This document shows, piece after piece, positions 1-64,000 of a stretch of DNA of 64,000 nt; position 1 is the first letter of the stretch, and each line of letters begins with the position of its first letter. The translations under genes and the position numbers were made by a program. Source of the stretch: an uncultured Mycoplasmatota bacterium (GTDB taxonomy: Bacteria; Bacillota_I; Bacilli_A; RF39; UBA660); the NCBI GenBank assembly GCA_947056845.1, contig CAMSCJ010000006.1, forward strand, positions 1-64,000. The letters are read 5' to 3'. Under the pieces are notes generated by a model. That model was not told the DNA's origin. It searched no databases and saw nothing but the letters and a program-made list of their open reading frames with translations.

Positions 1-2
1 TT

Positions 3-719
3 TATATTTCTTATTTAGATGAAACTAAAATTGCGAATGGCTATATAAAAAAGAATAAAAAAAATATAAGTTATAAAAATAAGATGATAGAATTTTTTAA
101 TCGATGCAATATAGTTATTACGAGTTTGCCTTATTTAAGAAAAATGATTGGAATAAAAAAAGCTTTAGTTATACCACAAGAAAATTTATGTATAGGTTTA
201 TGTAAAAATAAAATTTTTAATTTGCATAAAAGGGTTATTACTATTATTGATAGTAATTATAAATATTTAGATGTTTGTTTAGATTTGGTAAATAAGTTTC
301 CTAATTTACATTATGAATTAATTGGATATGGAACTAATTTAAATAAAAGGGAATGGCAGTTAATAAGTGATATACCTAGTAATTTAAAACTATATAAATA
401 TTGTAATGAACGTTTATTACAAAATTATCTTAATAATAGTAATTTAGTTATTTTTTTTGATAATATTCTAGAAAATAATAATTATTTAAATGTCTGTCTT
501 AATTTAAAGAAAAACATATTATTACTTAGTAGTGAGCTATGTAATGATTATTTTGTTGATAATAAAAATGTTTATTTATTTAATACGCAGAATCTTATAA
601 AAAAATTTAATCGTATTATTAGTAATAGAGTTTGTAATTTAGGCGTCGAAGGTTATAATTTAGTAAAGAGCAATACCTTTATCAATTTAGCTGACAAATT
701 CTGTAAACTTTTGAAGTAA
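3..719 (+). CDS. C-terminal part of a glycosyltransferase-like protein, cut by the window edge
   Basis: The frame is open from position 3, so the ATG at 84 is an internal methionine and the true start lies left of the window. The visible 238 residues alternate strand-like hydrophobic segments (VITIIDSN, YELIGYG, LVIFFD, ILLLSS) with Lys/Asn-rich helices, which resembles the C-terminal nucleotide-sugar domain of a GT-B glycosyltransferase. No catalytic E-x7-E motif is visible. The gene ends 48 bp before rnr and may be co-transcribed with it. The family assignment is an inference from pattern only. Confidence 0.5.
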   Translation, partial: YISYLDETKIANGYIKKNKKNISYKNKMIEFFNRCNIVITSLPYLRKMIGIKKALVIPQENLCIGLCKNKIFNLHKRVITIIDSNYKYLDVCLDLVNKFPNLHYELIGYGTNLNKREWQLISDIPSNLKLYKYCNERLLQNYLNNSNLVIFFDNILENNNYLNVCLNLKKNILLLSSELCNDYFVDNKNVYLFNTQNLIKKFNRIISNRVCNLGVEGYNLVKSNTFINLADKFCKLLK

Positions 720-767
720 CTATATCATTTTAAATTTTTTTAATTTATAATTATTTTAGGTGATAAT

Positions 768-2882
768 ATGCAAGAGTCAATATTAGAAATATTAAAAAAT
801 AGTGATAAAGCTTTAAGTGTTCATGAACTTGAATCAATGTTAGGAATAAATGATGTTGATGGTTTAAAAATGTTGCTTAAAGATTTGAATGAGTTAGAAG
901 ATAATTTAAGTATCTATAGAACTAATAAAAATAATTATATGTTATTTAACAATAGCCATTTAAAATTAGGAAAATTGATAGGAAACAAAAAAGGCTATGG
1001 TTTTGTTGATATTGAAGGTGACGAAGATGTATTTGTTGCTGCTACTAATATGAATGGAGCGATTCATAATGATCGAGTAATTGTTGAAATTATTTCTAAA
1101 AAGGGTTTAGATTTAGAGGGAAGAATTGTCAAGATTGTTGATCGAAAATTTAAGCAAATGGTTGGAGAGTTTTATTATTTAGATGGTCTTGGTCATATTA
1201 AATTGGATGAGGAAAAAGTTAATATTGATGTTGTTATAGATAAAGATAAAACATTGGGCGCAATGAATGGACATAAGGTTTTAGTTAAAATCTGTAATAA
1301 GTTAAAAGGTAATTGTTATAAGGCTGAAGTTATAAAAATTCTAGGTCATAAAAATGATCCTGGTGTTGATATTTTATCAATCGTGAATAAATATGGGATT
1401 AATGATGTTTTTTCTGAAGAAGTAATGCATGAAGTTGATCTTTTGCCTAATGATGTAAAAGAAGAAGAGATAATTGGTAGACGTGATTTACGTGGGGAGT
1501 TAATTTTTACTATTGATGGTGATGATACTAAAGACATTGATGATGCTATCTCAATTGAAGTGTTAGAAAATAGTAATTATAAACTTGGAGTTCATATTGC
1601 TGATGTTAGTTATTATGTTAAGGAAAATACGAAAATAGATGAAGAAGCATACGACCGCGGGACTAGTGTTTATTTAGCCGATCGTGTTATACCAATGTTA
1701 CCACATAAATTATCAAATGGTATTTGTTCTTTGAATCCCAATGTTGATAGGTTAGCAATTTCTTGCGAAATGGAAATTAATCATAAGGGTGAAGTTGTTA
1801 GTTATGATATTTTTGAAAGTGTAATTAATTCGAAAAAGCAGATGACTTATAAATGCGTTAATAAAATTTTAGAGGAAAATGTAGTTCCTGAAGGTTATGA
1901 ACCATTTGTTGATAGTCTAACTAAGATGTTAGAGCTAGCTAATATTTTAAGAGATTATAGGACACGTCGTGGTTGCATTGATTTTAATATCGATGAGGCT
2001 AAAATTATTGTTAATGAAAAGGGAGAAGCTATTGATGTTGTTTTGAGAAATCGTGGAGTTGGTGAAAAACTTATTGAGGATTTTATGATTGCTGCCAATG
2101 AAACAGTTGCTACTTGTATATATTTTATGGAACTTCCTTTTGTATATCGAATTCACGGTGAACCTAATGAAGAAAAAATAAATAATTTTTTAAAGTTTAT
2201 TAATATTTTGGGATATAAAGTAAATGGAAAAATCAAAGATATAACACCAATTGAAATGCAAAAAATTTTAGGACAGTTAAGTGATAAAAAGGAGTTTCCA
2301 ATTTTATCAAAGTTGCTTTTAAGAAGTATGCAAAAGGCTGTTTATGATAGAAATAATATTGGGCACTTTGGTATTGCAAGTAAATGCTATACGCATTTTA
2401 CTTCACCAATTAGAAGATATCCTGACACAACAGTTCATCGCTTACTTAGAACTTATTTATTTGAGCATAAAGTTGATAATGATACAGTTGAATATTGGGA
2501 ACACAAATTACCATTTCTAACAGAGCATGCGTCTAGTAAAGAACGCGATTCTATTGAATGTGAACGTGAAGTAGATGATATGAAAAAGGCTGAATATATG
2601 GAAAAGCATATTGGCGAAGAGTATGATGGAATTATAAGTAGTATTATGAGTTTTGGTATTTTCGTTGAGCTCCCTAATTTAGTAGAGGGATTAGTAAAAA
2701 TAGATGATTTAACAGACGATACTTATATTTTTGATGAAGAAACATTTAGTTTACGTGGAGCTAAAAATAAAAGAGGATATCGATTAGGGGATAGTGTTAA
2801 GGTAAACGTTAAAGCTGCTAATAAAGAGGCTAAAACAGTTGATTTTCTCATTATAAATAGTGTAAATAATAATGAAAATTAA
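768..2882 (+). CDS. rnr: Ribonuclease R
   Basis: A 704-residue 3'-to-5' exoribonuclease that degrades structured RNA and works with tmRNA on non-stop messages. An N-terminal winged helix (about 1-65) is followed by cold-shock domains (about 70-230), an RNB catalytic domain whose magnesium-binding motif DGDDTKDIDDAIS lies near residue 250, and a C-terminal S1 domain (about 615-700). The length is close to that of Bacillus RNase R. The ATG follows an AGGTG ribosome site. smpB and ssrA lie about 3 kb downstream, as in Bacilli, with two extra genes between. The call is secure. Confidence 0.96.
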   Translation: MQESILEILKNSDKALSVHELESMLGINDVDGLKMLLKDLNELEDNLSIYRTNKNNYMLFNNSHLKLGKLIGNKKGYGFVDIEGDEDVFVAATNMNGAIHNDRVIVEIISKKGLDLEGRIVKIVDRKFKQMVGEFYYLDGLGHIKLDEEKVNIDVVIDKDKTLGAMNGHKVLVKICNKLKGNCYKAEVIKILGHKNDPGVDILSIVNKYGINDVFSEEVMHEVDLLPNDVKEEEIIGRRDLRGELIFTIDGDDTKDIDDAISIEVLENSNYKLGVHIADVSYYVKENTKIDEEAYDRGTSVYLADRVIPMLPHKLSNGICSLNPNVDRLAISCEMEINHKGEVVSYDIFESVINSKKQMTYKCVNKILEENVVPEGYEPFVDSLTKMLELANILRDYRTRRGCIDFNIDEAKIIVNEKGEAIDVVLRNRGVGEKLIEDFMIAANETVATCIYFMELPFVYRIHGEPNEEKINNFLKFINILGYKVNGKIKDITPIEMQKILGQLSDKKEFPILSKLLLRSMQKAVYDRNNIGHFGIASKCYTHFTSPIRRYPDTTVHRLLRTYLFEHKVDNDTVEYWEHKLPFLTEHASSKERDSIECEREVDDMKKAEYMEKHIGEEYDGIISSIMSFGIFVELPNLVEGLVKIDDLTDDTYIFDEETFSLRGAKNKRGYRLGDSVKVNVKAANKEAKTVDFLIINSVNNNEN

Positions 2883-2904
2883 AGTCACTTTGGTGGCTTT
2901 TTAG
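2882..2904 (+). terminator. Weak intrinsic terminator after rnr
   Basis: AGTCAC and GTGGCT pair, with one G-T wobble, around a TTTG loop. A short T-run follows directly after the rnr stop codon. The stem is only 6 bp, so read-through is likely. Confidence 0.5.
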
Positions 2905-2905
2905 T

Positions 2906-2934
2906 TTGCTATAAAGTTGTTTCTATGGTATAAT
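2906..2934 (+). promoter_or_regulatory. Sigma-A promoter for the membrane protein/CapA pair
   Basis: TTGCTA at 2906-2911 and a perfect TATAAT at 2929-2934 are separated by 17 bp. The start of the 2972 gene lies 37 bp downstream. Confidence 0.65.
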
Positions 2935-2971
2935 TAATTAGAATTAAAAAATATTGTGTGGTGGATAAGTT

Positions 2972-4840
2972 ATGATTGGATCATTTATATATATAATTTC
3001 TACTATATTATTAGTAAGTACTTTTTTATTTTTAAAAAAGGCTAAAGAAAAACAAAATCTACTTAAATGGATTATTATTTCTTTAGGTTTATTGTTTTGT
3101 TATAATTCTATAGTGGCCTTTATTTTAAATTCGATAGGAATTCCAATATATTTATTATCTATTTCGATTGTTAATTTTCTAGTTTCTATAATTTTGTTAT
3201 TTATTATAAAACAGAAAAAAGAAGTTCAGAAGTACTATGTTTTAAAAAAAGATGTAGTATTTGTTGTAATTTTTACTTTTATTGTATTACTATTAGGATT
3301 TTTTAGATTTGGTTTTCCATTTAATATTCGCTATAATACATGTGATCCTGGAACCCATTTTTGGACAACGAAAGATTTTTATGAACAGTCGTATCTATTA
3401 GATAGAGTTACAGATAATACACTTGTAAATTTTGAAACTAGACAATTTGGTTCGTATGTTAATTTAGGTATTATATTTAAAACTGTAGCACCTTTTATTA
3501 ATGAATTTGATTTATGGCAATTTTACATTTTATATGATATTGTGATGCTATTGTTGTCGGTATTAATGTTCTATTTTTCAGTATCCAACGAAAAGAAAAA
3601 ATTGCCTGTTGTTATTTTATTTATAGGAGTTTTATTATATTTATTGGGATATCCTTTAAATAGTATGATTATTGGTTTCTTTTATTTAGGTCATGCAATT
3701 ACAATTATAAATATGATATTGATTCTTTATCAAATGTATGATAGTGAAATCATAAGTAAAAAATTAGGTTTAATATTTCTTATTATTACTAATTTAGGGT
3801 TATTTTTTACTTATTATTTATTTGTTCCTTGTGTATTTGGGGGGCTATTTCTTTATTATTTTTATCAAAAAATTAAAAATAAAGAAAAAATATTCACAAA
3901 GAATAATATATTATTTATCTTTTTAGTTTATATTTTACCATGTCTATTAGGATTTTTATATTTTATTGTTCCTAATATAGGTAATGAGAACCAAAATGCT
4001 ATTCATCAAATTTCTTTAGAAGGATTATGCTATAGTGATATTATAAATAGTGTATTATTATTTATACCTATTATATTATTATATATAGTACGCTCTTTTA
4101 AGAAAAAAAGTTTAAGTTTTGAGATTTTTATTTATATTTTGATATGGCTGTTTATCCTTTTAATCATGATTTTATTATTTAATGGTATGGCTAGTACTTA
4201 TTATTTATCAAAACCTTATTATTTACTTTGGTTACTAACTTTTACAATTATATTTAAGTTTCTTTATGAGGTTTATGATAAATGTAAAATAGAAGTTAAT
4301 TGTTACTTATTATTTATATTGGGTTGCGTTATTTTATCAATTAGTAGTGTTAAAGATGATTTTTCAATCTTGACACCAAATTATACTAAGTCTAATTATT
4401 TTAATGTTTTTGGTATTTATGAATATAATATGAATCAATATAAAAATTTACATACAATGCTAACTTATGAAGAAATGAATGAATTAAAAGAATTGTATAA
4501 TAATAATATTACTGATATTGCATCAAATGCTATACCTGAGATTAGATTATGGTTGGCTGCTTATTTTGAGACAGATAAAATTAATCATCCTGAGAATCAA
4601 TTATATGATTATATTTCTGCTCATTATTATTTTTATTCAGATAGTTTTTTAGAGAGTAATGATAAGGCTGCCGTATTATTTTATCGTTCTGCCATTTTGT
4701 CATTTGAAAATTTTACAGATCATTATATTTTCCCAAATGGTGCTTATGACTTTTATAAAGGTAAGTATTTAGGATGTGATTTTAAAAATTATGATACTTT
4801 TTTGTTTATAAAAAAGGAGGAAATTAAAGATGAAATATAA
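2972..4840 (+). CDS. Polytopic membrane protein with an extracytoplasmic C-terminal region
   Basis: A 622-residue protein with roughly ten to twelve hydrophobic segments over the first 450 residues. A polar tail of about 150 residues follows (from about KDDFSILTPNY onward). A charged stretch near residue 125 (NTCDPGTHFWTTKDF) sits after the third segment, where GT-C type glycosyltransferases carry their first catalytic loop, but no diagnostic motif is clear. The stop overlaps the downstream CapA-like gene by 11 bp, so the two are translationally coupled and probably act together at the cell envelope. The function is not recognised. Confidence 0.75.
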   Translation: MIGSFIYIISTILLVSTFLFLKKAKEKQNLLKWIIISLGLLFCYNSIVAFILNSIGIPIYLLSISIVNFLVSIILLFIIKQKKEVQKYYVLKKDVVFVVIFTFIVLLLGFFRFGFPFNIRYNTCDPGTHFWTTKDFYEQSYLLDRVTDNTLVNFETRQFGSYVNLGIIFKTVAPFINEFDLWQFYILYDIVMLLLSVLMFYFSVSNEKKKLPVVILFIGVLLYLLGYPLNSMIIGFFYLGHAITIINMILILYQMYDSEIISKKLGLIFLIITNLGLFFTYYLFVPCVFGGLFLYYFYQKIKNKEKIFTKNNILFIFLVYILPCLLGFLYFIVPNIGNENQNAIHQISLEGLCYSDIINSVLLFIPIILLYIVRSFKKKSLSFEIFIYILIWLFILLIMILLFNGMASTYYLSKPYYLLWLLTFTIIFKFLYEVYDKCKIEVNCYLLFILGCVILSISSVKDDFSILTPNYTKSNYFNVFGIYEYNMNQYKNLHTMLTYEEMNELKELYNNNITDIASNAIPEIRLWLAAYFETDKINHPENQLYDYISAHYYFYSDSFLESNDKAAVLFYRSAILSFENFTDHYIFPNGAYDFYKGKYLGCDFKNYDTFLFIKKEEIKDEI

Positions 4841-5954
4841 GAAATCGAGTTTATTTATATTATTTCTTTGTAGTTTATTAATTATAACTGGTTGTGGTAA
4901 AGAAGTTGATTTACAGGCGCTTAGTTATAAGAATGACTTTAAATATGCGAGTGAAGAGCAAAAAAATAAAGTGTCAATGATAACAGCAGGTGATGCGTTA
5001 ATTCACAGTTCGGTTTACCAAGATGCGTATGTATCAGGCGATACGTATGATTTTACAAAAATGTTACCATCTATTAAGGATTTAATATCAGGATATGATT
5101 TGAAATATTATAATCAAGAAACGATTATTGGTGGTAAAAATTTAGGAGTGTCAACCTATCCATGTTTTAATTCACCTGATGAAATTGCTGATGCAATGTT
5201 AGATGCTGGTTTTAATATGGTTAGTTTATCCAATAATCATACTTTGGATCGTGGTGAAAGGGCTATTCTTTATTCAACAGAACAATATTGGCCAACTAAA
5301 GAGGTAATGGTTGCAGGTAGTTATAATTCTTTTGAAAATCGCAATCGAATTCAAGTAAGAGAGATGAATGGTATAAAGTATACTTTGCTATCTTATACAA
5401 CTAATACTAATGGTATTCCTACTCCATCAGGTAAAGATTATTTAGTTAATCGATATGACTCTGAACAGGTTCGTAAAGATATTGAGGCGGTAAGACCTTA
5501 TACAGATGTTATTATGGTTGCTATGCACTGGGGAGAAGAATATACAGCAACACCTGTCAATAGTCAAAAACAAATTGCGCAATATTTAGCTGATTTAGGT
5601 GTTAACGTAGTAATTGGAACCCATCCGCATGTTATTGAACCAATCGAGTATATTGGTGATACTTTAGTTATTTATTCATTGGGTAATTTTATTTCTGCTC
5701 AAATTGGTATTGATAGATTAGTTGGGGCAATGGTATCTTATGATATTGTAAAAAATGAAGATAATAGTATAAAAATAGAAAATGTTAAGGCACATTTAAT
5801 TTATACTTATTATAATAATTTTAAAAATTATTATGTTTATCCATTTACAGAATTAAATACAAATATTTTACCAAATTATGTAGCACTATATGAAAAGTAT
5901 TCTAATATAATAAAGATGTATGATAATACAATTGAAGTAGTTCCTTTAACTTAG
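4830..5954 (+). CDS. CapA/PgsA-family lipoprotein (capsule-type metallophosphatase fold)
   Basis: A 374-residue lipoprotein. A hydrophobic signal ends in lipobox ITGC with the acyl Cys at residue 22. The mature part shows the CapA metallophosphatase-like signatures: GDALIH (Asp55, His59), SLSNNHTLDRG, MHWGEEY and GTHPHVIEP. These match proteins involved in poly-gamma-glutamate or capsule export, on the outer face of the membrane. A strong AAGGAGG site lies inside the end of the preceding membrane-protein gene, with which it overlaps. No pgsB or pgsC partners are visible, so the polymer is unknown. Confidence 0.87.
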   Translation: MKYKKSSLFILFLCSLLIITGCGKEVDLQALSYKNDFKYASEEQKNKVSMITAGDALIHSSVYQDAYVSGDTYDFTKMLPSIKDLISGYDLKYYNQETIIGGKNLGVSTYPCFNSPDEIADAMLDAGFNMVSLSNNHTLDRGERAILYSTEQYWPTKEVMVAGSYNSFENRNRIQVREMNGIKYTLLSYTTNTNGIPTPSGKDYLVNRYDSEQVRKDIEAVRPYTDVIMVAMHWGEEYTATPVNSQKQIAQYLADLGVNVVIGTHPHVIEPIEYIGDTLVIYSLGNFISAQIGIDRLVGAMVSYDIVKNEDNSIKIENVKAHLIYTYYNNFKNYYVYPFTELNTNILPNYVALYEKYSNIIKMYDNTIEVVPLT

Positions 5955-5961
5955 GTGAAAA

Positions 5962-6411
5962 ATGATAGAAATAGTTAATCGAAAAGCTAGTTATGATTAT
6001 CAAATATTAGAAACAATAGAAGCTGGATTAGTTTTAAAAGGTACTGAAATAAAATCGATTCGTGATGGTAAAGCCAATTTAAAAGATAGTTATGCGATTG
6101 TTAAAAATAATGAAGTATTTCTACTTAATATGCATGTTAGTCTGTATAAAGAAGGCAATGTGTTTAATCATGAGGAAACACGAACTAGAAAATTATTATT
6201 AAATAAAAAAGAGATATTTAAATTACGTGATAGTATTTCTCTTAATGGGTATACTTTGGTTCCTTTAAAACTTTATTTTAAAAATAATAAGGCGAAGATA
6301 TTAATTGGTATAGCTAAGGGTAAAAAAAATTATGATAAAAGAGAATCAATTAAGCAACGTGATATTGATAGAGAAGTAAAGAAACAATATAAAAATATTA
6401 ATTTAAAATAG
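5962..6411 (+). CDS. smpB: SsrA-binding protein SmpB
   Basis: A 149-residue tmRNA partner. The family hallmarks are visible in order: [10 protein letters not shown] near the start, [22 protein letters not shown], then [10 protein letters not shown], and a basic C-terminal tail with [16 protein letters not shown] that enters the decoding centre. The gene starts 8 bp after the CapA-like gene and sits directly upstream of ssrA, so the two trans-translation components are adjacent. The length is normal. Confidence 0.96.
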
Positions 6412-6437
6412 AAAGTAGTATACTTTTTATTTTTTTA

Positions 6438-6446
6438 TGATATAAT
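6438..6446 (+). promoter_or_regulatory. Extended -10 promoter of ssrA
   Basis: TGATATAAT (an extended -10) ends 8 bp before the tmRNA 5' end at 6455. No good -35 box is seen, as expected for an extended -10 promoter. Confidence 0.65.
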
Positions 6447-6454
6447 TCTTGTAT

Positions 6455-6831
6455 GGGGTTGATTTGGGTTCGACGGGAATAGGCGATACTAAATGGCAAG
6501 TCGAAGGTACGCGTTAAGTACAATCAAAAATTAAATGGAAATAAATTAAAAAATGCATTCACTTCATTATTCGCTAAGAATGATGTTGTTTTTGCCTAAT
6601 TAATAGGGGATGCAACTTTCTTAAAATATTCGCCTGCGATATTTTTAGAAGGTTCGATTTAGCAGGATATATTATTATTTAGCATAGAGATAGTAATGAA
6701 TTTTATATGCTTACTAAATAATTAGTTGTTAGTTACTATAATTATTTAGGAAATTTTTTAACTAACTAAACTTGTAGATGTTTTTTATTAAATATTTTCG
6801 GACAGGGGTTCAATTCCCCTCAACTCCACCA
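6455..6831 (+). ncRNA. ssrA: tmRNA (transfer-messenger RNA)
   Basis: The 5' GGGGTTG (6455-6461) pairs with the 3' CAACTCC (6821-6827), followed by ACCA, forming a tRNA-like acceptor stem. The 5' D-arm-like segment TTTGGGTTCGACGGGAAT and the 3' T-arm AGGGGTTCAATTCCCCT are both present. The length is 377 nt. The most likely tag reading frame runs from GCA at 6555 to TAA at 6597 and encodes A-F-T-S-L-F-A-K-N-D-V-V-F-A. This ends in VVFA instead of the usual ALAA. The second candidate frame (ATG at 6552) gives a less tag-like peptide. The gene is intact. Confidence 0.95.
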
Positions 6832-6844
6832 GATTGATAGGAAA

Positions 6845-6903
6845 CTCGAACTTTTTATTCGAGAGTAATAAATATTAACTAGAAGTACCGTCTAGTTTTT
6901 TTG
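6845..6903 (+). terminator. Two hairpins downstream of ssrA, the second an intrinsic terminator
   Basis: CTCGAA/TTCGAG forms a 6-bp hairpin at about 6845-6862. AACTAGA (6877-6883) and TCTAGTT (6891-6897) then form a perfect 7-bp stem with a T-run, a good terminator for tmRNA. Confidence 0.75.
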
Positions 6904-6913
6904 TTATTTAAGA

Positions 6914-7132
6914 ATGGAAGTGATATGTAGATTTGCTTGTGTTAATCCTATTATTACAAAAGGAAGTATTATCAATATTAAAGGAACTAACATTGCCTAT
7001 GTAAGTCCACATATCATAACAATCAAAGAGAATGATTACTTACTATTTAACGGAAGTGATACTTTATTTGTAAATGATTATTCTACAAGTATTAAATTAA
7101 AGGATTTAGAAGTTCATATTAAAACAAATTAA
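6914..7132 (+). CDS. Small hypothetical protein, possibly truncated
   Basis: A 72-residue frame rich in beta-strand-like segments (IINIKGTNIAYVS, IITIKENDYLLFNG). I do not recognise the family. No ribosome site precedes the ATG at 6914, and a terminator ends just upstream. It may therefore be a remnant at the left boundary of the mobilizable element rather than an expressed gene. Confidence 0.35.
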   Translation: MEVICRFACVNPIITKGSIINIKGTNIAYVSPHIITIKENDYLLFNGSDTLFVNDYSTSIKLKDLEVHIKTN

Positions 7133-7146
7133 TTGTTTTAAAACTA

Positions 7147-7203
7147 GGCGTACAAAATAAGGCGTACTTTGAGGTTAAAAGTATGGGACTTTTGTACTTT
7201 TAA
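7147..7203. repeat. Direct and inverted repeats upstream of the recombinase start
   Basis: GGCGTAC occurs twice in direct orientation (7147-7153 and 7161-7167, 14 bp apart). TTAAAAGTA (7175-7183) is inverted at 7195-7203. The cluster ends about 40 bp before the start of the split serine recombinase gene, a usual place for the att or operator site of such elements. Function is inferred from position. Confidence 0.4.
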
Positions 7204-7240
7204 TCTTTCTTTAAAAAATTAGAAAAGGAGAGATTTAAAA

Positions 7241-7291
7241 ATGAACAAGGAAAAACGAATTGCAGGGATTTACATTAGAGTGCCGTTGTAA
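7241..7291 (+). pseudogene. Severed 5' end of the large serine recombinase gene
   Basis: An AAAGGAGA ribosome site precedes ATG 7241, which encodes M-N-K-E-K-R-I-A-G-I-Y-I-R-V and then P-L-stop. This is the normal N-terminal strand of a serine recombinase up to the residue before the catalytic serine. The rest of the protein, starting R-V-S-T-L-D-Q, resumes in the right register at 8833. The six bases AGAGTG stand at both break points (7277-7282 and 8833-8838). The gene was therefore split by an insertion. Confidence 0.85.
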
Positions 7292-7318
7292 TACATAGGC
7301 AGACACGTTGTTTTCTTT

Positions 7319-7423
7319 TTATTGTAACTCCTGTTTTGTAATTGTAAAGCCATATTTGCCAAAGCTAGTACCAATATCCAGTTTTCCGTTAAATAGATTA
7401 ATTAACTCTCTCGCTTTAAGAAA
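7319..7423 (-). pseudogene. C-terminal coding remnant inside the insertion
   Basis: Read on the minus strand, 34 codons run to a stop without a start codon, including KARELINLFNGKLDIGTS and KYGFTITKQELQ. The balanced codon pattern suggests the tail of a former gene. A TAG lies immediately upstream in frame. I do not recognise the family. Confidence 0.35.
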
Positions 7424-7518
7424 CTATAATGCCCTTATAATGGTTTTTATAACTCTATAAATTAAAAAAGATAACTAAGAAATAGCTATCTAAATCATAA
7501 AAATATTAAATTCAATGG

Positions 7519-7750
7519 TCTAAAATATGGTCGAAGTTATGACTATTAAAAACCTACTTTTCCTAAAATAATTAAAACAAGATAAAAGCAGGATAAACGT
7601 GTATACAAACAACTAGCCAGTGGCTAGTTTTCCCTCTAAAATATGTTTAACAATCGTACACAATTTTTAAATGTAGTTTTTCTAATTTTCGGTCATAAAT
7701 TTTAGAATTTTTAATGATTTTATGGTCGTAAGGTATGACCATATTTTAGA
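7519..7750. repeat. 232-bp non-coding segment bounded by a perfect 14-bp inverted repeat
   Basis: TCTAAAATATGGTC at 7519-7532 is exactly inverted at 7737-7750. A further partial copy, TCTAAAATATG, starts near 7635. Nothing between the arms looks coding. It could be a miniature element or a binding-site array. Confidence 0.5.
7611..7632. terminator. Hairpin terminator inside the insertion
   Basis: AACTAGCC and GGCTAGTT form a perfect stem around a tiny loop, followed by TTTTCC. It could stop transcription leaving the methyltransferase gene on the minus strand or arriving on the plus strand. Confidence 0.5.
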
Positions 7751-7792
7751 AAAAATTGAAGATGAAGATATATCTATTTGCAAATAAAATTA

Positions 7793-8560
7793 TTACAATA
7801 TATTTTTTTTCTTAACCTTTCCTAATCTACATGTAGTATTATTTGGCATATTCAAAATGCCTTGTTCACTATGTTTTTCGAATAATTCCACTAACGCTTT
7901 TAAATATAGCTCATAATTCGGTTCATTAATTTTAGGTGCATAAGAGGCAGAAAAGTTTAGTCCTATAAATTGTTCCATATTTAATTGATAACTATTTTCA
8001 AAAACCTTTACTGTATACCCATCAAAAAAGTTATCAAAAATAGTTGGATTATTTTCAATACCACCACTAGAGCCAACATATTTAGGACAATAACGCTGAC
8101 TTAATTCAGAAATTTCATTTATAATTTTTGTGGAGTAGTCACCGTTATTATATAGTATTGCAACATAACCATTTGCTTTTAATATTCTATTGCATTCAAT
8201 AAGAAACTGTTCCATATCAAACCAATGAAAAGCTTGTGCTACCGTAATTAAATCTATACTATTATTTAACAATGTTGTATTTTCTGAGGTTCCTAAAATA
8301 CTTATAAAGTTTTTCCTATTATGTAATTCACGCTCTGCCTTTTGTCTCATATCATTATTTGGCTCAACTCCAAATACTTTAAATCCTTTATCCAGTAATA
8401 GTTTTGAGAATTTACCAGTTCCACTCCCTATATCTGCTATAACACTATTTTTAGACAATTGGACTTCATTTATTAGATAATTTATTGATTCCTTTGCATA
8501 ATTTGGTCTATACTTAGAATAATTATCAGCCATGCCATTAAATTTATAAATACTGGTCAT
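7793..8560 (-). CDS. Class I SAM-dependent methyltransferase
   Basis: A 255-residue protein. It has the Rossmann-type SAM motif I ADIGSGTGKFSKLLLD (about residues 43-58), an acidic motif II FGVEPNNDMR, and motif IV IDLITVAQAFHWFD (about 103-116), the arrangement of the Methyltransf_11 group. The start KFNGMADNYSKYRPNY is typical of small-molecule methyltransferases of this type. The ATG on the minus strand has a strong AGGGAGG site. It is the only intact gene of the segment splitting the recombinase, so it is probably a passenger. The substrate is unknown. Confidence 0.85.
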   Translation of the reverse strand: MTSIYKFNGMADNYSKYRPNYAKESINYLINEVQLSKNSVIADIGSGTGKFSKLLLDKGFKVFGVEPNNDMRQKAERELHNRKNFISILGTSENTTLLNNSIDLITVAQAFHWFDMEQFLIECNRILKANGYVAILYNNGDYSTKIINEISELSQRYCPKYVGSSGGIENNPTIFDNFFDGYTVKVFENSYQLNMEQFIGLNFSASYAPKINEPNYELYLKALVELFEKHSEQGILNMPNNTTCRLGKVKKKNIL

Positions 8561-8682
8561 ATAATTTTCCTCCCTTTTTAAATATGGAATCTATTTTATC
8601 ACAAATAAGTAAAAAAATATATGTTTCTATATTTTTTCTATACTATTCAACAATTATTATTTTAATTTGAAATATACTATTT

Positions 8683-11826
<3,144 letters not shown>

Positions 11827-11845
<19 letters not shown>

Positions 11846-11883
11846 TTCGTAGTCCGTAAATACTAAATGGTGTCAATTTAGTA
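11827..11883. repeat. Hairpin over the relaxase stop codon and an adjacent inverted repeat
   Basis: GGACTACGA (11827-11835) pairs with TCGTAGTCC (11847-11855), enclosing the relaxase stop codon. TACTAAA (11861-11867) pairs with TTTAGTA (11877-11883). These could be mRNA-stabilising structures or part of the element end. Confidence 0.5.
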
Positions 11884-11886
11884 AAC

Positions 11887-11932
11887 ACACTTGTACATTG
11901 CCATAGTCAATGTACGTGTATATATTTTTTTA
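11887..11932 (+). terminator. Terminator after the relaxase
   Basis: GTACATTG (11893-11900) and CAATGTAC (11908-11915) form a perfect 8-bp stem, extended by ACAC/GTGT. A T-run follows at 11925-11931. Confidence 0.7.
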
Positions 11933-12418
11933 TCTCTTAATAGGTCTTGAATTACGACTTTTTATTTTATCTAAAAAGTCTATATTATCAAGCCCAATAT
12001 TTCTTTTTAATATTTCTGTCATACCATCAATAGTTGATACAAATCCGTTGCTAATAATTCCTTGTTGATATTCTTCACTACAAAAATAGCTTAATATATC
12101 ATCTCCGGTTAAATCTTCTCTATCACAAGAACTAGCAACAGCTTCAAACCAAGCTTCTAATTTTCTTCGATTTTCAGCAATTCTAAAATGTCTATCAAGT
12201 GGAATAGCATTTGTTTTAACATTTTCGCCTAAAGCGGATTCAAGCTGATTATCAAAATTTCGAATAATAAATTCAAGAATCGCTATAAAATTATTATCAT
12301 CATATTCTTTATTTTGATTATAAAATCTTCTTCTATTAACTTCCTCTACCAATTCATTTTTTCCATCAGTAGTTAGAATATAGTAGTTATCATTAAATTC
12401 TCCTAATATTTTATTCAT
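11930..12418 (-). CDS. Hypothetical soluble protein
   Basis: A 162-residue protein of mixed composition with a helical C-terminal half (ILSYFCSEEYQQGIIS, MTEILKRNIG). The family is not recognised. The start at 12418 is chosen because AAGAAGGAGGG stands 7 bp upstream on the minus strand; a longer frame to 12481 has no ribosome site. It lies convergent to the relaxase and may be a passenger of the same element. Confidence 0.65.
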   Translation of the reverse strand: MNKILGEFNDNYYILTTDGKNELVEEVNRRRFYNQNKEYDDNNFIAILEFIIRNFDNQLESALGENVKTNAIPLDRHFRIAENRRKLEAWFEAVASSCDREDLTGDDILSYFCSEEYQQGIISNGFVSTIDGMTEILKRNIGLDNIDFLDKIKSRNSRPIKR

Positions 12419-12481
12419 AAATTTTCCCTCCTTCTTACTAAAAGTATAACATATTTTTGTATTTTTTTCTATATCATTCAT

Positions 12482-12745
12482 GGATTTTATGATATACTAT
12501 AGTCAGTTAATAAATTATTACTGGCTATTTCTTTTGCTCAAAGAGTTGTTGTACTTCTCTCTTTCGGGCACCATTGACGAATCTGTTCGAACTATTCGAA
12601 CTTAATATAAATTAATACCAATCAATGATCTTGGTATTTTTTTTACCCAAAGGTAATTTTGCGAAGTTTGGAAAAATACCTAGGGGTATCTATTCTTTAC
12701 CTTTGTTTTATTTGACATAAACATGATTATGTTTATATAAATGTA
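12482..12745. other. Structured intergenic region, possible small RNA
   Basis: There is no credible protein here. TGATATACT at 12488-12496 could serve as an extended -10. GTTCGAA-CTA-TTCGAAC is a tight hairpin. AATACCA (12614-12620) and TGGTATT (12632-12638) followed by T8 form a terminator. CAAAGGTAA (12648-12656) and TTACCTTTG (12697-12705) enclose a second nested palindrome. A transcript of about 145 nt from near 12503 to 12645 is plausible. No known RNA family was recognised. Confidence 0.45.
12614..12645 (+). terminator. Strong terminator without an upstream protein gene
   Basis: A 7-bp perfect stem AATACCA/TGGTATT with an 11-nt loop is followed by eight T residues. No plus-strand gene precedes it within 700 bp, which suggests a small RNA ends here. 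Confidence 0.65.
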
Positions 12746-12774
12746 CTGACTACCTAGCAAAAAAATGATATAAT
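12746..12774 (+). promoter_or_regulatory. Promoter of the prolyl-tRNA editing gene
   Basis: CTGACT at 12746-12751, a 17-bp spacer, and an extended -10 TGATATAAT with TATAAT at 12769-12774. Confidence 0.6.
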
Positions 12775-12825
12775 TTGTTATAGCAAAGTGATGGAGAAAT
12801 AGAAATCTAAAAGTGAGATGAAAAT

Positions 12826-13314
12826 ATGAACAAACAAGATATATACGATTATTTAAAGTCAAAAAATATATGGTACGAAATAACAGAGCATCAAGCAGTT
12901 TTCAATATGTTAGAACTATCTAAAATAAATATTCCTTATCCAGAAGTAGATGCAAAAAATCTATTCATCAGAGATGACAAAAAAAGAAATTATTATCTTA
13001 TAACTGTTAAAGGAGATAAAAGGGTCAATTTAAAGGATTTTAAAGAAAAAAATAATACTCGTGCTTTAAGTTTTGCATCAGCAAGTGATTTAATGGATAT
13101 AATGGGCTTAATTGCAGGGGCTGTAACTCCATTTGGGTTATTAAATGATAAAGAATTAAAAGTACAATTCTATATAGATAAGGATTTTATGAAAAATTCT
13201 CATATTATTGGGGTACATCCAAATGACAATACAGCAACAATATGGTTAAAAGTTGAAGATTTAATTACCCTTATAAAAGAGCATGGGAATCAAGTAAATA
13301 TTGTAGAATTATAA
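12826..13314 (+). CDS. Prolyl-tRNA editing protein of the ProX/YbaK type
   Basis: A 162-residue single-domain trans-editing protein that hydrolyses mischarged Ala-tRNA(Pro) or similar in the family. Typical features are visible: the N-terminal YDYLKSKNIWYEITEHQAVFN, AKNLFIRDDKKRNYYLITVKG, the ALSFASASDLMDIMGL segment, then a GAVTPFGLLND loop, and the C-terminal HPNDNTATIWLKVEDL. This is the PrdX/ProXp-ala subgroup. The ribosome site is weak (GTGAGATG). It acts in translation quality control in the cytoplasm. The exact substrate is not fixed by sequence alone. Confidence 0.9.
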   Translation: MNKQDIYDYLKSKNIWYEITEHQAVFNMLELSKINIPYPEVDAKNLFIRDDKKRNYYLITVKGDKRVNLKDFKEKNNTRALSFASASDLMDIMGLIAGAVTPFGLLNDKELKVQFYIDKDFMKNSHIIGVHPNDNTATIWLKVEDLITLIKEHGNQVNIVEL

Positions 13315-13344
13315 TTTAAATTATAATTTAGGAGTAGATTGATT

Positions 13345-13572
13345 ATGAAAACAAAAAATAAAATTATTATATATAGTATAATATTTGCAATCGACTTAAT
13401 ATTATTTATATCAGAATTATTTATATTTGAAATAGATGGAACTATAGGTCTTTTAATTACTTTGGTTAGTATTTGCATTATGATTATAAGTATAATTAAG
13501 CTTTATAAATTAAGTTCTAGGTTTAAGGGAATTGTTAAATCAATAATTAACTTTTTCTTTAATATAGAGTAA
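13345..13572 (+). CDS. Small membrane protein with two predicted segments
   Basis: A 75-residue protein with two hydrophobic segments (IIIYSIIFAIDLILFIS and TIGLLITLVSICIMIISII) joined by a short acidic loop. ATG 13345 follows GGAG at 13331-13334; a TTG at 13339 is less likely. The function is not recognised. It lies 30 bp after the editing gene and could be in its transcript. Confidence 0.55.
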   Translation: MKTKNKIIIYSIIFAIDLILFISELFIFEIDGTIGLLITLVSICIMIISIIKLYKLSSRFKGIVKSIINFFFNIE

Positions 13573-13696
13573 TAAAAATTACGATTTAACGTGAAGTATA
13601 GGTTAGTTAGTAAGAAACTAATCTATTTTTAATAAAAATAAAAATTTTTGAAACTTTTTTATATTTTCTTACGACTATTATAGTGAGGTGAACAAA

Positions 13697-14242
13697 ATGA
13701 TCGATCAGGAAACCTTAAAAACATTTGATAAATTATATTATGAATCATATAACGATGTACTTAAATATGTTGTATGTAATTGTTCTAATATTGAAGATAC
13801 AAAAGACATAATACAAAATGTTTATTTGGAGGTAATAAAAAAGATTAAGAAAGATGCTAACTTTGAAATAACAAAAGGGTATATAATGGGAATCACTAAA
13901 AATAAAGTTAAGGATTATTATAGATTCAATTATAAAAATAAAATATTATCATTATTTTCAAATAAGGACAATATTGATTTGTTAGATCAAACGTCTAGTG
14001 ATTTTGATTTACAAGATAGTTTTATTAAAGAAACTGATTTGGATATAGTGTGGAAATACTTAAAGGAGAAAAGTGGCATCATTCCAAAAATATTTTATTT
14101 ATACTATTATGCGGATTATGGGATAAAAGACATTGCTGAATATTTAAATATAAATGAATCAAGTGTTAAAAATAATTTATATAGGACATTGAAAGAACTT
14201 AAAACTTTATTAAATATTGGGGGTGATGAAAATGTCCAATAA
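13697..14242 (+). CDS. ECF-type RNA polymerase sigma factor
   Basis: A 181-residue sigma factor. Region 2 is visible at about residues 8-75 (FDKLYYESYNDVLKYV, EDTKDIIQNVYLEVIKK, GYIMGITKNKVKDYYR). Region 4, with a helix-turn-helix, is at about 115-170 (FYLYYYADYGIKDIAEYLNI, ESSVKNNLYRTLKELK). GAGGTG lies upstream of ATG 13697; a GTG at 13688 is less likely. It overlaps the membrane-anchored downstream gene by 11 bp, the usual sigma/anti-sigma layout, and probably activates its own operon in response to an envelope signal. Confidence 0.87.
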   Translation: MIDQETLKTFDKLYYESYNDVLKYVVCNCSNIEDTKDIIQNVYLEVIKKIKKDANFEITKGYIMGITKNKVKDYYRFNYKNKILSLFSNKDNIDLLDQTSSDFDLQDSFIKETDLDIVWKYLKEKSGIIPKIFYLYYYADYGIKDIAEYLNINESSVKNNLYRTLKELKTLLNIGGDENVQ

Positions 14243-14960
14243 TAAAAATATTAAGAAAATGTTTCAAAAAGAATTTGATATTGAGATTATGAAGCAAAGA
14301 ATTCTTAATAAAGAAAGGAAAAAGGGTATGAATTTCAAAAATATATTTAAATGGTCAGTAGCTCCAATTTGTTTAGGAGCTATAATAAGTGGAGTATTAT
14401 TGTTTAATAATAACAAAGAATTAAGGTCAAACATTTATGAGCCTAATATAGAACCTAAAAATAATGTTAGTATGTATATAAATGATGTTAGTAAAATGAT
14501 GGTGGGCTCACTAAAGATTGATGCAGATATTAAAGTTGTAGATGGTGTTAATGTTCCGTATGATGAGTCAATGAACTTTATTGAAAAATTAAGTTTACCA
14601 AAAGATTTTAAAGGCGAAAATGACTTAAAAAAAGATATATTAGAAGTTGTTTATACAAATAAAGATAAAACAGATAACTCATATACTTATCTTAATAATT
14701 TCATATATACTGTCTATAGTAATAGTGATGAACGAAACATTGAAATTCAATTTTCAAAAGAAAATAAGCCAATAAGAGATTATCTTTTTTCAGAAGAAGG
14801 AAGTAAATTATCAAAAATAAATGATTTAGAATTAAGAATTTATAAATATGATAAAGTATACTTTACTGAATTTAATTATCAAGGAATAAACTTTGATATA
14901 GAAACTACTAATATTAACGAACAAGAGCTAACTGATTTATTATTATCAATAATTAAGTAA
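14232..14960 (+). CDS. Putative membrane-anchored anti-sigma factor
   Basis: A 242-residue protein with a short basic cytoplasmic N-terminus of about 40 residues, one membrane segment (SVAPICLGAIISGVLLF) and an external domain of about 180 residues. The topology and the 11-bp overlap with the ECF sigma gene suggest an anti-sigma factor that releases the sigma factor under stress. No zinc-binding HxxxCxxC motif is visible, so this is not the classic ZAS type. ATG 14232 is chosen because GGGGGTG stands 7 bp upstream. Function is inferred from context. Confidence 0.65.
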   Translation: MSNNKNIKKMFQKEFDIEIMKQRILNKERKKGMNFKNIFKWSVAPICLGAIISGVLLFNNNKELRSNIYEPNIEPKNNVSMYINDVSKMMVGSLKIDADIKVVDGVNVPYDESMNFIEKLSLPKDFKGENDLKKDILEVVYTNKDKTDNSYTYLNNFIYTVYSNSDERNIEIQFSKENKPIRDYLFSEEGSKLSKINDLELRIYKYDKVYFTEFNYQGINFDIETTNINEQELTDLLLSIIK

Positions 14961-14994
14961 ATTTTGTTTATAAGTCAGATCAACTAGTATGATA

Positions 14995-15075
14995 TGAACC
15001 CCGTTTCTTGGACAAAAAGGAACGAGGTTTTTATATGAGTAAATTAAGTTATGAAGATAAAGTAAAAATATATGG
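14995..15075 (+). mobile_element. Left-end remnant of an IS3-family (IS150-like) insertion sequence
   Basis: TGAACCCC...TTCTTGGACA at 14995-15014 resembles the terminal repeat of IS150-group elements. It is followed by a hairpin (AACCCCGTT with AACGAGGTT) and by the start of an OrfA-like frame, MSKLSYEDKVKIY. Homology to OrfA seems to end there. No orfB and no right end are visible, so only a fragment of under 100 bp remains. Confidence 0.5.
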
Positions 15076-15220
15076 GTCGAGTGATTCAACTAATTTTTAT
15101 TCCATTAGAACAGTTGGAATGGCTTATAAAAAAGATCCGATAGATACTGCTTCTTATGTCATTTTAAATGAAAAAAACAATGGATTTGATTTAGAAGAAG
15201 TACTTGTTAAATTTGATTAA
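15035..15220 (+). pseudogene. Chimeric frame: truncated IS3 OrfA start joined to unrelated sequence
   Basis: A 61-residue frame. The first 13 residues (MSKLSYEDKVKIY) look like the start of an IS3 OrfA. The remainder (GSSDSTNFYSIRTVGMAY and on) does not continue into the expected helix-turn-helix and is not recognised. A GAGG site sits 7 bp before ATG 15035, so it could still be translated. Confidence 0.45.
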
Positions 15221-15395
15221 TAAAAGATGGAATATAGTATATTAAGTAGTGATTCTCCAGATTCTCAAATTCGTAAGTTTGTTGAATTTGGGAAACATAA
15301 GTAGACGTAATATATTATATAAATCAAATTGTTTTTAGTCGATTGACTATTTATGAAATATAGTTTGAAAATAAATATGGTTAACTATATTTTTT
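15221..15395. other. Non-coding decay region
   Basis: ATG 15228 gives only MEYSILSSDSPDSQIRKFVE and a few more codons before a stop. It looks like another coding scrap. I see no promoter or RNA here. Confidence 0.3.
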
Positions 15396-15620
15396 ATGGC
15401 ATTAAAATTTTTTAGTTATATGCAATTTTTAATAAATTCTTATAAAGATGTTAAAGAAACAATGGACGGTGCCGATCAATTATATTCAAGTATGTTTGCG
15501 CAAATAGAAAGAGTAAAAGCTGGCAAACATGATGTAAATTTTATATATAATAAAAAGCAAAAAAGATATATATATAGTGTACCAATAAAAAATAGTATAG
15601 ATGTTGAAGTTGACTTTTAG
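15396..15620 (+). CDS. Small hypothetical protein
   Basis: A 74-residue frame with a hydrophobic N-terminus (MALKFFSYMQFLINSY) and a basic C-terminal half. No ribosome site precedes ATG 15396. The family is not recognised; it may be a fragment in a region rich in decayed genes. Confidence 0.35.
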   Translation: MALKFFSYMQFLINSYKDVKETMDGADQLYSSMFAQIERVKAGKHDVNFIYNKKQKRYIYSVPIKNSIDVEVDF

Positions 15621-15642
15621 TTAAAAAAGGTTAACTTTTTTA
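15613..15642 (+). terminator. Intrinsic terminator
   Basis: AGTTAA (15619-15624) and TTAACT (15631-15636) pair around AAAAGG and are followed by T6. Confidence 0.55.
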
Positions 15643-15753
15643 ATAATTAATTGTTGATAAATTAGTGGTATATTTTTATTATTTATGTTAAAATATTTAT
15701 TAAATTTAATTTATATCTATTAAAATTAAAAAAATTAATGGGTGGTGATTATT

Positions 15754-15813
15754 ATGCGAAAGTGTCTTGTTTTACTTTACCATAATTTAAAGTTTGATTG
15801 TATATTGTATTAG
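15754..15813 (+). CDS. Candidate 19-residue leader peptide
   Basis: GGGTGGTG stands 7 bp before ATG 15754, which encodes M-R-K-C-L-V-L-L-Y-H-N-L-K-F-D-C-I-L-Y and a TAG. It ends 20 bp before the amidohydrolase-like gene and could couple to it. The good ribosome site is the main support. Confidence 0.35.
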   Translation: MRKCLVLLYHNLKFDCILY

Positions 15814-15832
15814 TTTAAAATAAAGATAAGGA

Positions 15833-16549
15833 GTGATTAAGACAAATACAATTATTAATGAATTACGGAATTTAAATTATCAATTTTTACTTAATGATAA
15901 AAATGGGATTAGTATAGATAATAAAAGTTATATTTTTAAAAAAGGTAAATTACCAATTTTGTTATCTAGTCCACATGCAGTAAAACAGTATAGAGAATCG
16001 CAAGTTAAATTAAGCGATTATTTAACGGGCCCGCTAGCCATATATTTAGCCGAAAAGTGTGATTGTTCTTATTTTGCTAGAATTTTTAATGATAATAGTG
16101 ATCCTAATTTTCCATTGGGTGAAACTTTATCATATATAGAAGATAGTTATTTAATAGCTTTAAGAAATTTTATTTACGAATATAAGCAATTTTTAATAAT
16201 TGATATACATGGTTGTAGTGACAATAAAAAAAGTGATTGTAGTATTTGGTCTAATGATTATGATACATGTTGCTTATCAATAATTAAAACATTCGAAAAT
16301 AATTTTAATTATTATAATCTATCTATTGATAGTGGGAGTGAATATTTAGGTGGGCAAGTTACTAGACAATGTTCTTTACTTACCAATGCCTTTCAGCTTG
16401 AGATTAAAAGAAAAATAAGGACTTTAAAATTAGAAAATTATAATTTATTAAAATCATTTATTGATTCAATGGAAAAATCTATTTATGAAACTTACAACTA
16501 TTATATGGAATTACAAGAGATGGAGATAAAAGATGGATATAATAAATGA
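15833..16549 (+). CDS. N-formylglutamate amidohydrolase-like protein
   Basis: About 238 residues. Family signatures run in order: PILLSSPHAVKQYRE (about 43-57, with the metal-binding His), LSDYLTGPLAIYLAE, FARIFNDNSDPNFPLGE, LIIDIHGCSD (about 124-133) and GGQVTRQC with QLEIKRKIR near the C-terminus. These match the FGase/HutG2 zinc amidohydrolase family. The start is uncertain: GTG 15833 overlaps the AAGGAG site and there is no nearby ATG. It ends in TGA, overlapping the next gene by 17 bp. The substrate is not certain. Confidence 0.75.
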   Translation: MIKTNTIINELRNLNYQFLLNDKNGISIDNKSYIFKKGKLPILLSSPHAVKQYRESQVKLSDYLTGPLAIYLAEKCDCSYFARIFNDNSDPNFPLGETLSYIEDSYLIALRNFIYEYKQFLIIDIHGCSDNKKSDCSIWSNDYDTCCLSIIKTFENNFNYYNLSIDSGSEYLGGQVTRQCSLLTNAFQLEIKRKIRTLKLENYNLLKSFIDSMEKSIYETYNYYMELQEMEIKDGYNK

Positions 16550-17207
16550 AAAATATGATATTATTTTACCTAATGAATTTGGAAGAAAGTATGCAAAACG
16601 GTATAAACAGTATATGTATAGCAATGTAGAGGGACAAGATGGCATTCCTAATTATGAATTACAGAATTTTGGTTGTGGCCCTTGTTCAATGGCAACAATA
16701 TTATCTAGTATAGGCTATGATTTAGATCCAATTGAGGTAGCAAAAATGATGTTACTAGATGAAGGTGGAAATTTAATTGATTTTTATACTAATAAAGAAA
16801 ATGGTCGTTTAGGAACGTCGGTGGTAGGATTTTTATATTTACTTCAAGAGTTAATACGAGTGAAACGATTTAATTTGGAATATCAACTTGTTAAATATAG
16901 CTATGAGCGACCAGAGTTAAAAAAAGAGCAAGTTATTGATATGATTAAGAATGATTATATGGCTTTAATATTAGTAGGACCTAAAGGGAAATTAGATCAT
17001 CCAAGGACATTTTCTAATTATGGCCATTACATTGCTGTTACTAGTGTTAACAGTTGGAATAATGAATTTTATGTAGCTAATCCCAATAAAACAGGGGATA
17101 ATCAAATTGATACTACATATTCCTATGAAGATCTTGTTGCTAATATGTATACAAATACTTTTGATTTTTTAATGGTAAAAAATAAATCGATGGTTTTAAA
17201 AAAATAA
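16533..17207 (+). CDS. C39-like cysteine peptidase domain protein
   Basis: A 224-residue papain-like protein. The nucleophile motif FGCGPCSMATILSSIGY is near residue 50 and the catalytic His lies in YGHYIAVTSVN near residue 168. The later stretch FYVANPNKTGDN supplies an Asn/Asp. This is the Peptidase_C39_2 arrangement. There is no signal peptide or ABC transporter domain, so it is not a bacteriocin exporter. The overlap with the upstream amidohydrolase-like gene suggests joint action on a peptide or cell-wall substrate. Confidence 0.75.
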   Translation: MDIINEKYDIILPNEFGRKYAKRYKQYMYSNVEGQDGIPNYELQNFGCGPCSMATILSSIGYDLDPIEVAKMMLLDEGGNLIDFYTNKENGRLGTSVVGFLYLLQELIRVKRFNLEYQLVKYSYERPELKKEQVIDMIKNDYMALILVGPKGKLDHPRTFSNYGHYIAVTSVNSWNNEFYVANPNKTGDNQIDTTYSYEDLVANMYTNTFDFLMVKNKSMVLKK

Positions 17208-17272
17208 TTATGATACATATTTCTATGAATAGATTAATTTATCAATAAGTGTATATAGTTGCTAAGAAATAT

Positions 17273-17806
17273 ATGATAAAGTTAAAAGACGTATCTAGTA
17301 ATGCATAGGCTATAGGTGCATGGAGTCACCATATAGAATTAGTATATAAAATATCCTGTAGTATTTGTAATGAATATGGGTCAAATTATGATATAGTTTC
17401 GTTAGTATCTTTGCTTCATGATGTTACTTCTATAACAAATAAAGATTATACAGAGAATCATCATATAATAGGTGTAGAAATTGCCGAAGAAATTTTGAAC
17501 AATGATATATCGAAAGAAAAAATTATGTTAATAAAAAAATGTATTTTAAATCATAGAGGAAGTGTATTGAACGAAAAAAATACACTAGAGGATATCTGGG
17601 TTTCGAATGCCGATACTATGTCACATTTTTATATTGTTCTATCTTTACTTAGGATGGTTTATGTAGAAAAGGATATGCCCATTGATGATGGCGCTGATTT
17701 TGTTTTTAATAAATTACAAAGAAGTTATAATAAGCTGTCTAAAATGGGTAAAGAAATAATTATTCCACAATATGAAGCATCTAAGATATTGTTAATGAAA
17801 AAATAG
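17273..17806 (+). pseudogene. HD-domain phosphohydrolase with an in-frame TAG
   Basis: Starting at ATG 17273 the frame reads MIKLKDVSSNA, then TAG (17306-17308), then AIGAWSHHIELVYKISCSI and on through LLHDVTS, ILNHRGS and a helical C-terminus. WSHH, LLHD and the downstream His and Asp residues are the HD metal-binding pattern, so the sequence before the later TTG 17411 belongs to the protein. One nonsense codon separates the start from the domain. A 131-residue product from TTG 17411 would lack the first HH pair. Probably a recent pseudogene. Confidence 0.7.
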
Positions 17807-18153
17807 TTGTTAGATATTGAAATTTGTTCAAATTATTTGAGCTTTAAATATGCAGGTATTATTTTAGTAAGGGAAATTGCAATGTTATTTAATTTTGAAG
17901 TCATTCAATTAAATTATGAAAATAGGTTATAAAATTTAGATGCTAAAGCTCATGGTGTTGTGAAAAGTAACAAAACTTTTCAATCAATGGTAAAGAAGTT
18001 ATATTCAGTCCATAATCAGTACTTATGATTTTTGAAATTGATCAGGAAACTATTACAAATTGGCGTGAATCTACAAAAGAAGATATTACAGATAAAATAA
18101 AAGGCTATTTTAGAAATCGGGGCTTTAATTCCAATACTATTTATGATATATAA
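17807..18153 (+). pseudogene. Degenerate coding sequence with stops and a frameshift
   Basis: One frame reads LLDIEICSNYLSFKY... to ENRL, TAA, then NLDAKAHGVVKSNKTFQSMV... to HNQYL, TGA. A second frame from ATG 18025 continues MIFEIDQETITNWRES and ends RNRGFNSNTIYDI before TAA 18151. The run of protein-like codons across stops marks a decayed gene. The family is not recognised. Confidence 0.5.
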
Positions 18154-18155
18154 AA

Positions 18156-18193
18156 AGGGGCTACTAAACAAGATTAGTATTTTAGAAGTCCCT
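18156..18193 (-). terminator. Imperfect hairpin, possible minus-strand terminator or IS end
   Basis: GGGGCTACTAAA (18157-18168) and TTTAGAAGTCCC (18181-18192) pair at 10 of 12 positions. On the minus strand the hairpin is followed by TTTTT. Confidence 0.35.
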
Positions 18194-18267
18194 AGCTTTA
18201 AATTCTAATTCTTATAATAATAGGCATAAATTATTTTTGAGAAATTTAATGAAATTTATAAAAAATG

Positions 18268-18296
18268 TTCAAAGTTTTAAAAGAGTATGATATAAT
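18268..18296 (+). promoter_or_regulatory. Promoter upstream of the 18.3 kb genes
   Basis: TTCAAA (18268-18273), a 17-bp spacer, and an extended -10 TGATATAAT with TATAAT at 18291-18296. Confidence 0.6.
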
Positions 18297-18312
18297 AAAT
18301 AGTAATTAACTT

Positions 18313-18756
18313 TTGGGGGTGAATATAAATGAAAGATATTACCACAATTCAATAGACAATAAATTTGAAGATAGGACTGCTTTACAAGAAACTCAAGACA
18401 ATTTATTGAGTGAAATATCAATCTATATTGGTAATTTAGACTATCGTAGGATTATGGTTCTAATAGATAACTGTTCTTTAATAGATATAAAATCTATTAT
18501 TAGAAATGAATTATTACCAATAGTTATGAATGTCGGGGATAAAAAGCCTTTTAGAGAGTTAGTAAAAAGAGGTGCTACTATTATTTGTTACGATAAAAAT
18601 GGATATGATGTAGCATCTAAAAAATATGGTGCTGGGCAAATAAGTATTTTCCTATCTTTAAATAAAGAATGTAATCCTAATCAAGAATGTGAAGATTTAT
18701 TAGCAGAAATTGGTTGCGGAGATAAAGTTCTTTCTAGAAAAAGAACCCAGCTATAA
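18313..18756 (+). CDS. Hypothetical protein, probably frameshifted at its start
   Basis: About 140 residues with a central region LDYRRIMVLIDNCSLIDI and RELVKRGATIICYDKNGYD; the family is not recognised. The GGGGGTG site (18315-18321) is correctly spaced for ATG 18329, but that ATG opens only M-K-D-I-T-T-I-Q-stop. The long frame has just TTG 18313 or GTG 18319, which overlap the ribosome site. One missing A in the AAA run after ATG 18329 would restore M-K-R-Y-Y-H-N-S in the long frame. A start-proximal deletion is therefore likely. Confidence 0.5.
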   Translation: MGVNINERYYHNSIDNKFEDRTALQETQDNLLSEISIYIGNLDYRRIMVLIDNCSLIDIKSIIRNELLPIVMNVGDKKPFRELVKRGATIICYDKNGYDVASKKYGAGQISIFLSLNKECNPNQECEDLLAEIGCGDKVLSRKRTQL

Positions 18757-18771
18757 AAAGGAGGAATAGTT

Positions 18772-18993
18772 GTGCGAATAATGGGTGAATACTCTATTTT
18801 GAATAAAGAAAATAGTAATATAATTGATAGATATAGAGTAACTTTCAATTCTGATATAATTAAGGATTTAATGGTTAAAATCAAAAGTGATTCTAGTTTA
18901 ATTCGGCATATCTCTTATACAACAGATTATAGGGATGAAAAAAGAGTTAAGAATTGTAAAGTTAATTGGACGAAATTGGGATGCTTATGGTGA
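18772..18993 (+). pseudogene. 5' part of a frameshifted hypothetical gene
   Basis: GTG 18772 has an AAAGGAGG site 6 bp upstream. The 73-residue frame runs to ...KVNWTKLGCLW and stops at 18993. The frame of the next ORF carries the natural continuation (NWDAYGEYFNAFEVYE) from about 18968. A one-base change near 18965-18975 has split one protein of about 240 residues. The family is not recognised. Confidence 0.55.
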
Positions 18994-19504
18994 ATATTTT
19001 AATGCTTTTGAAGTTTATGAATTAACTGATAGTGCTTATAAATTATACTTGCTGTTACATAGTCTTCTTCATAGCGATTATGTAAGTGCACAAGAAATCA
19101 TTGATGTTAATAGAGAGAATCAAATTAAATTGGCGCAAATTGAACAAAAGATTACAACTTTAAAAGAAAAAATTGCAATAGATAATAATAGTGACAAAAT
19201 TATTAAGAAGGTTAAAAGTATTGTAAAATTAGGAGAAGAATTAGAAATTCATAAAAAAGAACTATTAGCAAAATATTACAATGAGGCTGCAAGTGCATTA
19301 AATATTGAGTTCATGACAACATATAATTTGCAATCCATAAAAGATGAAATAAAGGAATCAATGGAGAAAATTAATGGGTGCTTAGATTTATTACCAAGTG
19401 ATTTAAAAAGAAATATTGAAGCAGAAATCGTTGAAACATATCCAGATGGTTTAGCGGAGCGTACAAAAAAATTTAATGGCAAAATGAAAAAGATTAGAAG
19501 ATAA
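18935..19504 (+). CDS. 3' part of the frameshifted hypothetical gene (coiled-coil protein)
   Basis: A 189-residue frame whose first 12 or so residues overlap the preceding frame. From NWDAYG onward it is strongly helical and coiled-coil prone (NRENQIKLAQIEQKITTLKE, VKLGEELEIHKKELLAKY), with a basic end. ATG 18935 lacks a ribosome site, which fits its being the tail of the gene starting at 18772. Confidence 0.55.
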   Translation: MKKELRIVKLIGRNWDAYGEYFNAFEVYELTDSAYKLYLLLHSLLHSDYVSAQEIIDVNRENQIKLAQIEQKITTLKEKIAIDNNSDKIIKKVKSIVKLGEELEIHKKELLAKYYNEAASALNIEFMTTYNLQSIKDEIKESMEKINGCLDLLPSDLKRNIEAEIVETYPDGLAERTKKFNGKMKKIRR

Positions 19505-19525
19505 AAAACGATAGTGTTATTTTAG

Positions 19526-19552
19526 AATTAGTGTAAACCACTAATTTTTTAC
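19526..19552 (+). terminator. Intrinsic terminator
   Basis: AATTAGTG (19526-19533) and CACTAATT (19539-19546) form a perfect 8-bp stem with a 5-nt loop, followed by T-rich sequence. Confidence 0.75.
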
Positions 19553-19634
19553 TTTTGTTGTTGAAAAAGTAATATTTTTCTAAATTAATGTATAGATATT
19601 GTCCATAAGAGTTAAAAAAAAATTTAAAATATGG

Positions 19635-19694
19635 ATTTTAATAATATTTATTTTAATAATATTTATTTTAATAATATTTATTTTAATAATATTA
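19635..19694 (+). repeat. Four tandem copies of a 15-bp unit
   Basis: ATTTTAATAATATTT is repeated at 19635, 19650, 19665 and 19680, the last copy with one change. The unit is a multiple of three and keeps open a 61-codon frame (TTG 19599 to 19784) as repeated ILIIF, a purely hydrophobic stretch. That frame has no ribosome site, so I annotate only the repeat. Confidence 0.8.
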
Positions 19695-19786
19695 TTTATA
19701 TATTTTATGATACAATATAAGGGAATTAAATTTTATGAATATTTTGTTAGTAAATATTTGTTTAATTATTCTTGGGGGTATTAGAT

Positions 19787-20506
19787 ATGGGAAGATGTTG
19801 CGCTAATTGTGAATGGAATATTTCACCTCAGTTGGAAGAAGCAATTTTAGAAGAACAAAGTTGTTATAAAGAAGATAGCTTTGGCCAACCAATGGCAGGG
19901 GATTGTGTGTTAGGTGAAATTCATGATGAGAATTTTTATTGCCCTAATCATAAATATTGTAGTGGAGTAGAAAGAATATATGCTTTATATGATGATAAAT
20001 ATGCTGGAACTGGTTTTTTGATTATTCATATTGTTGATGATGAGATAGATAAATTTTTTAAAATTTCTTCTTGTATGCAAAATAGTTTCCCACATTTTTT
20101 AATATGTGGCTGTGGAATTGCTAGTCAAAATTTATCCAATAGATTCAAAACTATAAATTTTGAAATAACTAATGATAATGAATTGTTTCCTATATTTAGT
20201 AATTTAGCTCAAAATTTAAATAATAAAAAGGTATATACATTTGATGGGTTATTGCCCAAAAAAGACAATCTTCAGGTTATAAGTCATGGTGACTCTATTT
20301 TAATTAATCTTAATAAAGATACACTTGGAATAAAAACAATGGTAGATTATGCGAGTATAAATCTTATCTATAATCAGGAGTGTCAATTTTATGATTTATT
20401 AAGTGAATTTTATAATAATTTATCAAGGGTATCTACTGAACATTCAACAGATGAAGATATAAAGAAACTAGGGCTTATAAAAAGAAATATTTACAGTAAT
20501 TTTTAA
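19787..20506 (+). CDS. Hypothetical cysteine-rich N-terminus protein
   Basis: A 239-residue protein beginning MGRCCANCEWN, with further cysteines at residues about 28-60 (SCYKED, GDCVLGE, FYCPNHKYCSG), which suggests a metal site. The remainder is mixed alpha/beta (GTGFLIIHIVDDEIDKFF, FLICGCGIASQN). ATG 19787 follows GGGGG; an in-frame TTG at 19772 is less likely. The family is not recognised. It precedes an Old Yellow Enzyme relative with which it may be transcribed. Confidence 0.6.
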   Translation: MGRCCANCEWNISPQLEEAILEEQSCYKEDSFGQPMAGDCVLGEIHDENFYCPNHKYCSGVERIYALYDDKYAGTGFLIIHIVDDEIDKFFKISSCMQNSFPHFLICGCGIASQNLSNRFKTINFEITNDNELFPIFSNLAQNLNNKKVYTFDGLLPKKDNLQVISHGDSILINLNKDTLGIKTMVDYASINLIYNQECQFYDLLSEFYNNLSRVSTEHSTDEDIKKLGLIKRNIYSNF

Positions 20507-20569
20507 TTAATTTAATATATAATAGAAGAAAATTTAAGGTCTAATTTTAGATAGGATGAGGTGTATTTT

Positions 20570-21649
20570 TTGAATAGTAGTCGTCTTTGGCAAGAATATA
20601 ATATTAAAAATATCGTATTGAAAAATAGAATCGTGCGAGCAGCAACAAATGAACATTTAGGCTCAGTAGATGGAATGGTAACAGATGCTTATATTAATAT
20701 GTATAAAACTTTGGCGAGTAGTGGCATTGGTTTGATAATAACCTCACACATGGCAATTGATAAAAATGAGAGAGCAGATTTAACCCATATATGCATTAAT
20801 GAACCAGAAAATTTTGATAAACTAAGATTATTAACTAGTGAGATTCACAAAACAGATACTAAAATAATTTGTCAAATTTCTTATGGTGGATATAGGGCTA
20901 TCAAAATAGCGGGTAATAATTGTATGACACCTAGTGGTAATGATGGCACAAGGGAAATGTCTATCAAAGATATAGAAGATTGTATTAATAATCATGTAAA
21001 AACAATTCGTCTCATAAAAAAGCTTGGTTTTGATGGTGTAGAACTACATTTAGCTCATGGCTATTTATTAAATGAATTTTTAGACCCCTTTTATAATAAA
21101 AGAACCGATGAGTATGGTGGAACTACCCAAAATAGATATAAAATAGTGCATCAAATTTTATCAAAAATTAATGACTTATTATTAGACCCTAATTTTTTAG
21201 TAATCGTTAAAGTTGCTTCTAGTACACAAGATAGTGAACCTTTACTTTTAAATGATTGTATTACGATATGTAAATATTTAAAACAAGATAAGGTTGATGC
21301 GATAGAGGTTAGTGGTAATGATTATAAAAATTATAAACAGAATATTCCATATTTTTTAGATAATGCTTTGAAGATAAAAAGAGAAGTAAATATTCCGATT
21401 ATATTAGTCGGTGGCTTTAGGGATAAAGAACAAATTAATATCGCAATTGATAGAGGAATTGATTTAGTTTCAATGTCGCGTCCCTTTATTACTGATAAAA
21501 ATTTTATGGCAAAACTTAAAAATGATGAGGTAAGTAAATGTATTAGTTGTAATAAGTGTTTTGATGTTTATAAAAAATTATATAAACATTGTATTTTTGA
21601 TAAAGAAATAGATTTACAATTATATGAGAATTTTTCTAAAAATGCGTAA
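20570..21649 (+). CDS. NADH:flavin oxidoreductase (Old Yellow Enzyme / dienoyl-CoA reductase barrel)
   Basis: A 359-residue FMN barrel. Visible are the N-terminal LKNRIVRAATNEHLG, ICQISYGG, the active-site block LAHGYLLNEFLDPFYNKR followed by DEYGG, ILVGGF and LVSMSRPFI for FMN phosphate binding. C-x2-C-x2-C-x11-C (CISCNKCFDVYKKLYKHCI) at the end could hold a 4Fe-4S cluster, as in dienoyl-CoA reductases and BaiCD. The large C-terminal NADPH domain of those enzymes is missing. The start is probably TTG 20570, 6 bp after GAGGTG. Confidence 0.88.
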   Translation: MNSSRLWQEYNIKNIVLKNRIVRAATNEHLGSVDGMVTDAYINMYKTLASSGIGLIITSHMAIDKNERADLTHICINEPENFDKLRLLTSEIHKTDTKIICQISYGGYRAIKIAGNNCMTPSGNDGTREMSIKDIEDCINNHVKTIRLIKKLGFDGVELHLAHGYLLNEFLDPFYNKRTDEYGGTTQNRYKIVHQILSKINDLLLDPNFLVIVKVASSTQDSEPLLLNDCITICKYLKQDKVDAIEVSGNDYKNYKQNIPYFLDNALKIKREVNIPIILVGGFRDKEQINIAIDRGIDLVSMSRPFITDKNFMAKLKNDEVSKCISCNKCFDVYKKLYKHCIFDKEIDLQLYENFSKNA

Positions 21650-21693
21650 ATTATAGTAATGGATAATTATTGATAAATTTATATGGAGGCTAT

Positions 21694-22131
21694 ATGTATA
21701 AAGATGAGATAAAAGACACAAGGTCAAAAATTCGTGAATATAATTGGTATTTTTTTAACGAATGCTTATGGATTTATATAAAATTACTTTTTATTTTTCC
21801 TAAAAATAAAGAATTAAGAAGAGAGTTATGTTTATTTGCTAATAATTATTATGCTCATTCTAAGTTAGAAAAGGAAATATTATTGCATATAAATAATTAT
21901 TTTGGTAATGATGATGAAGTTGATGAATGTGAGGAAGTTTTAGAACAGTTAGATGAAATATTTTTTCGATATTTTAATTATAATGAATACATTCTTGAAG
22001 GATATAGTGACGCTATAGAAACTCGTGAGCCATTAAGGGCGACAATTTGTGATAGAAAATTTGATTTTCTTGATGACGAAAATAAAAATCAAATATTAAA
22101 GAACTTAGTAAAAGCGAATAAGAAAGATTAA
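21694..22131 (+). CDS. Hypothetical helical protein
   Basis: A 145-residue protein with aromatic helical segments (YNWYFFNECLWIYIKLLFIF) and an acidic centre (GNDDEVDECEEVLEQLDE). ATG 21694 has GGAGG 5 bp upstream. No family is recognised and there is no signal peptide. It follows the flavin oxidoreductase by 44 bp. Confidence 0.6.
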   Translation: MYKDEIKDTRSKIREYNWYFFNECLWIYIKLLFIFPKNKELRRELCLFANNYYAHSKLEKEILLHINNYFGNDDEVDECEEVLEQLDEIFFRYFNYNEYILEGYSDAIETREPLRATICDRKFDFLDDENKNQILKNLVKANKKD

Positions 22132-22216
22132 GTAGAAACGATAATGTAAATAATGAGGTAAAACTATTTTTTATTTAGCAAAGGTATTAATTGCTATAGT
22201 TTCAGGTTATAAATTT

Positions 22217-22244
22217 TTGAAATATTAAAATTTAATGTTATAAT
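22217..22244 (+). promoter_or_regulatory. Promoter of the asparaginase gene
   Basis: TTGAAA (22217-22222), a 16-bp spacer and TATAAT (22239-22244), 36 bp before ATG 22280. Confidence 0.7.
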
Positions 22245-22279
22245 AAAGATATAGTTTTATAAGGAGGAATAATTAATAA

Positions 22280-23344
22280 ATGAAAAAAATATTAGTGGTT
22301 TCAACAGGTGGAACAATATCACAAGAACATACAGATACAGGTATTGCTGTAAGCAACGATAATGCTTTTAGGGGTAAGACTTTTGCTGACATTTTAAAAC
22401 CATTTAAAGAAAAGTTAAATTTGGAGGCTATTGATTCAATTACTATTCTGAATAAAGATAGCTCTAATATGATTTCAAAGGATTGGGAATTAATAGCTCA
22501 AGCGATTTATGATAATTATGATGAGTATGATGCTTTTATTGTAACACATGGTACTAATACGATGGGGTACTCTACGGCGGCCGTTTCCTATGCGATAGGT
22601 AATTTAGGCAAGCCTGTAATTTTTACAGGTTCACAAGTATCCTATAGTATTCCTGGGTCTGATGCCGTAATGAATCTAGAAAATATTTTAAGAGTAATTG
22701 TTGAAAAGGAAAATATTGCCGGTGTATTTTTAATTTTTGGAAGTAAAGTTATAACAGGTACTAGGGTAAAAAAGAAAACTGAGTTTGATTATGACGCTTT
22801 TAAAACTTTTGGTCGCTTACCAGATATAGGCTATTTAGGAAACTCAATTGTTTTTAATGAGGCATCTTTAAATAGACATTTAAGTTATTTGGGGACTAGG
22901 AGCAAAACTAAAAGTGGGTTAGAATTGAAAAATAAGTTTGATAATGATATTATGTCATTAACGGAATTCCCTGGTTTAAAGTCAGAATATATTATTAAAC
23001 TTGCCGAAAGTGGCGTAAAAGGATTTATTCTCAGGGCAACAGGGGCTGGGGATCCTAATGTAGCGACTGAAGATGCTACTTACCCTAATTTAAGAGAAGC
23101 TTTTAAATATTTACAAGAACATAAGATTCCGATTGTTGTAACAACTCAGGCTCCTGATGGAGTATCTAGTATGAGTGTAAATGAACCAGGTATTTTGGCA
23201 AAAGAGTTAGGAGCTATTCCTGCTTGGGATATGAGTATGGAGACAATGGTAACAAAATTATCTTGGTTAATAGCTAATAATTATAGTTACGAAGATATTC
23301 AAAAGTTAATGATTACATCTTTTAGAGGAGAAATTGACAGGTAA
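22280..23344 (+). CDS. ansA: L-asparaginase
   Basis: A 354-residue enzyme that hydrolyses L-asparagine to aspartate and ammonia. The first catalytic Thr is in VVSTGGTISQE (about residues 7-16) and the second in VTHGTNTMGYS (about residues 93-103). The GSDAVMNL and LRATGAGDPN segments and the C-terminal PAWDMSMETMVTK also fit the family. There is no signal peptide, so it should be cytoplasmic. AAGGAGG precedes the ATG. The gene has its own promoter and terminator, so it is monocistronic. Confidence 0.93.
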   Translation: MKKILVVSTGGTISQEHTDTGIAVSNDNAFRGKTFADILKPFKEKLNLEAIDSITILNKDSSNMISKDWELIAQAIYDNYDEYDAFIVTHGTNTMGYSTAAVSYAIGNLGKPVIFTGSQVSYSIPGSDAVMNLENILRVIVEKENIAGVFLIFGSKVITGTRVKKKTEFDYDAFKTFGRLPDIGYLGNSIVFNEASLNRHLSYLGTRSKTKSGLELKNKFDNDIMSLTEFPGLKSEYIIKLAESGVKGFILRATGAGDPNVATEDATYPNLREAFKYLQEHKIPIVVTTQAPDGVSSMSVNEPGILAKELGAIPAWDMSMETMVTKLSWLIANNYSYEDIQKLMITSFRGEIDR

Positions 23345-23393
23345 ATGTTTGCCATTTAAAATTAATATAATCTTATAAATTTTAAGACAAAAA

Positions 23394-23422
23394 GGTATTA
23401 GCAGTTCGCTAATACCCTTTTT
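23394..23422 (+). terminator. Strong terminator after asparaginase
   Basis: GGTATTAGC (23394-23402) and GCTAATACC (23408-23416) form a perfect 9-bp stem with loop AGTTC, followed by CTTTTT. Confidence 0.9.
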
Positions 23423-23480
23423 ATGCTTTTATAATTTTTAATTAATAACGTAATAAAATATTTATAGTAGTAAAATAATA

Positions 23481-24977
23481 TTACTTATTATTGGTTAATG
23501 TCAAAATTTTACCACATGATTCTTTCCCTTCTGGACAAAATCCATGCGTTTCACATTTTGGACCAATATTTTTACTAAATATTTCAGCACCAGGAATATT
23601 TCTAATTTCTTGATGTAAATGATGAGCCATTTCTCGTGTTTCCCATTGTGTTTTATTGCATTCTCTTAGACTTAAGATATGCGCTAATGTTTTGCCGTCC
23701 ATATTTGTAACAACGTTAACCATGTTTCCCGATAATGTGAAGTAGATTAAATCTTCTTCTCTAATTCCATAATTATTTTTAAAATGTTCATACATTTCGA
23801 TATTTTTTCTAAAGATATTGTTATATTCATTTAAATAATTATTTTTAATTTTAGGTGGAACTTTATATTGCGTTAAATCAACAACTGGAACAAAATCGGG
23901 AACCATAATATGTTGTGTTCTGTGTCTTGTTAGGTGTGTTAAGACGGCAAAAGAGATAGGAATTTGATATTCAAAATTAATTTGTGTTAATTCTAATTGG
24001 TCGCTTTCGGTTGCTATTTTTTTTATCATTTCTTCTTTAAAATTTGGATAAGTTTTACACATTTCTTCATATATTTTGATTGTTTTATCATAACTATATT
24101 GATATCTACGCATAATTGCAGCAATAACAATTGCGTCATCAATATTTTTACTATGATTTATTAATAGTGGTTTATCGATTATTTTATAATTAGAATGATT
24201 AATTTTAGACTCTAGATAAGTATCAACAGGGTCTGATAGTTGAACTGGAGTTTTATCGATGGTGTCTATAATATAAGGAATATTCTTTTTAGCTATTTCA
24301 TAAAGCTTTTCACCAAATTCTCTAATTTCACTAATGCGACTATATTTAGTTTTTGTATATTTAATAATCATGTCTTTTAAAGTATGAGCGTCGACACCCA
24401 TTATAATATTAGAGTGATAACTATATGGTAGAACAAACCTAGCATCTTCCTTATCAATACCTTTTTTAGTTAGGTTTTCATATTCTTTAAATAACATTTT
24501 TTCATGTTGTTGATATTTTATTTTGGCTTCATCATTGTTTGAAATTAAATTACCATATTGATCATGAAAATTAGGTATGTAATATCCAACGTTTGAAAAA
24601 TCAACTTCTCTTCTAGATTTAACTGTAAAAGATGAGAATCTTTCTTCAATGGCTGTTTGCTCAATAATTGCCGATATATTTTTAAGAGCGAAGACACAAT
24701 AATCATGATCAGTTATGGAATCGTGTCCCATCGTGATAACTTTTTTTATAAAATTAACATTTTGTTCAAAAGTGCGATTTTCTGTTTTAAAAAGTCGCTC
24801 GAAAACATCACCTGGAAATCTTGATAAACCTCCAGCTGTTGCCACTACACCAGAACGTCTTTCTTTTTCTAGATTATTTATATAATTAATAATTTCGTTA
24901 TAGTCATGAATATGTTTTTCTTTTAAATATTTTTTTAATTTATTATAATCAATTGCGCCTAATAATTCTACTTCCAT
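23481..24977 (-). CDS. thyX: Tandemly duplicated ThyX-like flavin-dependent thymidylate synthase
   Basis: A 498-residue protein, about twice the length of a normal ThyX. The first unit (about 40-235) has GHDSITDHDYCVFALKN, EERFSSFTVKSRREVDF (111-127) and ARFVLPYSYHSN. The second (about 325-495) has LTHLTRHRTQHIMVP (RHR at 351-353) and LRECNKTQWETREMAHHL. The canonical RHRxxS...SxRY signature is divided: the first unit keeps the Ser part, the second keeps RHR. A Cys cluster (CETHGFCPEGKESC) ends the protein. The family makes dTMP from dUMP using methylene-THF, FAD and NADPH; whether this copy does so is inferred. Confidence 0.8.
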   Translation of the reverse strand: MEVELLGAIDYNKLKKYLKEKHIHDYNEIINYINNLEKERRSGVVATAGGLSRFPGDVFERLFKTENRTFEQNVNFIKKVITMGHDSITDHDYCVFALKNISAIIEQTAIEERFSSFTVKSRREVDFSNVGYYIPNFHDQYGNLISNNDEAKIKYQQHEKMLFKEYENLTKKGIDKEDARFVLPYSYHSNIIMGVDAHTLKDMIIKYTKTKYSRISEIREFGEKLYEIAKKNIPYIIDTIDKTPVQLSDPVDTYLESKINHSNYKIIDKPLLINHSKNIDDAIVIAAIMRRYQYSYDKTIKIYEEMCKTYPNFKEEMIKKIATESDQLELTQINFEYQIPISFAVLTHLTRHRTQHIMVPDFVPVVDLTQYKVPPKIKNNYLNEYNNIFRKNIEMYEHFKNNYGIREEDLIYFTLSGNMVNVVTNMDGKTLAHILSLRECNKTQWETREMAHHLHQEIRNIPGAEIFSKNIGPKCETHGFCPEGKESCGKILTLTNNK

Positions 24978-25035
24978 TTAACTTCACCACAATAATTATA
25001 ACATTAAATTAAAAAAAATTAAACAAAGTTTAATT

Positions 25036-25905
25036 TTAATCATATAATTCTTGTTTTAATAATTCAATATTATAATTCATTAGTGTGAAATAATCATCTT
25101 TATTTTTTCTTTCTTCTTCAGTTAAATTGGATATTGTTTTAAGCCCAGCTAATTCGACATTAGTTGCTGCTTGAATTTCTTTAACGGTATCATTTACCTC
25201 TCTATTTTGTGTTGTAAAAATATAATTTATTTGTCCACTAGTAATTAAATTAACAACATCTGCTTTGGTTTTGTCTGTTAGATTATCATTTTCTTCTAAG
25301 GAAATAACGGTTAGCCCATATTTATCTTCTAAAAATTTAAATAAATCATCAGCTACAACAATCGTTTTATTAGTTGAACTTTCAACCATTAGTTTTATTT
25401 TCGCATCTAAATTAGATACTTCAACCTTTAATTCTTCATATTTTTCTTCAATATCATTCTTTAGATAGTGGTTATTTATATATTCATTAAAACCAATTTT
25501 TATATTTTGGGCAAGCATCAAAAAGTTAGAAGGGTTTAACCATAATTCTTCAATATAATGTTCATAATCCATACTAAGTGTTGTATCGATAATTTTTATT
25601 TTTTGATTGTATTCAAAAATTGGTGCCACATAATTTTTTTCTGAAGCAAGTCCATTAAATATAAATAGACTAGCATTACTATAATCTTTTATTTGCTTAT
25701 CGGTCAGTTCATATTGGTCAATAATAATACCATCGGGATAAATACTTTTAACTGTACTATGATCGCCATACAAGCGGGTAGTAATATATTCAATAGGATA
25801 ACTTGTTGTATATATATCAATATCTTCTAGATTATCTCTTTTTAAACAACCACTAGTAGAAATAATCATTGTTAAAGTTAATAAAATTATTGCGATTTTT
25901 TTCAT
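25036..25905 (-). CDS. Metal ABC transporter substrate-binding lipoprotein (ZnuA/TroA type)
   Basis: A 289-residue lipoprotein with lipobox STSGC near residue 20 of MKKIAIILLTLTMII. The mature domain has the cluster A-I layout: IDIYTTSYPIEYITTRLYGD, DASLF-like NASLFIFNGLASE, a long backbone helix with IEEKYEELKVEVSNL, and NYIFTTQNREVND. Usual His ligands are largely absent, so the ligand may not be zinc. Start 25905 follows AAGGAG; upstream residues overlap yidD and are not used. No permease or ATPase gene is adjacent. Confidence 0.75.
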   Translation of the reverse strand: MKKIAIILLTLTMIISTSGCLKRDNLEDIDIYTTSYPIEYITTRLYGDHSTVKSIYPDGIIIDQYELTDKQIKDYSNASLFIFNGLASEKNYVAPIFEYNQKIKIIDTTLSMDYEHYIEELWLNPSNFLMLAQNIKIGFNEYINNHYLKNDIEEKYEELKVEVSNLDAKIKLMVESSTNKTIVVADDLFKFLEDKYGLTVISLEENDNLTDKTKADVVNLITSGQINYIFTTQNREVNDTVKEIQAATNVELAGLKTISNLTEEERKNKDDYFTLMNYNIELLKQELYD

Positions 25906-25906
25906 A

Positions 25907-26125
25907 TTAATTCTCCTTTTTTTTGACTGGGTCATATCCCGCTTTAAATAATGGATTACATTTTAAAACACGTTTGATTGTAAGATAAGTCCCCTTTAGA
26001 GCACCATACTCTTTAATTGCCTCTATTCCATAGTTAGAACAAGTTGGTATATGCCGACAACTATTATGCCATGGTCCTGGTATCATCTGATAAAAGTTAA
26101 TTAAACCAATTAATATATATTTCAT
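25907..26125 (-). CDS. yidD: Membrane protein insertion efficiency factor YidD
   Basis: A 72-residue protein. It has the short hydrophobic N-terminus ILIGLINFYQMI, then the family core GPWHNSCRHIPTCSNYGIEAI and KRVLKCNPLFKAGYDPV with conserved cysteines. YidD helps YidC insert membrane proteins. It is directly followed by the metal-binding lipoprotein gene (1-bp gap), so both share a minus-strand transcript; yidC is not nearby. Confidence 0.94.
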   Translation of the reverse strand: MKYILIGLINFYQMIPGPWHNSCRHIPTCSNYGIEAIKEYGALKGTYLTIKRVLKCNPLFKAGYDPVKKKEN

Positions 26126-26197
26126 ATTAACACCATTATAATTATACTAGAAATAGAAATAAATGTAAATTAGATATTAAAATGATTTCATTTTTGG

Positions 26198-26203
26198 TAT
26201 AAT
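26198..26203 (+). promoter_or_regulatory. -10 box for the rnc operon
   Basis: TATAAT at 26198-26203, 18 bp before the ATG of rnc. No convincing -35 is seen. The 5' leader would be short, with GGTGATAAT as the ribosome site. Confidence 0.45.
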
Positions 26204-26221
26204 GTTTATAAAGGTGATAAT

Positions 26222-26884
26222 ATGGATATCATAAGTGATTTAAAAATAGATATTAATAAAGAAATATATCAAACAGCTTTTACACATACATCGTATGCGA
26301 ATGAACATCGTGTTAAAAGTTACGAAAGACTTGAGTATTTAGGGGATGCTGTTTTAGAACTTATTATGAGTGAGTATTTATACTTGAATACCGAAGAAGA
26401 AGAAGGACAAATGACAAAACTTAGGGCTCATTATGTCTGTGAAAATGCATTATATGAATATTCACTTAAGTTAGGCTTAAATGAATACTTACTACTTGGT
26501 AAGGGCGAAAGTGAAAATGGTGGCAAGGTAAGAAAAGCCATTGTTGCGGATATTTTTGAGGCTTTTACTGGTGCATTATTTTTAGATAAGGGAATTGAAA
26601 CAGTTAAAAAATTTATATATAAATATATAATTCCTATAATAGAAAATAAAGAAATTGATTTTTTTGATGACTATAAATCCGTATTACAAGAATTGGTTCA
26701 AACCGATAAAAGAAGTTTAGAATATAGTGTTGTTGATGAAGAAGGCCCTGCTCATAACAAAACATTTACAGTTGTTGTAAAAATTGATGATGTTACTTAT
26801 GGCAAAGGAGTAGCTCACAGTAAAAAAGAAGCGGAACAAATGGCTGCTAAAGATGCATTAAGTAGGTGTCAATATAAATGTTAG
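26222..26884 (+). CDS. rnc: Ribonuclease III
   Basis: A 220-residue endonuclease that cleaves double-stranded RNA in rRNA maturation. The catalytic signature ERLEYLGDAVLELIMSEYL is near residues 36-54 and the second acidic site is VADIFEAFTGALFLD (about 107-121). The C-terminal dsRNA-binding domain runs from DYKSVLQELVQ to SKKEAEQMAAKDAL. The length is normal. It overlaps the downstream large gene by 7 bp. Confidence 0.97.
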   Translation: MDIISDLKIDINKEIYQTAFTHTSYANEHRVKSYERLEYLGDAVLELIMSEYLYLNTEEEEGQMTKLRAHYVCENALYEYSLKLGLNEYLLLGKGESENGGKVRKAIVADIFEAFTGALFLDKGIETVKKFIYKYIIPIIENKEIDFFDDYKSVLQELVQTDKRSLEYSVVDEEGPAHNKTFTVVVKIDDVTYGKGVAHSKKEAEQMAAKDALSRCQYKC

Positions 26885-28854
26885 GTAATAACTATATTAA
26901 TAATTTATTAGCATCTGATATTGATAATTTATTAGATGAAATTAATAGTTTGTCAAAAGAGAAAAAGAAGTTAGTTTTATCTAATGAAAAAGTAAAAAAT
27001 CGAATTATTAATTCTTATTATTATTTATTTGCTAACTTTGTTGAATCATTAGATAAAGAATTATTAGATATATTTTTAGATAAGCAAGGAATAGATTTGT
27101 TAGTTAATTCGAATGAGTTTTATTCAAAAATAAATGCTTTAATAAATTTGGAAAATGAAATGACTAATGATATTTTAACAGACGATAAAATTCTAAAGCA
27201 AATATATGAACATTATGATGAAAGTAATTTTTGCCCTAAAAATATTTTCTTTGTTCAAAAATTTTTTGATTATTTAATTGCTAATAATTTAGGTTTAGGT
27301 GCAATATCTTATTGGGGTGATAATTTAGCTGAAATTTTAAAAAGACAAGAAAATATTGATAAAATTATTCAAAATAAGAGTATTGATATTGATGATTTAG
27401 ATTTATATGATACTAAAATTATTGAAGTTATGTTAGAAAATTCCTATTTTAAAAATCTTATTTTAGATGATAAATATGATATAAGTAAATTAATTTTTAA
27501 GGGTGTTAGCTTTAGTGAAGAAGTTTTGAGTGACAAAAGATTTATAGAAAAACTAGTTAATGAAGGAGATATTAGAAAGTATCGTTTTATGATGGATTCA
27601 TTATATAAAAATAATAATTTATTATATTTATCAGATATAAAAAATAAACGAAACGTTTATTATGATAACATCATAAATAGTTATGACAAAGATTTAGGAA
27701 TGTTTAAAGAATATGCTGATATTTTTAATTCTTTAGTGGTTGATGGTAAACTTGTTGATCAACAAATATTTTTTGACTTAGATTTAGAGGCTAACTTGGA
27801 TGATGAGCTTTGTTATGATATTAATGCGGCATTTTTTAATAGAAAACTAGATGTTTTTGATAAAATTACTGCGTTAAAATTAGCTTTTATGAAATCGACA
27901 TGTTTAAAATTTAAAGAAATTTTGGTTGATAGATATTATGAAGATATTATTTATAATTTTAAATTAGATTTAGAAAACCTAATTAAATTTAATAATGAAC
28001 AAAAAGTTATTAATGATCAAAATATGGAACATTATTTAAGATTATTAAAAATATTGAATAGTGATAGTATAGTTGATATTGATTTTTATAATAGTTTTGA
28101 TAGGAACAAAAATTATATAGAAGAATATTATGATGATTTTTATGCCTCTAGACAAAAATCGTATAGCTTAATTAATAATAGTTTGGTAAATATCGAAAAT
28201 ATAAAAAATCAAAAAAATAAAGAATTATCTTCTTTATATGGAACGGATATTTATGAGTTTAATGGTGAACCATTTTATTTATTAATTCATGATACTTCCG
28301 TAGTAAAGTCAAATGTACAAAATATTGATGGTATTTTTGAAAATCCTAAATGGGATAGTACTTCAATGAGCCTTATCAGCAATTTAAAAATGAACTTTTT
28401 TCATGATTCTAGTGATATGCTTGTTGTGGGCTTTAATAATCTTGATGTTGATAGGGTTGTTCATATTTATAATATGGATTCCAATTCATATTATAATAAG
28501 GAAAGTGGTATTGCTACTAGGAAATTAAATAAGTTATATACTCCCGCTAGTTTGATTGAAGACACTCGTGGTTATAATGAAATCATTTATCAGATTAAAT
28601 GTAATAATTCAAAGTATTTATCTAAAACTTTAGAACCTAGTTATGTTGTTGCATTTGATAAAGTAACACCTATTGATATTGAATTTTCTAAAAAATTTCA
28701 TATTCCAATTATTAAAATTAATATGGAGAAATATAAAAATCATGAAAATTATAAATGTGAGACTAGTGAAAATTTTGACTTGTTGGACTTGTATAGTGAT
28801 AAATATGTAGCATCATATTATGAATTAATAGATAAAATAGATAAAAAAAGATAA
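26878..28854 (+). CDS. Large hypothetical protein with a possible ADP-ribosyltransferase-like C-terminal domain
   Basis: A 658-residue protein. The first 420 residues are helical, Asn/Asp/Lys-rich and unrecognised. The last 190 are better ordered: GEPFYLLIHDTS (about 461-472), a DSTSMSLIS segment, VVGFNNLD, YTPASLIEDTRGYNEIIYQI and EPSYVVAFDKVTP. His in LLIHD, the STSMS patch and Glu in GYNEIIYQ appear in the order of an H-S-E type ADP-ribosyltransferase fold. That is a weak pattern match. No signal peptide or membrane segment. Translationally coupled to rnc, but a functional link is unproven. Confidence 0.6.
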   Translation: MLGNNYINNLLASDIDNLLDEINSLSKEKKKLVLSNEKVKNRIINSYYYLFANFVESLDKELLDIFLDKQGIDLLVNSNEFYSKINALINLENEMTNDILTDDKILKQIYEHYDESNFCPKNIFFVQKFFDYLIANNLGLGAISYWGDNLAEILKRQENIDKIIQNKSIDIDDLDLYDTKIIEVMLENSYFKNLILDDKYDISKLIFKGVSFSEEVLSDKRFIEKLVNEGDIRKYRFMMDSLYKNNNLLYLSDIKNKRNVYYDNIINSYDKDLGMFKEYADIFNSLVVDGKLVDQQIFFDLDLEANLDDELCYDINAAFFNRKLDVFDKITALKLAFMKSTCLKFKEILVDRYYEDIIYNFKLDLENLIKFNNEQKVINDQNMEHYLRLLKILNSDSIVDIDFYNSFDRNKNYIEEYYDDFYASRQKSYSLINNSLVNIENIKNQKNKELSSLYGTDIYEFNGEPFYLLIHDTSVVKSNVQNIDGIFENPKWDSTSMSLISNLKMNFFHDSSDMLVVGFNNLDVDRVVHIYNMDSNSYYNKESGIATRKLNKLYTPASLIEDTRGYNEIIYQIKCNNSKYLSKTLEPSYVVAFDKVTPIDIEFSKKFHIPIIKINMEKYKNHENYKCETSENFDLLDLYSDKYVASYYELIDKIDKKR

Positions 28855-28915
28855 ACTTGCATATTTTAAATAATTAAAGTAAAATAAAAATATAATTTAT
28901 AGAAAAGGTGATTTT

Positions 28916-29632
28916 ATGGGAAGGGCTTATGAGGTAAGAAAGGCTAGTATTCAAAAAACTGGGGCTGCTAGAGGTAAATTATATTCTATGTATGCTAGAG
29001 AAATTTATCAAGCGGCTAAAACAGGTGGGGTAGAAACAACTAGTAATGCTGCCTTAAAAAGATTAATTGAAAGAGCAAAAAAGGATCAAGTTCCAGCTGA
29101 TATTATTAAAAGAGCTATAGATAAAGTTAATAGTGGAGCTGATGAATCGTATGATTCTGTTCGCTATGAAGTATTTGGACCAGCTGGTTCGACAATCATT
29201 GTTGATTGCTTAACTGATAATGTTAATCGTTCAATAAGTTCAGTTAGGGCAGCTTTAAATAAAACTAAGTGTAAAATGGGTAGTATGGGTAGTATTACTT
29301 ATAATTATGATAACTTGTGCATAATTAGTTTTAAAGGTTTAACAGAAGAACAAACATTAGATGCTTTAATTGAGAATGATATTGATAATGTTGATATGGA
29401 GTTAGAGGATGATACGATTGTTTTATATGGTGAGCCACAAGACAATTTTAAAATAAAAGAAGCAATTATTAAAGCTTTACCAGATGTTCAATTTGATATG
29501 GATGAAATTACAATGTTACCTAAGGATAAAATTTCGTTAGCTGGTGAAGATTTAGAAATGTTTAATCGTTTAATTACATTATTAGATGATATTGAAGACG
29601 TGCAACATGTTTATCATAATGTTGAAATTTAA
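28916..29632 (+). CDS. yebC: YebC/PmpR-family protein
   Basis: A 238-residue protein. The N-terminal GRAYEVRKASIQKTGAARGK lacks the usual MAGHSKWxxI but has the family's basic start. NAALKRLIERAKKDQVPADI, YEVFGPAGSTIIVDCLTDN, RAALNKTKCKMGSMGSITY and LPDVQFDMDEITMLPKD complete the signature. Recent work ties the family to translation of difficult stretches, and older work to transcription regulation. The start GRAYE is that of the YeeN-like subgroup. AAAGGTGATTTT precedes the ATG. Confidence 0.93.
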   Translation: MGRAYEVRKASIQKTGAARGKLYSMYAREIYQAAKTGGVETTSNAALKRLIERAKKDQVPADIIKRAIDKVNSGADESYDSVRYEVFGPAGSTIIVDCLTDNVNRSISSVRAALNKTKCKMGSMGSITYNYDNLCIISFKGLTEEQTLDALIENDIDNVDMELEDDTIVLYGEPQDNFKIKEAIIKALPDVQFDMDEITMLPKDKISLAGEDLEMFNRLITLLDDIEDVQHVYHNVEI

Positions 29633-29638
29633 TAATTA

Positions 29639-29661
29639 GGGAAGTTTTGACTTCCTTTTTT
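29639..29661 (+). terminator. Terminator after yebC
   Basis: GGAAGT (29640-29645) and ACTTCC (29650-29655) form a stem with loop TTTG, followed by T6. Confidence 0.75.
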
Positions 29662-29662
29662 G

Positions 29663-29691
29663 TTGATAAGACATCATTTAAATGCTATAAT
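29663..29691 (+). promoter_or_regulatory. Promoter of rbfA
   Basis: TTGATA (29663-29668), a 17-bp spacer and TATAAT (29686-29691). Start GTG 29713 lies 22 bp downstream. Confidence 0.8.
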
Positions 29692-29712
29692 AAAATTAGA
29701 AGAGGTGATTTT

Positions 29713-30057
29713 GTGAGCGTTAAAATCGAGAGAATTGCTAGTGAAATGGTTAAACAAATTAGTTATATTTTGGCAACGGAAATAAAAGATGAGGATATCA
29801 AATTTGTAACAGTAACGGATTGTAAGGTAACAAATGATTTAAGTTTTGCAAAAGTTTATGTAACAGTTTTTAATAAAGATAAAATAAAAAATACGGTTGA
29901 TGCTTTAAATAATGCTAGTGGTTTTATTAGAAGAGAATTAGCTGATCGAATCGATATTCGTCATATTCCAGAACTTACTTTTGTTTATGATGAATCAATT
30001 GAATATGGAAAGAATATTGAAAATATAATTGAAAAAATTCACGAGGAGAATGAGTAA
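29713..30057 (+). CDS. rbfA: Ribosome-binding factor A
   Basis: A 114-residue KH-like 30S maturation factor. RIASEMVKQISYILATEIKD, KFVTVTDCKVTNDLSFAKVYVTV in two parts, the RRELADRIDIRHIPEL segment and FVYDESIEYG are characteristic. GTG 29713 is chosen because GAGGTG lies 6 bp upstream and because SVKIERIASEM is the usual beginning; the longer frame to 29647 crosses the promoter. In most Bacilli rbfA follows infB; here it stands alone before fhs. Confidence 0.93.
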   Translation: MSVKIERIASEMVKQISYILATEIKDEDIKFVTVTDCKVTNDLSFAKVYVTVFNKDKIKNTVDALNNASGFIRRELADRIDIRHIPELTFVYDESIEYGKNIENIIEKIHEENE

Positions 30058-30106
30058 TTCTTCTTTTAATTAATAAAATATAGAATATAATGTTAGTGGT
30101 GATCAA

Positions 30107-31723
30107 ATGAAAAGTGATATTGAAATAGCTAATTCGGTAGTAATGGAACCAATTAGCGAGGTAGCTAAAAAGTTAGGATTAGATATTAATGATTATGAGG
30201 TTTATGGTAAGTATAAGGCAAAGTTAGATTTAGCACTCTTAAATAAAAAAAATAAGGAAAAAAATCTTATTTTAGTAACTTCAATTAATCCGACACCTTT
30301 CGGTGAAGGCAAAACAACAATAAGTATTGGCTTAAATGATGCCTTATGTAAGTTAGGAAAAAAAAGTATTGTTGTTTTAAGAGAACCATCACTTGGACCT
30401 GTTTTTGGAACGAAAGGTGGAGCAACAGGTGGCGGTTTAGCACAAGTTGTACCAATGGCTGATATTAATCTTCATTTTACTGGTGATATGCACGCTATTA
30501 CGACTTGCAATAATTTGCTTTCGTCTGTAATTGATAATCATATATTTCAAGGTAATGAATTAAAGATTGATATAAATAGAATTCAATTTAATCGGACAAT
30601 AGATTTAAATGATAGATTTTTACGTAATATAGAAATTGGTTATCAAGATATAAAAAGACAAGAAAAATTTAATATAACAGCAGCTAGCGAAATAATGGCT
30701 ATTTTATGTTTAGCTAGTGACATTAAAGATTTAAGGGAAAGATTAGGTAATATATTAGTTGCATATAGTTTAGATGATAAACCAATACTCGCTAAAGATT
30801 TAAATTGTGTTGATAGTTTATTAGTTGTACTAAAAGATGCAGTAAAACCAAATTTAGTTCAAACTTTAGAACATAATCCAGCAATAATCCATGGTGGCCC
30901 ATTTGCCAATATTGCTCATGGATGTAACTCTTTAATTGCGACTAATATGGCTTTAAATTTAGCTGATTATGTTGTAACTGAGGCAGGCTTTGGCTCCGAT
31001 TTAGGAGCTGAAAAATTTTTTGATATTAAATGCAGAGTAGGGGATTTGCACCCTAAAGTAGTAGTAATTAATACAACGATTAGAAGTTTAAAATATAATG
31101 GTAATGATATCCTTCAAAATGGTTTAAAAGTACTTGGTGTTCATATTGAAAATATGTGTAAATATTTAGGTAATGTTATTATTTGTCTTAATAAATTTAC
31201 TAGTGATACAATCGAAGATATAAATATTGTTAAAGAGTATTGTCATACTAAAGGTATTGATTGTATTTTAGTTTTTGCACATTCTAATGGTAGTGAAGGA
31301 GCAATCGACTTAGCTAATAAAGTTATAGAATTAACTAATAATGATAGTAATTTTGCTCCATTATATGATATTAATTTATCTATTAAAGAAAAAATTGATT
31401 GTGTTTGTAAGGAAATTTATCGAGCTAATAATATAATATATACTAATGAGATTTTAGAAAAAATCGACAAACTAGAACAAGATGGCTTTTCTAAATTACC
31501 TATATGTATTGCGAAGACACAGTATTCTTTATCAGATAATCCTAAATCGGTAGGTATTGTTGATAATTTTGATATAACGATTAAAGATATCAAGGTTAGT
31601 AATGGAGCGGGTTTTATTGTTGTTTATTTAGGTTCTATTTTAACTCTTCCTGGGTTAGGAAAGAATGCTAATGTATATAATATAAAAATAGATGATGAAT
31701 TAAAGATAACTGGAATGATATAG
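30107..31723 (+). CDS. fhs: Formate--tetrahydrofolate ligase
   Basis: A 538-residue enzyme that makes 10-formyl-THF from formate, THF and ATP. The ATP-binding loop TPFGEGKTTISIGLNDAL (about residues 64-81), REPSLGPVFGTKGGATGGG, MHAITTCNNLL, HGGPFANIAHGCNS and EAGFGSDLGAEKFFDIKCR are hallmarks. It is slightly shorter than the usual 555 residues. With the ThyX-like protein it feeds the one-carbon pool. GTGGTGATC precedes ATG 30107, which lies 49 bp after rbfA. Confidence 0.96.
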   Translation: MKSDIEIANSVVMEPISEVAKKLGLDINDYEVYGKYKAKLDLALLNKKNKEKNLILVTSINPTPFGEGKTTISIGLNDALCKLGKKSIVVLREPSLGPVFGTKGGATGGGLAQVVPMADINLHFTGDMHAITTCNNLLSSVIDNHIFQGNELKIDINRIQFNRTIDLNDRFLRNIEIGYQDIKRQEKFNITAASEIMAILCLASDIKDLRERLGNILVAYSLDDKPILAKDLNCVDSLLVVLKDAVKPNLVQTLEHNPAIIHGGPFANIAHGCNSLIATNMALNLADYVVTEAGFGSDLGAEKFFDIKCRVGDLHPKVVVINTTIRSLKYNGNDILQNGLKVLGVHIENMCKYLGNVIICLNKFTSDTIEDINIVKEYCHTKGIDCILVFAHSNGSEGAIDLANKVIELTNNDSNFAPLYDINLSIKEKIDCVCKEIYRANNIIYTNEILEKIDKLEQDGFSKLPICIAKTQYSLSDNPKSVGIVDNFDITIKDIKVSNGAGFIVVYLGSILTLPGLGKNANVYNIKIDDELKITGMI

Positions 31724-31742
31724 ATTTAATAATAATTTTTAG

Positions 31743-31776
31743 AAAAACGTTGAAAATAGTTCAATGTTTTTTTTAT
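31743..31776 (+). terminator. Terminator after fhs
   Basis: AACGTTGAA and TTCAATGTT pair, with one wobble, around AATAG and are followed by T8. Confidence 0.75.
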
Positions 31777-31961
31777 CTAAAATTTATAATATTTTCATAT
31801 TTTTTATAATTTAGGTTTTGGTGAAAGGCTATAAACTAGTTTAGATATCAATTTAGAACTGATTTTTATATTAAATAATATAAATTTATCAATTTGTTTA
31901 CTTTTTTATATTCTAAATAAATTAAGTATATTTTAGAAAAATACAGAAATTAAAATTTGTA
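31777..31961. other. AT-rich intergenic region without a gene
   Basis: This is about 185 bp between the fhs terminator and the next promoter. I see no open frame with a ribosome site and no clear RNA fold. Confidence 0.4.
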
Positions 31962-31990
31962 TTGACACTTAAATTTTTTAATGTTATAAT
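31962..31990 (+). promoter_or_regulatory. Perfect consensus sigma-A promoter of the HipA-like gene
   Basis: TTGACA (31962-31967), exactly 17 bp, and TATAAT (31985-31990). It is the best promoter match I found in the window. Transcription should start near 31997. Confidence 0.88.
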
Positions 31991-32014
31991 ACCCTCCCAA
32001 AAGGGGGCTTTTTT
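31991..32014 (+). promoter_or_regulatory. 5'-terminal hairpin with a T-run that covers the ribosome site
   Basis: CCCTCCC pairs with GGGGG across AAAA, and CTTTTTT follows directly, ending at the ATG. The GGGGG is also the only candidate ribosome site (7 nt before ATG 32015). The fold would hide it and resembles a terminator within the first 25 nt of the message. Confidence 0.6.
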
Positions 32015-33049
32015 ATGGAATTAAATACTGCAGTAATACCACATTATGATTGTCGTAGTATACCATTAGAAAAATTGAAACATATGGTGCTTATAAACAA
32101 TAAGCATTTAAAAGAGAAACCAACATGGTATGTAATAAGTGGAAAATTAAAATACTTTAAAGTAAGAGATGACTACCGTTTATTTACAGAGCAATTTTTT
32201 AGTTTATTTGGAAGAAATATTATGGATTTAGATACAGTTGATTATCAGGTGGCATCTATCAGATTGGTTGATGGTCTTAAAGGGAGTAATGAACACATGA
32301 TTGGTTTGCTTTCTGATAATTTTCAAAATAAGGATAATAATTATTATTTAGTTAATGAATTATTTGATGCGAGTATTTCTGATTTAGTAAGTTATGGAAA
32401 TTATTCATTTAAAACATTATTAACATACTTGAAGCAAACACTTACGGAGGAATGTTATAATAAAAATAGAGATTTTTTTATAAAGTTATTTATAAGTGAT
32501 GCCTTTATGTTTCAGGCAGATAGAAATTATAATAATATTGGTTTTCAAATACCTGCCATCAAAAATGTAAATTATAAAGATAGATTACGTGCTAATAATT
32601 TAGCTAAGACTGAATTAGGAAATAAATATATTGAAGTAGAAGATGACTTACCTAAATTAAAGGAATTTTTTCCTTCAAAAGTTTATGATAGTGAAAAGAT
32701 GTTAGGAATTGAGCAAAGAAATTCATTAATTTATACACCAGGCATGACATGGATGCCCGCCTTTCCATTTTCAGATGAACTGAAATTTGAAAACCAAGAA
32801 CAGGCTCAAAAAATAAGTCAAAATATATATTCTGGGTTGGATCCCAATTTAGTTGAATTATATATGGAATACCCTGATATTTGTACTCCTTATTTAGAAA
32901 GGCTAGCATATGATAACGAGTATAAAAAAATATTAGAGCGATTTAGTTATAATAATAGTCAGATATATTTAAAGAAAGATACAATTGCTTATTTTAGTAT
33001 GGTTCTGGAAGATAGGAGAAAGCAATTTCAAAAAATATTAAAGTTTTAG
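32015..33049 (+). CDS. HipA-like kinase-fold protein
   Basis: A 344-residue protein. The core LFISDAFMFQADRNYNNIGF (about 158-177) matches the HipA catalytic and metal-binding block D-x6-D-R-x3-N-x-G (Asp162, Asp169, Arg170, Asn174). An upstream YFKVRDDYR (about 47-55) could hold the ATP-contacting Lys. The HipA N-terminal domain is absent and no hipB antitoxin gene is adjacent, so a toxin role is not implied. The C-terminal third is helical. The strong promoter and 5' hairpin suggest tight control. The stop codon lies inside the clpB CIRCE element. Confidence 0.65.
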   Translation: MELNTAVIPHYDCRSIPLEKLKHMVLINNKHLKEKPTWYVISGKLKYFKVRDDYRLFTEQFFSLFGRNIMDLDTVDYQVASIRLVDGLKGSNEHMIGLLSDNFQNKDNNYYLVNELFDASISDLVSYGNYSFKTLLTYLKQTLTEECYNKNRDFFIKLFISDAFMFQADRNYNNIGFQIPAIKNVNYKDRLRANNLAKTELGNKYIEVEDDLPKLKEFFPSKVYDSEKMLGIEQRNSLIYTPGMTWMPAFPFSDELKFENQEQAQKISQNIYSGLDPNLVELYMEYPDICTPYLERLAYDNEYKKILERFSYNNSQIYLKKDTIAYFSMVLEDRRKQFQKILKF

Positions 33050-33072
33050 CACTCCTGCTTGACAAGTGCCAA
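33046..33072. promoter_or_regulatory. CIRCE element (HrcA operator) of clpB
   Basis: TTAGCACTC (33046-33054), nine bases, then AAGTGCCAA (33064-33072). The CIRCE consensus is TTAGCACTC-N9-GAGTGCTAA: the left arm is perfect and the right arm matches at 7 of 9. The clpB -35 box lies within it, so bound HrcA would block RNA polymerase. The left arm overlaps the stop of the HipA-like gene. Confidence 0.88.
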
Positions 33073-33086
33073 TTTTTGAGTATAAT
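33059..33086 (+). promoter_or_regulatory. clpB promoter
   Basis: TTGACA (33059-33064), a 16-bp spacer and TATAAT (33081-33086). It overlaps the CIRCE operator. Confidence 0.85.
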
Positions 33087-33090
33087 TAGT

Positions 33091-33118
33091 AGTGAATGGA
33101 ATAACCATTCACTTTTTT
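33091..33118 (+). promoter_or_regulatory. 5'-terminal hairpin of the clpB message
   Basis: AGTGAATGG (33091-33099) and CCATTCACT (33105-33113) form a perfect 9-bp stem followed by T6. Predicted transcription starts at about 33093, so the hairpin occupies the extreme 5' end. It may stabilise the mRNA or act as an early attenuator. Confidence 0.65.
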
Positions 33119-33145
33119 GCTAAAATAAAAGAAGGAGGGATATTC

Positions 33146-35260
33146 ATGAATGGACAAAATCCTTATCAAGAAAATTTAGAGGATGTTTTAACAAAGTATG
33201 GTCGTAATATTACTGAAAGTGTTAAAGATGGCAAGGTTGATCCAGTAATTGGCCGTGATGAAGAAATTCGTAGTATTACAAGAATATTATCGCGTAAAAC
33301 AAAAAATAATCCTGTTTTAATTGGGGAACCAGGTGTCGGAAAAACAGCGATTGTTGAAGGTTTAGCTCAAAGAATTATCAAAAATGATGTTCCCGCTAGT
33401 TTAAAGAATAAAACAATTTGGGAACTTGATATGGGAGCTTTAATAGCTGGAGCTAAATATCGCGGTGAATTTGAAGATCGCTTGAAAGCAGTTTTAAAAA
33501 AAGTTAAGGAATCTGAAGGTTCAATCATTATGTTTATTGATGAAATACATATAATTGTCGGGGCAGGGGCCTTGGAAGGCGCTATGGATGCTGGAAATAT
33601 GTTAAAGCCAATGCTTGCTCGTGGTGAAATTCATTGTATTGGGGCAACAACATTAAATGAATATCGTAAATATATTGAAAAAGATGGAGCTTTAGAAAGA
33701 AGATTCCAAAAAGTTCAAGTTAGTGAGCCAACTGTTTTAGATACGATAACAATTCTTCGTGGATTAAAACAAAGATTTGAGGTTTATCATGGTGTTAATA
33801 TTAAAGATAATGCTTTAGTTGCAGCAGCTACTTTGTCAGATAGATATATTACTAGCAGATTTTTACCTGATAAAGCCATTGATTTGGTCGATGAAGCTTG
33901 TGCTACAATAAAGGTGCAAATGGATTCAGTACCTGTTCCACTTGATACATTAACTAGAAAAATAATGCAATTAGAAGTAGAAAAAGAGGCTTTGAAAAAG
34001 GAAAAGGATTCTATTTCAAAAAATCGTGTTAAAGAAATAGATTCTTCTCTGACTACTTTAAAAGAGCAAGAGAAGAAATTACGAAGTGATTGGGAAGCAG
34101 AAAAAGATATAAATGATAAAATAAGTAAAAAGAAAGAAGAAATAGAATCAGCAAGATTTAAATTGGAGACAGCCGAAAACAATTATGATTTAGAAGCATC
34201 AGCTAGACTGAGACATGGTGTTATACCAGCATTAGAGTCTGAGTTAGAAGAACTTCGCAAAAATGATCGTTCGGATATTTTAAGTGATACTGTTGATGAT
34301 GAGAGTATTGCTTCCATTATTTCTAAATGGACAAATATTCCAATTAGTAAATTGGTTGGTAGTGAAAGAGAAAAGTTGCTTAATTTAGAAGAAAGTATGA
34401 AAAAAAGAGTTAAGGGTCAAGATGAGGCTTTAAAATTAGTTAGTGAGGCGATCATTCGTGCTCGTGCGGGAATTAAAGATCCTAATCGGCCAATTGGTTC
34501 ATTTATATTTTTGGGGCCAACTGGGGTTGGAAAAACAGAGGTTGCAAAAACATTAGCTTATGAACTTTTTGATGATGAACGTCATATCGTTCGTATTGAT
34601 ATGAGTGAATATATGGAAAGTCATTCAGTTTCTAGATTAGTTGGTGCTCCTCCAGGATATGTAGGATATGATGAAGGTGGACAATTAACAGAAGCGGTTA
34701 GACGTAATCCTTATAGTATTGTTTTATTTGATGAAATAGAAAAGGCACATCATGATGTTTTTAATATTTTATTGCAAATTTTAGATGATGGTAGGATTAC
34801 AGATTCGCAAGGTAGAACGGTTGATTTTAAAAATACCATTATTATTATGACATCTAATTTAGGTAGTGAATATATTTTGGAAAATGCAGATAATAGTCAT
34901 GAACTAGTTATGAATGAATTAAGACATACTTTTAAGCCAGAATTTATTAATCGTATTGATGAAATAATAATTTTTAAATCTTTAAAAGAAGATATTATAT
35001 ATGATATTTTAAATAAGATAATTGGTGATATTGAAAAACGTTTAGATGATAAAAAAATAAAAATTAATTTAACTGATGAGGCAAAAAAATATATAGTTGA
35101 ATCTTCTTATGATAGTCGTTTTGGTGCACGCCCAATTAAAAGATTTGTATCGAGAAATTTAGAAACATTATTAGCTAATGCAATTATAGAATGTAATGTT
35201 GACTTTAATTCAACAATAACATTTGATTATGTTAATAATAATTTAGTCATAAAAAAATAA
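33146..35260 (+). CDS. clpB: ClpB-type disaggregase lacking the N-terminal domain
   Basis: A 704-residue Hsp100 chaperone that rescues aggregated proteins with DnaK. The first AAA module has Walker A GEPGVGKT and FIDEIH; a coiled-coil middle domain follows (about 265-395), with [20 protein letters not shown]; the second module has GPTGVGKT and [14 protein letters not shown]. The middle-domain length distinguishes ClpB from ClpC. The usual 140-residue Clp N-domain is absent, as in the short ClpB isoform. ATG 33146 follows AAGGAGGG. Heat-shock control by HrcA is shown by the CIRCE site. Confidence 0.94.
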
Positions 35261-35279
35261 TCTTAATGATTATTTTTTT
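35252..35279. terminator. Bidirectional terminator between clpB and the convergent gene
   Basis: AAAAATAATC and GATTATTTTT pair around TTAAT, with A and T runs on either side. It serves both converging genes. Confidence 0.8.
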
Positions 35280-35280
35280 G

Positions 35281-35856
35281 TTAATTAAATGTTAAGATTA
35301 AAGCTTTTACTTTTTCAATATTAGTTAGGGTATATTCAATATCAATATTATTATAAAATTCAGTATTGATATTTCTTAATTTAGTATTGTAGATTTCAAT
35401 TTGCTGACTATAAAATTTATTACATTCATTTTTTAAATTTGTAATGGCTAATAAATATAGGTAAATAGTTAATAGCTCATCATTGTGTTTTGTTTTTTGC
35501 ATTTTTTTTAAAATATAATTTAATTTTAGTAAACATATATCAATAATTTTATCAACTAATCTTAATCGCTTAGTAATCTCTTCTAAATCCTCGTTTTTAA
35601 TTGTTGCATTTATTTTGTAACTAAAGACATTATATGATAATCTTAAGCGATCAAGAAATAACTCTGTTTGTTCTTTTTTTATAGTATATAATAAATTTTT
35701 AAGTAATTGTTCTTTAACAATGGTAAGTTTGTAAAGTTGTAGATTAGTTATATTTTCTGAATTCAAAACATTTTGTTCTAGTTCCTCTATTTCTAAATAT
35801 TCTTTTAAGCTATCTTTATTAATAATGTTTTTTAAAAATTCTATATTACTATTCAT
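35281..35856 (-). CDS. Hypothetical all-helical protein
   Basis: A 191-residue protein predicted to be helical throughout (YLEIEELEQNVLNSENITNL, LRLSYNVFSYKINATIKNED, KRLRLVDKIIDICLLKLNYI). There is no signal peptide or known motif. ATG 35856 follows AAGTGAGATG on the minus strand. The family is not recognised. Confidence 0.65.
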   Translation of the reverse strand: MNSNIEFLKNIINKDSLKEYLEIEELEQNVLNSENITNLQLYKLTIVKEQLLKNLLYTIKKEQTELFLDRLRLSYNVFSYKINATIKNEDLEEITKRLRLVDKIIDICLLKLNYILKKMQKTKHNDELLTIYLYLLAITNLKNECNKFYSQQIEIYNTKLRNINTEFYNNIDIEYTLTNIEKVKALILTFN

Positions 35857-35946
35857 AATAACATCTCACTTCTTAAATTAATATAATAACATCAATTTTA
35901 TCTTTTTTCAATATATGGTATACTTATTTTAGATTGAAGGTGCAGT

Positions 35947-38175
35947 ATGAAAAAAATTGAGTTATTGGCGCCAGCTGGAAATATGACTGGACTCGTTGCG
36001 GCAATAGAAGCAGGGGCTGACGCAGTATATATTGGTGGTTATGCGTACTCCGCTAGAAGTTATGCTGGTAATTTTTCTAATGAGGAAATAGTTGAAGCTA
36101 TTAATTATGCGCATTTATATGGCGTAAAAATTTATGTAGCAGTTAATACTCTTATATATGAGGATGAAATAGAAACATTTATTAATTATATTGATTTTTT
36201 ACATACTAATAATGTAGACGCTATTATTATTCAAGATTTAGGTATGTTAGATTTAATAAGAAAAACTTATCCTAATTTAGAAATTCATGCCTCGACACAA
36301 ATGCATATTCATAATTTAGAAGGTGTAAAATTTGCTAAAAAATATGGACTTAAAAGAGTTGTCTTAGCTCGTGAAACATCTATAGAATTGATAAAAGAAA
36401 TAAAAAAAGAAGTTGATATTGATATTGAAGTGTTTGGGCATGGTGCTTTATGTGTAAGTTATTCTGGACAATGTCTTATGAGTAGTTTAATTGGTGGAAG
36501 AAGTGGTAATCGCGGTTCTTGTGCTGGAACTTGTCGTTTACCTTATGATTTAGTTAGTATTGATGAAAATAAGCAAAAGATATTAAATCAAAATAAATAT
36601 TTACTTAGTATGAAAGATTTAAATACTTTAGAGAATATTGGTTCTTTAATTAAGGCAGGGGTCGATAGTTTTAAGATTGAAGGTCGAATGAAAAGGGAAG
36701 AATATATTTATTTAGTTGTAAGTATTTATCGTAAGACTATTGATAGTTATTATAAGTATGGAAAAGTAATTATATCTGATAGTGATAAATTAGAATTGAA
36801 AAAAATATATAATCGGGAATTTACTAAAGGCTTTTTATTTAATGAAGATAATTCTAAAATAGTTAATCAATATCGACCAAATCATATAGGAATCAAAATA
36901 GGTGTTGTTTTAGGTCAGAATAATAATTTCATTAAGATAAAATTATCTGATAATATTACACAAGGTGATGGAATCAGGATTATTAATAAAATTGCTGATG
37001 TTGGTTTGCAATTAAATTATATATATAAAGATAAAAAGTTAGTTAATTCTGCTTTAAAAGGCGATATTATTTCTATAAAAGTGGATGATAAAGTTAATAT
37101 TGGCGATGAAGTTGTAAAAACAACGGATATGTTACAATTAAAAAGTATTAAAGATAAACTAGCTAAATTGAATAGAAAAGTTTTAATTAAAGGTTATATA
37201 AAGATAAAACAAGGAGAATATATATCTTTAGTTATAACAGATAATATTAATAAAATAGAGGTTAAATCAAAAGAAAAAGTTGAATGCGCTAAAACAAGTT
37301 ATTTAACTAAAGAACAAGTAATGAAACAAGTAAAAAAATTAGGTAATACTATTTATGATTTTGATTTTTTAGATATTGATTTAGATAATAATAGTTTTAT
37401 ATCTTTAAAAATTTTAAATGAATTAAGAAGGGAAGCTATTGATAAACTAAATAATTTAAGACAATATAAAATTCCTTATAAAAAGTCTATTTATAATATT
37501 ATTTTACCTGATTTTAAAATTAATAAATCTTTAAATTATTATATTAATAGTTATAATCAATATAATAAAATTAAAGATGAAGAAATTGATAATATTTATA
37601 TCCAAAATAAGCAATTGTTTGAACAATTAAAAATTGATAAACGAGTAGTAAAAAAATTACCTCGTGTTTTAGAAAAGCATCAAAATTTTGATAATAAATT
37701 ATTAATAGGAGAGATTGGTAGTTTAAATTTTTATCAAAACAATAATTTAGATACAGACTTTTCTTTCAATGTTACAAATTCTTATACAGTAGCTTTTTTA
37801 CATAGTATTGGTGTAAAAAAAATAACTTTATCTTATGAATTAAAAGATGAACAAATTGTAAAAATAATTAGTAATTATAAAATAAGATATAATAAAAATC
37901 CTAATTTAGAATTAATTGTTTATGGTAAGGAAGAATTAATGGTTTCAAAATTTAATCTATTAAAGATGTATAAGAGGGTTGAAAATAATATTTATTTAAA
38001 AGATAGATTAAATAAATTATATAATGTCATTGAAGATGAGGATTTAATGTATATATATAATTGTAAAGCTAGAAATAATTTAGAAAAATGTAATTATTAT
38101 TATAGTATAGGTATTAATAATTTAAGAATTAATTTGTTAAATGATAGTGATATAGAAAAACTTAATAATATTTAA
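35947..38175 (+). CDS. Peptidase U32 family protein, RlhA-like RNA hydroxylation factor
   Basis: A 742-residue protein. The U32 core is clear: LLAPAGNMTGLVAAIEAGAD at the N-terminus, IEVFGHGALCVSYSGQC (about 160-176) and GNRGSCAGTCRLPY (about 188-201) with cysteines likely holding an Fe-S cluster, and SFKIEGRMK. Beyond residue 400 is a long C-terminal region, as in E. coli RlhA, which helps form 5-hydroxycytidine in 23S rRNA; the shorter TrhP acts on tRNA. The length favours the RlhA branch, but the C-terminal part is diverged and Asn/Lys-rich. Substrate is inferred. Confidence 0.85.
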   Translation: MKKIELLAPAGNMTGLVAAIEAGADAVYIGGYAYSARSYAGNFSNEEIVEAINYAHLYGVKIYVAVNTLIYEDEIETFINYIDFLHTNNVDAIIIQDLGMLDLIRKTYPNLEIHASTQMHIHNLEGVKFAKKYGLKRVVLARETSIELIKEIKKEVDIDIEVFGHGALCVSYSGQCLMSSLIGGRSGNRGSCAGTCRLPYDLVSIDENKQKILNQNKYLLSMKDLNTLENIGSLIKAGVDSFKIEGRMKREEYIYLVVSIYRKTIDSYYKYGKVIISDSDKLELKKIYNREFTKGFLFNEDNSKIVNQYRPNHIGIKIGVVLGQNNNFIKIKLSDNITQGDGIRIINKIADVGLQLNYIYKDKKLVNSALKGDIISIKVDDKVNIGDEVVKTTDMLQLKSIKDKLAKLNRKVLIKGYIKIKQGEYISLVITDNINKIEVKSKEKVECAKTSYLTKEQVMKQVKKLGNTIYDFDFLDIDLDNNSFISLKILNELRREAIDKLNNLRQYKIPYKKSIYNIILPDFKINKSLNYYINSYNQYNKIKDEEIDNIYIQNKQLFEQLKIDKRVVKKLPRVLEKHQNFDNKLLIGEIGSLNFYQNNNLDTDFSFNVTNSYTVAFLHSIGVKKITLSYELKDEQIVKIISNYKIRYNKNPNLELIVYGKEELMVSKFNLLKMYKRVENNIYLKDRLNKLYNVIEDEDLMYIYNCKARNNLEKCNYYYSIGINNLRINLLNDSDIEKLNNI

Positions 38176-38253
38176 AATTTATTAAGTTTTTTATTATATT
38201 TAAAGATTATATTATAATTTTTTTAGTTCATTGAAACTTCATAATATTAAAAG

Positions 38254-38310
38254 TTAGTGACAAAATTTAGAATAGCCTTATATTTTCTAATGAACGGATT
38301 TTATCACTAA
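38254..38310. repeat. Long inverted repeat in the U32-lon intergenic region
   Basis: TTAGTGACAAAAT (38254-38266) pairs with ATTTTATCACTAA (38298-38310) at 12 of 13 positions. Inside it TTAGAA and TTCTAA also pair. It could end the U32 transcript or bind a regulator of lon; no T-run follows immediately. Confidence 0.5.
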
Positions 38311-38394
38311 ATGTTTTTGTTTTTTTGACGCAAAAAAATCAAAAAAATTTTATTAAATTCATAGACATTTTAGAGTGATTGTACTATAATATAA

Positions 38395-38400
38395 ACCAAT
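38395..38400 (+). promoter_or_regulatory. -10 box of lon
   Basis: TATAAT at 38395-38400 lies 21 bp before the lon start, leaving a very short leader. No good -35 box is seen. Confidence 0.5.
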
Positions 38401-38420
38401 TTATGTGGAGGTGCAATATG

Positions 38421-40739
38421 ATGAAAACAAACTTACCAGTTATCTTGCTTAGAGGAATCGTATTGTTACCAAATAATGATATAAAATTAGAATTTGAAAA
38501 AGGTGATTCTAGTATAATTGTTGATGAAGCTGAAATGTTTCATCATAATAAATTGCTGGTAGTTTGTGAAGCTGAAACAATTAATGAAGTTGATTATAAG
38601 CATCTTCCTAAAATGGGAATTATTTCTAAATTGAGCCATAAAATTGAGCTACCTAATGGTAGAATTAGAATCGTAATTAGTGGTTTATCGAGAGCAAAAG
38701 TTGATACATATTTAAATGCTGATAAGAAGGATGAAGTATTAGAAGCAATTGTTACAGAATTAAATGATGAAAAAATTGACGAAAAAGAAGAAAAGATTTT
38801 AATACAGAAAATAAAAAAGGATATGGAATCTCATGTTAAAACTATTTCATATTTAAGCAATAGTATTTTAGATGCTATTAAGCCTTTAGAAAGACTTTCT
38901 AAAATAACTGATATTGTTGCTATGAGTTTGGCTGTTGATTTAGAACGACTTTTAAAATATTTAGAATGCTTAGACCCAAAAGAACGTACTAAAATGTTAT
39001 TATCAGATATTTATGAAGAAGAAGAAAAATATAATATTGAGAGAAATTTAGAACTAAAAGTAAAGAAAGAAATTGATGATAATCAAAGAGAATATTTTTT
39101 GAGGGAAAAACTTAAGGCTATTAAAGAAGAATTAGGTGATATTTCCCCAAAGGATGAAGAAGTAGATGAATTGAAGATTAAAATTGAAAAATTAAAAGCA
39201 AATGACAAAATTAAAGAAAGGTTAACTGCTGAGTTAGGACGTTATGAGGTATTATCTAATGTCTCACCTGAAATTAATTTAATTCGTAATTATATTGATT
39301 GGCTATTATCATTACCATGGGAAGTTTCAACAATTGATAATGAGAATTTGGCAAATGTTAAAGCGACATTGGATTCATCACATTATGGCTTAGATAAGGT
39401 TAAAGAACGTATTATTGAATTTTTAGCTGTTAAAAAAACAACTAATCGTCTTAATGGCCCGATTTTGTGTTTAGTTGGTCCACCAGGTGTTGGAAAAACA
39501 TCGTTGGCGTTTAGTATTGCTAAAGCTATGCATCGAAATTTTGTTAAAATGTCGGTTGGTGGAGTTAATGACGAAGCGGAAATTATGGGTCATAGACGTA
39601 CTTATTTGGGGGCTAATCCTGGACGTATTATTACTTCAATGAAAAAGGCTAAAAGTAATAATCCCGTATTTTTGATTGATGAAATTGATAAAATGACTAA
39701 AGATGTTAAGGGTGATCCAGCAAGTGCTTTATTGGATGTTTTAGATCCTGAGCAAAATTATCTATTTAGTGATAATTATATTGAAGAAGAATTTGATTTA
39801 TCAAATGTTATGTTTATAGCAACAGCTAATTATATAGAACAAATACCAGAGGCTTTAAAAGATCGTTTAGAAATTGTTCGCTTATCTGGTTATACGGAAT
39901 TTGAAAAGTTGGATATAGCTAAAAACCATTTGCTTCCTAAAATTTGTGAAGAGCATGGCATTAAATTTGATTACATCGATATTAATGACAGCATTATTTT
40001 AAATGTTATTAGAAATTATACAAAAGAATCTGGTGTTCGTGAACTTGAAAGGCAGTTGGCTACGATTATAAGAAAGATAGTAACATCGATGGTTGTTAAT
40101 AATATTAAAATGAGTAGAATTAAGGTTGATGAAGTAATGCTAAAAAAATATTTAGGTAATCCTAAATATCAAGATTATGAAAAAAATAGTGAAGCAATTG
40201 TTGGTGTTGTTAATGGGCTAGCTTATACAGCTTTTGGTGGCGATACATTACCAATTGAGGTAAATTATTATGAAGGAAAAGGTAATTTAGTTTTGACAGG
40301 CTCTTTAGGCGATGTTATGAAGGAAAGCGCCCAAATTGCTTTTAGTTATATTAAATCTAATGTTCAAAAATTTGGTATTGATTATGAAAAAATAACCAAA
40401 AATGATATTCATATACATGTACCAGAAGGAGCTACACCAAAGGATGGTCCAAGCGCTGGTATAACGCTTACAACAGCATTAATTAGTGCTTTATCAGGCT
40501 TAAAAATTGACAATAAATTAGCAATGACAGGAGAAATTACTTTAAGGGGTAAAGTTTTACCAATTGGTGGGCTAAAAGAAAAAAGTATTGGTGCTAATCG
40601 TAATGGTATAAAACGAATTATTATTCCGATTGATAATATAGCTGATTTAGAAGATGTTCCAAAGGAAATAAAGGAAAAAATTGAATATATACCAGTTAAA
40701 ACTTATGAGGAAGTATTTAAAATAGTACAGGATGGATAA
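38421..40739 (+). CDS. lon: ATP-dependent protease Lon
   Basis: A 772-residue protease. It has an N-terminal substrate domain (about 1-200), Walker A GPPGVGKTSLAFSIAKAM, Walker B FLIDEIDKM, and the proteolytic domain with catalytic Ser in PKDGPSAGITL and Lys in LPIGGLKEKSIGANRNG. The length is usual for LonA. The start is ATG 38421 (7 bp after GGAGGTG); ATG 38418 is possible. Lon handles misfolded proteins and in Mesoplasma also degrades ssrA-tagged proteins. It overlaps the next frame by 8 bp. Confidence 0.97.
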   Translation: MKTNLPVILLRGIVLLPNNDIKLEFEKGDSSIIVDEAEMFHHNKLLVVCEAETINEVDYKHLPKMGIISKLSHKIELPNGRIRIVISGLSRAKVDTYLNADKKDEVLEAIVTELNDEKIDEKEEKILIQKIKKDMESHVKTISYLSNSILDAIKPLERLSKITDIVAMSLAVDLERLLKYLECLDPKERTKMLLSDIYEEEEKYNIERNLELKVKKEIDDNQREYFLREKLKAIKEELGDISPKDEEVDELKIKIEKLKANDKIKERLTAELGRYEVLSNVSPEINLIRNYIDWLLSLPWEVSTIDNENLANVKATLDSSHYGLDKVKERIIEFLAVKKTTNRLNGPILCLVGPPGVGKTSLAFSIAKAMHRNFVKMSVGGVNDEAEIMGHRRTYLGANPGRIITSMKKAKSNNPVFLIDEIDKMTKDVKGDPASALLDVLDPEQNYLFSDNYIEEEFDLSNVMFIATANYIEQIPEALKDRLEIVRLSGYTEFEKLDIAKNHLLPKICEEHGIKFDYIDINDSIILNVIRNYTKESGVRELERQLATIIRKIVTSMVVNNIKMSRIKVDEVMLKKYLGNPKYQDYEKNSEAIVGVVNGLAYTAFGGDTLPIEVNYYEGKGNLVLTGSLGDVMKESAQIAFSYIKSNVQKFGIDYEKITKNDIHIHVPEGATPKDGPSAGITLTTALISALSGLKIDNKLAMTGEITLRGKVLPIGGLKEKSIGANRNGIKRIIIPIDNIADLEDVPKEIKEKIEYIPVKTYEEVFKIVQDG

Positions 40740-41492
40740 TTGGATGAAACAAAAAATATTAACGATAAATCAAGATATTTATGTTGAATATTATAGTATG
40801 TCGTATGTTTTATCGCTTTTATGTTTAAAAGATGTATTATCTAAACTTGAGAATGATTATTCAATGGATTTAGTTAAAGAGAGTGATTTATTAAGTTTTA
40901 TCTATAGTGTTTTAATAGATGATTATATCGCATTTATTAATGGTGATTCACGAATAGAAGGTAATTTAAATAAAATAATTCTAAATTCTTCTAGTAGTAA
41001 TAGTGAAATTGTAAATAAAATTAAAATATTTTTAAATTCTTTTGAGCATCCCCCAATATACTAATGAACCATTTTTGAGAATGAATTATGTGTGGCGAAA
41101 ATATGAATTTGATAAATTGGGAAAAATAAAATCAAGATATTATAATAATTTATCTAATAAATTTTTACTTGATCATAAAGAACAAATTTATGATTTAATA
41201 GCCTTTGATTTTCGTCTAATCTCAGCTTATGAAGATTTAGAAACTAATGTTGAACAATTTATTTAATGAATGCTTAAATAATTATCAGTTATTTTCTAGT
41301 ATTAACTATTTTAAATTGGCCTATCCAATGATGTTTCTGGATGATTGCTTTTTAGAATTTTCTAAGGATATACTTGAATTGCAGTCAGCAAATAAATTTA
41401 ATATTGTTGGCGGGAATTGTTTGATTGAAAATTGTGCTAAACAAAATAGGAAACTTTTAAAACATGTTAAAGAAAATTTAAAAAAGCTATAA
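40732..41492 (+). pseudogene. First of three paralogous helical genes, broken by two frameshifts
   Basis: Three overlapping frames (40732-41064, 41042-41266, 41247-41492) together make about 253 codons, the length of the next gene. The pieces keep the paralogue order, including LFSSINYFKLAYPMMFLDD, which matches FYRSINYFLTVYPHLFLNL downstream. The first break is at a run of five C near 41050. A multi-part functional gene is unlikely. The family is unknown. Confidence 0.65.
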
Positions 41493-41546
41493 GATAATTA
41501 TAAAATGTTTATAGTACTTGTTAAGATGTGAGAGGGATAAATTTAT

Positions 41547-42320
41547 ATGAATCAAGAAGGGAAAAATACGTTATCATTTGAAAAATACGAGCGTAATGTT
41601 AATTTTCAATTACTTATTAATTCGTTAGTTTTTGCTAATGGTATTGGTAGTTATATACGTAATAATAAAATTGATATAATCGCAAAATCGGATATTTTTA
41701 TTAGTCTGTGTAATTATTTAATAAATAAACAAAATGCGAATATGTTTAATATGCGGAATAAGAATAATTTGTATTTTTTAATTGATTATTTGACGGGCTT
41801 TGATAATACACCAGAAACAATAAGGATGAATAGAATTTTAGATGAATTACGTGGAATGGTTAATCAAATGAGAAATGATAATTATGCATATTTATGTGAA
41901 CAATATGTTATAAGAGAATTTGGTATTTTTAATTTTAAAAGTAATTTACGCAAATTAAATAAAAGTTTTGATTATGATTATATGCTATTTGAAAGAGAAT
42001 ATTATCAGTCCATTAATAATGATTATATGGTTTTTTGTTTATTAAAATCATCTGATGAATGTTATTTGGAGAATGCTAAACACTTTTCTTTAACTAAAGA
42101 TTTTTATAGAAGTATTAATTATTTTTTGACAGTTTATCCCCATTTGTTTTTAAATCTTAAATATTTTAATAGGGTTATAGATATTATTAAAAATGGTGAT
42201 TATCAGATGGAAAAACTAGGATTAGAGAATGTTGATATAGATTTTATTGATTTATCCAATGTAACTAAAAGGATGGTGAATAAATTTGAGAGAAAAAATC
42301 GACGAATTTTTTATACATGA
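41547..42320 (+). CDS. Hypothetical helical protein, second of three paralogues
   Basis: A 257-residue protein, predicted helical, with many Tyr, Asn and Phe. The segment FYRSINYFLTVYPHLFLNLKYF near residues 192-213 is shared with both neighbours. There is no signal peptide or recognisable motif. GAGAGGG precedes ATG 41547. It ends with TGA and overlaps the next frame by 35 bp, so the pair is coupled. It lies between lon and the SpoVID-like gene. Confidence 0.6.
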   Translation: MNQEGKNTLSFEKYERNVNFQLLINSLVFANGIGSYIRNNKIDIIAKSDIFISLCNYLINKQNANMFNMRNKNNLYFLIDYLTGFDNTPETIRMNRILDELRGMVNQMRNDNYAYLCEQYVIREFGIFNFKSNLRKLNKSFDYDYMLFEREYYQSINNDYMVFCLLKSSDECYLENAKHFSLTKDFYRSINYFLTVYPHLFLNLKYFNRVIDIIKNGDYQMEKLGLENVDIDFIDLSNVTKRMVNKFERKNRRIFYT

Positions 42321-43005
42321 GATTGTTTTTAATGAACAACCAATTTATGCTATAAAAAATGCTAAAGGTAAAAAAATTAACAATGAATATTTAAATTCAC
42401 TATTGGTTTTAATAGATGATTTTATTCTTGTTCATAATGATATGCAAGCATTTGATGATTTTGTTGTCAATAATCTTTATGGAATTATTAATTTTATAAG
42501 GCATAATTATGAGTATACTAATGATAGTGAAAAGGAAATAAAATATCAATTTTATAACGATTTAATATCAAGATTAAAAAATGCACTTAGAAATAATGAT
42601 GACGAATTTTATAAGCAACAGTTTAATGAAAGAGGAATATACTTAGATTATAAATTTAATATTGATAAATTTATTATGCCAGAACAACTTAGAGATGAGG
42701 TAAGATGTTCTTTGAGCTTTGATAATTTTTTCTATGATATTTTGACTAAAAGAATTGAAAATGTTTCACAAAGTGAAAAGGAGATGCTTACTATGAATAC
42801 ATTATTTTTATATAGTGTTAATTTTTTTGTATTAGAGTGTCCCAATATATTAGATAAAAATTTGCTTTTAAAGTATGTACTTTTAGAGAATAAAAAAATA
42901 TTTGAGAGTTTTAAATTTAGATTAGGGTTAAATCATGAATATGAAAAAACTAATTGTTTAGTAAAATCTTCAAAACAATTTCTTAAAGAATTTGGATGGT
43001 CATAA
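42286..43005 (+). CDS. Hypothetical helical protein, third of three paralogues
   Basis: A 239-residue helical protein starting at TTG 42286, 7 bp after GGTG. Near the C-terminus LFLYSVNFFVLECPNILDKN corresponds to the shared segment of the other two copies. The function is unknown. Conservation of two intact copies next to a broken one suggests repeated duplication at this site. Confidence 0.6.
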   Translation: MREKIDEFFIHEIVFNEQPIYAIKNAKGKKINNEYLNSLLVLIDDFILVHNDMQAFDDFVVNNLYGIINFIRHNYEYTNDSEKEIKYQFYNDLISRLKNALRNNDDEFYKQQFNERGIYLDYKFNIDKFIMPEQLRDEVRCSLSFDNFFYDILTKRIENVSQSEKEMLTMNTLFLYSVNFFVLECPNILDKNLLLKYVLLENKKIFESFKFRLGLNHEYEKTNCLVKSSKQFLKEFGWS

Positions 43006-43054
43006 TTCCATCTTTTTTTAATATACTTTAATGAATAGGAAAGGAGAAGTAGGA

Positions 43055-43870
43055 ATGAAAAAAATTGTTCCTTTTAAAAAAGAAATTATATTTAAAACTA
43101 ATGTTTCGGAGATTACAAGTATCTCATTAGAACATAATTTACACATTGAGGATAATAATTTAATTACTGGGAATTTTATTATTAGCGGTGAATATAAAGT
43201 CGCTGATACAAGTATTAATACAGAAGTATTTAATTTTGAATTACCATTTGATATCAATGTTGATGATAAATATGATTTAAATAATGTAAATGTCGATATT
43301 GATGATTTTTATTATGAAATTGTAAATAATAAATCATTAGAAGTTAATATTGAAGTTTTAGTTGATAAGTTAATTGAAAAGCCATTGATGGAAACACGAG
43401 AAGAGCAATCGCTAGAAGATGTATCTGATGTTGTTGCTAATGAAAGAATGGTTACTGTGGATAGTAGTCAAAGTTATGAAAATGATGAAGTAGCATGTGA
43501 AAATGGAGAAGAGGAAACAGAAATTATGGAAAGATGTATTGAAAAAGAGGATATTTTAGATGGTAATGATTCTATGGATTTTGATGCTAACAATTTTAAT
43601 CAGATGGATGAAAAAAGGTTAGACGTTATTACCCAAGTTAATGAAACAAAAAGTATTGAGAAAATTAATTCTTTGTTTGATAATTTAGATTCTAGTACAG
43701 AAACTTATAAAACGTATAAAGTTTGTATTATTAGAACAGGGGATACGATAGAAAGTGTTCTTCAAAAATATAGTATTTCTAAAGAAGAATTAGAAAAATA
43801 TAATAGTTTATCTGATGTAAAGATTGGTGATAAATTAATTATTCCATCAGTTAATGATGAGAAAATATAA
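43055..43870 (+). CDS. SpoVID-like protein with a C-terminal LysM domain
   Basis: A 271-residue protein. The N-terminal beta-rich part (VPFKKEIIFKTNVSEITSIS, ITGNFIISGEYKVADTS) resembles the N-terminal domain of SpoVID, which places coat proteins on spores. An acidic linker follows (about 125-215), then a LysM repeat (YKVCIIRTGDTIESVLQKYS to KIGDKLIIPS, about 222-266). ATG 43055 has AAAGGAGAAG upstream. The YsxE-like kinase gene follows with an overlap, the same pair as in Bacillus. Whether this organism sporulates is not shown. Confidence 0.7.
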   Translation: MKKIVPFKKEIIFKTNVSEITSISLEHNLHIEDNNLITGNFIISGEYKVADTSINTEVFNFELPFDINVDDKYDLNNVNVDIDDFYYEIVNNKSLEVNIEVLVDKLIEKPLMETREEQSLEDVSDVVANERMVTVDSSQSYENDEVACENGEEETEIMERCIEKEDILDGNDSMDFDANNFNQMDEKRLDVITQVNETKSIEKINSLFDNLDSSTETYKTYKVCIIRTGDTIESVLQKYSISKEELEKYNSLSDVKIGDKLIIPSVNDEKI

Positions 43871-44753
43871 TGCTTTATTTGAAAAATATTCTATTGTACC
43901 AACTAAGTATGAATTTTATAAAAATGTAACGATTGTTAATACTGATAACAAAAAGTATGTTATAAAGGAAAAAAATCGCGAAGATAAATATCCTATTTTT
44001 AATTATTTAAATTCACGAAACTTTGATTATTATCCCAAAATTTTAAGTGATATGGATGATGAATACGAGATCACAGAGTATATTGAACAAGTGGATATGC
44101 CTATAGAGCAGAAAATGTCTGATATGGTTGATTTGGTAGCATTATTACATAGTAAAACAACACATTATGAAGAAGTAGATGAAGAGGAATATAAAGAAAT
44201 TTATGAAGACATTAATAATAATATTGCATATTTATATAGTTATTATACAGATTTAATTGCTGTTGCTGAGAATAGTATCTATATGAGTCCTAGTCAATAT
44301 ATGTTAGCTTTAAATATTTCTAAAATATTAGGTGCTTTAAATTTTTGTAAAGATGAAATTGATAAATGGTATAAGCTTGTTAAAGAAAAAAGAAAACAAC
44401 GGTTAGTTGTTTTACATAATAATTTAGATTTAACACATTTTATAAAAAATAAGGGATCATATTTAATTAGTTGGAATAAAGCTAAAATTGATATACCTAT
44501 TTTTGATTTATATAAATTATATCGTCGTCATTCTTTAAATTATGAATTTTCAGAAATATTTAAAAGATATGAACATTCTTATCCATTGCTTGAAGAGGAA
44601 AAAAAATTATTTTTTATCCTTATATCTTTACCAGATAAATTAGAATTTGGTTCATCGGAATATCAAACATGCAGCGATATAAGCAATATTATTGAAACTT
44701 TAGCAAGAACCGAGAATTTTATATCACCATATTATTCGAAAAATACAAAATAG
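43854..44753 (+). CDS. YsxE/CotS-like kinase-fold protein
   Basis: A 299-residue protein with the aminoglycoside-phosphotransferase-like plan of the CotS/YsxE spore coat kinases: NKKYVIKEKNRED (possible ATP Lys), ITEYIEQVDMP hinge, VDLVALLHSKTTHY, LVVLHNNLDLTHFI in the place of the catalytic loop HxDxxxxN, and YLISWNKAKIDIPIFDLYKL in the place of the DFD-like segment. The catalytic Asp is replaced by Asn in HNNLD, so it may be a pseudokinase. It overlaps the SpoVID-like gene by 17 bp; the pair matches Bacillus spoVID-ysxE. Confidence 0.7.
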   Translation: MMRKYNALFEKYSIVPTKYEFYKNVTIVNTDNKKYVIKEKNREDKYPIFNYLNSRNFDYYPKILSDMDDEYEITEYIEQVDMPIEQKMSDMVDLVALLHSKTTHYEEVDEEEYKEIYEDINNNIAYLYSYYTDLIAVAENSIYMSPSQYMLALNISKILGALNFCKDEIDKWYKLVKEKRKQRLVVLHNNLDLTHFIKNKGSYLISWNKAKIDIPIFDLYKLYRRHSLNYEFSEIFKRYEHSYPLLEEEKKLFFILISLPDKLEFGSSEYQTCSDISNIIETLARTENFISPYYSKNTK

Positions 44754-44903
44754 GATAAATAAAATAAAAATAAATAAAATAAAGATACTGAAGCGTGAGA
44801 CAATAAAAAAGGCAATAATAAACTGATAAATTAATAAAACTGAAAAAATGCATAAAAATATTAACCATTTTCCTCGACAACGCCACCAATTACCATTAGG
44901 CAT
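44724..44903 (-). CDS. Small membrane protein
   Basis: A 59-residue frame: MPNGNWWRCRGKWLIFL, then one long hydrophobic stretch (IFLCIFSVLLIYQFIIAFFI) and a second (FILFIFILFILFCIF). AGGTGAT stands 4 bp before the ATG on the minus strand, which supports expression. It overlaps the end of the convergent kinase-like gene. No family is recognised. Confidence 0.45.
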   Translation of the reverse strand: MPNGNWWRCRGKWLIFLCIFSVLLIYQFIIAFFIVSRFSIFILFIFILFILFCIFRIIW

Positions 44904-45078
44904 AAATATCACCTACAACATTTTATTCAATATTGAACTAATTGTATGGGTTTATAAAATAATATTTAATTAAAATATTATTTTTTTTGTATAGTGTTTT
45001 ATTTTTTTGGAATAATAATAATGAATTATATAGGTTTACAAATATAATTTTTAATATGACAAAAAAATATGTCGAATA

Positions 45079-45108
45079 TTGACAGTAGAAACTTTTTTGT
45101 GATATATT
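45079..45108 (+). promoter_or_regulatory. Promoter of the pilin gene
   Basis: TTGACA (45079-45084), an 18-bp spacer and TATATT (45103-45108); the ATG is 30 bp further on. Confidence 0.7.
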
Positions 45109-45137
45109 ATTATTGTAGAAAAATAGGAGGTAGAAAA

Positions 45138-45581
45138 ATGAAATTAAATAAGAAAGGTTTTACTTTAATCGAGTTGTTAGCTGTTATTGTTATCTTAGCC
45201 ATTATTGCGTTAATTGCTGTACCTCAAATATTAAATATTTTGAATAAAGCAAGAAAAAGTGCTGCTGCTGACTCTGCTTATGGTGTTTTAAAAGCTGCTG
45301 AAACAGATGCATTGCAATATATGATGGATAATAATGGTGCTTCTCTTGGGGCTATTACTTATACTTGCGATGGTACTGAATGTTCATATACACCAACAGT
45401 AGCAGAAGGTGAAACAGCTAAAAAGCGAGTTCTTGATTTTAAAGGAACAAAACCAACAAGTGGTGGAGTACAATTAGACGCAAAAGGAAATGCGACTATT
45501 GCAACTAGTTTAGTAATAAATGGATTTACTTGTACACAAAATGGTGATGCAGTATCTTGTGATAATGATACTACTAAATAA
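45138..45581 (+). CDS. Type IV pilin-like / pseudopilin protein
   Basis: A 147-residue protein with the class III signal NKKG-FTLIELLAVIVILAIIALIAVP; prepilin peptidase should cut after Gly7, leaving Phe and Glu5 in the mature protein. The C-terminal domain carries two cysteine pairs (YTCDGTECSY and FTCTQNGDAVSCDN), which may form disulphides. ATG 45138 follows GGAGGT. It has its own promoter and terminator. No prepilin peptidase, ATPase or platform gene is in the window, so the assembly machinery must lie elsewhere. Confidence 0.9.
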   Translation: MKLNKKGFTLIELLAVIVILAIIALIAVPQILNILNKARKSAAADSAYGVLKAAETDALQYMMDNNGASLGAITYTCDGTECSYTPTVAEGETAKKRVLDFKGTKPTSGGVQLDAKGNATIATSLVINGFTCTQNGDAVSCDNDTTK

Positions 45582-45587
45582 AATTAG

Positions 45588-45609
45588 AGAACAGAAATGT
45601 TCTTTTTTT
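45588..45609 (+). terminator. Terminator after the pilin gene
   Basis: AGAACA (45588-45593) and TGTTCT (45598-45603) with loop GAAA, then a T-run. Confidence 0.8.
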
Positions 45610-45659
45610 GTTGAAATAATTATATAAGCTTAAATTTAACTGTTGTGACAAAACTGTAA

Positions 45660-45688
45660 TTGAAAAAATTTAATAAAAGTGTTATACT
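45660..45688 (+). promoter_or_regulatory. ltaS promoter
   Basis: TTGAAA (45660-45665), 17 bp, TATACT (45683-45688). Confidence 0.75.
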
Positions 45689-45714
45689 GATGTAGTATGA
45701 ATTGAGGTGTTTTT

Positions 45715-47727
45715 TTGAAAGAAAAATTTAAATCGATAATTTCAAAGATTGGACTATATTTAAAAACAAATAAATTGTTTTTTGTGTTTGTATTAACATC
45801 AGTTGGGAATGCTACTTTATTACGGTTTTTAACAGTACAAAATTATTTCGAAATAAAGCCATTATTGGCTGATATAGGGGTGGTTTTATTTGTTGGTTCT
45901 TTTGGTTATTTTTTTAAACCCAAAAATCAATTTAAATATTATTTCGCATGGTCAATATTTTTTACCTTTTTATGTATAGTTAATTCTATGTATTATACAA
46001 ATTATATGTCATTTGCATCTATTTCACTTTTGGCTACTTCATTACAAGTTATTGATGTAGGTGATGCGGTTGTTCAAAAGATTATGGAATTAAAAGATTT
46101 TAGTTATATATGGCAAGTTGTTGCTATGATTTTTGTGCATGTTTATTTAAAAAAGAAAAATTATTATGAATATGTTAAGGATATAGAAGTTGGAAAGGTT
46201 CGTGCTCTAAATACAATAGTTACAAGTTTGATTTTTTTTGGTTTTTTTATTTCAACATTAACAGGTCTTGACATTAGCCGTTTTGGAAAACAATGGAATC
46301 GAACCTATCTTGTTATGAATTTTGGTTTATATACATACCAGGCTAATGATATTTTTGTAAGCTTCAAAACCAAAATTAGTCCTTTATTTGGCTATGATGA
46401 GGCAGCTAAAGAATTTAGGGATTATTATGCGTTAAAAAATGAAACGAAGCCAGAGGCCAATGAATATACTAATATATTAAAAGGTAGAAATGTTATTGCG
46501 ATTCATGCCGAAAGTATTCAACAATTTACAATGAATACAACATTCAACGATAAAGAGGTTACACCTAATTTAAATCGTTTAGCTAGTGAGGGCTTATATT
46601 TTTCCAATTTTTATGCCCAAGAAAGTGTTGGGACTAGTAGTGATAGCGAGTTTACTTTATTGACGTCTTTAATGCCAGCGACAAATGGGACAGTGGCTGT
46701 TAGCTATTGGGATAGAGATTATAGTACTAGCTTAAAGTATTTGAAAGATATGGGTTATTATAATTTCAGTATGCACGCTAATAATGGAACTTTTTGGAAT
46801 CGAAATATGATTCACCCAAAATATGGTTATGATAAATTTTATTACTATACTAAAGATTATGAAATTGATGAAATTTTAGGTATGGGACTTAGTGATAAAT
46901 CTTTCTTTAGACAATCTGTACCTAAAATAAAAGAGATAAGCGAGAATAATCAAAACTTTTATGGTACAATGCTAATGCTTACAAATCACACGCCTTTTGA
47001 TGCCGCTAAGGAAATTGATTTTGATGTTGATTATAAATATGATAAGATTGATGAAGAGACTGGAGAACATATTGTGACATCAGCACCATTTATGGAGGGA
47101 ACAACTTTAGGGGACTATTTTAAAACAGTTCATTATGCTGATGAGGCAATTGGGGAATTTATTAATCAACTGGATGAAGCTGGATTACTTGAAAATACAG
47201 TCATTGTTATTTATGGTGACCATGATGCTAAAATAAAAAAATCGGAATATTTATATTATTATAATTATGATCCTTATACAGAATCTGTTATAGAAGAAGA
47301 TGATCCTGATTATAAGGATATGGACTATTATGATTATGAGTTAAATAGAAAAGTTCCATTTATTATTTGGACTAAGGATAAAAAAGTTCAAGGTGAAATT
47401 TCTAAAGTAATGGGGATGTATGATGTTTCTCCAACTTTAGGTAATATGCTAGGATTTTATAATGAATACGCTTTAGGTCATGACATTTTTAGTACTGATG
47501 ATAATATTGTTGTATTTCCTGATGGTAGTTGGATAAGTGATATTATGTATTATAGTAGTTCTAAGGAAGAGGGGAAATTGCTTAATCCTGATGCAACTAT
47601 TAGCTCAGAATATATTGAAAAAAATAATGAATATGCTGAAAAAATAATTGAGGTATCTAATGATATTATTATATATGATCTTATAAAAAGGACTAAAGAA
47701 GAAGAAGAAATATTGAATGATGAATAA
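45715..47727 (+). CDS. ltaS: Lipoteichoic acid synthase-family membrane sulfatase-fold enzyme
   Basis: A 670-residue protein. Five membrane segments occupy about residues 15-185. The extracellular domain then shows the LtaS pattern: VIAIHAESIQQF (metal Glu), VGTSSDSEFTLLTSLMP with the nucleophile Thr in SVGTSSD, HANNGTFWNRN, and YGDHDAKI with metal-binding Asp and His. It polymerises glycerol phosphate from phosphatidylglycerol on the outer surface. Start TTG 45715 lies 7 bp after GAGGTG. The C-terminal 45 residues are acidic and unusual. Confidence 0.9.
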   Translation: MKEKFKSIISKIGLYLKTNKLFFVFVLTSVGNATLLRFLTVQNYFEIKPLLADIGVVLFVGSFGYFFKPKNQFKYYFAWSIFFTFLCIVNSMYYTNYMSFASISLLATSLQVIDVGDAVVQKIMELKDFSYIWQVVAMIFVHVYLKKKNYYEYVKDIEVGKVRALNTIVTSLIFFGFFISTLTGLDISRFGKQWNRTYLVMNFGLYTYQANDIFVSFKTKISPLFGYDEAAKEFRDYYALKNETKPEANEYTNILKGRNVIAIHAESIQQFTMNTTFNDKEVTPNLNRLASEGLYFSNFYAQESVGTSSDSEFTLLTSLMPATNGTVAVSYWDRDYSTSLKYLKDMGYYNFSMHANNGTFWNRNMIHPKYGYDKFYYYTKDYEIDEILGMGLSDKSFFRQSVPKIKEISENNQNFYGTMLMLTNHTPFDAAKEIDFDVDYKYDKIDEETGEHIVTSAPFMEGTTLGDYFKTVHYADEAIGEFINQLDEAGLLENTVIVIYGDHDAKIKKSEYLYYYNYDPYTESVIEEDDPDYKDMDYYDYELNRKVPFIIWTKDKKVQGEISKVMGMYDVSPTLGNMLGFYNEYALGHDIFSTDDNIVVFPDGSWISDIMYYSSSKEEGKLLNPDATISSEYIEKNNEYAEKIIEVSNDIIIYDLIKRTKEEEEILNDE

Positions 47728-47735
47728 CTTTTAAA

Positions 47736-47775
47736 TAAAAGAGTATAATTAATTAGAATAATTATACTCTTTTTT
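47736..47775 (+). terminator. Strong terminator after ltaS
   Basis: AGAGTATAATTA (47740-47751) and TAATTATACTCT (47759-47770) form a perfect 12-bp stem, followed by T5. Confidence 0.92.
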
Positions 47776-47795
47776 AAAAAAAATAAAATTTTGTA

Positions 47796-47824
47796 TTGAT
47801 ATAGGTTTGATTTTTTGGTATAAT
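47796..47824 (+). promoter_or_regulatory. Promoter of the tRNA-Cys fragment
   Basis: TTGATA (47796-47801), exactly 17 bp, TATAAT (47819-47824), 12 bp before the tRNA 5' end. Confidence 0.8.
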
Positions 47825-47836
47825 CTATTTGTATTT

Positions 47837-47878
47837 GGGTCTATAGCCAAGTGGTAAGGCGTGGGACTGCAACATCCT
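47837..47878 (+). tRNA. 5' half of a tRNA-Cys(GCA) gene, truncated
   Basis: GGGTCTA (acceptor 5' strand), TA, D-arm GCC-AAGTGGTAA-GGC, then an anticodon arm with loop CTGCAAC (anticodon GCA). After ATCCT no variable loop, T-arm or acceptor 3' strand follows. The anticodon stem is poorly paired. The fragment keeps a good promoter. It marks a left junction of the conjugative element or an older deletion. Confidence 0.6.
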
Positions 47879-47906
47879 GACCCTAGTCTTTAAATATAAA
47901 TTGATT

Positions 47907-47932
47907 AGCCCTTATTTTCTGGGCTTTTTTTG
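47907..47932 (+). terminator. Terminator after the tRNA fragment
   Basis: AGCCC (47907-47911) and GGGCT (47921-47925), then T6. With the promoter it defines a transcription unit of about 95 nt. Confidence 0.75.
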
Positions 47933-48095
47933 TTCCAAAAATGAGAATTTTTTTGTTTTTGTGACGGATTTGTGACCAAATGTACCAAAAAAAGTGGAAA
48001 AATAAATACAAAACGATACAAAATAATTCAAAAAATAATCTATTTAAAATCATTTGGAAAAAAATGAAACTACTATGAAATATTGAAAGCTATCT
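47933..48095. other. Non-coding region at the presumed element end
   Basis: Contains GTGACGGATTTGTGACCAAATG with spaced TGTGAC-like copies, which could be integrase arm sites. No open frame with a ribosome site. Confidence 0.3.
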
Positions 48096-48125
48096 AAAAC
48101 AACCTATATTTATATAGGTTGTTTT
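48096..48125 (-). terminator. Terminator of the first HTH gene
   Basis: A perfect 14-bp inverted repeat (AAAACAACCTATAT with ATATAGGTTGTTTT), giving a T-run on either strand. Confidence 0.85.
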
Positions 48126-48126
48126 G

Positions 48127-48345
48127 TCATGGTATATATTTAATAATATCATTGATATTACATTCGAGAGCAAAACATATTCTAGCCAATATGTCTAAAT
48201 CAACACGCTTTAATGTATTTTTGTAATATCGTTGTAGGGCATTAAATTTTAATCCTGTCAAATTACATAACTTATTCTTGGACATTTCTTTTTTTTTCAT
48301 GATTGGGGCAAGGTCAATAATAAATTTTCCATAATTTGTTAACAC
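48127..48345 (-). CDS. Small Cro/CI-type HTH regulator, copy 1
   Basis: A 72-residue DNA-binding protein. Helix-turn-helix at MSKNKLCNLTGLKFNALQRY; the end LDILARICFALECNINDIIKY is typical of YozG/YgzD-like XRE regulators. It is almost identical to the product of 48454-48693 over its whole length, so the two genes are a recent tandem duplication. The start is probably GTG 48345, preceded by GAGGTG at a distance of 10 bp. Regulatory target is likely the palindromic sites nearby. Confidence 0.8.
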   Translation of the reverse strand: MLTNYGKFIIDLAPIMKKKEMSKNKLCNLTGLKFNALQRYYKNTLKRVDLDILARICFALECNINDIIKYIP

Positions 48346-48388
48346 TAAACAATATCACCTCTTTTATAATATTATTCTAACATAGGTA

Positions 48389-48436
48389 CTTACTATTGAC
48401 ATTCTTACTAATTAGATAGTATACTAATTAGTAAGA
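48389..48436. promoter_or_regulatory. Inverted-repeat operator region between the two HTH genes
   Basis: TCTTACTAATTAG (48403-48415) is exactly inverted at 48424-48436, and a further CTTACTA half-site lies at 48389-48395. A plus-strand TTGACA-18-TATACT (48396-48425) overlaps the sites. The same motif occurs upstream of the 48772 gene. Confidence 0.7.
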
Positions 48437-48453
48437 TATTATAAAATACATAA

Positions 48454-48693
48454 TTAATTGTTAGGTATATATTTAATGATATCATTGATATTACATTCAA
48501 GAGCGAAACATATTCTAGCCAATATGTCTAGGTCAACGCGTTTTAGAGTATTTTTATAATATCGTTGTAGAGCATTAAATTTTAATCCTGTTAAATCGCA
48601 TAATCTATTTTTTGACATTTTCTTATTCTTCATTATTGGTGCAAGATCAATAATAAATTTTCCATAATTAGATATACGGCATTTTTCTATCAT
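48454..48693 (-). CDS. Small Cro/CI-type HTH regulator, copy 2
   Basis: A 79-residue near-copy of the 48127-48345 product (MIEKCRISNYGKFIIDLAPI then the same HTH region and LECNINDIIKYIPNN end). ATG 48693 on the minus strand follows AGGTGGTG; a GTG at 48702 overlaps that site and is less likely. It lies divergent to the third regulator at 48772, with a palindrome between them. Probably an autoregulated repressor of the element. Confidence 0.82.
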   Translation of the reverse strand: MIEKCRISNYGKFIIDLAPIMKNKKMSKNRLCDLTGLKFNALQRYYKNTLKRVDLDILARICFALECNINDIIKYIPNN

Positions 48694-48743
48694 ATACACC
48701 ACCTATCTAAATAATTTTATCATTTAAATTATTATTGCGTAAT

Positions 48744-48759
48744 CTTACTATTTAGTAAG
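48744..48759. promoter_or_regulatory. Palindromic operator CTTACTA-TT-TAGTAAG
   Basis: A perfect 16-bp palindrome just before the ribosome site (AGGAGG) of the 48772 gene. It has the same half-site, CTTACTA, as the 48403-48436 inverted repeat, so the same regulator probably binds both. Confidence 0.75.
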
Positions 48760-48771
48760 TAGGAGGAAAAT

Positions 48772-48987
48772 ATGAGAATAAAAAGATTATATGAAGAAAG
48801 AAAAAAGCACAATTACAGTTTCGGATATATGTCTGAAGAATTAAATATTAGTAAACCTTATTATTGGCAATTAGAACATAATCAAAGAAGAATTTCTTAT
48901 GAAATGGCTTTTAAAATTGCTAAAATATTTAAAAAAAGACCTGATGATTTATTTTACGAACATTTTGATTCAATTAACAACAAATAG
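48772..48987 (+). CDS. XRE-family HTH regulator
   Basis: A 71-residue protein of the HTH_3 type: MRIKRLYEERKKHNYSFGYM, recognition helix ISKPYYWQLEHNQRRISYEM, then FKIAKIFKKRPDDLFYEHF. GGAGG stands 7 bp before the ATG. It is transcribed away from the duplicated regulators and has its operator in the promoter. This looks like a lysogeny-type switch of the element. Confidence 0.85.
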   Translation: MRIKRLYEERKKHNYSFGYMSEELNISKPYYWQLEHNQRRISYEMAFKIAKIFKKRPDDLFYEHFDSINNK

Positions 48988-49059
48988 CTAAAACTAACAT
49001 CATTTCGGGTTAAATTAAATAATAAAATCAGTGACACAAAATTAATGCTCTGCAATAAA

Positions 49060-49087
49060 TTGATTACAACTAAATTTTTTGTATAAT
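49060..49087 (+). promoter_or_regulatory. Promoter of the 49118 gene
   Basis: TTGATT (49060-49065), 16 bp, TATAAT (49082-49087). Confidence 0.65.
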
Positions 49088-49117
49088 GTATTTAATTTGC
49101 ATAGAAAGGTGAATCAA

Positions 49118-49339
49118 GTGAAAATTACTAAAAAATTTGAAATAAATGAAAATCTTTTAACATTATATAATCTAGTTAATTTGATATATTATAATTCAGG
49201 CGAAACCTATCCAAAAGAAATAGATGATAAATTATTCGCTTTATTAAATTCATTGATTAAATATTTAGAAAAAGATTATTTAGATATGGATATAGATAAT
49301 GAAAAATTAATTCGAGAAATAACCTTTATGAAATGTTAA
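49118..49339 (+). CDS. Small hypothetical protein
   Basis: A 73-residue acidic helical protein (TLYNLVNLIYYNSGETYPKE). GTG 49118 is chosen because AAAGGTG lies 6 bp upstream and because the frame to 49079 begins inside the -10 region. Not recognised. Confidence 0.55.
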   Translation: MKITKKFEINENLLTLYNLVNLIYYNSGETYPKEIDDKLFALLNSLIKYLEKDYLDMDIDNEKLIREITFMKC

Positions 49340-49361
49340 AACAGCAATTTTTAATTACTGT

Positions 49362-49592
49362 TTATTCGTTAATATATTCTACGATATCATTAATATTGCA
49401 TTTTAGGTAATTGCATAATCTGGCAAGTACAGTTATATCAATTCTAACCATACTGCCATCAATAAGTCTTTTAATTACTTTATAATCTGTATTTGTATCT
49501 TTCATGATTTTGTTTATACTAATGTTTTTATTAGATAACAATTGCTTTAGTTTAAATAAATAATATCCATTTTCTAATCTAACTTTATTCAT
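49362..49592 (-). CDS. Small HTH regulator, distant relative of the 48 kb pair
   Basis: A 76-residue protein with KLKQLLSNKNISINKIMKDT, the helix-turn-helix NTDYKVIKRLIDGSMVRIDI, and the C-terminus LARLCNYLKCNINDIVEYI, which mirrors LARICFALECNINDIIKYI of the duplicated pair. The start is ambiguous: ATG 49592 is 14 bp from AGGAG, while GTG 49607 overlaps it. Confidence 0.75.
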   Translation of the reverse strand: MNKVRLENGYYLFKLKQLLSNKNISINKIMKDTNTDYKVIKRLIDGSMVRIDITVLARLCNYLKCNINDIVEYINE

Positions 49593-49607
49593 ATTATTAT
49601 CAATCAC

Positions 49608-50033
49608 TCCTAAGTTTATTTTACTAATGTATATGGTCGATTGACTATTGGTTATATAACTATAATAATATGTATTATAATAATAATTTGTCGAAATTAC
49701 TTAAAGAAACCCAAGTAGAATATGTGCTAATTAATATTAATATATTAGAAGAAAAAGTGGTTTTATAAAATTATGTTGTTTTTATGCATTTAATATGACT
49801 AAATTATGTTAAAATTATGTTGTTAAAAGTGTTGATTTAGTTTTGTCAAGTGATATAATATGATAGAATTGTCAAAAATGTAGAAAAATTAGCAATTCGC
49901 AAACCTTTATGTTTTTTTACACATAAAAATATATTTTTTAAGCAGTTAAAAATATTTAAAATAACATTCTATGTAGAATATATAACAATTTACGAAGATT
50001 TGTTTCTTCTAATGTTGTAGGTGGTGATATAGG
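49608..50033. promoter_or_regulatory. Long upstream region of the transfer operon with promoter and repeats
   Basis: AAATTATGTT occurs three times (49768, 49801, 49812), just before a promoter TTGATT (49832-49837)-16-TATAAT (49854-49859) with an extended TG. The repeats could be binding sites for one of the HTH regulators. TTTATGT/ACATAAA forms a hairpin at about 49904-49927. The transcript would have a leader of about 290 nt before the first long gene. No long open frame. Confidence 0.55.
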
Positions 50034-50087
50034 ATGTATTTTTTTGTTTTTGAGCTGCAAATCGTTAGTAAATTAAATTTTATATAG
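50034..50087 (+). CDS. Candidate leader peptide (17 residues)
   Basis: GTAGGTGGTG lies 7 bp before ATG 50034, which encodes M-Y-F-F-V-F-E-L-Q-I-V-S-K-L-N-F-I. It ends 6 bp before a strong attenuator-like hairpin, the layout of translation-controlled attenuation. Confidence 0.45.
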   Translation: MYFFVFELQIVSKLNFI

Positions 50088-50092
50088 CTTTA

Positions 50093-50133
50093 AGAGAGAG
50101 TTTATTAGATTATTTCTAATTACTCTCTTTTTT
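50093..50133 (+). terminator. Attenuator-like hairpin between leader peptide and operon
   Basis: AGAGAGT-TT-ATTAG pairs with CTAAT-T-ACTCTCT, followed by T6, just 23 bp before the first operon gene. Full termination here would silence the operon. Confidence 0.7.
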
Positions 50134-50155
50134 AGTCGTGATAGGGGGACAATTT

Positions 50156-50611
50156 GTGGAAGTTTTATTGAGAAAATCTATAATTAAAGATTATAATGTT
50201 AATTTTTGTAAGGAAAAGGTGGAACAAATATTAACAGAGTATATTAGAGTTAAATACTCATATGCTAATATTATTTCTAAAGGTGAGGAATTTTACAATT
50301 CTTCAACTGTTTCAAATTGGAATGATATGCCAAGATTATCATCAATAAATTATAACGATAGAATTGGTAATAAAATATGCTTTAAAGTTTTTAATGAGCA
50401 AGAGGCATTACGGATAAAAAGCGATATAGATGAGTTGTATAAAAAATTTACTGATCAAGAAAAGGATTATTTTGATTGTGTACTTTTAAATCGGCTACCA
50501 CAAAAGGTAGTTGAAGATAAATATGATATTTCAAGAGGAGGGTTAGAAATTATAAAACAAAGTTGTATTGTTAAATCTGCAATGCATTTTAATGTAGCAG
50601 TTAGTAAATAA
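50156..50611 (+). CDS. ArpU/sigma-region-4-like transcription regulator
   Basis: A 151-residue protein. Its C-terminal half (TDQEKDYFDCVLLNRLPQKV, EDKYDISRGGLEIIKQSC) has the layout of a sigma region 4-like helix-turn-helix, as in ArpU-type phage regulators. The N-terminal half is unrecognised. GTG 50156 is 7 bp from AGGGGG. It heads the presumed transfer operon. Confidence 0.55.
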   Translation: MEVLLRKSIIKDYNVNFCKEKVEQILTEYIRVKYSYANIISKGEEFYNSSTVSNWNDMPRLSSINYNDRIGNKICFKVFNEQEALRIKSDIDELYKKFTDQEKDYFDCVLLNRLPQKVVEDKYDISRGGLEIIKQSCIVKSAMHFNVAVSK

Positions 50612-50632
50612 AATAATTGATTTAAGGAGGTG

Positions 50633-50698
50633 ATGCCAAAAATATTTTATGTTTTAACATATTCTATTAATATTAGGAGGGAATACTACTGCGTATAA
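50633..50698 (+). CDS. Candidate small coupling peptide before the DNA methyltransferase
   Basis: An AAGGAGGTG site directly abuts ATG 50633, or is well placed for ATA 50642. The frame PKIFYVLTYSINIRREYYCV runs to TAA 50696 and contains the ribosome site (AGGAGGG) of the methyltransferase gene, whose start it overlaps. Translation of the peptide would pass over that site. Confidence 0.4.
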   Translation: MPKIFYVLTYSINIRREYYCV

Positions 50699-51495
50699 AT
50701 CCTTTCTATTCTACAAAACTAGGTACATTATATAATGGCGATTGTTTAAAAGTTATGGATTATTTGATTGAGCAAAATATTAAGGTGGATGCAATTATAA
50801 CTGATCCACCTTATGCCGTAACTAATTACAAATGGGATAAGATTATACCTTTTGATGAAATGTGGAAAAGGTTATTAAAGCTGATTAAGGATGATGGTGC
50901 CATTGTTTTATTTGGAAATGAGCCATTTTCTTCTGCTTTAAGAAAGAGCAATGAAAAATTATATCGATATGATTGGAAGTGGCTTAAGACACAAGTAACA
51001 GGATTTCAAAATGCTAAATTTCAACCGTTGCGTTGTTATGAGGATATAATGGTATTTTCTAAATCAGGTGTAGTTTCAAATTGTTTAATTCATATGTGTT
51101 ATTTTCCACAAAATTTGATTCCTTTAAATAAAAAGGTATCTAGATCTAAAATTGATTATTTAAAAGAAAAAAAAGATAAGTCAAGAATTGAGGCATTTCA
51201 AGAGTATACAAATTATCCAAGAAATGTATTAAATTTTGCTAGGGAATCAAAGTTATATCATCCAACACAAAAGCCAATTGAATTAATGCAATATTTAATC
51301 GCAACTTATACTAAAGAGAATGAACTAGTTTTGGATTTTACAAGTGGAAGTGGATCTACTTTGTTAGGTTGTGAGATACTTAATCGTAAGTGGATAGGAA
51401 TTGAACTTAATGAAAAATATTGTAATATCATAAAAAAAAGAATTCAGGATGGAATTCAAATGAAATTGTTACTTAACGAGGAGGGTGAAAAATAG
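50689..51495 (+). CDS. DNA (N4/N6) methyltransferase
   Basis: About 268 residues. NGDCLKVMDYLIEQ precedes the catalytic motif IITDPPYAVTN (about residues 38-48). The C-terminal part has LYHPTQKPIELMQYLI and FTSGSGSTLLGCEILN for SAM binding; this order is the beta class. The first ATG, 50755, would remove the NGDCL strand. The frame is open upstream to CTG 50689, 7 bp after AGGAGGG, giving L-R-I-N-P-F-Y; CTG is therefore the likely start. In conjugative elements such orphan enzymes protect DNA from host restriction. No endonuclease is adjacent. Confidence 0.87.
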   Translation: MRINPFYSTKLGTLYNGDCLKVMDYLIEQNIKVDAIITDPPYAVTNYKWDKIIPFDEMWKRLLKLIKDDGAIVLFGNEPFSSALRKSNEKLYRYDWKWLKTQVTGFQNAKFQPLRCYEDIMVFSKSGVVSNCLIHMCYFPQNLIPLNKKVSRSKIDYLKEKKDKSRIEAFQEYTNYPRNVLNFARESKLYHPTQKPIELMQYLIATYTKENELVLDFTSGSGSTLLGCEILNRKWIGIELNEKYCNIIKKRIQDGIQMKLLLNEEGEK

Positions 51496-51617
51496 AAAAA
51501 ATATTATATAACAAAAAAAGACAAGATTTAAATGTAGGCAATAAAAATCTTATCAATTTAAATTATACATCATTATTTTTAAAATCACAAATAGGAGGCA
51601 CTTATGTTTGGATGTAA
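51492..51617 (+). CDS. Candidate 41-codon gene with an ATA start
   Basis: GGAGGGTG at 51480-51487 lies 4-7 bp before ATA 51492. The frame EKILYNKKRQDLNVGNKNLI and on runs 41 codons to TAA 51615, over the ribosome site of the next gene. There is no canonical start in it. Not recognised; support rests on the ribosome site and the coupling at both ends. Confidence 0.35.
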   Translation: MEKILYNKKRQDLNVGNKNLINLNYTSLFLKSQIGGTYVWM

Positions 51618-51847
51618 TTTTACAAAATGTTTTAAATCTAATAAATGATGCAATGGGATATTTGAGGTTGTTCGTAATTGGTGGGACAGCTTTTTTTGTT
51701 GCAAAAGATTATGCATTAAAGATGACAAGTGGAGATGATAATCAAAAAGCAATGTATGATAGAAAGATTAAGACAACTATAATTGCAGGTGTATCAGCAT
51801 TAGTAACAACGCAATTTGTAAGTTGGATTTTGGGTTATTTTAAATAA
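51608..51847 (+). CDS. VirB2/Maff2-like pilin-type membrane protein of the transfer system
   Basis: A 79-residue protein with two hydrophobic segments, LRLFVIGGTAFFVAKDYALK and TTIIAGVSALVTTQFVSWIL, separated by a polar loop (GDDNQKAMYDRKIK). This is the shape of TrbC/VirB2 and Maff2 proteins of conjugative elements. Start TTG 51608 is 7 bp after AGGAGG; an ATG at 51604 is out of frame and gives 14 residues. It precedes the other transfer genes. Confidence 0.65.
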   Translation: MDVILQNVLNLINDAMGYLRLFVIGGTAFFVAKDYALKMTSGDDNQKAMYDRKIKTTIIAGVSALVTTQFVSWILGYFK

Positions 51848-52245
51848 TGAAAGAAAAATATACTGATTGTATTAATTACATTTTAAATGATGGTATTATT
51901 GAAAATCATAATATAGAAAATATAGATATAATTAGAAATATATTAAATGATTCGGAAGTAGGTAATAGGATATACGAAAATTTTATGCATAATTTTTCTC
52001 TCGACTTTGACGAGGAAGATTTATCTATGAAAGTACAAGATTTAATATATAGAATCAATATTTTAATAAATGACTGTATAATACCTAAAAACAATATAAG
52101 TGATTATGATGATATAAGAAAAATTATTGGTGAGACATTAAATCAAGATATAGATTTATATAGTGCAGTATCATATGATGATACTGATAATGATTTGCAA
52201 GATGAGTTTAATTCAATTTTAGTAGAAAAGGATTTTAATATTTAA
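51847..52245 (+). CDS. Hypothetical acidic protein of the conjugative element
   Basis: A 132-residue acidic protein (NIENIDIIRNILNDSEVGNR, DDTDNDLQDEF). Its ATG overlaps the stop of the VirB2-like gene by one base, so translation is coupled. Not recognised. Confidence 0.55.
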   Translation: MKEKYTDCINYILNDGIIENHNIENIDIIRNILNDSEVGNRIYENFMHNFSLDFDEEDLSMKVQDLIYRINILINDCIIPKNNISDYDDIRKIIGETLNQDIDLYSAVSYDDTDNDLQDEFNSILVEKDFNI

Positions 52246-52246
52246 T

Positions 52247-52516
52247 ATGAATAAAGCAAAAGAATTTATAAATAGTCATAATTTAATTAATAGAATATAT
52301 GATATGGTTTTATATTTTGGCATAATTAAAAGTGAAAATAGAGAATTTTATATCAAAAAATTTTTTAGTCAAAGATTAAAAAAATTAGAATATGTTGAAA
52401 CATTAGCAAAATATTTTGAAAATAAGATAAAAACAAGTCAACAAAATATTGAATTAAAATATAATTTAAGAGAGTTAGTTTACGATTTAAATTATTTAAA
52501 GCAATATTTACGATAA
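52247..52516 (+). CDS. Hypothetical basic helical protein of the conjugative element
   Basis: An 89-residue basic, helical protein (FIKKFFSQRLKKLEYVETLA-like composition) starting 1 bp after the preceding gene. Not recognised. Confidence 0.5.
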   Translation: MNKAKEFINSHNLINRIYDMVLYFGIIKSENREFYIKKFFSQRLKKLEYVETLAKYFENKIKTSQQNIELKYNLRELVYDLNYLKQYLR

Positions 52517-52582
52517 AATAAACAATTAGATTTGCAATTTAATTAAAATAGAGTTATCATATAGCAAATGAGAGGTGTTTAT

Positions 52583-53281
52583 GTGAAAAATAAAGTAATT
52601 ATAATTATATCGATATTGTTAATTTGTAGTATAGTTGGTATAACATTATATTCTTCGTTTTTTCAAGATAAAAAGGAGGTTAGTGATGCTAATAAGGAAA
52701 AGTCTGATTCCTTAACTCAAAACATAGATGATGATATTAATAATAAAGATACAGATACATTAAAAGATGATAAAGAGCAAAAGGAACAAGTAATTTCTAA
52801 AAAATTGGAAAAAGAAAAGAATAATAAGCAACCTGAAACAAATAATAATACATCAGAACAACAAGATAATAATTATATACATATAGATAATCAAAATAAT
52901 AATTCTATTGAAAATGAAGAACAAAAAAACTATAGCCAAGATAATGATAACAATGGAGATACTATTAATAACAACAATAATAATCAACCAATTCAAGATA
53001 ATAATTCAGTAGGTGATTCTATCGATAATTCATCAAATAATTCTAATAATCAAACAGTAACAATACCAATTAATATAAATGATGAGGCAATCGATACGGA
53101 TCCAAATGATGATATATATCCAACAACTGATGCTTGTAATCAGGCAGGTATTGAAGTTGCACTTAAATATCCAGATGATATTATTAATACATTTTGTTTT
53201 TCATATGATGAAAATGGTAAATTTTTAGGTTATAAATTAGATATTAATTGTAAATCAGGAAATTGTGATAAATATAAATAA
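52583..53281 (+). CDS. Membrane-anchored protein with a long Asn/Asp-rich linker
   Basis: A 232-residue protein. An N-terminal membrane anchor (VIIIISILLICSIVGITLYS) is followed by about 135 residues rich in Asn, Asp, Glu and Gln, certainly disordered. A C-terminal globular part of about 55 residues has cysteines in TTDACNQAG, NTFCFSY and INCKSGNCDKY. GTG 52583 follows GAGGTG; the ATG at 52568 overlaps that site. It is probably displayed on the cell surface. It stands directly before the adhesin and sortase genes. Confidence 0.65.
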   Translation: MKNKVIIIISILLICSIVGITLYSSFFQDKKEVSDANKEKSDSLTQNIDDDINNKDTDTLKDDKEQKEQVISKKLEKEKNNKQPETNNNTSEQQDNNYIHIDNQNNNSIENEEQKNYSQDNDNNGDTINNNNNNQPIQDNNSVGDSIDNSSNNSNNQTVTIPININDEAIDTDPNDDIYPTTDACNQAGIEVALKYPDDIINTFCFSYDENGKFLGYKLDINCKSGNCDKYK

Positions 53282-53310
53282 TCAATTTTATAAAATTGGT
53301 TATTTTTTTT
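53279..53310 (+). terminator. Hairpin with T8 before the adhesin gene
   Basis: AATCAATTTT pairs with AAAATTGGTT and is followed by eight T. It may lower expression of the adhesin relative to upstream genes. Confidence 0.6.
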
Positions 53311-53326
53311 GGAAAGAAGGGAAATA

Positions 53327-56300
53327 TTGAATAAAATAAAAATATTTTTACTTTCAATTATTTCGTTAATTGGAAGTATTTTATTTATAGACAAAGTTTA
53401 TGCTAGAACTGATGAATATTTAACAGTAGATACTCAAGCAGGGGTTTTTTATACTATGACAGGTGATGATGGATATTTTTCTGCGGATCCATTTTCTTAT
53501 TATACAATGGACGGAAAAACTGTTTATTGCATTGAGCAGGGAGTAAAGTTGGATGGTCGCTTTTTTCATGGCGAGGAAGGATTTACAAATTCCCCGTTCC
53601 CATTAGAAATCAATAGGAGAATAGAGATAATTGGGCATTATGGGTATGACTACCCAGGACATCAAACTCAAAAATATAGGATGGCAACTCAGGCTTTGGT
53701 TTGGGAAGCGATAACAGGATATAATGTTAATTTCTATACTGAAAATTATGGTTGGGGTGACTATATCGATGTTAGTTATGAGCGAGAGCAAATAATGAAT
53801 TTGGTTAATAATCATTATATTAAACCAAGTTTTAATAATCAAACTTTTAATGTTAGCCTTAATCAAGAATTGGTGCTTGATGATACTAATTATAAAATAA
53901 GTGATTATCAAATTTATAATTCTAATGGAAATGATGTTAAAATTGAAAATAATAAATTATTTATTACTGCAAATAAAGTAGGACAAACATCCATTCAATT
54001 TGTAAAGAAAAATTATGACTCTGCAACAACATTTTTTTATGTAGCTGATGACGGGTATTCTCAAAAACTAGCATTTTTTAGATCTAGCGACCCAATGATT
54101 TCATTAATTAATTTAAATGTAGTTGGTGGTAAAATAAAAATTAAAAAAGTAGATAGTGAAACTAATTTATGCAAAAGTCAGGGACAGGCATCATTAATAG
54201 GTGCAAAATATGGGGTATATGATTCTAGTAGTAATTTAGTTGAAACTTTGACTATAGGTGATGATTGTTCTGCAACTACTGATTATTTGCCATATGGAAA
54301 TTATAAAATTAAAGAATTATCAGCATCAACTGGTTATGAGATAGATGTAAAAGTATATGATGCTACTATTACTGATACTAATATTGTAGAAGTTATTTCA
54401 AGTGAGAATGTTATTAGAGGTAAAATAAGAATTAAAAAGTATGATAGTGAAACTAATTCGTGTAAGTCAAGTGGACAAGCAACATTAATTGGTGCTAAAT
54501 ATGGAATATATGATTCTAATAATAATTTAGTTGATACATTAACTATAGGCGATGATTGTACTGCAACTAGTAAGTATCTCCCATATTCAAAATATCAAAT
54601 TAGAGAAATTTCAGCACCTATTGGTTATGAATTGGATACAAAAGTGTATGATATTAATATTACTGATACTAGTATTGTAGACGTTATTTCAAATGAGAAT
54701 GTTATTAGAGGTAAAATAAGAATAAAAAAAGCAGATAGTGAAACAAATTCATGTAAAAGTCAGGGACAGGCATCATTAATAGGCGCGAAATATGGAATTT
54801 ATGATTCTAATAATAATTTAGTAGAAACATTGATAATAGGTGATGATTGTACTGCAACAACTAATTATCTGCCATATGGAAATTATAAAATTAAAGAATT
54901 ATCTGCACCCATTGGTTATGAGATAGATACAAAAGTATATGATGTTAATATTATTAATACAAGTATAATTGAAGTAGTATCAAAAGAAAAGGTAATTAAA
55001 AATTATATTAGTATTTTAAAACAATATGACTATGTTGATGGTAATACTACATTTTTAAATGCTGAGAGTGGAATTACATTTGAAATTTATAATCAAGATA
55101 ATGTACTTTATGATACAATAACTACTGATAAAAATGGTTATGCAACACTAGAGATTTCTTATGGAATTTGGAAATTTCATCAAGTCAATTCTCATATAGG
55201 TTTTGAAAAAATTTACGATTTTTATATTACTGTAAATGAAAACTCTGAAAGTGAGCAATATTATAATATTTTAAATAATAAATTATCAGCTTATCTTAAA
55301 GTTGTAAAAGTAGATAGTGAAACAGGTAATACAATTGCTATTGCTGATACAACATTTAAAATTTTAAACACTGACACTAATCAATATGTGTCACAATTCG
55401 TGGCAGGAAAAGTATATGATACATTCAAAACTGATTCTGATGGAGTAATGACAACCTATTTAAAATTAGAATCAGGAAATTATAAATTAATTGAAGTTTC
55501 TAGTCCACATAATTATTTGATCAATACTGATGGTTTAGAATTCACAATAGGTGAGGATACATATTATAATTATACGACATACGGGGCATTTGTAACTGTA
55601 TATTTTGATGACCAAGTTATTAAAGGTCAAATTGAAATAAATAAAAAAGGTGAGGATGTTGTCATTGAAAATGGTAATTTTACATATCAATCAAAACCAC
55701 TTGAAAATGTCGTTTTTGAAATTTATGCTAATGAGGATATTCTATCAGCTGATGGGAATACTTTATACTATGGAAAGGATCAATTAGTTGATACCATCAC
55801 TACTAACAAGGATGGTTATGCTATTAGCAAACCCCTATATTTAGGTTCTTATTATGTTATTGAAACCAAAACAAATGATGATTATGTTTTAGATTCTAAA
55901 AAGTATGAATTTACATTAGTAGAAAAAGATAATAAGACACCAATAGTTTATCATAATTATAATGCTGTAAATTGCTTAAAAAAAGGTATATTGGAATTTA
56001 CAAAAACGGATATTGCTACAGGTAAAGGCATTGCTGATACTAAAGTAGAAATTTATCATTTAAAGGATGATGGAATTTCCGAATTAGTTTTTACTGGCAT
56101 TACTGATTATGATGGTAAAATTACTATTACTGATTTGTTCATTGGAAGATTTACAATTATTGAAACTGATTCGGCAACAGGATACAAATTAAGTGATGAA
56201 ATTGTTTCTTTCGAAATTAAAGAAAATGGCGAAATAGTTAAAGCTAATATGACAAATGAAAAAATAAAATCTACTATTAAAATTCATAAAATTGATGATA

Positions 56301-56650
56301 ATAAAAATTCATTATCAGGTGTAGAAATTGGAATTTATGATTTAGATGGTAATTTATTAAATTCTTATATCACTGATGAAAATGGTGACATAGAGGTTGA
56401 GTTAGAGTATGGGTCATATTATTTTCAAGAAATTAAAAGCCTTGATGGTTATATTCTAAATGATGAAAAGGTATATTTTGATATCAACGAAGATGGTGAG
56501 TATATACAATATACGCTAGTTAATGAAACTGAGACAATAGAAGTTCCTAACACAAAACTTAATAATTGTAAGATTTTAGATATAATTGGTTTTATTTTAA
56601 TTATTGTAGGAGTTAGTTATATAACTTATGATAAAAAAAGAAAAAAATAA
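53327..56650 (+). CDS. Cell-wall anchored thioester/SpaA-repeat adhesin
   Basis: A 1107-residue surface protein. It has a signal peptide (about 1-26), then a thioester domain with TVYCIEQG (Cys68) and RMATQALVWEAITG (Gln122), whose Cys-Gln bond lets such proteins attach covalently to host targets. Three nearly identical 97-residue SpaA-type units (about 268-558) follow, then at least four diverged SpaA/Cna-B domains. At the end are a sorting signal (EVPNTKLNN), a membrane segment and KKRKK. Start TTG 53327 is close to AGAAGGG. The adjacent sortase overlaps its end. Confidence 0.9.
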   Translation: MNKIKIFLLSIISLIGSILFIDKVYARTDEYLTVDTQAGVFYTMTGDDGYFSADPFSYYTMDGKTVYCIEQGVKLDGRFFHGEEGFTNSPFPLEINRRIEIIGHYGYDYPGHQTQKYRMATQALVWEAITGYNVNFYTENYGWGDYIDVSYEREQIMNLVNNHYIKPSFNNQTFNVSLNQELVLDDTNYKISDYQIYNSNGNDVKIENNKLFITANKVGQTSIQFVKKNYDSATTFFYVADDGYSQKLAFFRSSDPMISLINLNVVGGKIKIKKVDSETNLCKSQGQASLIGAKYGVYDSSSNLVETLTIGDDCSATTDYLPYGNYKIKELSASTGYEIDVKVYDATITDTNIVEVISSENVIRGKIRIKKYDSETNSCKSSGQATLIGAKYGIYDSNNNLVDTLTIGDDCTATSKYLPYSKYQIREISAPIGYELDTKVYDINITDTSIVDVISNENVIRGKIRIKKADSETNSCKSQGQASLIGAKYGIYDSNNNLVETLIIGDDCTATTNYLPYGNYKIKELSAPIGYEIDTKVYDVNIINTSIIEVVSKEKVIKNYISILKQYDYVDGNTTFLNAESGITFEIYNQDNVLYDTITTDKNGYATLEISYGIWKFHQVNSHIGFEKIYDFYITVNENSESEQYYNILNNKLSAYLKVVKVDSETGNTIAIADTTFKILNTDTNQYVSQFVAGKVYDTFKTDSDGVMTTYLKLESGNYKLIEVSSPHNYLINTDGLEFTIGEDTYYNYTTYGAFVTVYFDDQVIKGQIEINKKGEDVVIENGNFTYQSKPLENVVFEIYANEDILSADGNTLYYGKDQLVDTITTNKDGYAISKPLYLGSYYVIETKTNDDYVLDSKKYEFTLVEKDNKTPIVYHNYNAVNCLKKGILEFTKTDIATGKGIADTKVEIYHLKDDGISELVFTGITDYDGKITITDLFIGRFTIIETDSATGYKLSDEIVSFEIKENGEIVKANMTNEKIKSTIKIHKIDDNKNSLSGVEIGIYDLDGNLLNSYITDENGDIEVELEYGSYYFQEIKSLDGYILNDEKVYFDINEDGEYIQYTLVNETETIEVPNTKLNNCKILDIIGFILIIVGVSYITYDKKRKK
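54128..55000 (+). repeat. Three tandem 291-bp repeats within the adhesin gene
   Basis: Units begin with GGTAAAATAA at 54128, 54419 and 54710, exactly 291 bp (97 codons) apart. All share GQASLIGAKYG or GQATLIGAKYG, TIGDDC and KVYD. The DNA is similar enough for slippage or recombination to change the copy number. Confidence 0.88.
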
Positions 56651-57251
56651 GAGTCATGTTATTATACTTGGCTCTTTATTTATAATAATAGGTATGATTT
56701 TATTAATTTCAAAGTATATAAATAATTATAATTTAAGCAAATTAAATGATAAACGAATAGCAAATTTTTTCAATAATTCTAGTATTAATAATAGAATTGT
56801 TGAAGATAATCAAGTTAATGTTAATGTTGACAATAATGTTGTTGACAATTATATTGCTGTTTTAGAGATACCAAGTATAAAACTAAAAAAGGGAATTTTT
56901 TCCAAAGATAATGTAAACAATAATGTTGATAAAAATATACAAATTTTATATGAGTCAACGATGCCTGATGAATTAGGTAATTTTATTTTGGCAGGACATT
57001 CAGGATCTAGTAATGTTTCATTTTTTAAAAATTTAGATTATCTAAAAAATGGTGATTTAATTTATGTTTATTATAATAACTTTAAGTATATTTATAAAGT
57101 TGTTGATTCCTATTATGAGATTAAAGATGGTGATATTCAAATTTCTAAAAATTATAAAAAACCAATCATTACATTGACTACTTGTAGTCAAAATGATAAT
57201 GAAAACCAACTTGTCTTAATTGGTGAATTAATAAATAAGGTTATGTATTAG
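56628..57251 (+). CDS. Sortase for the adjacent adhesin
   Basis: A 207-residue transpeptidase. An N-terminal membrane anchor (VIILGSLFIIIGMILLI) is followed by a sortase fold: YIAVLEIPSIKLKKGI, catalytic His124 in FILAGHSG and Cys186 in TLTTCS. The usual catalytic Arg is replaced: ENQLVLIG has Gln194 there. It should cut the VPNT sorting signal of the upstream protein, whose gene it overlaps by 23 bp. The class is not certain. Confidence 0.85.
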   Translation: MIKKEKNKSHVIILGSLFIIIGMILLISKYINNYNLSKLNDKRIANFFNNSSINNRIVEDNQVNVNVDNNVVDNYIAVLEIPSIKLKKGIFSKDNVNNNVDKNIQILYESTMPDELGNFILAGHSGSSNVSFFKNLDYLKNGDLIYVYYNNFKYIYKVVDSYYEIKDGDIQISKNYKKPIITLTTCSQNDNENQLVLIGELINKVMY

Positions 57252-57264
57252 GGGGTGTATATAA

Positions 57265-58620
57265 ATAATACAAGTTTTAACTGTAACACAAGTTAAGCAA
57301 CATTGGTATACTGATATTTATCGAACAGTCATGTGGAATATTGGGAAAGGTATTATGTGGCTATTAGATGGTTTTTTTGGAATCATTAATCAAATTTGGC
57401 GTTATCAATTTTTTAATAATGAATATGTAAATAAAATTTTTAGTGGTGCAATAATTGTTGCTAGTAGTTGGCTTATATTAAAAGTTGTTATTGAGATTAT
57501 TATGAACTTTATTGTAAAGAATGATGGTAAGGGAAATCCTTTAACTATTTATCGAGGCATTGTTCTTGCTATTGTTATGATGTTTTTAATAACACCACTT
57601 TTTAATTTTGGGCATAATATGTCAACTGCTTTAACTGATGATGTAATTAAAATATCAGGCTTTAATACGGGAACTAATGTTGAGACAAGTATTTCAAAAG
57701 CGATAGTACGGTCGATGGTATATGATAATGAAACTAAAGATGAAGATATTGAGTATATAGTTAACAATTGGAAAAGTGTAAGTATTAATTCTACTGATGG
57801 TGGTTTTGTAGGAATTGGTGATTGTTATAAATATTCTTTAAATTTCTTTATGTTAATTATTATTGCAATTGTCACAATTTTTCTTTTGTTTTTTGTTGCT
57901 ATTCAAATGTCTAAAAGAGTTATGGAAATTGCTCTTTTTAAGATTATAGCACCTTTTTGTTGTACGAGTTTGACAAACAATGGGAAAGCCTTTGAGACTT
58001 GGTGTAAAAGTTCAATTGGTTTATTTCTTGTAATTGCTGTTCAGTTTATATCAATTGGTTTAATGCTTAATATGTTTAATAGTGCTTTTCAAAATAACGG
58101 AACACTAATAGGTATATTTTTAGTTATAGGGGCTTTATTATTTATTATCAGTACACCTACTATTATTAATAGTTTGTTAGGTCAACAATCAGGCATGATG
58201 TCTGCTTTTGGTGATATGCAGTCTCTTATGGCTGTTGGACAAGCATCAGCACAGGGGTTAACTTTAGCAAGGGCAGGAGTAACAGGAGCTTTGTCAACTG
58301 GAGCAAAGGTTATAGGAAAAGGTGGACACTTAATTTCGGGAGGTGCAAATAAAATATCTAATTTATTAACAAAAGGAACAACATTAACAAATGAGCAAAC
58401 GAATCAAGTAAAAGAATCAATTGCTAATCATAATTCATATAAGGCTCAAGAACAAGTAAATAAATTTATAAATCAAAATAGTAAAGGTAAATATGGTAAT
58501 GTTATGCAAATGAATAATTCTGACCCATTTATGTATCCCCATAATTTAAGATATAATCCAATTAGAAATCAATATATTAATAAATCAAACTTAAATAATA
58601 AAGATAGTGGGGTATTATAA
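57265..58620 (+). CDS. VirB6/TrbL-like transfer membrane protein, apparent ATA start
   Basis: About 451 residues with six or so membrane segments (57-400), a Gly/Ala-rich stretch (TGALSTGAKVIGKGGHLISG) and a polar tail. The pattern is that of the VirB6-like channel protein of Gram-positive conjugative elements (CD1107-like). The first ATG (57331) has no ribosome site and cuts off QVLTVTQVKQHWYTDIYRTV, which looks like the family's N-terminus. GGGGGTG (57251-57257) is 7 bp before ATA 57265, directly after an in-frame stop. The gene is coupled to the next by overlap. Confidence 0.8.
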   Translation: MIQVLTVTQVKQHWYTDIYRTVMWNIGKGIMWLLDGFFGIINQIWRYQFFNNEYVNKIFSGAIIVASSWLILKVVIEIIMNFIVKNDGKGNPLTIYRGIVLAIVMMFLITPLFNFGHNMSTALTDDVIKISGFNTGTNVETSISKAIVRSMVYDNETKDEDIEYIVNNWKSVSINSTDGGFVGIGDCYKYSLNFFMLIIIAIVTIFLLFFVAIQMSKRVMEIALFKIIAPFCCTSLTNNGKAFETWCKSSIGLFLVIAVQFISIGLMLNMFNSAFQNNGTLIGIFLVIGALLFIISTPTIINSLLGQQSGMMSAFGDMQSLMAVGQASAQGLTLARAGVTGALSTGAKVIGKGGHLISGGANKISNLLTKGTTLTNEQTNQVKESIANHNSYKAQEQVNKFINQNSKGKYGNVMQMNNSDPFMYPHNLRYNPIRNQYINKSNLNNKDSGVL

Positions 58621-58892
58621 TGTATTTAATTCCTAAAAATATTAAGGTAAAAAAAGAAATATTTAAAGGTTTTGGAATAATTGAAATAATTGTTATTGCT
58701 ATTAGTTTTGGTATAGGTTTTTTATTTCAAAATTTATCAAATAAATTTCAGATAAAAATGTTTTTATTTTGTATATTTCCATTAACAACTTTTTTACTAT
58801 TATTACCTTTACCTAATGGTAGTACAGTATTTGTTATTTTTAAGAAATTTTTAAAATATCATTGTAATCAAAAAAAATATAAGTTTAAATAA
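58620..58892 (+). CDS. PrgI/VirB3-like transfer membrane protein
   Basis: A 90-residue protein: YLIPKNIKVKKEIFKGFGII, then two hydrophobic segments (IIVIAISFGIGFLF and KMFLFCIFPLTTFLLLL) and a basic tail. This is the usual shape of PrgI-family proteins that precede the VirB4 ATPase. Its ATG overlaps the stop of the VirB6-like gene. The expected virB4 does not follow. Confidence 0.72.
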   Translation: MYLIPKNIKVKKEIFKGFGIIEIIVIAISFGIGFLFQNLSNKFQIKMFLFCIFPLTTFLLLLPLPNGSTVFVIFKKFLKYHCNQKKYKFK

Positions 58893-58948
58893 GATTGAAT
58901 ATGTGGTATACTGATTTAAGTAATAAATTTGTTGAATGGAGATTGATT

Positions 58949-59617
58949 ATGAAAAAAACATTATTATCAATTTTAATATTTGGAGTTTTAGTTTTAGGAG
59001 TTATAGGTTGTGGAAAAACAAAAGAAAACGATAATTTAAATGATACATATAACAAGATAGCGAAATATTTTGGAAGTGAAAATGTAGATCGTAGTAATTT
59101 GGGAGCATATTCACTTGATGAAGAAAATAATGTTATTTTAGTAATATTAATAGATAATAGTAAAGAAAAACAAGAAGAATTTATAAAAAATGCTAGTGTC
59201 AATTCAAAATATATTAAATTTGAACAAGGTGGTCCTTATTATACTACATCCAGTTTTGATTTTTATATATTAAAACCAGAATTTCATAATGATATTAGAT
59301 TTAATGATTATTATACAGTTGATAATCGTACAATATATTTAGCAGGTAATCTTGGAGAGTTTTATATAAGAAATCAAGACAAAGATATTACTTTAAAAAC
59401 TTATCTATCAACCTCATTTCAAACATTTGATGATGGAATAAAACATATTACTGATAAATTGGAATTAAAAGAAACTTTAAGAGATGGTGGAACTAAAATT
59501 TACAAATCAAAAGATAAAGATATTACTATGATAGTATGTGATACTACTAAAAATGATAAAAACATATTTATTGGTGATTATTCTATGGATTACACCGATG
59601 GGGATTGTAAGAACTAA
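58949..59617 (+). CDS. Hypothetical lipoprotein
   Basis: A 222-residue lipoprotein: MKKTLLSILIFGVLVLG then lipobox GVIGC with the acyl Cys at residue 22. The mature domain is mixed alpha/beta with one internal Cys pair near the end (MIVCDTTKN, DGDCKN). ATG 58949 follows GGAGATTG. Not recognised. First gene of a cargo block inserted in the transfer operon. Confidence 0.65.
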   Translation: MKKTLLSILIFGVLVLGVIGCGKTKENDNLNDTYNKIAKYFGSENVDRSNLGAYSLDEENNVILVILIDNSKEKQEEFIKNASVNSKYIKFEQGGPYYTTSSFDFYILKPEFHNDIRFNDYYTVDNRTIYLAGNLGEFYIRNQDKDITLKTYLSTSFQTFDDGIKHITDKLELKETLRDGGTKIYKSKDKDITMIVCDTTKNDKNIFIGDYSMDYTDGDCKN

Positions 59618-59704
59618 CAAATTACAATAAGAAAGACTCTTGTAATAGATACTAGATAAGTCAAATTAAAGAAATTTTGATAAAATTAATTTAGAAGAAT
59701 TGTT

Positions 59705-59956
59705 GTGAGAGTAAATAAGAAAATCAAAAAAATCACATTATACATACTAATATATGGAATAGATTGCGAAAATGAAGTTATTTGTAGAGAGGATATGACA
59801 CTTATAATTATAAATGATGATAATAAATATTATTTGACTAACATTGTTGAATATGCGATGACTTCTTATATTAAAAGTGTTAATGGCAATTCATTTAAAC
59901 CGAATTATGATAAACAAATGCGTTATTATGGTGATGGATTTTTAGAGGGGAATTAA
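59705..59956 (+). pseudogene. C-terminal copy of the zinc-ribbon membrane protein at 60514, truncated
   Basis: An 83-residue frame whose REDMTLIIINDDNKYYLTNI and the following EYAM, SYIKSV and MRYYGDG correspond in order to AEDDMFFIIFKINNKYYLAD, ENIM, PYLEDV and REFYGWY at the end of the 60514 product. The zinc ribbon and membrane segment are missing. It points to duplication followed by loss of the 5' part. Confidence 0.55.
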
Positions 59957-59957
59957 T

Positions 59958-60494
59958 ATGAGATGTAGAAGATGTAAAAGTGGCAATTCATATAAAGCCA
60001 ATTATTGTTTAAAATGTGGTAAGGAATTTAATCAAGGGGATAAAGATTTAGCAGTAAATACTGGAATTGTGGCTTTAATTAAAAAAGTTAGAGAAAGTTA
60101 TGATGATATAACTTTAAGCACTATTACTGGTTCATGGCAATTTAGATTAATATCTATTATAATAGTTCTTAGTATAGGTATATTTGGTATCATTCAAAAT
60201 GGTATCCATTTGAAAGTACAAAAAAGTGATAATTACACATATCAATATAACGATAAAGATAAAGAATATTATTTATATACTAAAAGTGATGAAACAAAAT
60301 TAAATCTTTATTCATTAGGTGAAAAAGAGGAAATCAAAGTTGAATATTATGATGGCTCTAATAAATTGATAAATGAAAATACATACGATAATATTGAAGA
60401 TGTTGTTTTATTATCAGCTAAAAATAGTAATTATTATTTACTAAAATATAAAAAAGATACTTTAAAAATATATATTTATAAACTAGAAGATTAA
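59958..60494 (+). CDS. Zinc-ribbon membrane protein
   Basis: A 178-residue protein. A zinc ribbon at the N-terminus (C3-x2-C6 and C17-x2-C20 in MRCRRCKSG and YCLKCGKEF) is cytoplasmic. One membrane segment (LISIIIVLSIGIFGII, about 68-83) is followed by an external beta-rich domain of about 90 residues. GAGGGG precedes the ATG. The plan resembles TcaA-like envelope sensors, but the outer domain is unrecognised. Confidence 0.65.
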   Translation: MRCRRCKSGNSYKANYCLKCGKEFNQGDKDLAVNTGIVALIKKVRESYDDITLSTITGSWQFRLISIIIVLSIGIFGIIQNGIHLKVQKSDNYTYQYNDKDKEYYLYTKSDETKLNLYSLGEKEEIKVEYYDGSNKLINENTYDNIEDVVLLSAKNSNYYLLKYKKDTLKIYIYKLED

Positions 60495-60513
60495 AGTTAT
60501 CAGTGAGGTAGAT

Positions 60514-61359
60514 ATGAAAAAATATTATTGTAATAATTGTGGACATTCAAGTCAAGGAAAGATTAAACATAATAAATGTTCAAACTGTGGTGAAAAATTT
60601 AAAAATAAAAGGAAACTTTTTATTGATTATATACTAGATCAAACTAAAGATGATATAAAGGATAATATCAAAAGTGGCATATTTGATAAAATAAAATATC
60701 TTATACATAAATATTTATATGGTATTGTTTTAAGTGTAACTATAATTGGAATTGTTACCGTTAATGTTGTAATTAAAGATGAGGCAGAAATAGTCCACGA
60801 AAAACCTGAAATATTTAAGGCTACAGTTAAAGAATATAATAGTCCTAATGAGTTATTAAATGATATAGAGATGTATATGAGATCAAGTGATGAAGAATCA
60901 ATAAAAAACTTACTATATCAAAATAATTATCCTGATGAAGCAAAAAAATATAATATAAATACTGAGAATAGTAATTTTTTTATTCATGTAAAAATAGGTG
61001 CTTATGAAAAAAATAAAATTGAAATACATGATAATAAAAATTATATTTATCAATATGAATCTTCAAGCTATTGTAAAAAAGATACAGGTATAGAATGTTT
61101 AGAATTCTATGATTTAACTGATAGTCCATATGAGATTTTTAGTGTAGAATATATTATTGATTTTGTTGTAGATTCTGATAATAATTCCAATATTACTATA
61201 GCTGAAGATGATATGTTTTTTATAATTTTTAAAATTAATAATAAATATTATTTAGCAGATATTATAGAAAATATAATGAATCCATATCTTGAGGATGTTG
61301 ATAGCGATGCATCTAAACTTGATTATGAAACCCAAAGAGAATTTTATGGATGGTATTAA
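60514..61359 (+). CDS. Zinc-ribbon membrane protein, TcaA-like plan
   Basis: A 281-residue protein with an N-terminal zinc ribbon (YYCNNCGHS and KCSNCGEKF), a basic linker, one membrane segment (YGIVLSVTIIGIVTVNVVI, about 69-87) and an external domain of about 190 residues. The last 50 residues match the truncated copy at 59705. TcaA-like proteins share this plan and relate to envelope stress. Function inferred only from topology. Confidence 0.65.
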   Translation: MKKYYCNNCGHSSQGKIKHNKCSNCGEKFKNKRKLFIDYILDQTKDDIKDNIKSGIFDKIKYLIHKYLYGIVLSVTIIGIVTVNVVIKDEAEIVHEKPEIFKATVKEYNSPNELLNDIEMYMRSSDEESIKNLLYQNNYPDEAKKYNINTENSNFFIHVKIGAYEKNKIEIHDNKNYIYQYESSSYCKKDTGIECLEFYDLTDSPYEIFSVEYIIDFVVDSDNNSNITIAEDDMFFIIFKINNKYYLADIIENIMNPYLEDVDSDASKLDYETQREFYGWY

Positions 61360-61470
61360 AATATGAATAATAGGGATAGTTATTTATAGAAAAATATAGG
61401 TTAAAAAATATAAATTGTGTGATATAATTTTGTTGAAATCGATGATGTTCTATCAAGGAGTGATTGTTAT

Positions 61471-62040
61471 ATGAATAAAAAGCATATAATACCAATTATT
61501 TTAATTATTATTGTTTTAGCTATATTAATTTTTTTTGTTCTAAATAAAGAAAAAGAGTATTCGGATGATGAAAATACGTTATATTCAATAAAATTTGATA
61601 ATATAAAATTGCGATTTGAAAGGTATGATTACTCATTAGGTCAAAATCAAATTGTAGGTGTAGAAAAAAGTACAAACAATGGGAAAACATATGAACAACT
61701 AACGGATGAACCTATCATAGTAAGTATGGAGCCAAGATTTATATTTTTAAACAAACAATTGGGGTTTGCAATCTCGAAGCCAAATTTAACAAAAAGTAAT
61801 GATTATATGGGGGTTAAGGTAACACAAGACGGTGGAAAAACATTTGTGAATGGCAAAATTAATTATAATAATCCTAATATTGATATTTTGACTGTTGAAG
61901 AAGTACCTTATTATGATGATGGTTTATTAATGCTACATTGTTCTATTTATCAAATAAAAGATGATCATACTGGTTATGAAGATGTTGACTTAATATTTAT
62001 TAGTAATGATGATGGTTTAAGTTGGAATCTTAATGAATAA
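61471..62040 (+). CDS. Membrane-anchored protein with Asp-box repeats
   Basis: A 189-residue protein. An N-terminal anchor (IIPIILIIIVLAILIFFVL) is followed by three Asp-box-like motifs S/T-x-D/N-x-G-x-T/S-Y/F/W: STNNGKTYEQL, TQDGGKTFVNG and SNDDGLSWNL. These belong to beta-propeller or BNR folds such as sialidases and photosystem assembly factors. Too short for a full propeller. AAGGAGTG precedes the ATG. Confidence 0.6.
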   Translation: MNKKHIIPIILIIIVLAILIFFVLNKEKEYSDDENTLYSIKFDNIKLRFERYDYSLGQNQIVGVEKSTNNGKTYEQLTDEPIIVSMEPRFIFLNKQLGFAISKPNLTKSNDYMGVKVTQDGGKTFVNGKINYNNPNIDILTVEEVPYYDDGLLMLHCSIYQIKDDHTGYEDVDLIFISNDDGLSWNLNE

Positions 62041-62058
62041 CTTTTGTTAGGTGATTAA

Positions 62059-62475
62059 ATGAAAAAGAAAATTTTAGTAACAATTATATTTGTTTTTATT
62101 ATTTTTATAGTTGGATATTTTTCTTTAAAATTAATTTCTGATAATAGAAAAGCTAGATTAGAAAAAATAAGACAAAAACGATATGAAGAGATAAGAAATG
62201 ACATAAATCAAGAAGTGAAAAGGTATATATATGTTGTAGCACCAAGCTGTCATAAAGATGGCGCAGGTTATATCATTACACATAGAACTTTGGTTTATAA
62301 TGGTGGAATGGATAAAGAAAAATTTCTAGATGTTGATAATAAGTCATATTGTAAAGCATCTATTTCAGCTGAATGTGTTGAAGATGGAGAGTGGGATTGG
62401 GAGGTAATGATTAGTTGTAATGATTATGAGGACAATGGTTATGTGAATTGGGATAAAGGTTTTGATGAAAAATAA
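62059..62475 (+). CDS. Small membrane-anchored protein
   Basis: A 138-residue protein: anchor ILVTIIFVFIIFIVGYFSL, a basic helix, then a Cys-containing outer domain (APSCHKDGAG, SYCKAS, AECVED, ISCNDY). Four cysteines in about 60 residues suggest disulphides. Not recognised. It is the last gene before a terminator. Confidence 0.6.
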   Translation: MKKKILVTIIFVFIIFIVGYFSLKLISDNRKARLEKIRQKRYEEIRNDINQEVKRYIYVVAPSCHKDGAGYIITHRTLVYNGGMDKEKFLDVDNKSYCKASISAECVEDGEWDWEVMISCNDYEDNGYVNWDKGFDEK

Positions 62476-62485
62476 ATTGTAATTT

Positions 62486-62516
62486 TTAGAATAGATATTT
62501 GGTCTATTCTTTTTTG
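62486..62516 (+). terminator. Terminator closing the cargo block
   Basis: AGAATAGA (62488-62495) and TCTATTCT (62503-62510) form a perfect 8-bp stem, followed by T5. Confidence 0.8.
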
Positions 62517-62663
62517 TGGATAAGTTGGAATGTATTTTAATAATATTAATCTTATCATTAGTATTTTTTATTAGTAAAAGATCAAATAAATGAAAAAAAT
62601 ATATAGTTCTGATTTTATTTAATACATTTAATGAAATAAGGACTTTTGGAATAATGACCTATA

Positions 62664-62672
62664 TGATATAAT
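62664..62672 (+). promoter_or_regulatory. Extended -10 promoter
   Basis: TGATATAAT with TATAAT at 62667-62672; the -35 region is weak. The gene start is 27 bp downstream. Confidence 0.55.
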
Positions 62673-62698
62673 ACGGTTGATTAAATGAGGTGTTAATA

Positions 62699-63472
62699 GT
62701 GAATATTTTTGAAGATTTCATATCAAATTTGACAAGCGAAAAGGTAGCTTTTATATCCGTTTTAGTGACTATATTATTATATTTATTAGGAAAACGGAGT
62801 GAATTAAAATTAAAAAAACATGAGTTAAAAAAAGACAAATATATGCAATTTATTGAAATTCTGAAACAATCATATTTAAAGAATGGTGAAATAAAAATGG
62901 ATGATTGTATAAGAGAACGCTTTTTTGATTTTGGTTCTACAATATTGGTTTATGGTTCAAGAAAAATGTATAAAAAGTATTGTTTCTTTAGAGAATCTAG
63001 TAGCGATTATATTAAAAAGACTAAATTTTATTATTCGGGATTATCTCTATTTTTAGTTGCAGACTTATTAAATCAAATTAGAAAAGAAGTTGGGTTAAAT
63101 GAATTTGAGTTAGAATTAGGTTATGATTCAATATCATTTTATACCAATGAAATTTTTTTTAATCCATATAGTAGTTTAAATTGGTATAAAGGGAAGATTT
63201 CAGTATTTTTAATAAAGTTTGAATTATTTTTAACTAAAATGATAACTCTTGTTCCAATAAAAATTGTATTCATGTTCTTAATGTTACCATTTAAAATGAT
63301 TTTTTTAATATTACGGGTTACCAATTTTATAATTGTTGGCAAAATAGCAATTAAGATTAGGGATAGAATGAAAAAAATAAAGTTAAAAAGGCAAAATAAA
63401 AAAAATTCAAAAAATATAAGGAGGCGTGATTATTCGCAGAAAAAAAATAAAATTAAACGGAAAAAATTATAA
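62699..63472 (+). CDS. Hypothetical membrane protein with a basic tail
   Basis: A 257-residue protein. One membrane segment near the N-terminus (VAFISVLVTILLYLLG), a central soluble domain, a second hydrophobic region (about 180-215) and a strongly basic C-terminus (KKIKLKRQNKKNSKNIRRRD). GTG 62699 is 6 bp from GAGGTG. The end overlaps the next gene by 41 bp. Not recognised. Confidence 0.6.
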   Translation: MNIFEDFISNLTSEKVAFISVLVTILLYLLGKRSELKLKKHELKKDKYMQFIEILKQSYLKNGEIKMDDCIRERFFDFGSTILVYGSRKMYKKYCFFRESSSDYIKKTKFYYSGLSLFLVADLLNQIRKEVGLNEFELELGYDSISFYTNEIFFNPYSSLNWYKGKISVFLIKFELFLTKMITLVPIKIVFMFLMLPFKMIFLILRVTNFIIVGKIAIKIRDRMKKIKLKRQNKKNSKNIRRRDYSQKKNKIKRKKL

Positions 63473-63785
63473 TATAGGTGTTTATACATATCATAATAAT
63501 CGAATAAGGTTGAGATATGAAAATAATGTAGAGTGCCATGATATTACTTTAAATCTTAATGACATTTATCTTGATAAAGGTAAGGTTGTTTTAGATCCAT
63601 ATATTATAAAAAATGGGCTTATGAAAGTATTAAAGAAAACAAGAATTATAAAAGAAATAAGTAATACTATTAATTATAATTATGTAGATGTTCCTGTTGC
63701 TATTTTAAATATGGGAATTCTAAGAACTTATGATTATGATGGTGTTAATAGACATTTAGAAAGGGTTGCTAAAAATGAAGAATAG
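63432..63785 (+). CDS. Small conserved-looking element protein (DUF4313-like), apparent ATT start
   Basis: About 117 residues: RRKKIKLNGKNYNIGVYTYH, then LNLNDIYLDKGKVVLDPYI and YNYVDVPVAILNMGILRTYD. This resembles small proteins found beside transfer genes in Gram-positive elements. The only canonical start, GTG 63426, is 1 bp from AAGGAGG. ATT 63432, 7 bp away, gives the natural spacing. It overlaps both neighbours. Confidence 0.6.
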   Translation: MRRKKIKLNGKNYNIGVYTYHNNRIRLRYENNVECHDITLNLNDIYLDKGKVVLDPYIIKNGLMKVLKKTRIIKEISNTINYNYVDVPVAILNMGILRTYDYDGVNRHLERVAKNEE

Positions 63786-64000
63786 ATTAAAATTATATAA
63801 TTCTATTGTTTATACATATCTTGAATCAAAAGATAAAGCTAAATTTAGAAAAATTGCTTTTAAAAACAAGAAGTCGGTTTCTGAATTTAATCGTTATTTA
63901 ATTCATTTAATTATTAAGTTAGATGAACTTAAAAGAATAAAAAAGCAAAAAGAAATTACTGATTCCGATATAGCAGGTTTATTTTCTGAACTTGGGAGGA
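63774..64000 (+). CDS. Start of a small basic protein, cut by the window edge
   Basis: ATG 63774 overlaps the end of the previous gene by 12 bp and is open to the right edge (75 codons: KNRLKLYNSIVYTYLESKDK, FKNKKSVSEFNRYLIHLIIK). The basic, helical character could suit a ribbon-helix-helix or relaxosome accessory protein. This is a guess. Confidence 0.55.

Follow-up and report, generated by a model that had tools for sequence, protein, structure and literature searches.

How can a ThyX-like protein work when the residues that build its active site are shared out between two halves of a single chain? This question is raised by an open reading frame on the reverse strand (23481-24977; 498 residues counted from the ATG) of the window analysed here, a stretch of 64,000 nucleotides from an uncultured Mycoplasmatota bacterium of the gut. 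The first-pass annotation of this DNA had read the product as two units resembling flavin-dependent thymidylate synthase (ThyX, FDTS) in one polypeptide, and profile searches and structure prediction bear this out. The single open frame carries two matches to PF02511 (Thy1), of 93.2 and 70.1 bits against a curated cut-off of 24.8, and the protein scores 115.6 bits with the NCBIfam thyX equivalog TIGR02170, above its cut-off of 87.9. An AlphaFold2 monomer, made with an 80-row alignment, has a pLDDT of 94.9 and a pTM of 0.90, and both halves of this predicted model adopt the fold of a ThyX subunit: by VIA-align, residues 1-247 superpose on 4kas_A (Z 14.6, 195 residues, 2.6 A) and residues 266-476 on 4gtf (Z 13.5, 191 residues, 2.2 A), in both cases along almost the full length of the subunit. 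Weak fold matches to 7xge_G (Z 2.6) and 6s5t_A (Z 2.3) were disregarded. In the alignment used here the halves share 17% identity, and BLASTP of one against the other reaches only E 0.034, so that it is the HMM and fold matches that show them to be related. The features of the gene are as follows, with counts from 87 related proteins (the 500-type) and equivalent positions in the enzymes of Thermotoga maritima (Tm) and Mycobacterium tuberculosis (Mtb).

23481-24977, reverse strand: double ThyX gene, 498 residues, probable thymidylate synthase (HMM matches and predicted fold).
24237-24977, reverse strand: half 1 (residues 1-247), predicted ThyX fold (Z 14.6), with the dUMP-phosphate S-x-R and a His-x-Ser loop.
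24717-24725, reverse strand: H85-D-S87, equivalent of Tm H53-x-T55 (Mtb S71); H in 87/87, then S in 83, T in 3 and A in 1 of 87.
24609-24650, reverse strand: residues 110-123, degenerate RHR position (E-E-R) and intact S-x-R (S121 and R123, each 87/87).
24438-24440, reverse strand: R180, equivalent of Tm R147 (87/87).
23550-24182, reverse strand: half 2 (residues 266-476), predicted ThyX fold (Z 13.5), putative FAD-gripping half.
23919-23927, reverse strand: R351-H352-R353, intact RHR (R 87, H 86 with Q in 1, R 87 of 87).
23664-23666, reverse strand: R438, equivalent of Tm R174 and Mtb R199 (87/87).
23484-23555, reverse strand: C-terminal tail with C475, C481 and C488 (each 87/87).

A cysteine tail resembling the last of these is also present in one single-unit ThyX (L003). 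Elsewhere in the window, the open reading frame at 26878-28854 (658 residues) has no Pfam match at E 0.001.

The division of the active site is best read against solved ThyX structures. Passages of PMC6514825 describe a site assembled from several subunits: in Mtb numbering, subunit A gives R95-H96-R97 and R199, subunit B gives S71 and R190, and subunit C gives R87, S105, R107 and Y108. By alignment, the role A residues R95, H96, R97 and R199 all map to half 2 of the window protein, and S71, S105 and R107, which are what is retained of roles B and C, map to half 1. In Tm numbering, half 1 has His53, Ser88, Arg90 and Arg147 and has lost Arg78-His79 and Arg174, whereas half 2 has Arg78-His79-Arg80 and Arg174 and has lost His53, Ser88, Arg90 and Arg147. 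The first unit had been described at first pass as keeping the serine-arginine motif with E-E-R in place of RHR. Residues 111-123 do read EER-FSSFTVK-SRR with S121 and R123 intact, but all 87 proteins retain R113, the last Arg of the RHR position, in this half; half 1 is therefore short of two, not three, RHR residues, and Mtb R97 is found in both halves. The companion description of the second unit is accurate as it stood, since RHR is present at residues 351-353 and S-x-R at canonical spacing is absent from half 2. Three further Mtb residues, R190, R87 and Y108, are not reliably retained by either half of the 500-type. The position of the lid Tyr (Y108) is E in 77/87 and Y in 2/87, that of R190 is R in only 30/87 first and 34/87 second halves, and that of R87 is R in 0/12 of either half in an aligned subset. 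The protein thus resembles canonical ThyX (T. maritima TM0449, M. tuberculosis ThyX) in the fold of each half and in holding most catalytic residues once per chain, and differs from it in having two units per chain, RHR and S-x-R in separate halves and a lid Tyr that is mostly Glu. Because RHR...S-x-R-Y is not found within either single half, we class it as a divergent double ThyX, not a canonical one.

The same partition was found in every relative of this type. The 87 non-identical proteins comprise those of the window's order, loci of Bacilli and Clostridia genomes (the best 80 of 359 relatives, from which the partial locus L072 was omitted) and one scaffold labelled as faecal 'phage'; 11 of the 98 proteins collected were dropped as identical or nested copies. 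All 87 show the split, one of them with RQR instead of RHR. In half 1, the equivalents of H53, S88, R90 and R147 are each present in 87, while R occurs at the R78 position in none and H at the H79 position in one. Half 2 is the mirror image: R78, R80 and R174 in 87 and H79 in 86, S at the S88 position in only 3 and R at the R90 position in none, with S-x-R at canonical spacing in 0/87. Since the 80 loci were fetched with patterns that included KS[RG]R (half 1) or L[TK]H[LYF]TR (half 2), the selection itself accounts in part for the full conservation of those letters. The 18 proteins of this type and the 32 of a second, shorter type from the order were instead found by the family HMM and not by letter patterns, and the split is present in 18/18 of the former, which include one RQR.

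The shorter type consists of open reading frames of about 400 residues in 31 genomes of the order, two of them in one genome (G018). Most score a single Thy1 match although the full reading shows them to be double, so that domain counting can mislead here. All 32 are split. S-x-R stands in half 1 of each, with Y (29) or F (3) as the next residue. Half 2 has RHR in 32/32 and R174 in 31, the remaining C-terminal half being cut by the contig end; judged by eye, half 2 is without its N-terminal part. A third type was located by a search with a Bacillus plasmid protein. Its eight examined members come from Bacillus (2), Paenibacillus (2), Parabacteroides, Euzebya, Miltoncostaea and a Tunturiibacter phage; that of Bacillus halotolerans was left out of the alignment. 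The seven aligned proteins are all split, with substitutions: S-x-R-Y stands in half 1 and R78-H79 and R174 in half 2 of 7/7, the His53 position is Asp in 3/7, and the half-2 motif of the Bacillus and Paenibacillus proteins is R-H-N-R. Four third-type loci (L112, L114, L169 and L170) each sit close to DUF2997 and/or helicase genes, on plasmids of Bacillus or Paenibacillus that measure about 200 kb and may be phage-plasmids.

Single-unit ThyX proteins have both motifs in one chain, in 8/8 aligned and in seven more (L116-L122). An exception is a ThyX-like frame of 303 residues (L027 in G061), which has S-T-R-Y, reads ELNR at the RHR position and comes from a genome with a double ThyX of the 400-residue type as well. 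Only single-unit ThyX was found in four genomes of the order (G005, G060, G069, G078). A sample of the phylum gave Thy1 matches in 15/392 genomes, six of them in the window's own family; among the other nine, the seven loci examined are the single-unit proteins L116-L122 with both motifs, and the remaining two are L123 (a 260-residue frame) and L126 (a 625-residue frame, below the cut-off). The idea of specialised halves, raised at first pass, is strongly supported by this survey, as three divergent types place the same residues in the same half, in agreement with the subunit roles described in passages of PMC6514825. As judged from these alignments, the putative division of labour is shared by many bacteria that are only distantly related, and the partition looks fixed, not decayed.

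Does the double protein make thymidylate? The first-pass annotation had staked its reading in part on the rest of the genome, and HMM searches returned no thyA and no second thyX there (1.67 Mb, 38 contigs), although at a completeness of 90.27% this is no proof of absence. A fold without a ThyX pocket, the other part of the refutation named at first pass, is not what the prediction shows, as each half is modelled with the ThyX fold. Across 146 sampled genomes of the order, double ThyX was found in 49, ThyA in 63 and both in one (G088), a near-exclusion with a Fisher p of 1e-14, uncorrected for kinship. Neither a ThyA nor a Thy1 match was found in 33, of which 14 have thymidine kinase. DHFR, which is needed to recycle folate for ThyA, occurs in 47/63 genomes with thyA and in 1/83 without it; the one is the window's own genome, where the gene (L172:2500-3027, G000:C23) lies among frames that by eye resemble two dTMP kinases and an HD-domain protein. 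This genome also has a thymidine kinase, so that thymidine salvage is possible.

The Clostridia give a comparable picture. Twenty-five genomes (completeness unstated) have fetched loci with Clostridia or Clostridium in the title. Of these, 25/25 have two Thy1 matches, both inside the double gene, and no others, and intact thyA was found in 0/25. The lone thyA match (G522:C57:10762-11316) carries six stop codons and reads as a remnant, as if displaced. DHFR matches occur in 7/25 of these genomes, six of them above the cut-off, and in two (G528:C15 and G533:C16) the DHFR gene directly adjoins the double thyX on the same strand. The near-exclusion with thyA and the lack of an intact thyA in Clostridia lead to the simplest reading, in which the double ThyX is very probably the thymidylate synthase of the window's genome.

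We consider it quite probable that two ThyX subunits, fused and subfunctionalised, make up this protein, that it is a flavin-dependent thymidylate synthase, and that it acts as a dimer of fusions with two full and two empty sites. Half 2 would take the role of subunit A, its RHR gripping FAD and its Arg equivalent to Mtb R199 touching dUMP. Half 1 would take the two other roles, with S-x-R holding dUMP as in subunit C and the His-x-Ser loop standing for subunit B. Two chains would then form a pseudo-tetramer, and with half 2 at A and half 1 at B and C the symmetry of the tetramer would leave two sites with their parts and two empty. The smaller number of sites proposed at first pass would thus follow from geometry, at two per dimer of fusions; activity and dimer formation are likewise expected on this reading. 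Several observations fit this reading poorly. The lid Tyr, Mtb R190 and Mtb R87 are reliably retained in neither half of the 500-type, the third type shows Asp for His53 in 3/7 and R-H-N-R in its Bacillus and Paenibacillus members, RHR loss extends to the single-unit L027 of G061, G088 has thyA together with double ThyX, and the window's genome has its thymidine kinase.

Other readings explain parts of the data. If E-E-R and K-S-R-R were substitutes and not losses, all four site positions of a working enzyme could be usable. Half 1 is indeed strongly constrained near the RHR position, since the R80 equivalent and K120 are each fixed in 87 proteins and E106-Q107 in 87 and 86. However, the R78 position of half 1 is free to vary (A, G, E, S, K or D), no residue is fixed at the S88 and R90 positions of half 2, and R147 and R174 are likewise divided between the halves, which makes four usable sites an unlikely outcome. 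A ThyX-like protein with another role, and not a thymidylate synthase, is suggested by the PDB titles of 3ge9 and 3fnn, which name an atypical Corynebacterium glutamicum ThyX not required for thymidylate; the mostly missing lid Tyr and the thymidine kinase and DHFR of the window's genome point the same way. Against this stand the near-exclusion with thyA in the 146 genomes, the 25/25 Clostridia without intact thyA and the retention, once per chain, of most dUMP and FAD contacts given in passages of PMC6514825, so that we regard another role as improbable, even more so than four usable sites. Drift in a duplicate that is no longer needed would account for the lost motifs, and the thymidine kinase of the genome would fit this, but the frames are open in the relatives examined and the residues are fixed in 87/87 across Bacilli and Clostridia. 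This conservation contradicts a decaying duplicate, to which we give almost no credence; for the window gene itself, decay or frameshift was rejected on account of the open frame and fixed residues. A second ThyX or a ThyA doing the work was also rejected, as none was found in the window's genome at 90.27% completeness. A viral origin was rejected too: a scan of viral contigs with a 16-row alignment gave no relative. Two records named 'Bacteriophage sp.' span most of the query, one being of the double type (L113) and the other a single ThyX of 252 residues (L171).

The fused, subfunctionalised enzyme that we prefer also raises the question of how often the duplication arose. After removal of the motif columns, a maximum-likelihood tree with a midpoint root was built from 68 rows, which took in 12 of the 87 proteins of the 500-type, 11 of the 32 of the 400-residue type and 7 of the 8 of the third type. 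The second halves, 30 in all, form one group (support 96/98), and the 30 first halves fall to one side of a weakly supported branch (78/26), together with one mycobacteriophage ThyX; both halves of the Tunturi_5 protein are long branches. Holding all first halves together was not rejected (p 0.35), nor was a separate duplication of the 500-type (p 0.14) or of the third type (p 0.096). As the constraint tests reject neither arrangement, a single duplication behind all types is favoured only, on the evidence of the tree. A wider scenario, to which we give a little less than an even chance, would derive every double ThyX from one ancient tandem duplication and lead to obligate, complementary halves, the N-terminal one for dUMP and the C-terminal one for FAD, in a covalent pseudo-heterotetramer of which two sites are full and two emptied; the protein would have repeatedly displaced ThyA in Bacilli and Clostridia, and the emptied sites may perhaps have been freed for other use.

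Duplication of ThyX as such is known. Valas and Bourne (2009; PMC3224940) mention duplicated, uncharacterised ThyX in Chloroflexi other than Dehalococcoides, with two ThyX domains in one chain as in the window protein; the relevant passages are silent on how catalytic residues are divided. Long proteins of plasmids and a phage, named FAD-dependent thymidylate synthase in public annotation, have two halves with the same partition as the window protein. Third-type examples are those of Parabacteroides distasonis (WP_009276148.1), Euzebya pacifica (WP_164711104.1), Bacillus licheniformis (WP_080623771.1) and Tunturiibacter phage Tunturi_5 (XOB77493.1). The P. distasonis protein is about 20% identical per half to the window protein, and the plasmid and phage proteins retain the lid Tyr, unlike the window type, and have lost His53 in 3/7. 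Chlamydia trachomatis has a two-domain ThyX of about 529 residues. Passages of PMC3498832 describe the cloning of C. trachomatis ThyX and its use in an assay of ThyX activity. According to a table in PMC4913046, FolA is present and ThyA absent in C. trachomatis, as in the window's genome, but Tdk is absent, unlike in the window's genome. A passage of PMC10733785 reports that metamonad ThyX branches within Clostridia. No description of a divided ThyX active site was found in the literature searched (open-licence papers, mostly at listing level); among these sources, PMC3224940 is the one that mentions the duplication, and the residue partition is apparently undescribed.

For the ThyX family, the double proteins are a natural dissection of the active site, which shows which residues must come from which neighbour, and a clean case of duplicated homomer subunits becoming mutually dependent. 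They also show that counting domains may lead annotation astray. ThyX has been studied as an antibacterial target, and three subunits contribute to its site. The double form lends itself to testing with a single mutation in each half. The two-domain ThyX of C. trachomatis could turn the divided site into a known biochemical case.
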